Both the position numbers and the translations under genes were made by a program. The notes under the pieces were generated by a model that did not search any database, had not been told where the DNA came from, and saw only the letters and a program-made list of their open reading frames with translations. 21,012 bases of DNA from a virus, in IMG/VR virus record IMGVR_UViG_3300017735_000128, positions 1-21,012 of that record, one strand, 5' to 3'. This document shows, piece by piece, positions 1 through 21,012 of this stretch. The stretch's first letter is position 1. Each line of letters opens with the position of its first letter.

Positions 1-1
1 A

Positions 2-202
2 AAGAAAGACAACATCAATCCTGAGCATTACACACAAGGGATAGAGTGCATTGATTATATCACTTCAAAAAACATGAGTTTTCTGGAAGGCAATGTGATA
101 AAATATGTAACTCGTTACAAAATGAAGAATGGATTAGAAGATTTAAAGAAAGCACAATGGTACTTAAATCGGCTAATAGAAATTACAACAAGAGAGGAGT
201 AA
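2..202 (+). CDS. DUF3310 family phage protein, 5'-truncated by window edge
   Basis: The frame is open from base 2 to a TAA at 200-202 and gives 66 residues without a start, so the true start lies left of the window. The visible protein begins KKDNINPEHYTQG and contains IECIDYI, then FLEGNVIKYVTRYK and a C-terminal GLEDLKKAQWYLNRLIE. This NPxHY ... GNxxKYxxRYxxKxGxxDLxKAxWYL pattern is what I recognise as DUF3310 (SaV-like), a small phage family sometimes labelled nucleotide kinase without firm biochemistry. It is usually found among phage DNA-metabolism genes, as here. The next gene starts four bases after its stop, and the GAGGAG at the end of this gene serves as that gene's ribosome binding site. 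The family call is fairly secure; the function is not known. Confidence 0.8.
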   Translation, partial: KKDNINPEHYTQGIECIDYITSKNMSFLEGNVIKYVTRYKMKNGLEDLKKAQWYLNRLIEITTREE

Positions 203-206
203 GAAA

Positions 207-1016
207 GTGGAAAAGAGTATAAATACTATAATACCCGATGTGTACGAGGTGATGAAGTCAAAGAATTATTCTGGAGACCTAGACACCATAGCTATGCAAT
301 GTGGTAGAGAGGTTGAACAAGCAATTAAGAATGCTTTTGAACCTTATGAAGCAAAGACAAACTTGAGAATGTCTAGCATTGGTCGTTGTGAAAGGGCACA
401 GTGGTATACTGTGAAAGGGTACACACCAGAGGAGATAGATGGGAGTGTGTACCTTACCTTTCTACAAGGTCATGTGTTAGAAGCTATGCTTGTGGCTCTA
501 ATTAAACTGTCAGGACACTCAGTTACAGAACAACAGAAAAAACATACTGTAGAGGGAGTGGATGGTTCTCAAGATTGCACTATTGATGGAGAACTTGTAG
601 ATATTAAGACCGCTAGTGCTTGGTCTTGGGATAACAAGTTTGCCGAGGATGGTATTAAAGATGATGGCTTCGGCTACATCAAGCAACTATCAGCCTATGG
701 CAAAGGAGACAAGAGAAAGCATGGTTACTTCCTTGCTTTGAATAAAAACAAATCAACTCTTAAGCTGTGCAAACAGGAACTTGAACAAGATGTAGATACT
801 TTTATTGTTGACTTAAAAAATAAAATGGCCTCGGATACACCGCCTATGAGAATAGCTAACGCTACTACTATGACTAAGTCAGGAGAGGAGAAGCTATGCA
901 TGACCTGTGCATTTTGTGGATTCAAAGAGGACTGTTATGGTAGCTTAGATGCTAGACCTATTCCTTCAGGCAAGATAACTAATTATTTTGTTGACAATAA
1001 AGGAGCAAGTTTTTGA
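207..1016 (+). CDS. Cas4/RecB-like PD-(D/E)XK exonuclease with Fe-S cysteine signature
   Basis: This 269-residue protein has the layout of phage Cas4-like exonucleases. A lone cysteine, C61, follows SSIGR; GHVLE (88-92) matches the family's GxxxE helix; D127 in TIDGE and D132-I-K134 form the PD-(D/E)XK catalytic pair; QLSAY (160-164) is the QxxxY motif. C234-x2-C237-x5-C243 near the C-terminus, with C61, is the four-cysteine set that holds a 4Fe-4S cluster in Cas4 and AddB nucleases; C231 is an extra cysteine. The start is GTG at 207, supported by GAGGAG at 194-199 and by lack of a suitable ATG. It probably resects DNA ends in recombination, or degrades host DNA, in the cytoplasm. No cas1 or cas2 or CRISPR array is present, so a CRISPR role is unlikely. 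Confidence 0.85.
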   Translation: MEKSINTIIPDVYEVMKSKNYSGDLDTIAMQCGREVEQAIKNAFEPYEAKTNLRMSSIGRCERAQWYTVKGYTPEEIDGSVYLTFLQGHVLEAMLVALIKLSGHSVTEQQKKHTVEGVDGSQDCTIDGELVDIKTASAWSWDNKFAEDGIKDDGFGYIKQLSAYGKGDKRKHGYFLALNKNKSTLKLCKQELEQDVDTFIVDLKNKMASDTPPMRIANATTMTKSGEEKLCMTCAFCGFKEDCYGSLDARPIPSGKITNYFVDNKGASF

Positions 1017-1186
1017 AGCTACTACCAGAGTTGAAGGCTTTTATCTCTGCAACTTATGACACCTGTTTAATATGTGATGAGTTAGAGATAGAGCCTGATG
1101 AGTTACTTGATGCATTTGAAAGTAAACTCATTGAAAAGAAAGATAGATTCTTAGAGGACTTTGAGGAGACCGAATGGAATACATAG
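1013..1186 (+). CDS. hypothetical 57-residue acidic protein (TTG start)
   Basis: An open frame of 57 codons starts with TTG at 1013, overlapping the exonuclease stop as TTGA. AGGAG at 1001-1005 sits seven bases upstream, which decides the start. The protein reads MKLLPELKAF and continues with a CLIC pair at residues 18-21, then an acidic helix-rich tail containing EIEPDELLDAFESK. It has no signal peptide or membrane segment. Its own tail supplies GAGGAG-like bases before the next start at 1174, which it overlaps by 13 bases. I do not recognise the family. The good ribosome site and the fit between neighbours make it a real gene despite its size. Confidence 0.65.
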   Translation: MKLLPELKAFISATYDTCLICDELEIEPDELLDAFESKLIEKKDRFLEDFEETEWNT

Positions 1187-1377
1187 AGATAAGCCTAGCT
1201 TTTATGTTATTAGGTGCAGTTGCTATTTACTTTACACACAAGAGAGCATACGACAAAGGAATAACAACAGCAATACTATTACACAGAAATGGCAGATTAA
1301 AGTACAAAGATTATTATGACGAGAATGGCGATAAGATGGTTGACATTGAAATCGCACCACTAGAGGATGAAGAATGA
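1174..1377 (+). CDS. small single-pass membrane protein, 67 residues
   Basis: The protein has one N-terminal hydrophobic segment (roughly residues 5-21, ISLAFMLLGAVAIYFTH), followed by a charged region with HRNGRLKYKDYYDENGDK and an acidic end. This predicts a single-pass inner-membrane protein with a small cytoplasmic tail. It starts at an ATG with a GAGGAG-type site just upstream (TTGAGGAGACCG) and overlaps the ribonucleotide reductase start at its end (ATGA). The position, squeezed between a nuclease and the reductase, suggests co-translation with these genes. No known family is recognised and no function can be assigned. Confidence 0.65.
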   Translation: MEYIEISLAFMLLGAVAIYFTHKRAYDKGITTAILLHRNGRLKYKDYYDENGDKMVDIEIAPLEDEE

Positions 1378-3338
1378 ACACACTACCGAATGACTACCAA
1401 AACTTTATAGCACTAAGCAGATATGCAAGGTGGCTACCTGATAAAAACAGAAGAGAGACATGGCAAGAGACAGTTGCTAGATACTTTGACTTCATGGAAG
1501 AACATCTCAAAGAGAACTGTGACCATGAGTTATTACCCAAGACTAGGAAAATATTAGAAGATGCAGTATTAAACCTAGAAGTTATGCCGAGCATGAGAGC
1601 ATTGATGACCTCAGGCAAGGCACTCAAAGACAACAACATAGCCGGATACAACTGTGCATACCTTAGTGTTGACCATCCCAAAGCATTTGATGAGTGCTTG
1701 TATGTACTCATGCATGGAACTGGTGTAGGCTTTAGTGTAGAAAGACAATTCATTTCCAAACTACCAGAAGTACCAGAAGAAATGATTGATGTTGAGGACA
1801 CAGTAGTGGTACAAGACAGTAAGGAAGGATGGCAGTCTGCGTTTAGAAAACTAATTACTTATTTATACAATGGTGAAATGCCTAAGTGGGATTTCTCTAG
1901 GATTAGACCCAAAGGTTCTAGGTTAGCTACCTTTGGCGGTAGAGCAAGTGGTCCTGAACCACTGCTTGATTTATTTAACTTCGCTACTAACCTATTCAAA
2001 GAGTCAGTAGGAAGAAAGCTAACAAGTTATGAGTGTCATAGAATGATGTGTAAGATAGCAGAGGTGGTAGTCGTAGGTGGTGTGCGTAGGTCAGCACTTA
2101 TATCTCTATCGAACTTAACTGATGAGCGTATGCGTAACGCTAAGTCAGGTCAGTGGTGGTCAGACACACCGGAAATGGCACTCAGTAACAATAGCGTATG
2201 CTACACAGAAAAGCCAGACATTGGAATCTTCATGAAAGAGTGGACTTCTTTATATGAATCTAAGTCAGGTGAGCGTGGTATCTTTAACAGAGAAGCGGCT
2301 ATCAAACAGGTAGCATCCATAGGTAGGAGAGATACTGAGCATGACTTTGGTTGTAATCCTTGTAGTGAAATAATCCTGAGAGATGGTCAATTTTGTAACT
2401 TAACAGAGGTAGTGATACGAGCAACAGACACACAGAAAGATATGCTCCGTAAGGCAAGATTAGCCACCATACTGGGCACATTTCAGGCAAGTCTTACTAA
2501 TATTAAGAGACTTAGACCGAAATGGGTTAAAAATACAGAAGAAGAAGCCTTGCTTGGAGTGTCATTAACTGGTATAATGGACAATAGTTTTATGAATGGT
2601 AGCAGTGAAGATAGAGGCTACTATGGTAAAAGAAGTTTACCTGACTTTCTCAGCGACCTTAGAAAAGAAACAGTTAAGGTTAATGAGCATTGGTCAGAAC
2701 TGCTAGGTATCAGTCAAGCAACTGCAACAACAGCGATTAAACCTAGTGGCACAGTCAGTCAATTAGTAGATAGTGCAAGTGGTATACACACTAGGCACAA
2801 TGACTACTATTTCCGTAGAGTAAGAGCAGACGCTAAAGACCCTATCGCTCAACTCATGGAAGACCAAGGCATACCTTGTGAGGCTGATGTAATGAAACCT
2901 AATAGCGTTAAAGTCTTTACCTTCCCAATGAAAGCACCCGAAGGTGCTATACTTAGGAACGACAGGACTGCTATCGAACAGCTAGAACTATGGCTCACTT
3001 ATCAAAGATATTATTGTGAACATAAGCCTAGTGTGACCGTAAGTGTAAGAGAGCATGAGTGGATGGAAGTAGGTGCGTGGGTATACAAGCACTTTGATGA
3101 GGTCAGTGGTGTTAGTTTCCTGCCACACTCTGACCACTCCTACCAACAAGCACCTTATGAAGACTGTACTAAAGCAGAGTACACCAAACTAGCTAAGAAG
3201 ATGCCTAAGTCAGTAGACTGGGATTTGATTAGCCAGTACGAGTTGACAGATATGACAGTAGGTACTAAATCATTAGCATGTACTGGTAGTGTATGTGAAC
3301 TTGTTGACTTAGTTGAAGAAGAGAGGGATGTAGAATGA
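1374..3338 (+). CDS. nrdJ: adenosylcobalamin-dependent (class II) monomeric ribonucleotide reductase
   Basis: This 654-residue protein makes deoxyribonucleotides from ribonucleotides for phage DNA synthesis, using a thiyl radical made with adenosylcobalamin. The key residues are visible. C94 in NCAYLS and C341 in FCNLTE form the active-site redox pair; NPCSE holds N328, the radical cysteine C330 and E332; and C330-C341 have the same 11-residue spacing as C408-C419 in the Lactobacillus leichmannii enzyme. A C-terminal CTGSVC (C636, C641) matches the swinging re-reduction pair. MHGTGVGFSVER (113-124) and KPSGTVSQLVDSASG (456-470) are further typical blocks. It is somewhat shorter than the 739-residue Lactobacillus protein. 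There is no separate small radical subunit, as expected for class II. It starts four bases inside the upstream gene and also overlaps a tiny downstream ORF. Confidence 0.95.
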   Translation: MNTLPNDYQNFIALSRYARWLPDKNRRETWQETVARYFDFMEEHLKENCDHELLPKTRKILEDAVLNLEVMPSMRALMTSGKALKDNNIAGYNCAYLSVDHPKAFDECLYVLMHGTGVGFSVERQFISKLPEVPEEMIDVEDTVVVQDSKEGWQSAFRKLITYLYNGEMPKWDFSRIRPKGSRLATFGGRASGPEPLLDLFNFATNLFKESVGRKLTSYECHRMMCKIAEVVVVGGVRRSALISLSNLTDERMRNAKSGQWWSDTPEMALSNNSVCYTEKPDIGIFMKEWTSLYESKSGERGIFNREAAIKQVASIGRRDTEHDFGCNPCSEIILRDGQFCNLTEVVIRATDTQKDMLRKARLATILGTFQASLTNIKRLRPKWVKNTEEEALLGVSLTGIMDNSFMNGSSEDRGYYGKRSLPDFLSDLRKETVKVNEHWSELLGISQATATTAIKPSGTVSQLVDSASGIHTRHNDYYFRRVRADAKDPIAQLMEDQGIPCEADVMKPNSVKVFTFPMKAPEGAILRNDRTAIEQLELWLTYQRYYCEHKPSVTVSVREHEWMEVGAWVYKHFDEVSGVSFLPHSDHSYQQAPYEDCTKAEYTKLAKKMPKSVDWDLISQYELTDMTVGTKSLACTGSVCELVDLVEEERDVE

Positions 3339-3397
3339 TAGAAACAGCATTACTTATCTTAGCACTTCAACTAATCATTATAAAAATGTTAGACTAA
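3335..3397 (+). CDS. possible 20-residue hydrophobic peptide
   Basis: An ATG at 3335 overlaps the reductase stop as ATGA and opens a frame for MIETALLILALQLIIIKMLD. The peptide is almost entirely a single hydrophobic helix and would sit in the membrane if made. Translational coupling with the reductase is plausible: AGAGAGGGATGTAGA just upstream contains a purine-rich GAGGG. At 20 codons chance cannot be excluded. The next gene has its own AAAGGAG site, so this ORF is not needed to explain spacing. Confidence 0.35.
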   Translation: MIETALLILALQLIIIKMLD

Positions 3398-3411
3398 TAA
3401 AGGAGTAAGTT

Positions 3412-3651
3412 ATGTTAGAGAAAATAAAGAATGGTGCTGATGGTGCTATAGATGTAGGTATTAAGTTGATTAGCTTATCAATTGTATTACAGATTATCTT
3501 TGGTTCAAAGGTAGCCTTCCTTACAGGAAATGTAATTGGTTCTATACTTGATATAGTTTGGACTCTTGGTAATGCAGGACTAGCGGGAATAATCGCAGCC
3601 GGTATTATTTGGAAACTACTCGATAAAGACATCACGAGTGGAGGCAAGTAA
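3412..3651 (+). CDS. small multi-pass membrane protein, 79 residues
   Basis: The sequence has hydrophobic stretches at about residues 16-31, 34-50 and 52-69, separated by GSK and by glycine-rich turns, with a short charged N-terminus (MLEKIKNGAD) and a KDITSGGK tail. Two or three membrane passes are likely. Start at ATG 3412 is supported by AAAGGAG at 3399-3405. The size and topology would suit a holin or a membrane-modulating early protein, but it lies in the replication block next to ribonucleotide reductase, not beside an endolysin, so I would not call it a holin. It overlaps the next small ORF by 14 bases. Confidence 0.65.
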   Translation: MLEKIKNGADGAIDVGIKLISLSIVLQIIFGSKVAFLTGNVIGSILDIVWTLGNAGLAGIIAAGIIWKLLDKDITSGGK

Positions 3652-3772
3652 GCCAATCAAGAAACCTAGTGGTCTTGTTCAACTAGACAAGACTGCTAGA
3701 CTCTACAGAGAATTACAAAAGAAAAAAAATAAACCTAGCCCAAGGCTTTGGAAATCTGATTGGAGAAAGTAA
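3638..3772 (+). CDS. possible 44-residue basic protein (GTG start uncertain)
   Basis: The frame between the membrane protein and the lipoprotein is open for 44 codons and gives a strongly basic product, including KPIKKPSGLVQLDKTARLYR and RELQKKKNKPSPRLWKSDWR in succession. GTG at 3638 is the only ordinary start codon, but no good ribosome site precedes it; a GGAGG at 3640-3644 lies inside the ORF and would instead favour a start a few codons later, where only a non-standard ATC is found. The end couples neatly to the next gene (TAATG at 3770-3774). Real coding is likely from composition and gap-filling; the exact start is doubtful. Confidence 0.45.
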   Translation: MEASKPIKKPSGLVQLDKTARLYRELQKKKNKPSPRLWKSDWRK

Positions 3773-3918
3773 TGAAGTTACTGATTATCCCACTTCTTAT
3801 TGTTACCTTAATAGGGTGCAGTGTACTAGAAGATAAACTAAACATAGAAAGACAAGAATACTTAGAATGCAAACCACCAGAAAGTACATTATGCATAGGG
3901 TGGAAGTATGAAAAATAA
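3772..3918 (+). CDS. small lipoprotein, 48 residues
   Basis: MKLLIIPLLIVTLIGC is a compact lipoprotein signal: basic N-terminus, hydrophobic core and an LIGC lipobox, with cysteine 16 as the predicted lipidated residue. Only about 32 residues remain after processing, including two more cysteines (C33 and C41), so it would be a tiny envelope-anchored peptide. Start ATG overlaps the previous stop (TAATG), with a GGAG at 3762-3765. Small phage lipoproteins include outer-membrane spanins (Rz1-like) and superinfection-exclusion factors. It lacks the proline richness of classic Rz1 and no inner-membrane spanin partner is evident, so the role remains open. Confidence 0.6.
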   Translation: MKLLIIPLLIVTLIGCSVLEDKLNIERQEYLECKPPESTLCIGWKYEK

Positions 3919-4312
3919 AGGAATACTTCCATTACCTGTGTTCACTAGAGGCAGAGGAGAAAAGAAAAAGGAACACTTAGTTAGTTTAAACAATTTCTTT
4001 CCTATGCATTACATACAAAAGAATAATGTTAAACGAGCCTATCATGATACTGTTATGGATTGGGTACAAACACTGCCCAAGTACAAGACCATACAGCCAC
4101 ACTACAAACTATACTTTAAAACAAAACACAAAAGAGATTTAGATAACTATACATTTACTATGCATAAGTTTCTTATGGATGCATTAGTAGAAGGCGAAGT
4201 CATTGAAGATGACCACTATGAGATTGTAACTAAGGTTACTACAGAGATTGGTGGATTAGATACGGACAACTATGTTGTCGTAGAAATTAAGGGAGAGGAA
4301 CTTGGCACTTAA
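3908..4312 (+). CDS. rusA: RusA-like Holliday junction resolvase
   Basis: This 134-residue protein carries the RusA signature: KRDLDNYTFTMHKFLMDAL at residues 75-93 supplies D77, D79, N80 and D91, and IEDDHYEI supplies D101-D102. RusA dimers cut four-way DNA junctions symmetrically using these acidic residues with Mg2+. The length is close to the roughly 120 residues usual for the family. A phage of this type would use it to resolve recombination and replication branches before packaging, the role that endonuclease I plays in T7. The start ATG lies 11 bases inside the lipoprotein gene, with AGGGTGGAAGT just before it. It overlaps the next gene at its end. Confidence 0.88.
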   Translation: MKNKGILPLPVFTRGRGEKKKEHLVSLNNFFPMHYIQKNNVKRAYHDTVMDWVQTLPKYKTIQPHYKLYFKTKHKRDLDNYTFTMHKFLMDALVEGEVIEDDHYEIVTKVTTEIGGLDTDNYVVVEIKGEELGT

Positions 4313-4700
4313 CAAAAGCAAAGACATAAAAGAACTAAAAAAGTTTGATGTAGACCTAGAGTTTGGTCAGCAATGGGAGAAGCACATAGATGAGATGTTC
4401 TCAGGTGCTAAGAAGTGTGAAGTTAAAACAGAGAGGGATAAGTGGGCAACTACAGGTAACATCTGTATTGAGACAGAGAGCTATGGTAAACCCTCAGGAT
4501 TAACTAGCACAGAGGCTGAGTTATGGGTACATAATTTAGTTAAGGATGGAGAGTTGTGCTGTAGCCTAGTGTTTAACACAGACAAACTACGAAAAACAAT
4601 GGAGGAAATGAAACCTTACACTGTCATGGGTGGGGATAACAAGGCATCTAAGATGTACTTAGTTAATATAGCTAAGCTCTTGAAGGCTGTTTCTTCTTAG
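4302..4700 (+). CDS. probable PD-(D/E)XK-type phage nuclease (TTG start)
   Basis: A 132-residue protein with an EVKTERDKW stretch (E40-x-K42) following an acidic helix (DLEFGQQWEKHID, 18-30), then TGNICIETES with E57 and E59 and a GKPSGLTST loop. This resembles small restriction-fold phage nucleases in which ExK and a preceding acidic residue bind the metal, and the GKPSG(L/I)xxT loop recurs in such phage proteins as I recall them. The start is TTG at 4302, chosen because GGGAGAGGAA lies just upstream and no ATG fits. It overlaps RusA by 11 bases, which supports a joint role in DNA branch or host DNA processing. Its 3' end overlaps the opposite-strand gene at 4672-4824 by 29 bases. The fold call is moderate. 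Confidence 0.6.
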   Translation: MALNKSKDIKELKKFDVDLEFGQQWEKHIDEMFSGAKKCEVKTERDKWATTGNICIETESYGKPSGLTSTEAELWVHNLVKDGELCCSLVFNTDKLRKTMEEMKPYTVMGGDNKASKMYLVNIAKLLKAVSS

Positions 4701-4824
4701 ACCCTTTCTTTTTATCATAACCCCAATTAATATCTGACAAGCCTTTGTCAATAGCCTGTTGTAATGGCGGAGATTTTATATTCTGAAATCCCGGTTGGTT
4801 ATCTAAGTCTATACATTTTCTCAT
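4672..4824 (-). CDS. 50-residue basic protein at the end of the late operon
   Basis: On the minus strand an ATG at 4822-4824 opens a 50-codon frame ending at TAG 4672-4674. The product begins MRKCIDLDNQPGFQNIK and ends in a strongly basic DKKKGSKKKQPSRA tail. TTAGGAGATTAGTA before the ATG is an excellent ribosome site that lies within the last codons of the upstream 1115-residue gene. This fills what otherwise would be the only real gap in the window. It runs tail-to-tail into the plus-strand nuclease gene with a 29-base overlap. I do not recognise the family; it may be a minor virion protein by position. Confidence 0.65.
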   Translation of the reverse strand: MRKCIDLDNQPGFQNIKSPPLQQAIDKGLSDINWGYDKKKGSKKKQPSRA

Positions 4825-4826
4825 TA

Positions 4827-7800
4827 CTAATCTCCTAAGAAATATTCCTGTCCAATTCTACCAGTAGTAGCATTTAAAAATATCTTGTACATTTCTTCCG
4901 CAGTATCTCCCACAGGCTCATCACCCATAATCTTTTTCAAGAAGCCATCAACATATGCTGGACCCGGTCCTGCAATGTAACCTGCAACTTTAGCATCCCC
5001 AAGCTCTCCTATCAACGGAATACCCACAGCACTTACTGTTTCTAAGACACCTCTTTCTTCCTCTACCCCTTTAATAGCATCCTTGATTGCCATAGCTAAT
5101 GCAGCCATTCCTATTGCAGCACTTATAGATGAAATCGCAGCCATCTTACCAACAAAATCAGAAGAACAGAACTTAGGATTTAACTTAGCGTTAACTCTCC
5201 TAGCTATTGTATTACCAAATAATATAGGGAAAGATTTAAGCTGGGCAATTAACATGAGATTAGGGTCTGACATCCAAAGCGGGCGATTACCAGCAGTTGG
5301 CTCAAGTGCTACATCTGTTGTTATTTTACGCATCCAAGGAATCATTACATCTCTTACAGAAATAGTATTGCCTTTTGAATTTACAAATGTACTGTCTAAG
5401 AATGCATCATCTAGTATAGCATTTTTAATGTTACCATTAGCAAGAGCACCTACCTTTTCAAAGTCTGACATGCTCAATCCATTTTCTTTTAGTTCTTGTA
5501 ACAACAATCTTTTCTTTGTTTTACTTAAATTATTTATGTTGTTTAATTGGTCTTGTATCATATTCAAACCAGCAGCAGCAGTCCATACTCTTACAGCATT
5601 TGTGTACTGTGTCAAAAACATAGCACCGGGGCTACGGAAGAAATAGTTTAATGCAACATTCCTATCTCCTGCCATTAGTTTGTCTATTCTTTCAGACATT
5701 TGTGGTTGCATTGCCATGCCCATAACTCTAAGCAAGTCTCGGCCAAAAGAAGTTCTAGCATCTTTTCCTTCTGCTCCTCCATAAATAGAACGAGCTAACC
5801 CTTTCAACGCATATCCAGCTACAGTAGGTGAAGCCTTAAGCATGTTGTACCATCCAGCTCTTTGTCCAATCCACATAGGCTCAGTCCAAGAACTTATAGT
5901 AGCTAGTCCTAAGTAACTAATAGAAGTTACTGTAGACAAACCTTTCATAGCTTGTATAGCAGCCCGTTGCTCAGGTGTCTTTGGTTTTTTGTATACATTA
6001 TGGTATGCATCATAAATGCCCCATAGTTTTTCTACTTGAGCTGAGTCAACTGCACCTGATTTAATCAAGGTGTTAATAGCATCGTTATACTTATTAGCTT
6101 TGTCTCCGCCAAATGCCTCTGCTGATGCCATTCTTGTAACAGCACTAAACAAATACCTTTCTATAGAATCTAATGTATCTTCATTCCTAAACTCAGGAGA
6201 AAGATTATCCCACTTGCCATCTCTTGCTCTTTCAAAAGAAGATATTCCCATGCCACCATCTGTAGCTTCTGCCCTAATTTGCTCAGAAGTAAATACATTT
6301 GGGTCAACATCGTTTAGTACATTTTGCAATACTAAATCTGCTTCGACTGTACTAAGACCAACATCTCTTACTAAACTTTCTTTAAATCTTTCTGGATTCT
6401 TTTTTACTTTCTTGTAATCAATACCTCTGCTCAAGTAACCTTCTTGGTGTCCAATAGTTAAACCATCTTTGCCTAGTGTTTTACTTAAAGCCTGATAAAT
6501 ACTTTCTTGTATATCAGCAATGTCTTTTATACTAGCATCTAATTCTTTTTTCTTTCTCTTACCTAAAGCTCTAGTTACTTCAGCTTCAGCTTCTTGTAAA
6601 TTGTACAAAGGACTAACGTTACCTTCTTCCAACTTAGCTGCTATGTATTTATTAACAGACGGTCTAACACTACTAGCCATTTCTCCCATAAGTGCAACAT
6701 GCCGAGTCCATTTATTTTTAACTTTCTCAAACTTGTTTATATAATCACCTATGTACTTATGTCTTAATGTTTCAAAAGACTTAGATACATTTTGAGATTC
6801 ACCGCTTCCAGTAGAAGCATCTGTAAGTGGAGAAGACACAGCCATAAACGCTGCCATTTCTTTACCTGTCTGTACTTTGTTTTGTATATCAGGAAGACCA
6901 TCCGTTGCTCTTCTTAGTAACACATTAGCAGCTGCGTCTTTAATATTAGTAAGAAACCCTTTAGGGTCTGCTTCTGCATTAAACAGCTCAGGAATTACAT
7001 CCTCTACATTTGCATCAATGTCTTTTTTAGGTGGCCTAATATTCACCATTGCATCTGGCTGTCTAACAACAGGACCTACACCAGCAGTAGCCACACCTGC
7101 TCCAGTCATTGTATTAAACTGTTTTAGTAACTCATCATACTGTTTGTTATATTGGTCTACGTTTAAAGTATACTGTTCACCAGCAGCAGCTTTTCTACGA
7201 GCATCTTCAAAGTCTAAAATTAATTTGTCTTTTTTACGACTTCTGTTTACATCTGTAGCTTTACTAAGTGCAACAGGAGAACCATAGACACCACCACCAG
7301 CAGCACCTACTACAAAATCAGTAGCTAAGTCGTTCTTGTCTAACCCTTCTAAGCCTAATGCAGAAGTACGCATTGTGTTTATTTGTTGTGCAGTTTCTGT
7401 AGCACCTTCTATGCCTGCTGATTGAGCAGTTTGTTTTGCCCCTTTGTACAGCATAGCACCTATTTTTTCTTTATCTGTTTCTTTTAAATTCTTAGCTATT
7501 TGTTTAAAAGATTTCTTAGCAGGCAATCCTGCTTTGTTTAAAGACCTAGCCCATACATTAGGAAGTACAAAATCTAATCCTGCATTTTGTATAGCAGTCC
7601 AACTAGCCCTGCCTATTTCCTTATCTGTTAATTCATTTACTGTTTTATTATCAGCAGCAGCATGTGTTTCTACTGCCTCATCTAATAACATTAAATAGTT
7701 TAATCCGGCAGCAGCACCTGTTATACCAGCACCAATAAGTTTAGTAGCACCCGGTCCTTTCATCATAAGATTTTGACCTAGTGTTAAACCAAACATAGTT

Positions 7801-8174
7801 ATTGCAGAAGCAGCACCATTCTCTGCTAACTTCTCACCAATAAATCCCGGCATGTCTGACAAAGACTGGTCAAATATTCCCCCTTCATACTCAGGGATAT
7901 ATTCTTCCATGCCCTGCTCGCCTGCTTGTTGCATCTTACCTGCGTAATCTTTTACGTTTAAAGGCAACTCAGTACCCATTCTAGGCAACAACTCAGACAA
8001 ACCCCTGCCTGATGCTCTCATTAATCTATCTATTGAATAATCAAAGGCTGAGCCACTACCACCTGAATTAAAATCAAAGTTGTTATAATAATCTTCACTT
8101 AGCTCAGGAGATGAAGCACTGCCAAAATCAAAGTTAGCAAAAGGATGTTCTTCTTCTTCTTTTCTTGTAGCCAT
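4827..8174 (-). CDS. large internal virion / DNA ejection protein (1115 residues)
   Basis: By position and composition this is the giant internal (ejection) protein found at the end of many podovirus structural operons. Residues 1-45 are acidic and aromatic (EEEEHPFANFDFG). Glycine/alanine-rich hydrophobic stretches lie at about 121-165 and 1011-1030, which could insert into the host membrane. EGATETAQQ (256-264) followed by GAAGGGVYGSP (290-300) is a helix-turn pattern I associate with phage ejection and large polyvalent proteins. The centre is long, charged and helical. No complete lysozyme or transglycosylase motif was found. Its start has GAGG about six bases upstream and it follows the 361-residue gene by nine bases. 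Likely job: forming or travelling through the channel that delivers DNA. This is inference, not a family match. Confidence 0.6.
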   Translation of the reverse strand: MATRKEEEEHPFANFDFGSASSPELSEDYYNNFDFNSGGSGSAFDYSIDRLMRASGRGLSELLPRMGTELPLNVKDYAGKMQQAGEQGMEEYIPEYEGGIFDQSLSDMPGFIGEKLAENGAASAITMFGLTLGQNLMMKGPGATKLIGAGITGAAAGLNYLMLLDEAVETHAAADNKTVNELTDKEIGRASWTAIQNAGLDFVLPNVWARSLNKAGLPAKKSFKQIAKNLKETDKEKIGAMLYKGAKQTAQSAGIEGATETAQQINTMRTSALGLEGLDKNDLATDFVVGAAGGGVYGSPVALSKATDVNRSRKKDKLILDFEDARRKAAAGEQYTLNVDQYNKQYDELLKQFNTMTGAGVATAGVGPVVRQPDAMVNIRPPKKDIDANVEDVIPELFNAEADPKGFLTNIKDAAANVLLRRATDGLPDIQNKVQTGKEMAAFMAVSSPLTDASTGSGESQNVSKSFETLRHKYIGDYINKFEKVKNKWTRHVALMGEMASSVRPSVNKYIAAKLEEGNVSPLYNLQEAEAEVTRALGKRKKKELDASIKDIADIQESIYQALSKTLGKDGLTIGHQEGYLSRGIDYKKVKKNPERFKESLVRDVGLSTVEADLVLQNVLNDVDPNVFTSEQIRAEATDGGMGISSFERARDGKWDNLSPEFRNEDTLDSIERYLFSAVTRMASAEAFGGDKANKYNDAINTLIKSGAVDSAQVEKLWGIYDAYHNVYKKPKTPEQRAAIQAMKGLSTVTSISYLGLATISSWTEPMWIGQRAGWYNMLKASPTVAGYALKGLARSIYGGAEGKDARTSFGRDLLRVMGMAMQPQMSERIDKLMAGDRNVALNYFFRSPGAMFLTQYTNAVRVWTAAAGLNMIQDQLNNINNLSKTKKRLLLQELKENGLSMSDFEKVGALANGNIKNAILDDAFLDSTFVNSKGNTISVRDVMIPWMRKITTDVALEPTAGNRPLWMSDPNLMLIAQLKSFPILFGNTIARRVNAKLNPKFCSSDFVGKMAAISSISAAIGMAALAMAIKDAIKGVEEERGVLETVSAVGIPLIGELGDAKVAGYIAGPGPAYVDGFLKKIMGDEPVGDTAEEMYKIFLNATTGRIGQEYFLGD

Positions 8175-8183
8175 TTACTACCT

Positions 8184-9269
8184 CTATTTAGTTGCTGCTG
8201 CTCTTGCTGCTGCTTGGTCTCTTTCGTCTTCTAACAATTTCATTATTTCTGCATGCGTAAGTATAACACCATGTCTAGTAAAAGCTGCGTTTTGTATAGT
8301 TCTATATCTGCCTATCATATTAGAAGCTGCTTTTTCTCTATCAGCTGCGCTTCTAAATTTAAACCATCCCTTTTTCGGTGTAAATATATTTTCTAAATCT
8401 TCTCTGCTCATGTCAACAGCATTAAATGCAGCAGTGTCTGGTTTACCAGCAGCAGCCTTAGTTGCCTGAGCTTTTTCATAAGCTACTAAAGGATTTTCTC
8501 CTCTGTCTTGTAAGTTTCTACCATAGTAATCCATAAGCATACCTAACTTATTTATAGTAGCTGGGTCTTTCATGCCTGCTTTAAATCTATCAGAAAAACT
8601 TTTCTTTGCTTCTTCTTCTTCTTTACTTCCTCTACCCTTAGCTAAATCATCTGCTGCTTTTTCATCTGCTATTCTTTGCTCTTCTTCAGTTTTAGTTTCA
8701 GTTGTTTCTTCTTCAGTTGCTTCACCTGTTAAATTAAAAATACCTCTGTCAAGCTCTGCTTTGATAGACTCTTGAAAAGGTAAATCTTCAGCTTCTAATG
8801 CTTCTGTTACAACATTACCAGCATAACCTGCTTTGGCAGCAGTTTTTAACTTCATAAATTTTTTAGCAAACAAAGACACAGCACCAGCACTTGCAGCTTT
8901 TACAGGATTTTCCTGTATAAACTTAACAGTAGCAGCCCTTAACTCGGGGTCAGTCATGTTTTTTATTATTGAAGCAATCTCAGGAGCAGGGTTTAACACA
9001 TCAATTAAACCACCTACATAAGGAGTTTCAGCTAATTCTGCTGAGTTACTTATCCAAGCATCCGGACTTGCTAGGTTTTTAATACCACTTATTATATTGT
9101 TTCTATCTAAAAAACCAGCCTGCCCTACAGGAACTTCTTCTATTTCTTCTCTATTAAAAGCATTGCGAACTTGGTTTATTTCTGAGAATGTACCTCCTAC
9201 TGCATCACAAGATGCTTTGTCATTAGCAAATGGAACTAATGCTCCATTAGCATTTGTACAATAACCCAT
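8184..9269 (-). CDS. virion protein, probable internal/ejection component (361 residues)
   Basis: The N-terminus (MGYCTNANGALVPF, then DKASCDAVGGTF) is a compact C-x15-C segment with a GGTF ending; similar short cysteine segments recur in marine phage structural proteins. Residues 110-160 are alanine-rich with a hydrophobic patch (PVKAASAGAVSLFAKKF), followed by an acidic linker near 182-200 (TGEATEEETTETKTEEE) and a charged helical C-terminus. The start ATG has AAAGGAG at the correct distance. It sits between a disordered 560-residue protein and the 1115-residue candidate ejection protein, so a shared role inside the capsid is plausible. I do not recognise a defined family. Confidence 0.6.
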   Translation of the reverse strand: MGYCTNANGALVPFANDKASCDAVGGTFSEINQVRNAFNREEIEEVPVGQAGFLDRNNIISGIKNLASPDAWISNSAELAETPYVGGLIDVLNPAPEIASIIKNMTDPELRAATVKFIQENPVKAASAGAVSLFAKKFMKLKTAAKAGYAGNVVTEALEAEDLPFQESIKAELDRGIFNLTGEATEEETTETKTEEEQRIADEKAADDLAKGRGSKEEEEAKKSFSDRFKAGMKDPATINKLGMLMDYYGRNLQDRGENPLVAYEKAQATKAAAGKPDTAAFNAVDMSREDLENIFTPKKGWFKFRSAADREKAASNMIGRYRTIQNAAFTRHGVILTHAEIMKLLEDERDQAAARAAATK

Positions 9270-9298
9270 TATCTTTCTCCTTTAAATTTGTAATTCAT
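9269..9298 (-). other. nine-codon mini-ORF with its own ribosome site
   Basis: In the short gap before the 361-residue gene, TTAGGAAAAAAT precedes an ATG that opens MNYKFKGER and stops at a TAA overlapping the next ATG (TAATG). The ribosome site of the real gene (AAAGGAG) lies inside this mini-ORF. It could be a translational coupling device or chance; nothing shows the peptide itself matters. Confidence 0.25.
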
Positions 9299-9306
9299 AT
9301 TTTTTC

Positions 9307-10989
9307 CTAAGCAAAAAGATTTCTAACATCTCTGCGTGTTGAAAAACTGTTGTTTAAATTTCCTGTGCTGTATCCTCCTGATGGAGCAACTGGCCTAGGT
9401 GCTGGCCTAGATGCTGGTGTAGGTCTTCTAGCTGCATCCTGTACCGCAGCCCTAGCATCATTAGTTTTCTTTACTGTTGCTGCTGTTTGTTTATTAACAA
9501 GATTTGTTCTAGCTTCAGTAAAATCAGTTACTTCTTTTAATACTTCAGCATACATGTTATTAAACTTAGTATCATTCTCTAACCTAGCAATGTCATCATA
9601 AATTTCATTAAGAGTTTCTTCTTTAGGACCAGCAACTGGCTCTGGTGTTACTGGTTGTGTACCTAAATCATCATAGTTTTTATAGTAATTACCATCATTG
9701 CCTTGGTACAAATCTTGGTTATCCATTTCTGCTTGAGTTAATGGTTGATTAAACAACATACTATCATCAAAAGAATAATCTGCTCTAGATTCTATTGGTG
9801 TTTTGTCTTGTAAAAATGTATCAGGTATTCCCATTTTACCTACAAAGTTTCCATTACTGTCTCTACTAAATGTAGGCTCAATAAACAAACCATCTCTTAA
9901 TTCTTCTGTTGTTAAATTAAGTGCCATTTGGTCAGCCATATTTTGTAGTTGGTCAGCCTGTTCTTGAACCGTTGGTTGTCTAGGAAGAGTTGATGGTTGC
10001 ATACCTAACTCGACATCAGCAGTGTCATCCATTGCTGGAGCATATGGTATACTTCCTATTTGTCCTTGTTGCATTCTATTTTGTTCTGCTAATATAGCTT
10101 GTTGCTCTGGAGTTAAAAATAAAGAAGCCTCTGTATTATTAGGACTAGGAAACATAGTGCTAGGCGGAGGATTGTCTGGTCCAAATATGCCCATTTCATC
10201 TATTGTTTGCTGGTACGTTAAATCTCCAGCAGAAATAGGTGGCCTAGGTGTAATGCCATTAAATGCAGGCATACTAACATCAGCACTTACCGGCTGTACT
10301 CCTTCTGGTAACTCAACTGCTGGCATGTTTATAGCAGCATCTGCTACTCCTGCTGGTTCTGTATATCCTTCACCAAATTGTCCTTCATAATAAGGATTTG
10401 CTACATTAGTAGGTGTACCAAATATACTATAATCTGCACCACCTGTTCTTAATCCTTGCCCATAAGTGTATTCATCTAAGCCACCCGGACCAGTATAATT
10501 AAATAAAGACGAATCATTGTATGCAGACAAATCTGGTGCGTATATAGTTCCAGAAGGTGTGCGTTGTCTAAAAACTTTTGGAGTTAATACTGGTGTTGTT
10601 GGTACTGCATTTGCTACAACAGCAGCATTGTTTCCTCCAGTAGTATTTACTGGCGATGGATTTCTGCTTGGCTCTGATGGAGTTGTGTTAGGAGGTATAG
10701 GATTAAAGCTCCAGTCTGGACCTCTTGAGCCACCATATGCTTCATACTCATAGTTTGCTTGCATATCATCTGCTGGTATGTCATATGTTAAGTCCATATT
10801 ATCACTCATCCAGCTACTATCATCAAAAAGACTTGGAGGCTGTACTGGGTTAAAATTATTCCAAGGACCGGGTCCGCTAGTATTTTGTGCTGGGGTAGAC
10901 ACCGGAGCAGTGTAAGGAGAATGCACATCTGTTGGATATGGGTTTGCGTACCTATCTGCTAAAGTAATTTTTATAGGGCCTATTGCCAT
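9307..10989 (-). CDS. disordered Pro/Asn/Gln-rich virion protein (560 residues)
   Basis: The sequence is low in hydrophobic cores and rich in P, N, Q, G, D and T over about the first 460 residues, for example RNPSPVNTTGGNN and GPGPWNNFNPVQPP. Only the last hundred residues look structured: a charged helix (KEETLNEIYDDIARLENDTK), then an A/R/P-rich hinge (RRPTPASRPAPRP) and a compact end, STRRDVRNLFA. Such layout fits a flexible internal or tail-associated protein. TTAAGGAGACAAA gives a strong ribosome site, merged with the stop of the gene before it. No family is recognised; its place in the structural operon is the only functional clue. Confidence 0.6.
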   Translation of the reverse strand: MAIGPIKITLADRYANPYPTDVHSPYTAPVSTPAQNTSGPGPWNNFNPVQPPSLFDDSSWMSDNMDLTYDIPADDMQANYEYEAYGGSRGPDWSFNPIPPNTTPSEPSRNPSPVNTTGGNNAAVVANAVPTTPVLTPKVFRQRTPSGTIYAPDLSAYNDSSLFNYTGPGGLDEYTYGQGLRTGGADYSIFGTPTNVANPYYEGQFGEGYTEPAGVADAAINMPAVELPEGVQPVSADVSMPAFNGITPRPPISAGDLTYQQTIDEMGIFGPDNPPPSTMFPSPNNTEASLFLTPEQQAILAEQNRMQQGQIGSIPYAPAMDDTADVELGMQPSTLPRQPTVQEQADQLQNMADQMALNLTTEELRDGLFIEPTFSRDSNGNFVGKMGIPDTFLQDKTPIESRADYSFDDSMLFNQPLTQAEMDNQDLYQGNDGNYYKNYDDLGTQPVTPEPVAGPKEETLNEIYDDIARLENDTKFNNMYAEVLKEVTDFTEARTNLVNKQTAATVKKTNDARAAVQDAARRPTPASRPAPRPVAPSGGYSTGNLNNSFSTRRDVRNLFA

Positions 10990-10998
10990 TTTGTCTCC

Positions 10999-11793
10999 TT
11001 AAAATAAACTATACATTTGAGCCAAACCACCTAAGTTACTCATAGCACTAGCACCCGGTGTTGTAGATATGGATTGTCCTGCGTTTCCAACTAAAGGACT
11101 AAACCCTGTAATACCAGACTGGTACTGTTTTAATTGTTGATATGGTAAGTTTTGCTCAAACTCTTGTTGAGCCATAGCATCTTGTATTAATGCTTGCTCT
11201 CTTTGTTGCTGTTGACCACCGGAAGCACCTAATGCACTATAAGGACTGAAGCCAGCTTGCATTAAACCACCAGTCATTCCTAGAGTAGCTCTTTGCTGCC
11301 CTAATCCTTGTCCATATGCGTTGCTATATATTTGTGCTGCTGCTTGATTAGCTGCATCTGCTGCTCCGGCTATAGCATTACCTTCTGCAATACCTTGTCT
11401 GCCACCACCATAACCGCCTGACATAATAGCACCACCTCGTATGTCTGTTAAATTATCCTGTACACCTGCCATTGCTCTATCTGCTGCTGCCTGTGCCATG
11501 TTATTAACATATGGGTTATTAGCCACATCAATCATACTAGGGTCAAGGTTTTGTTGATAAGCACTTAACGCAGGATTCATTATACTAGGAGCACCTTGTG
11601 TTGCAAAGTTTCTAATACCTTGCTGTGCTGTTAGTTGGTCTGGTGTAAAGCCTGCTTGTGTTTGACCACTGTAGTATTGAGGTGTGTTGTTGTTATATAA
11701 ATTAGCAGCTTCTTTAAAGCCACTTTCCATATAAGGTACAGCGACATCCCAAGGGTCTTGGTTTACTGTACTTGTGTTGTCACCTTTAGACAT
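10999..11793 (-). CDS. Ala/Gln/Gly-rich virion protein, probable ejection component (264 residues)
   Basis: After a polar start (MSKGDNTSTVNQDPWDVAVP) the protein is a series of A/Q-rich helices with glycine turns: AQQGIRNFATQGAP, then SGGYGGGRQGIAEGNAI (about residues 125-141), then AADAANQAAAQIYSNAYG. The GG(S/R)RQGIAEG block recurs in small structural proteins of marine podoviruses as I recall them; some are labelled DNA transfer proteins. GGAGATAAACA precedes the ATG. The gene overlaps the stop of the 137-residue gene by eight bases and ends in the ribosome site of the 560-residue gene. A helper of DNA ejection is the best guess. Confidence 0.6.
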   Translation of the reverse strand: MSKGDNTSTVNQDPWDVAVPYMESGFKEAANLYNNNTPQYYSGQTQAGFTPDQLTAQQGIRNFATQGAPSIMNPALSAYQQNLDPSMIDVANNPYVNNMAQAAADRAMAGVQDNLTDIRGGAIMSGGYGGGRQGIAEGNAIAGAADAANQAAAQIYSNAYGQGLGQQRATLGMTGGLMQAGFSPYSALGASGGQQQQREQALIQDAMAQQEFEQNLPYQQLKQYQSGITGFSPLVGNAGQSISTTPGASAMSNLGGLAQMYSLF

Positions 11794-12199
11794 TGTTTAT
11801 CTCCTTTGCAAATAATCTTGTTTGTTCTTTATAATTAATATCCTTAAGTACCTTTCCCCATCCTTTGCGACCAAATAGTTCTACATACTCACAATTGTTT
11901 TCTTTTCCAAATGCATTTAGGAGTGCATCTGCCTCATCTCTCCATTCCATAAATTCTTTTCCACCTAATAGTAATACACATAATATGTTTTTCTGTGGAT
12001 ACTTACTTATCTTTGTAACAAAAGCACCTTCTACATGCGTGCCTATTTTTACCCAAAGCTGCATATTCTTTGATTTACAGGCACTTTTTATGTCACTAGT
12101 ACTATACTCGCCTAAACCATGTTTCAGGGCTGCATTCAAGTATTCTTCAACGAGAGGCCACCAAGCCTCTACACTCTCTCCCTTAATCCCTTCAATCAA
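11786..12199 (-). CDS. GNAT-fold-like phage protein, T7 gp13-type (137 residues, TTG start)
   Basis: The 137-residue length and the pattern of strands and helices suggest the acetyltransferase-like (GNAT) fold of small phage internal-virion-assembly proteins such as T7 gp13. The segments supporting this are VEEYLNAALKHGLGEYS near the start, NILCVLLLGGKEFMEWRDEADALL in the middle read as strand then helix, and CEYVELFGRKGWGKVLKD near residues 106-123. A canonical acetyl-CoA loop (Q/RxxGxG/A) is not obvious, so catalysis is doubtful. The start is TTG at 12197-12199, overlapping the previous stop (TTGA) with GGAG six bases upstream. Its position just before virion-interior genes fits a gp13-like chaperone role, but this is a structural analogy. 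Confidence 0.5.
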   Translation of the reverse strand: MIEGIKGESVEAWWPLVEEYLNAALKHGLGEYSTSDIKSACKSKNMQLWVKIGTHVEGAFVTKISKYPQKNILCVLLLGGKEFMEWRDEADALLNAFGKENNCEYVELFGRKGWGKVLKDINYKEQTRLFAKEINNV

Positions 12200-12444
12200 A
12201 GTTTACTCCACGCTCCTGTGCTTAAGTATAAATATAACCCCTCACCACTGCCCGGATTCCAGTTAGTACCATCTGCGTACCTGACATCTCCAGCTCTTGG
12301 CTTAGATGGAACTGCATTAGATTCGTCATAATGTCCATCAGCTATGTTACTTATTATAGCAGACATTCTAGAAAACTCTTGTCTTAAATATGCAGGTAAA
12401 TCCTTTGCATCATCAGGTACTGGTGCAGGAGAATAACGAATCAT
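12196..12444 (-). CDS. small tail-associated protein (82 residues)
   Basis: The C-terminal half contains KPRAGDVRYADGTNWNPG and then GEGLYLYLSTGAWSKL. This short beta-rich segment recurs in marine phages, usually near tail or fibre genes, as I recall. The N-terminal half (DAKDLPAYLRQEFSRMSAIISNIADG) is a helix that may attach it to a larger structure. Both ends overlap neighbours by four bases, so its translation is tied to the 515-residue protein. Its enzymatic role is unlikely; a trimeric tail or fibre accessory is the best guess. Confidence 0.65.
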   Translation of the reverse strand: MIRYSPAPVPDDAKDLPAYLRQEFSRMSAIISNIADGHYDESNAVPSKPRAGDVRYADGTNWNPGSGEGLYLYLSTGAWSKL

Positions 12445-13988
12445 ACTCCCTTACCTCTGTTTCCTGACGGACTCCAGTGTACTTCTAAGTTAGCTAATGC
12501 CCATGTGTTTGCATCAGTAGACTCTGCTCTAATACCTACATAGTTTCCTGTGGCTCTTACTGGTATCTCTGAATGTACACCACTAGTAAATGTATATGGT
12601 CCTTTCCATGTTGTACCCTCGTGTGGCATCATCTCTTGACCTACATAAAAATCTACTGAACCTGTACCACTTATTCTTGGTACAATCTTTTGTATAGTCT
12701 TAGTACCCGGATACCCTAAATTCATATGTTCCTTTTCTACATATGCTCTAAAACTTGTTCCTGCATTTTGATTACTACCTAATACATACAATTTAGTAGC
12801 ACTTGTAGCAGCTAATAATAAACTAGGCTTAAGTGGTGAATCCCAAGACTCACTGTCTGTGTCCCAGTCTCCTGACTCTGACCAGTCACTTGTACTTACT
12901 GTGTCTACAATACCCCAAGAAATGTAACTTACATATGGCAAGTCTCTTTTAGACCAGCTATTGTTTCTAAAATTATACACATAAGCTGTGTCTGCAAATG
13001 CATTCGTGTCATTAGTGTTAGATACAAAGCATACCCACATTTCATTTTTTTCTCTGTCCGCAGCTACAAATGTTCTTGTCTTGTAGTCTGGATGCATAGA
13101 GTTAAATAGTTCGTCTCTAATTTGTTGGTCTACAATTGATTCTTTAGTCTGACCATCGTGTACATACACATCATCCTCAGAGACCACAAAATGCTTGTTA
13201 TCGAAACTTTTTGCACAGTGCCTACCTAGTATACCAACATCATCAAATAGTTGCCTAAATCCAAATATAGACTGTCCGCCTTCAAATGCCATAGACCAAA
13301 TTGAGTCCTGTTTATATATAATATTAACGTCACCTAACGGTAAGCAATCAATCACATAACCATTAGACTGTGATAAATCTACATAGCCAGCATCTTTAGT
13401 TGCATCTGCTGGATTCCAAGTTGTAGGAACTGTACCGCCCTCTGCTGGATGTGACCACTTAACTCTAAATGGGTATCGTGTGCTTGACTCTGTTGTGTCT
13501 AGTGCTACTAAGAATCTTTTAAATGGTCTAATAACTTGACAACTTGTATTACTTGGCCAATTAGTTAAGTCAGCAAAAGCAGATGAGGCTGTGCCTAACA
13601 TTTGTGGGTCATCTACACCGTTGTTGAGTATAGCTACACCACCTAAAACTCCACCGTTCCATCCTTTAGCAGCAGTAGCTGAATAATCACCACCACTAGA
13701 ACGTGTTACATCAGCGTGAGTTGTTGTAGTTCCGGATGTACTTACTCTGTATATTTTAGTTAAGCTAGGGTAAATCCAATAGTCAGTGGTTGTAGTGTTA
13801 AAAGGTAATAACCAGTAAGGTGCTACTGTGGGTGTACCAAATACTTGTTGTTGTCCTAATACTTTAGCAGTCTTGTCATTGTCAAATTGTATATTATTAC
13901 CATCAGACCATTGAGTTTCTGGTAGTTCATAAGAATCAATATCTCTGTTAATTCCTGTAGGGTTTAATACTGTTACTTGTGCTGGCAT
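12441..13988 (-). CDS. beta-rich neck/tail structural protein (P22 gp10-like candidate, 515 residues)
   Basis: The protein starts MPAQVTVLNPTGINRDIDSY and continues with WSDGNNIQFDNDKTAKVLG, a layout I recognise in marine podovirus structural proteins that are sometimes likened to the P22 head-to-tail stabilisation protein. Repeated short beta segments (VRPF.., YWIYPSLTKIYRV, GGVLGGVAILNNGVDDPQ, NKHFVVSEDDVYVHDG, AYVYNFRNNSWSKRD) suggest a beta-propeller with a separate C-terminal beta domain after about residue 400. It has no signal peptide or transmembrane helix. Its ATG directly abuts the stop of the 298-residue gene. Alternative: a tail tube or receptor-proximal protein. The structural role is likely; the exact position in the virion is uncertain. 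Confidence 0.6.
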   Translation of the reverse strand: MPAQVTVLNPTGINRDIDSYELPETQWSDGNNIQFDNDKTAKVLGQQQVFGTPTVAPYWLLPFNTTTTDYWIYPSLTKIYRVSTSGTTTTHADVTRSSGGDYSATAAKGWNGGVLGGVAILNNGVDDPQMLGTASSAFADLTNWPSNTSCQVIRPFKRFLVALDTTESSTRYPFRVKWSHPAEGGTVPTTWNPADATKDAGYVDLSQSNGYVIDCLPLGDVNIIYKQDSIWSMAFEGGQSIFGFRQLFDDVGILGRHCAKSFDNKHFVVSEDDVYVHDGQTKESIVDQQIRDELFNSMHPDYKTRTFVAADREKNEMWVCFVSNTNDTNAFADTAYVYNFRNNSWSKRDLPYVSYISWGIVDTVSTSDWSESGDWDTDSESWDSPLKPSLLLAATSATKLYVLGSNQNAGTSFRAYVEKEHMNLGYPGTKTIQKIVPRISGTGSVDFYVGQEMMPHEGTTWKGPYTFTSGVHSEIPVRATGNYVGIRAESTDANTWALANLEVHWSPSGNRGKGV

Positions 13989-14885
13989 TTAGAACCTCTG
14001 CATATTAGGCGGACCATAGCTTTTAAATACTGGTGCAGAAGTTGCTTTTCTTCTTGCCCCTACATTTCCTCTACCACCCCTGCCACCTTTAATTGTTGTT
14101 GACCTAGCAGGCCCAAACTTTGTTATGTTTCTAGGTGTATTCATAGCAGCTAATTGTGATTGTTGTTGTGCCTGTTGTTGCTGCCTTTGTTGTATTGCTG
14201 CTTGTGCTTTAGCTGCTGCTTCTTTTTTTGCTTGTATTCTAGCTACTTTAGTAGAATAATCCTCTACATTAATTGTGCCTTTAGTAAAATTACCTTTAGC
14301 TCTAGGACCACCTAATGCTGTAATATCAAGACTAGGTGTACTTGGTTGGTTAAAAAGATTATACACATTGCCACCAAATTCATACAATGTATCAAGAGCA
14401 GGTGCTTTTCCACTTTCTCTAAGACCAGTTATATTATCTACTGACTGTAAAAAAGCGTTTTTACCTACAGTGCCATCTCCTAACCCCATAAGTTGTTGAT
14501 ACGCAATTCCAGATATAGCAGCAGGCAAACCACCACCCGGCAAACTATCTCCAGTAGCTAAATTTCCAAAATCAATTCCTGACCTTATATGATAACCATC
14601 GGTAGCATCAGAAACTGGAACACTGTTTGTAGTTATGTGCTTATATCCTGCTTTACCTCCACCGTAACCTATGTTTTTATTTAAACGATGTCTTCTAATT
14701 TCATCATCTGAAACATCAAATCCGGCATTTAACCTAGTATAAAAATCAGAAAGACCACCATCTACAACATAATCTACAGCAGGATTAAATATATTTGATA
14801 TTTTTTGGCTAAACCCTACCTTATTTAAAAAATCTTTTTGCTGCTCTTCTTCTATTGCTTTAGCTTGTTCTAATGAAATTCCCAT
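13989..14885 (-). CDS. virion protein of unknown role (298 residues)
   Basis: The N-terminus (LEQAKAIEEEQQKDFLNKV) is a charged helix. The middle is glycine-rich with NIGYGGGKAGYKH and GDSLPGGGLPAAISGIAYQQ. Residues 214-245 form an A/Q-rich helix (KKEAAAKAQAAIQQRQQQQA), and the end is basic and glycine-rich (STTIKGGRGGRGNVGARRK). The A/Q helix and RGG-like tail could bind DNA or other virion proteins. Its ATG has TTAGGAGATAC upstream. It sits between the tail-appendage gene and the 515-residue structural gene, so a tail or internal structural role is inferred. No family is recognised. Confidence 0.55.
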   Translation of the reverse strand: MGISLEQAKAIEEEQQKDFLNKVGFSQKISNIFNPAVDYVVDGGLSDFYTRLNAGFDVSDDEIRRHRLNKNIGYGGGKAGYKHITTNSVPVSDATDGYHIRSGIDFGNLATGDSLPGGGLPAAISGIAYQQLMGLGDGTVGKNAFLQSVDNITGLRESGKAPALDTLYEFGGNVYNLFNQPSTPSLDITALGGPRAKGNFTKGTINVEDYSTKVARIQAKKEAAAKAQAAIQQRQQQQAQQQSQLAAMNTPRNITKFGPARSTTIKGGRGGRGNVGARRKATSAPVFKSYGPPNMQRF

Positions 14886-14892
14886 GTATCTC

Positions 14893-15513
14893 CTAACTCA
14901 TGTTTAAACCATCAACAACTGCGTACCAGTTAGCACCGTTGTCAATTGTTTCAAATGTAAGAATGTCTATTCCGCTTGTTGTTAGTGTAGGTGTAGTGCC
15001 ACCAGCAAACTTAACGCTACTGGGCCAAGGGTCTGCTACCGTACCACCGTTAGTTAGTATTAATTTAAACTTACCGTATATGCCAGATGTTGGTGCGTTA
15101 GTAATTGTAAACGCTCCGCCACTTGCAAGTACAGCAGTTACTACGTTGCCTAGTGCAAAGTTAATTGCTGTTGAGGTACTGACTGTACCTACTGCATTAA
15201 CAATCTCTGTTTGCTTTTTGGTCTTTAAATTAGTTGTTGTTCCTACAGCATCAGCAGTCACAGTTCTTGATGCCTCTACTGTTCCTAGCGTTGGTACATC
15301 ATTGTAGTTTAGCTCTGCTGTTGTTCCAGTGTAGCCATCTATCTTATTTATTTCTGTGTGCGTAGCTGTTACAGCACCAGCAATGTTGGGAAAGGTAGCA
15401 GCCACTGCTGACTTAACTAGTCTTATGTGGTCATCTCCTTGACTCCTTGGGTCTGTACCGGTAGGGTTTGTTGCTACTAACCCGTCTATGTATGTTGTGG
15501 ATTCTAGTGCCAT
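14893..15513 (-). CDS. tail appendage / fibre protein (206 residues)
   Basis: The start (ALESTTYIDGLVATNPTG, then DPRSQGDDHIRLVKSAV and ATFPNI) is a familiar phage tail-appendage N-terminus, often seen in fibre or appendage proteins. It is followed by TATHTEINKIDGYTGTTAEL, a repeat-prone shaft element also common in fibres. The C-terminal 70 residues (KFKLILTNGGTVADP, then ILTFETIDNGANWYAV) are beta-rich and would form the tip domain. AAAGGAAAATAAC provides the ribosome site. The gene follows the probable holin gene by one base. As a fibre it is short, so a larger receptor-binding protein may be encoded elsewhere, for example by the secreted or 298-residue genes nearby; this is inference. Confidence 0.7.
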   Translation of the reverse strand: MALESTTYIDGLVATNPTGTDPRSQGDDHIRLVKSAVAATFPNIAGAVTATHTEINKIDGYTGTTAELNYNDVPTLGTVEASRTVTADAVGTTTNLKTKKQTEIVNAVGTVSTSTAINFALGNVVTAVLASGGAFTITNAPTSGIYGKFKLILTNGGTVADPWPSSVKFAGGTTPTLTTSGIDILTFETIDNGANWYAVVDGLNMS

Positions 15514-15514
15514 G

Positions 15515-15952
15515 TTATTTTCCTTTTGCTAATTGTGCTCCAAAGTAGAACTCTATTATCATAGTAGCCCAGCCAAAGATTTCATCCATCTTCAATACTG
15601 AACCAGCTTGTATTTCTATATACTCCACTATGTCTGGTGTAAACTGTATACCAAAAAAACTAAATCCTTCTATAGTGTTAGGTATTACTGTTGGTACATT
15701 AAAAAACACTGGAGCTACTTGTGTAAATATTATAAGTGCCAATATAACAAATATAATAACTCGTCTATTAAGTGCAGCCATTGGACTTTCTTTGTCTGCT
15801 CTGTCTCTTGCTTGGTTAATAGAATCATTGCGTGCTTGCAAGTTCTGTATCATTAACTTTTGATTTTCTGCTGCTGCTTGACTCTTTAGTGCAAACAACT
15901 TAGCAACAAAGCCCAGTGCTATTGGTGCTACGTTTGTTAAAAATGCTATCAT
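15515..15952 (-). CDS. membrane protein, holin-like candidate (145 residues)
   Basis: The chosen start is the ATG at 15950-15952, giving MIAFLTNVAPIALGF. A longer open frame reaches back to 16027 but would overlap the previous gene by about 80 bases; GAGG eight bases before 15952 and the ATGA coupling support the internal start. Hydrophobic segments lie at about residues 2-21, 65-88 and 127-141, split by a charged helix (QNLQARNDSINQARDRADKE). Three membrane spans with this spacing resemble the 3TM holins of gene-transfer agents and their relatives, though I do not see a clear match. The neighbouring XhlA-like gene supports a lysis role; there is no endolysin adjacent. Confidence 0.55.
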   Translation of the reverse strand: MIAFLTNVAPIALGFVAKLFALKSQAAAENQKLMIQNLQARNDSINQARDRADKESPMAALNRRVIIFVILALIIFTQVAPVFFNVPTVIPNTIEGFSFFGIQFTPDIVEYIEIQAGSVLKMDEIFGWATMIIEFYFGAQLAKGK

Positions 15953-16158
15953 ATTGCTAACCTCATTGCCTCTATAATCCCTACTTGTCCTATGATGTAC
16001 CAAGCAAATGCACCAAACACTCCCCATTTAATTTGCAGTAATGAAGTGTTAATCTTTTGTATACACAAATTAGTGTCATCAATCTTGCTAAACAGCTTTG
16101 CTATTTGGCCAGAGTGTTTGTCTAATTGTAATTGCATTCTACTAATCTCATCATTCAT
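15949..16158 (-). CDS. coiled-coil plus transmembrane protein, XhlA-like (69 residues)
   Basis: Residues 1-40 form a heptad-like helix (ISRMQLQLDKHSGQIAKLFS) and residues 46-66 a hydrophobic helix (WGVFGAFAWYIIGQVGIIE). Short coil-plus-C-terminal-TM proteins of this layout include the XhlA-type lysis proteins of Bacillus phages and many uncharacterised phage membrane proteins. It overlaps both neighbours by four bases, the holin-like gene downstream and the 42-residue basic gene upstream. Topology is clear; the lysis role is inference. Confidence 0.6.
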   Translation of the reverse strand: MNDEISRMQLQLDKHSGQIAKLFSKIDDTNLCIQKINTSLLQIKWGVFGAFAWYIIGQVGIIEAMRLAI

Positions 16159-16283
16159 TTCTTTTTGAATCCTCTTTTCATATTAGCATAGGCTTTCTTA
16201 CTGATAGTAGATTTCTTTTTACTTCTACTTGTGCCAGCTTTTTTCCTAGCGTTTATGTTTGCGTACAGTCCTCGTCTAGCCAT
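16155..16283 (-). CDS. 42-residue polybasic protein
   Basis: An ATG at 16281-16283, overlapping the previous stop (TAATG), encodes MARRGLYANINARKKAG and then SRSKKKSTISKKAYANM. Sixteen of 42 residues are K or R and none is acidic. This short ARRGLYANI-type protein is familiar from marine phages but has no proven role. The composition suggests binding to nucleic acid, for example helping DNA packing. It ends at TGA 16155-16157, overlapping the start of the coiled-coil gene. It has no separate ribosome site, so coupling to the 85-residue gene is likely. Confidence 0.7.
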   Translation of the reverse strand: MARRGLYANINARKKAGTSRSKKKSTISKKAYANMKRGFKKK

Positions 16284-16540
16284 TACCACTTCACCTTGTT
16301 AGCCCAGTAAGCAGCAGACATCTTACCTTTTTTTATATTCTTAGCGTGTCTCGCTTTAAATGATGCTGACCTTTTGGTAGCGGTTCTGTCACCAGAAACT
16401 CCTTGTTGTCCAAATCTAATGGTCTTTACTTTACCACCTTCTTTGGCTACAACAACATGGCTTTTAGTTTTGTGACTAGGTGTACGCTTTGGTTTATTAT
16501 ACCCAGAGACACCTGCTTTTTTTAATCGTGCATCTGCCAT
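16283..16540 (-). CDS. DUF6321-type basic protein (85 residues)
   Basis: The sequence contains GVSGYNKPKRTPSHKTKSH, then VVVAKEGGKVKTIRFGQQGV, and ends SAAYWANKVKW. This is the pattern I recognise as DUF6321, a small family widespread in marine phages with no known function. About 23 of 85 residues are K or R against three acidic residues. It shares TAATG overlaps with both neighbours (24-residue gene before, 42-residue gene after), giving a three-gene basic cluster. Nucleic-acid contact in the virion is plausible from charge only. Confidence 0.75.
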   Translation of the reverse strand: MADARLKKAGVSGYNKPKRTPSHKTKSHVVVAKEGGKVKTIRFGQQGVSGDRTATKRSASFKARHAKNIKKGKMSAAYWANKVKW

Positions 16541-16614
16541 TATTTCTTTTTAACTGGTCTTTTAACTGGTGGTCTTCCTCTTTTTCTTCCGTAAGTTCCC
16601 GGTCCTTGTGGCAT
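16540..16614 (-). CDS. 24-residue AT-hook-like basic peptide
   Basis: ATG at 16612-16614 encodes MPQGPGTYGRKRGRPPVKRP and a KKK-type end; nine of 24 residues are basic and none is acidic. RKRGRPPVKRP contains the GRP core, flanked by basic residues, that defines the AT-hook, which binds the minor groove of AT-rich DNA. TTAGGAGAATAAT before the ATG is a strong ribosome site formed across the stop of the 183-residue gene. It couples to the DUF6321 gene through TAATG. Such a short ORF would often be overlooked; the ribosome site, gap-fit and familiar sequence support it. Confidence 0.65.
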   Translation of the reverse strand: MPQGPGTYGRKRGRPPVKRPVKKK

Positions 16615-16627
16615 ATTATTCTCCTAA
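16609..16627 (-). repeat. 19-nt translation-start repeat, copy 1
   Basis: On the minus strand TTAGGAGAATAATATGCCA is identical to copy 2 at 20010-20028. It joins the TAG stop of the upstream gene, the Shine-Dalgarno AGGAG and the ATG of the 24-residue gene. Confidence 0.85.
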
Positions 16628-17175
16628 TTTGCTAGTGGGTTATCTAAAGCTCTTTGTAGTCTTGTGTTAAGTCTATCTTCTACATCTTTAATTTTTCTAT
16701 CTGTATCAGAATAAAGAGCATCTCTTCTCTGGTCAAACCTTGTGTCAGCGTTGTCAATCATTGTTGCTAAGTTTTCTTTTTGTTTTTGCAACTTAGTTTC
16801 TACATCATTAACAATACTTTCAAGGTGTCTCATGTCTTCTCTAACATCCTTTTTTACTTCTTTCACATATGTAATCTGTTCATCAACATTTGCTTTAATC
16901 AAGTCTAGTTCTTCTTTAAACAAATCAATCTCTTTACTAACAAACTCCATATGTGTATTTACTGTAGACATATGCTCGTTTATAACTGCCAAGTCTTTTT
17001 CTATGCCTGACAAATCGGGTGCAATGTAAGAATCTATTTTGGCTTCCATGTCTAGGTATCTTTGGTACACTTCAAATCCGCCCCAAGCACCACCTAATAC
17101 TGTACCAATTAAAGGAATGATTAATAGTAACTTACTACCACCTACTTTAATCCCACCGTATTCTACTTCTGCCAT
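16624..17175 (-). CDS. membrane-anchored coiled-coil protein (183 residues)
   Basis: Residues 16-36 (LLLIIPLIGTVLGGAWGGFE region) form one transmembrane helix, and residues 50-175 form a long charged coiled coil (for example IEKDLAVINEHMSTVNTHM and LESIVNDVETKLQKQKEN) ending in a basic NTRLQRALDNPLAN. The predicted form is an inner-membrane anchor with a long rod. Length and layout resemble i-spanin or tail-fibre chaperone-like rods, but neither is proven. The gene starts 13 bases inside the nidogen-like gene, so the rod and the two secreted proteins upstream are made as a set and may act together at the envelope. Confidence 0.65.
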   Translation of the reverse strand: MAEVEYGGIKVGGSKLLLIIPLIGTVLGGAWGGFEVYQRYLDMEAKIDSYIAPDLSGIEKDLAVINEHMSTVNTHMEFVSKEIDLFKEELDLIKANVDEQITYVKEVKKDVREDMRHLESIVNDVETKLQKQKENLATMIDNADTRFDQRRDALYSDTDRKIKDVEDRLNTRLQRALDNPLAN

Positions 17176-18635
17176 TGCAAGTCCATTAATTTATTATGTA
17201 GTATTTCGTTAGCCAAACCGTTTCTTAATCCTCTTTGATTGTCTGGTATATCCTTGTCTAAATATATACCTTTGTCTTTATAAAACACACCATCAATAAG
17301 TAGTTGTGTGTTGTAGCTGTCAAATCCAGCATTAAAGTTTAAGAGTGCAAGTATTAGGCTTTGTAGTTTTTGTTGTTCTTCTAGTGATGCAGCTTCGCCC
17401 ATTTCTACTGCAAGATTCTTTAGCTTGTTACCTATAATCTCACGCATCTTTTCTTTCTTACTAGCCTCTTTCTTTTTCTGTACTAGCTTGGGCTCTTCTA
17501 CAACTTCTACTACCGCCTCTTGTTCTGGCTCTTCTTCTGTTTGTTCTTCTTGTATGGTGTCTTCTTCTGGCTCTGGCTCATCAAGTTCCTCTTCTATTGG
17601 TTCTTCTAAAGGTTCTTCTTCTAACTCTGGCTCTAGGAATTCTTCTAACTCTGCTTCTATTTCCTCTATTAATTCTTCTTGTGCTATTTCCTCAAACAAG
17701 TCTTCCATCTCTGGTATGGCTTCTTCTATGGTTGTGGAAATTAATGTGTAGTCATCCAACGGTTCTATTTCTATTACTTGAAAAACCTCTGGCTCTTCCA
17801 AGACGTATATTGATTCAGTATCTTCCTCATCAGCTTCCCAAACTTCTGGTACATCTTCCTCAACATATTCATCTATGTAAGCATCACTCCATCCATCACA
17901 ACCGTAATCGTACAGAGGGTCCAATGCACATTGTTGATTATACACATTATCAGCATAGACTTGTGGGTAGTATAAACAACTGATATGACTGTCTGGTATT
18001 ACACTGCATACACTCTCTCCGTTTGCTATTTCTACTGGGTCATCTTCTGCACTGTTCCAAAAGATTGCTCCGTTAGTAGGGTGGTTATAGAACCATTGTT
18101 CATACTCACCTAAACTTAAATCTCCAACTACTGCTACTGTTACTGCGTGGTTATTTATTTGTACCTGTTCATAGTTTACATCTATGTTACCCATTGGGTA
18201 TATTGTCAGGTCAAATGTATTACTTGTATCTCTGTTGTAATACTCTGACAAGTTTTCCCACATATACTTCTGGAATGTAGAATCACCTTGTGTATAAAAC
18301 TTACCAATACCTGTGTCTATTAAATCAGTATGCCATGGCATTATAGTGTAGTTAAACCTTACACCTGTTGCTCCACTACTAAAATCTTGTCCAGAACAAC
18401 ACAACCCATCATGTACATAACCAGTACCGGGTACATCAAGAGGGTCAAGAAACCCCACAACACCGTTACTAAACATAAAGCTAGTGACATAACTATTTCC
18501 ATAAAAAGGAAAAGTAAAGTCAAGAGGTACTTCCACCCAACCATCATCTGCTATCTGATGCTCAATTATCTCTGGGTCAGATAACGAGAACAGCGAGAAG
18601 GATAACGCCAAGAATGCCACTAACCAATTTCTCAA
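17163..18635 (-). CDS. secreted nidogen-like protein with Glu-rich linker (490 residues, TTG start)
   Basis: Start is TTG at 18633-18635: GAGGAG lies seven bases upstream and the first 18 residues (MRNWLVAFLALSFSLFSL) form a signal peptide. Residues 28-205 look like a NIDO-type beta domain: PLDFTFPFYGNSYVTSFMFSNG, then FDLTIYPMGNIDVNYEQVQI, features of nidogen-like extracellular domains. Six cysteines (C79, C80, C210, C220, C236, C246) could form disulfides. Residues 259-382 are a Glu/Pro-rich linker. Residues 385-490 form a basic helical then compact end (NTQLLIDGVFYKDKGIYLD). It overlaps the 198-residue gene by 59 bases and the 183-residue gene by 13. Likely exported; whether it ends in the virion or host envelope is open. 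Confidence 0.6.
   Translation of the reverse strand: MRNWLVAFLALSFSLFSLSDPEIIEHQIADDGWVEVPLDFTFPFYGNSYVTSFMFSNGVVGFLDPLDVPGTGYVHDGLCCSGQDFSSGATGVRFNYTIMPWHTDLIDTGIGKFYTQGDSTFQKYMWENLSEYYNRDTSNTFDLTIYPMGNIDVNYEQVQINNHAVTVAVVGDLSLGEYEQWFYNHPTNGAIFWNSAEDDPVEIANGESVCSVIPDSHISCLYYPQVYADNVYNQQCALDPLYDYGCDGWSDAYIDEYVEEDVPEVWEADEEDTESIYVLEEPEVFQVIEIEPLDDYTLISTTIEEAIPEMEDLFEEIAQEELIEEIEAELEEFLEPELEEEPLEEPIEEELDEPEPEEDTIQEEQTEEEPEQEAVVEVVEEPKLVQKKKEASKKEKMREIIGNKLKNLAVEMGEAASLEEQQKLQSLILALLNFNAGFDSYNTQLLIDGVFYKDKGIYLDKDIPDNQRGLRNGLANEILHNKLMDLQWQK
17490..17861 (-). repeat. low-complexity GAA/GAG-rich tract (Glu-rich linker)
   Basis: On the plus strand this tract is dense in CTT, TCT and TTC triplets; on the minus strand it encodes the Glu/Pro-rich linker (about residues 259-382) of the secreted nidogen-like protein, with motifs such as EEPLEEPIEEELDEPEPE. 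It is a simple-sequence region prone to length variation, not a mobile element. Confidence 0.7.
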
Positions 18636-19173
18636 GGAATACTCCTCTATTCATATTAGAAGCAGGTGGTTTAGGTGGAATCTTTTTAGGATTCAATCTC
18701 CATTCTGCTGTTGCTTCTTGTCCTATTAACCCTTCACCAGTTACAGGATTATTTATCGGGCAGGGGGTTCCTGCAAATTTCATTGCATCAAACACGCTTC
18801 TCGTTTGACACATTAAAGCAACTGCTGCTACCTTCATACCCATATCATATAATACTTTAGCGTTCTTTAATCTCATACAGTTCTCATCTGAGTAAGCCTG
18901 TCCTGTACTAATACCTAGTATCTGTGTCTGTACTGCTCCACTAACACCTACCATACATAAGTCACTATTACTTGCGTTAATGCTCGGACTAATTGCACTA
19001 GGTGGGTTAGTCCTAACTGTACTTTTACTGTCTGTACTTGTTGTTACTGTACTATTACTTGTACTATTTGTAACAATTGGGTCAGCAGCGTTTACAACAT
19101 TAATAGGTGTAAACAACATAATAGCTGTTAATAATATCCCTATAAATAAACCTAATGCTTTTTCTTTTATCAT
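18577..19173 (-). CDS. secreted Ser/Thr-rich protein with C-terminal membrane anchor (198 residues)
   Basis: A signal peptide (IKEKALGLFIGILLTAIMLF to NVVNA) with likely cleavage near residue 29 is followed by a Ser/Thr/Asn-rich linker (residues 33-70, TNSTSNSTVTTSTDSKS). Four cysteines (C73, C99, C122, C138) may form two disulfides around a helical region (KNAKVLYDMGMKVAAVALMC). The C-terminal helix at about 180-198 (GILGVILLAVLVI) would anchor it in a membrane. The protein is small for a tail part and looks like an envelope factor. It overlaps the oxygenase stop by four bases and the nidogen-like gene by 59 bases, in a different frame. No family is recognised. Confidence 0.6.
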   Translation of the reverse strand: MIKEKALGLFIGILLTAIMLFTPINVVNAADPIVTNSTSNSTVTTSTDSKSTVRTNPPSAISPSINASNSDLCMVGVSGAVQTQILGISTGQAYSDENCMRLKNAKVLYDMGMKVAAVALMCQTRSVFDAMKFAGTPCPINNPVTGEGLIGQEATAEWRLNPKKIPPKPPASNMNRGVFLEKLVSGILGVILLAVLVI

Positions 19174-19727
19174 AAAAACCTATTTCCAACAAACCAAGTA
19201 ACTAACGAATATCTAGTTCCTTTTGTTACTTTATGTACTTTATGTAAATAATAGCTTGGAAAAAAAATTAAAGTTCCTTTTGTAGGTTTAATCCTTCCTT
19301 CCTCACAAACAGATTTGTGTAATTCAAAATCCCCACCTTCAAAATTATCATTTAACCAAAGTACCATAGATATTTTTCTAACTTTGTCTTTTAAAAGAGT
19401 TGCGTTTGAATCTATTTTATTATGACCATCTCCATCTATATGCCAGTCATAATGCCCTTGTCCTTCTTTGTATCTACCTAATTGAAAGTTTTCACAAGCA
19501 TCAATTTCAAAATGCCAACCTGCTTGTTGATTTGCTCTATCTAAATACGGAAAGAATAATTCATACAATTCTTTTTCTCTAGACCAAGCAACATCCGTAA
19601 CTCTAATTTTGCTATCAACATCACCTTTGTTTACAGTTCCGTTTTGAAAAGAATCAAAACAATTAAATATTCTTTTTATTTGGTCAGTATTTAATTCTTT
19701 TTCATACTGCCAATAACTATAACTCAT
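19170..19727 (-). CDS. 2OG-Fe(II) oxygenase, PKHD/PiuC-like (185 residues)
   Basis: The Fe(II)/2-oxoglutarate site is complete: YDWHIDGDG gives H96-x-D98, LHKVHKVTKGTR gives H162 and R172, and FEGGDFEL with FFPSYYLH (about 129-163) matches the beta-helix core. The pattern resembles PKHD-type hydroxylases such as PiuC/YbiX more than the other two oxygenases here. These enzymes use O2 and 2-oxoglutarate to hydroxylate a protein or small substrate; the target cannot be read from sequence. Its ATG follows the previous stop directly with no Shine-Dalgarno site, and its AT content is higher than neighbours. The stop overlaps the secreted 198-residue gene. Confidence 0.88.
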   Translation of the reverse strand: MSYSYWQYEKELNTDQIKRIFNCFDSFQNGTVNKGDVDSKIRVTDVAWSREKELYELFFPYLDRANQQAGWHFEIDACENFQLGRYKEGQGHYDWHIDGDGHNKIDSNATLLKDKVRKISMVLWLNDNFEGGDFELHKSVCEEGRIKPTKGTLIFFPSYYLHKVHKVTKGTRYSLVTWFVGNRFL

Positions 19728-20015
19728 TTATGTTTTTGGTATATCGTCTTTAACCTTTTGTATTTTTGCAGCCATAGTTGAACTAAAATGTCCTTGAGCA
19801 AACAAATCATCTAACTGGTCGCCTATATCTGGATAAGCTAATTTTCTTTTATGTTTATATGTTCTTTCGTCAACCCAATTAGTACCATTATGTGTAGAGC
19901 CTATTCTAGCTATACCAGATATTTCTCTAGCAGTTTGTCCATCAGGCACATCTGCCTCAGTAGTCCAAACACCACTAATTGCTACTCCATCACTATTACA
20001 TCCTAAATATGGCAT
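19728..20015 (-). CDS. YPDIGDQLD-motif phage protein (95 residues)
   Basis: The C-terminal part contains KRKLAYPDIGDQLDDLFAQG and then MAAKIQKVKDDIPKT. The YPxIGDQLD segment is widespread in marine phages and lies mostly beside tail-fibre or tail-tip genes, as I recall. The N-terminal half (SDGVAISGVWTTEADV) is beta-like. The start has the strong TTAGGAGAATAAT site shared exactly with the 24-residue peptide gene. Located between two oxygenases, its base composition is closer to the structural genes than to them, so it probably belongs to the phage core. A tail role is likely; the exact one is not known. Confidence 0.65.
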   Translation of the reverse strand: MPYLGCNSDGVAISGVWTTEADVPDGQTAREISGIARIGSTHNGTNWVDERTYKHKRKLAYPDIGDQLDDLFAQGHFSSTMAAKIQKVKDDIPKT

Positions 20016-20028
20016 ATTATTCTCCTAA
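20010..20028 (-). repeat. 19-nt translation-start repeat, copy 2
   Basis: Identical on the minus strand to the sequence at 16609-16627 (TTAGGAGAATAATATGCCA); again it spans a TAG stop, a Shine-Dalgarno site and an ATG, here of the 95-residue gene. Confidence 0.85.
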
Positions 20029-20582
20029 CAATAAATCCAACCTGTTGCTATATATTTTGTTCCTTTTTCAATCATATTACCTCTATGTATGTGTGTGTAA
20101 TATGCAGGAAAAATAACTAATTTACCCATCTCTGGTTTTATATTTTTCTTTTGAAACAACATTTGTGTTTCACCACCTTTATAATTATCGTTCAAATAAA
20201 CTATAAAAGTCATTGCTCTATCTGATGTTTCCCTACTTGATGCTTCACAATGCCAAGTGCTATATTGTTCGCACATATCTGCAATGCTTCGTTGTACTAA
20301 AAAATCTTTACACCACAAACCATCATTGAACATTTTTTGTAGATTATATTTTTGTACATAACTGTCTAACCCTTCTTCAATAAATCCAAAAAACTCTTTA
20401 GACAATTCTGTGTTTCGCATATTAGCATCATCTATTGAAGCTAAGTTTGTTTGGTTATCTCGTCTTACGCTGTCATGTCTTGTTCTTACACAACCCATTT
20501 CAGATAAGTTTTCAAACGCATCTATTGTTTTTTGACAAAACTCTGCACCTATTCTTTTAGGATGTTCGTATATTAAATCCAT
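20025..20582 (-). CDS. 2OG-Fe(II) oxygenase with HxE...H...K site (185 residues)
   Basis: The motif order is that of a 2OG-Fe(II) oxygenase: STWHCEASSRE gives H111-x-E113 in place of HxD, YLNDNYKGGETQM gives the conserved glycine turn, FPAYYTHIHRGN gives H164, and GTKYIATGW gives K176 where Arg binds 2-oxoglutarate in many relatives. Glu is known in some families as the acidic ligand, and collagen-type prolyl hydroxylases use Lys for 2-oxoglutarate. WHxE with THxHRG is, to my recollection, a recurrent phage subfamily. It starts in the previous stop (TAATG) without a ribosome site and ends in the ribosome site of the 95-residue gene. Function and substrate are unknown. Confidence 0.85.
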   Translation of the reverse strand: MDLIYEHPKRIGAEFCQKTIDAFENLSEMGCVRTRHDSVRRDNQTNLASIDDANMRNTELSKEFFGFIEEGLDSYVQKYNLQKMFNDGLWCKDFLVQRSIADMCEQYSTWHCEASSRETSDRAMTFIVYLNDNYKGGETQMLFQKKNIKPEMGKLVIFPAYYTHIHRGNMIEKGTKYIATGWIYC

Positions 20583-21012
20583 TATTTGTAATTTATATTT
20601 AAAACAATCCTAGTATCTTTGTCTGTTTGTGCTACTGATGTATGTAAAACATCATCATTAAATTTTAACACTCTATTCTTTTTGCTTTTAACCTTAGTTC
20701 CATCTTCGAGCAAGGTATATCCATTGTTATTATCAAAATACAAAATTGCTATTTTTATGTCTTTATCAACTTGATTGTCGTAATGCCAACCACCAACAGT
20801 TTTTTTATTTGTATTAAATATTAAATTTGCTTTTGCTCTATATATTTCTTTAGCATTTAATTTATCAAACAACTCATCTAATTCTTTTAACCATATACTT
20901 TTTGCTTTATGATTAACAAATATATGACTCATTTGTTTATTCTTATTACTTGACTTATAACCTGCAATTGGTGATTTAATATTACAACTTACAATTGTTG
21001 ATAAATACCACG
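20582..21012 (-). CDS. 2OG-Fe(II) oxygenase, 5'-truncated at window edge
   Basis: The frame is open from the window edge (first full codon at 21010) to a TAA at 20582-20584. An ATG lies at 20930-20932, but no ribosome site precedes it and the residues upstream (WYLSTIVS, then NIKSPIAGYK) look like real coding, so the gene probably begins outside the window. Motifs: GGWHYDN for the H-x-D, VLKFNDDVLHTSV for the second histidine, and KDTRIVLNINYK with the Arg that binds 2-oxoglutarate. The double-stranded beta-helix core is recognisable (IAILYFDNNNGYTLL). It is the third oxygenase in this segment and its base composition is the most AT-rich, about 26% G+C in the rows I counted. Substrate unknown. 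Confidence 0.75.
   Translation of the reverse strand, partial: WYLSTIVSCNIKSPIAGYKSSNKNKQMSHIFVNHKAKSIWLKELDELFDKLNAKEIYRAKANLIFNTNKKTVGGWHYDNQVDKDIKIAILYFDNNNGYTLLEDGTKVKSKKNRVLKFNDDVLHTSVAQTDKDTRIVLNINYK

Follow-up and report, generated by a model that had tools for sequence, protein, structure and literature searches.

An overlapping trio of marine phage genes that may encode a lysis-stage envelope complex

Do three overlapping phage genes, whose products are predicted to be exported or membrane-anchored, encode one complex at the host envelope, and at which stage of infection would it act? The genes lie in IMG/VR virus record IMGVR_UViG_3300017735_000128, and the window is the whole 21,012-base stretch of that record that was analysed. 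On the minus strand, a 2OG-Fe(II) oxygenase gene is followed by genes A, B and C, with successive overlaps of 4, 59 and 13 nt. Gene A (198 aa) extends from an ATG at 19173 to a stop at 18577, gene B (490 aa) from a TTG at 18635 to a stop at 17163, and gene C (183 aa) from an ATG at 17175 to 16624. The explanation we favour, with a probability of roughly 0.42, is that A, B and C form an accessory, envelope-bridging set, conserved and coupled in translation, that acts at the lysis stage. The region upstream of A (19170-20932, minus strand) contains two Pfam-supported 2OG-Fe(II) oxygenase genes (19170-19727 and 20025-20582) and a third oxygenase-like ORF with no Pfam match (20582-20932); in other phages, 6 of the 146 ORFs neighbouring the module belonged to the same family.

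The A/B overlap (18577..18635, minus strand) encodes both the C-terminal membrane helix of A and the signal peptide of B, which is read in frame +1 relative to A. A first-pass annotation of this DNA had described a 59-base out-of-frame overlap in which the two segments share the same letters; its coordinates were exact, the frames differ, and both segments are read from one T-rich stretch. The TTG at 18635 is the first start codon of the B open frame and the sole possible start of B, and a ribosome-binding site, GAGGAG (18642..18647), lies six bases upstream of it within gene A. The next methionine in the listed B protein is at about residue 54, and a protein initiated there would lack the signal peptide along with some of the nidogen-like domain. 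Gene C starts within gene B, as had also been noticed; the two overlap by 13 nt (17163..17175), and this overlap is identical in close relatives.

An overlap as long as that between A and B could be due to chance in one genome, but its conservation argues otherwise. The survey covered 116 loci in which A is accompanied by a B-like frame; their A proteins fall into 32 clusters at 70% identity and 17 at 60%. The script paired a few roseophage entries wrongly, and these were inspected manually. The overlap was at least 30 nt in 110 of the 116 loci, the second gene was in the +1 frame in 109 of those 110, and 88 loci had a ribosome site of 4 bases or more. A C-terminal hydrophobic segment was present in A at 104 of the 110 deep overlaps and at none of the 6 other loci. 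Differences at fourfold sites amounted to 0.24 in the overlap versus 0.32, a modest reduction calculated from non-independent pairs; the lowered synonymous change is supportive of constraint and not decisive. An artefact of ORF calling or an accident of one genome was ruled out by the analysis of starts and ribosome sites together with the recurrence of the overlap.

Corrected gene starts extended this pattern. The annotated B of HTVC115P begins at GTG 5434 and has no leader, and ATG 5371, inside A, restores one. The roseophages CRP-207 and CRP-810 keep A and C around a middle gene that encodes an exported protein unrelated to B, and the correct start of that gene again lies in the +1 frame inside A with a ribosome site (ATG 2468 in CRP-207 and ATG 5371 in CRP-810). 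Since the overlap recurs in relatives and the roseophage middle gene also starts inside A, the overlap is a stable property of the locus, even where the second gene has changed or A has no C-terminal anchor. In the public annotations, second-gene starts are truncated at L003:5371-5447 (HTVC115P), L010:2468-2547 (CRP-207) and L008:5371-5531 (CRP-810), and the ctXG6705 record is missing the A and C genes (L007:4848-5354 and L007:6188-6598).

The three genes had been proposed to be linked, and this held among close relatives: a scan with B yielded 74 viral loci, in all of which A, B and C occur in the same order wherever the contig reaches. The genes are less tightly bound elsewhere, as many relatives have three genes between B and C, and the unrelated roseophage middle gene rules out a strictly obligatory trio. 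The refuting condition named in the first-pass annotation, that relatives would carry the genes independently of one another, is thereby partly borne out. A scan of IMG/VR contigs with the A alignment matched at least 594 stretches. A search of 50,697 phage records found the A core in 11, most of them from phages of SAR11 and Roseobacter: six Pelagibacter phages of various kinds (the Kyanoviridae myophage Mosig and five with smaller genomes), two roseophages, an uncultured podovirus from the Mediterranean and two spring phages. Only 19 MAG/SAG contigs matched among 84,980 cellular genomes, consistent with these being phage DNA. The prevailing layouts are A-B-C and A-B-D-X-E-C; D, X and E are additional proteins that look exported. 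The D, X and E families were located between B and C at L111:6269-7779, L096:6432-7733 and about 40 other loci. No function was returned for A, B, C, D, X or E by Pfam, PHROGs, PDB profile or fold searches, the last run without the AF2 model of B.

Protein A consists of a signal peptide (about residues 1-30), a disordered Asn/Ser/Thr-rich stretch, a helical core and a C-terminal membrane helix. Its AF2 model (mean pLDDT 71, core about 90) has a leader helix at 3-21, the disordered stretch, a small helical domain at 97-160 and a terminal helix at 176-197, and its C-terminal hydrophobic run, SGILGVILLAVLVI, scores 3.05 on the Kyte-Doolittle scale. Four cysteines in the helical core (C73, C99, C122 and C138) are invariant in the A family. 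The core matched PHROG 20531 (E 3.7e-18), which carries no function; membership is silent on mechanism. A and B had both been read as exported, and hydropathy and cleavage-site inspection, by which we assigned export, revealed hydrophobic leaders in both.

Protein B begins with MRNWLVAFLALSFSLFSLS, and its first 19 or so residues are its only strongly hydrophobic segment. This signal peptide is followed by a nidogen-like domain (about residues 28-171; 18123..18554, minus strand), a Cys-x9-Cys repeat (236-246), an acidic linker (255-385) that is 46% Asp and Glu, and a C-terminal helical region (about 390-490) whose conserved part (17166..17468, minus strand) ends in PDNQRGLRNGLANEILHNKLMDLQWQK. 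The repeat occurs once in B and gives up to seven regex matches in relatives. Pfam detected no NIDO domain (PF06119) above the curated cut-off in B and 20 relatives (21 sequences), nor any in the window, in a search whose controls were silent. When the N-terminal domain was aligned by hhalign with a profile of cellular NIDO relatives gathered through PF06119, the match had a probability of 98.9, an E of 2e-17 and a score of 110, compared to a maximum of 14.7 for 20 column-shuffled profiles. The term nidogen-like, used from the beginning, is thus borne out at the level of remote homology. B differs from NIDO proteins in that its domain falls below Pfam detection and is fused to an acidic linker and a C-terminal region specific to phages.

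The N-terminal domains of B are of at least three types (nidogen-like, lectin-like and short) on related C-termini. L143 and L162 share the C-terminus of B and have different heads, and the B proteins of HTVC023P and HTVC033P can be aligned at the C-terminus only. L083, L080, L081, L084 and L078 were considered as window-type B proteins with swapped heads and were rejected, as their sequences show changes in linker length or truncation only. At L062:5001-6458, frame breaks interrupt B, either through sequencing error or in a decayed copy.

Protein C has an N-terminal membrane helix (about residues 16-38), a long coiled coil and a C-terminal NPL motif, which is present in 124 of 128 family members. 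Judged by hydropathy and sequence, it is the membrane-anchored coiled-coil rod of the first-pass annotation, and the membrane helix and coiled coil are those expected of an i-spanin.

The neighbourhood of the trio points toward lysis. Downstream of C in the window are genes for an XhlA/hemolysin-like small membrane protein (15949..16158, minus strand) and a 3TM-holin-like protein (15515..16027, minus strand), the latter with a likely true start at 15952 that gives a 4-nt overlap with the XhlA-like gene. A gene for a small membrane protein of holin-like, XhlA-like or another type lay within the region covered at 21 of 39 sampled loci, a count that has no random-genome baseline, and about half of the loci had none of the holin-like genes searched for. 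Neighbour families included endolysin (phrog_7, 3 proteins), phage lysozyme (3), GTA_holin_3TM and an Rz-like spanin. In Mosig and uvMED S28-C10 a holin-like gene immediately precedes A, an M15 peptidase gene immediately follows C in HTVC023P, and a lysozyme gene lies upstream of A in HTVC033P. Two relatives carry separate spanin-like pairs: in L162 a TM-coiled-coil gene overlaps a lipoprotein gene that matches an Rz-like spanin PHROG, and in L149 a TM gene overlaps a lipoprotein gene just downstream of C. A possible transglycosylase-like protein is encoded among the internal virion genes of a relative (L164, G003, 12317-12814), where a separate endolysin was not obvious by eye.

Roseophage loci have a further gene just upstream of A, here called mini-A, which encodes a 72-87 aa lipoprotein of outer-membrane type with a lipobox and the Cys/helix pattern of the A core. 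Mini-A was located at L008:4558-4818 (CRP-810), L010:1725-1940 (CRP-207) and L011:886-1101 (spring phage ct7L0027), and the annotated start of A falls inside it in at least CRP-810 and CRP-207. The order is mini-A, A, a middle gene B' and C, preceded in CRP-810 and ct7L0027 by a gene for an N-terminal-TM coiled-coil protein; next to that gene, mini-A has what appears to be a spanin-like layout. Elsewhere in the window, on the plus strand near a ribonucleotide-reductase-like gene, a 79-aa two-helix membrane protein is followed by a 52-aa lipoprotein with the lipobox LIGC (3412-3918, lipoprotein 3760-3918). This is a possible second lysis cassette or o-spanin candidate, and proteins that look similar to the 79-aa protein adjoin the module in L114, L124 and L134.

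Because the genes often lie beside cell-bursting genes, the trio probably helps virus release, and an envelope-spanning complex of the three, as first proposed, is plausible from their predicted topologies. A would be exported and then stay in the inner membrane through its C-terminal helix, its disulfide-rich helical core lying in the periplasm. C would be an inner-membrane rod directed into the periplasm. B would be exported. Its head, nidogen-like here and lectin-like elsewhere, would extend on the long acidic linker in the direction of the outer membrane or the surface of the cell, and the conserved C-terminal helices of B would dock onto a base formed by A and C; the reach of the linker and the docking are guesses, as the AF2 model of B (pLDDT 38) was unusable. 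The A/B overlap would couple translation, such that the partners are made together. Once assembled, the trio would span the envelope and, together with the holin and any spanins present, contribute to breaching or remodelling the outer membrane so that virions can leave. This lysis-stage reading is favoured by the co-inheritance of the overlap with the membrane anchor of A, the co-occurrence of the trio, the lysis-gene neighbours, the roseophage mini-A and the topology of C. The results of the functional searches, the loci with no holin-like gene and the rarity of the lipobox count against it, as do the spanin-like pairs of L162 and L149, by which the outer-membrane breach may already be covered in those two phages. 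The text of the paper on the HTVC027P transcriptome (PMC12753301) gives no timing for the trio genes.

Among the functions suggested by the first-pass annotation, lysis is best supported, by the gene neighbourhood, and superinfection exclusion is possible. Receptor binding would suit the lectin-like and nidogen-like heads just as well, and the main rival, which we consider rather unlikely, is that an exchangeable B head, anchored via A and C, binds a receptor or surface glycan of the host, acting from the periplasm or from the cell surface; infected cells and debris would then cease adsorbing phage, as with T5 Llp or Cor. The variety of heads on related C-termini fits such masking, and phage-exported periplasmic proteins such as Llp do block receptors (PMC9586334). 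The lysis-like neighbourhood speaks against it, as does the location of B heads, which were found only beside A and not in any other ORF at those loci, even among the tail genes. Likened by description and not by sequence, Llp and Cor are also phage-encoded exported proteins at the host envelope, but exclusion proteins such as Llp are small early lipoproteins, whereas the trio comprises three or more larger proteins. A phage-built adhesive structure that alters the infected cell surface, for aggregation or neighbour capture, is less probable still. Its role would be like that of the curli (CsgGF) modules present in pelagiphages (PMC9599517), and it would suit the six exported or membrane proteins of the long layout and the weak likeness of D to spore-coat-U/pilin domains (probability 48, E 1.8e-4). 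However, no usher or secretion pore was seen in the module, X tested as a PapD-type chaperone scored within the shuffles, and D, X and E are absent from the trio locus of the window phage.

It is improbable that the trio is the spanin system of the phage, with C as the i-spanin and A or B as the outer-membrane partner. Overlapping gene starts are typical of spanin pairs, a known case of overlapping exported phage genes (PMC6139136), and like the two-component spanins (lambda Rz/Rz1, P2 LysB/LysC and T4 PseT.3/PseT.2) the trio combines out-of-frame overlap of envelope genes with an N-terminal-TM coiled-coil partner in a lysis region; the mini-A lipoprotein adds to the resemblance. In contrast to those spanins, it has at least three proteins, a large adhesive-type head on B and no outer-membrane lipoprotein: an o-spanin lipobox was found in 0 of 96 B proteins and in 3 of 139 A-family matches, two of them roseophage mini-A and one within a normal-looking signal peptide. 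C is also only 74 aa in L009. Like the unimolecular spanins (T1 gp11), A carries an export signal at its N-terminus and ends in a membrane helix, but it has no lipobox, and its helical core carries the four invariant cysteines, predicted to be periplasmic, whereas u-spanins are reported to have no periplasmic cysteine (PMC6139136). Given the missing lipobox and the coexisting pairs in two relatives, the trio is not filed as a spanin and, on present predictions, is not simply the spanin, though C is topologically like an i-spanin. The third function suggested at first, virion attachment, would have the proteins join particles as adhesion factors at or after lysis, in line with the nidogen-like and lectin-like heads and with tail-fibre genes close by in some loci. 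Virions assemble in the cytoplasm, and signal peptides would take the proteins out of that compartment, which makes this the least likely reading of all.

A gene set that combines adhesive heads with a membrane anchor and a signal peptide encoded by one stretch of DNA appears to be undescribed; literature searches on lysis in pelagiphages and on signal peptides, spanins and nidogen in marine phages turned up no account of it, in agreement with the initial impression. A broader proposal, which we regard as doubtful, is that the trio and its extended A-B-D-X-E-C form are an ocean-wide envelope apparatus with exchangeable adhesive heads for virion release from SAR11-like hosts, whose anchor and export signal are kept in one conserved T-rich stretch. 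SAR11 are the most abundant marine bacteria, and the lysis and envelope interactions of their phages, several of which carry the trio, are poorly understood. The anchor/signal overlap offers a clean natural case of two membrane-targeting sequences maintained in one DNA stretch. If the trio is indeed a release or exclusion system, it would provide a common mechanism of viral turnover in the ocean that can be tested.
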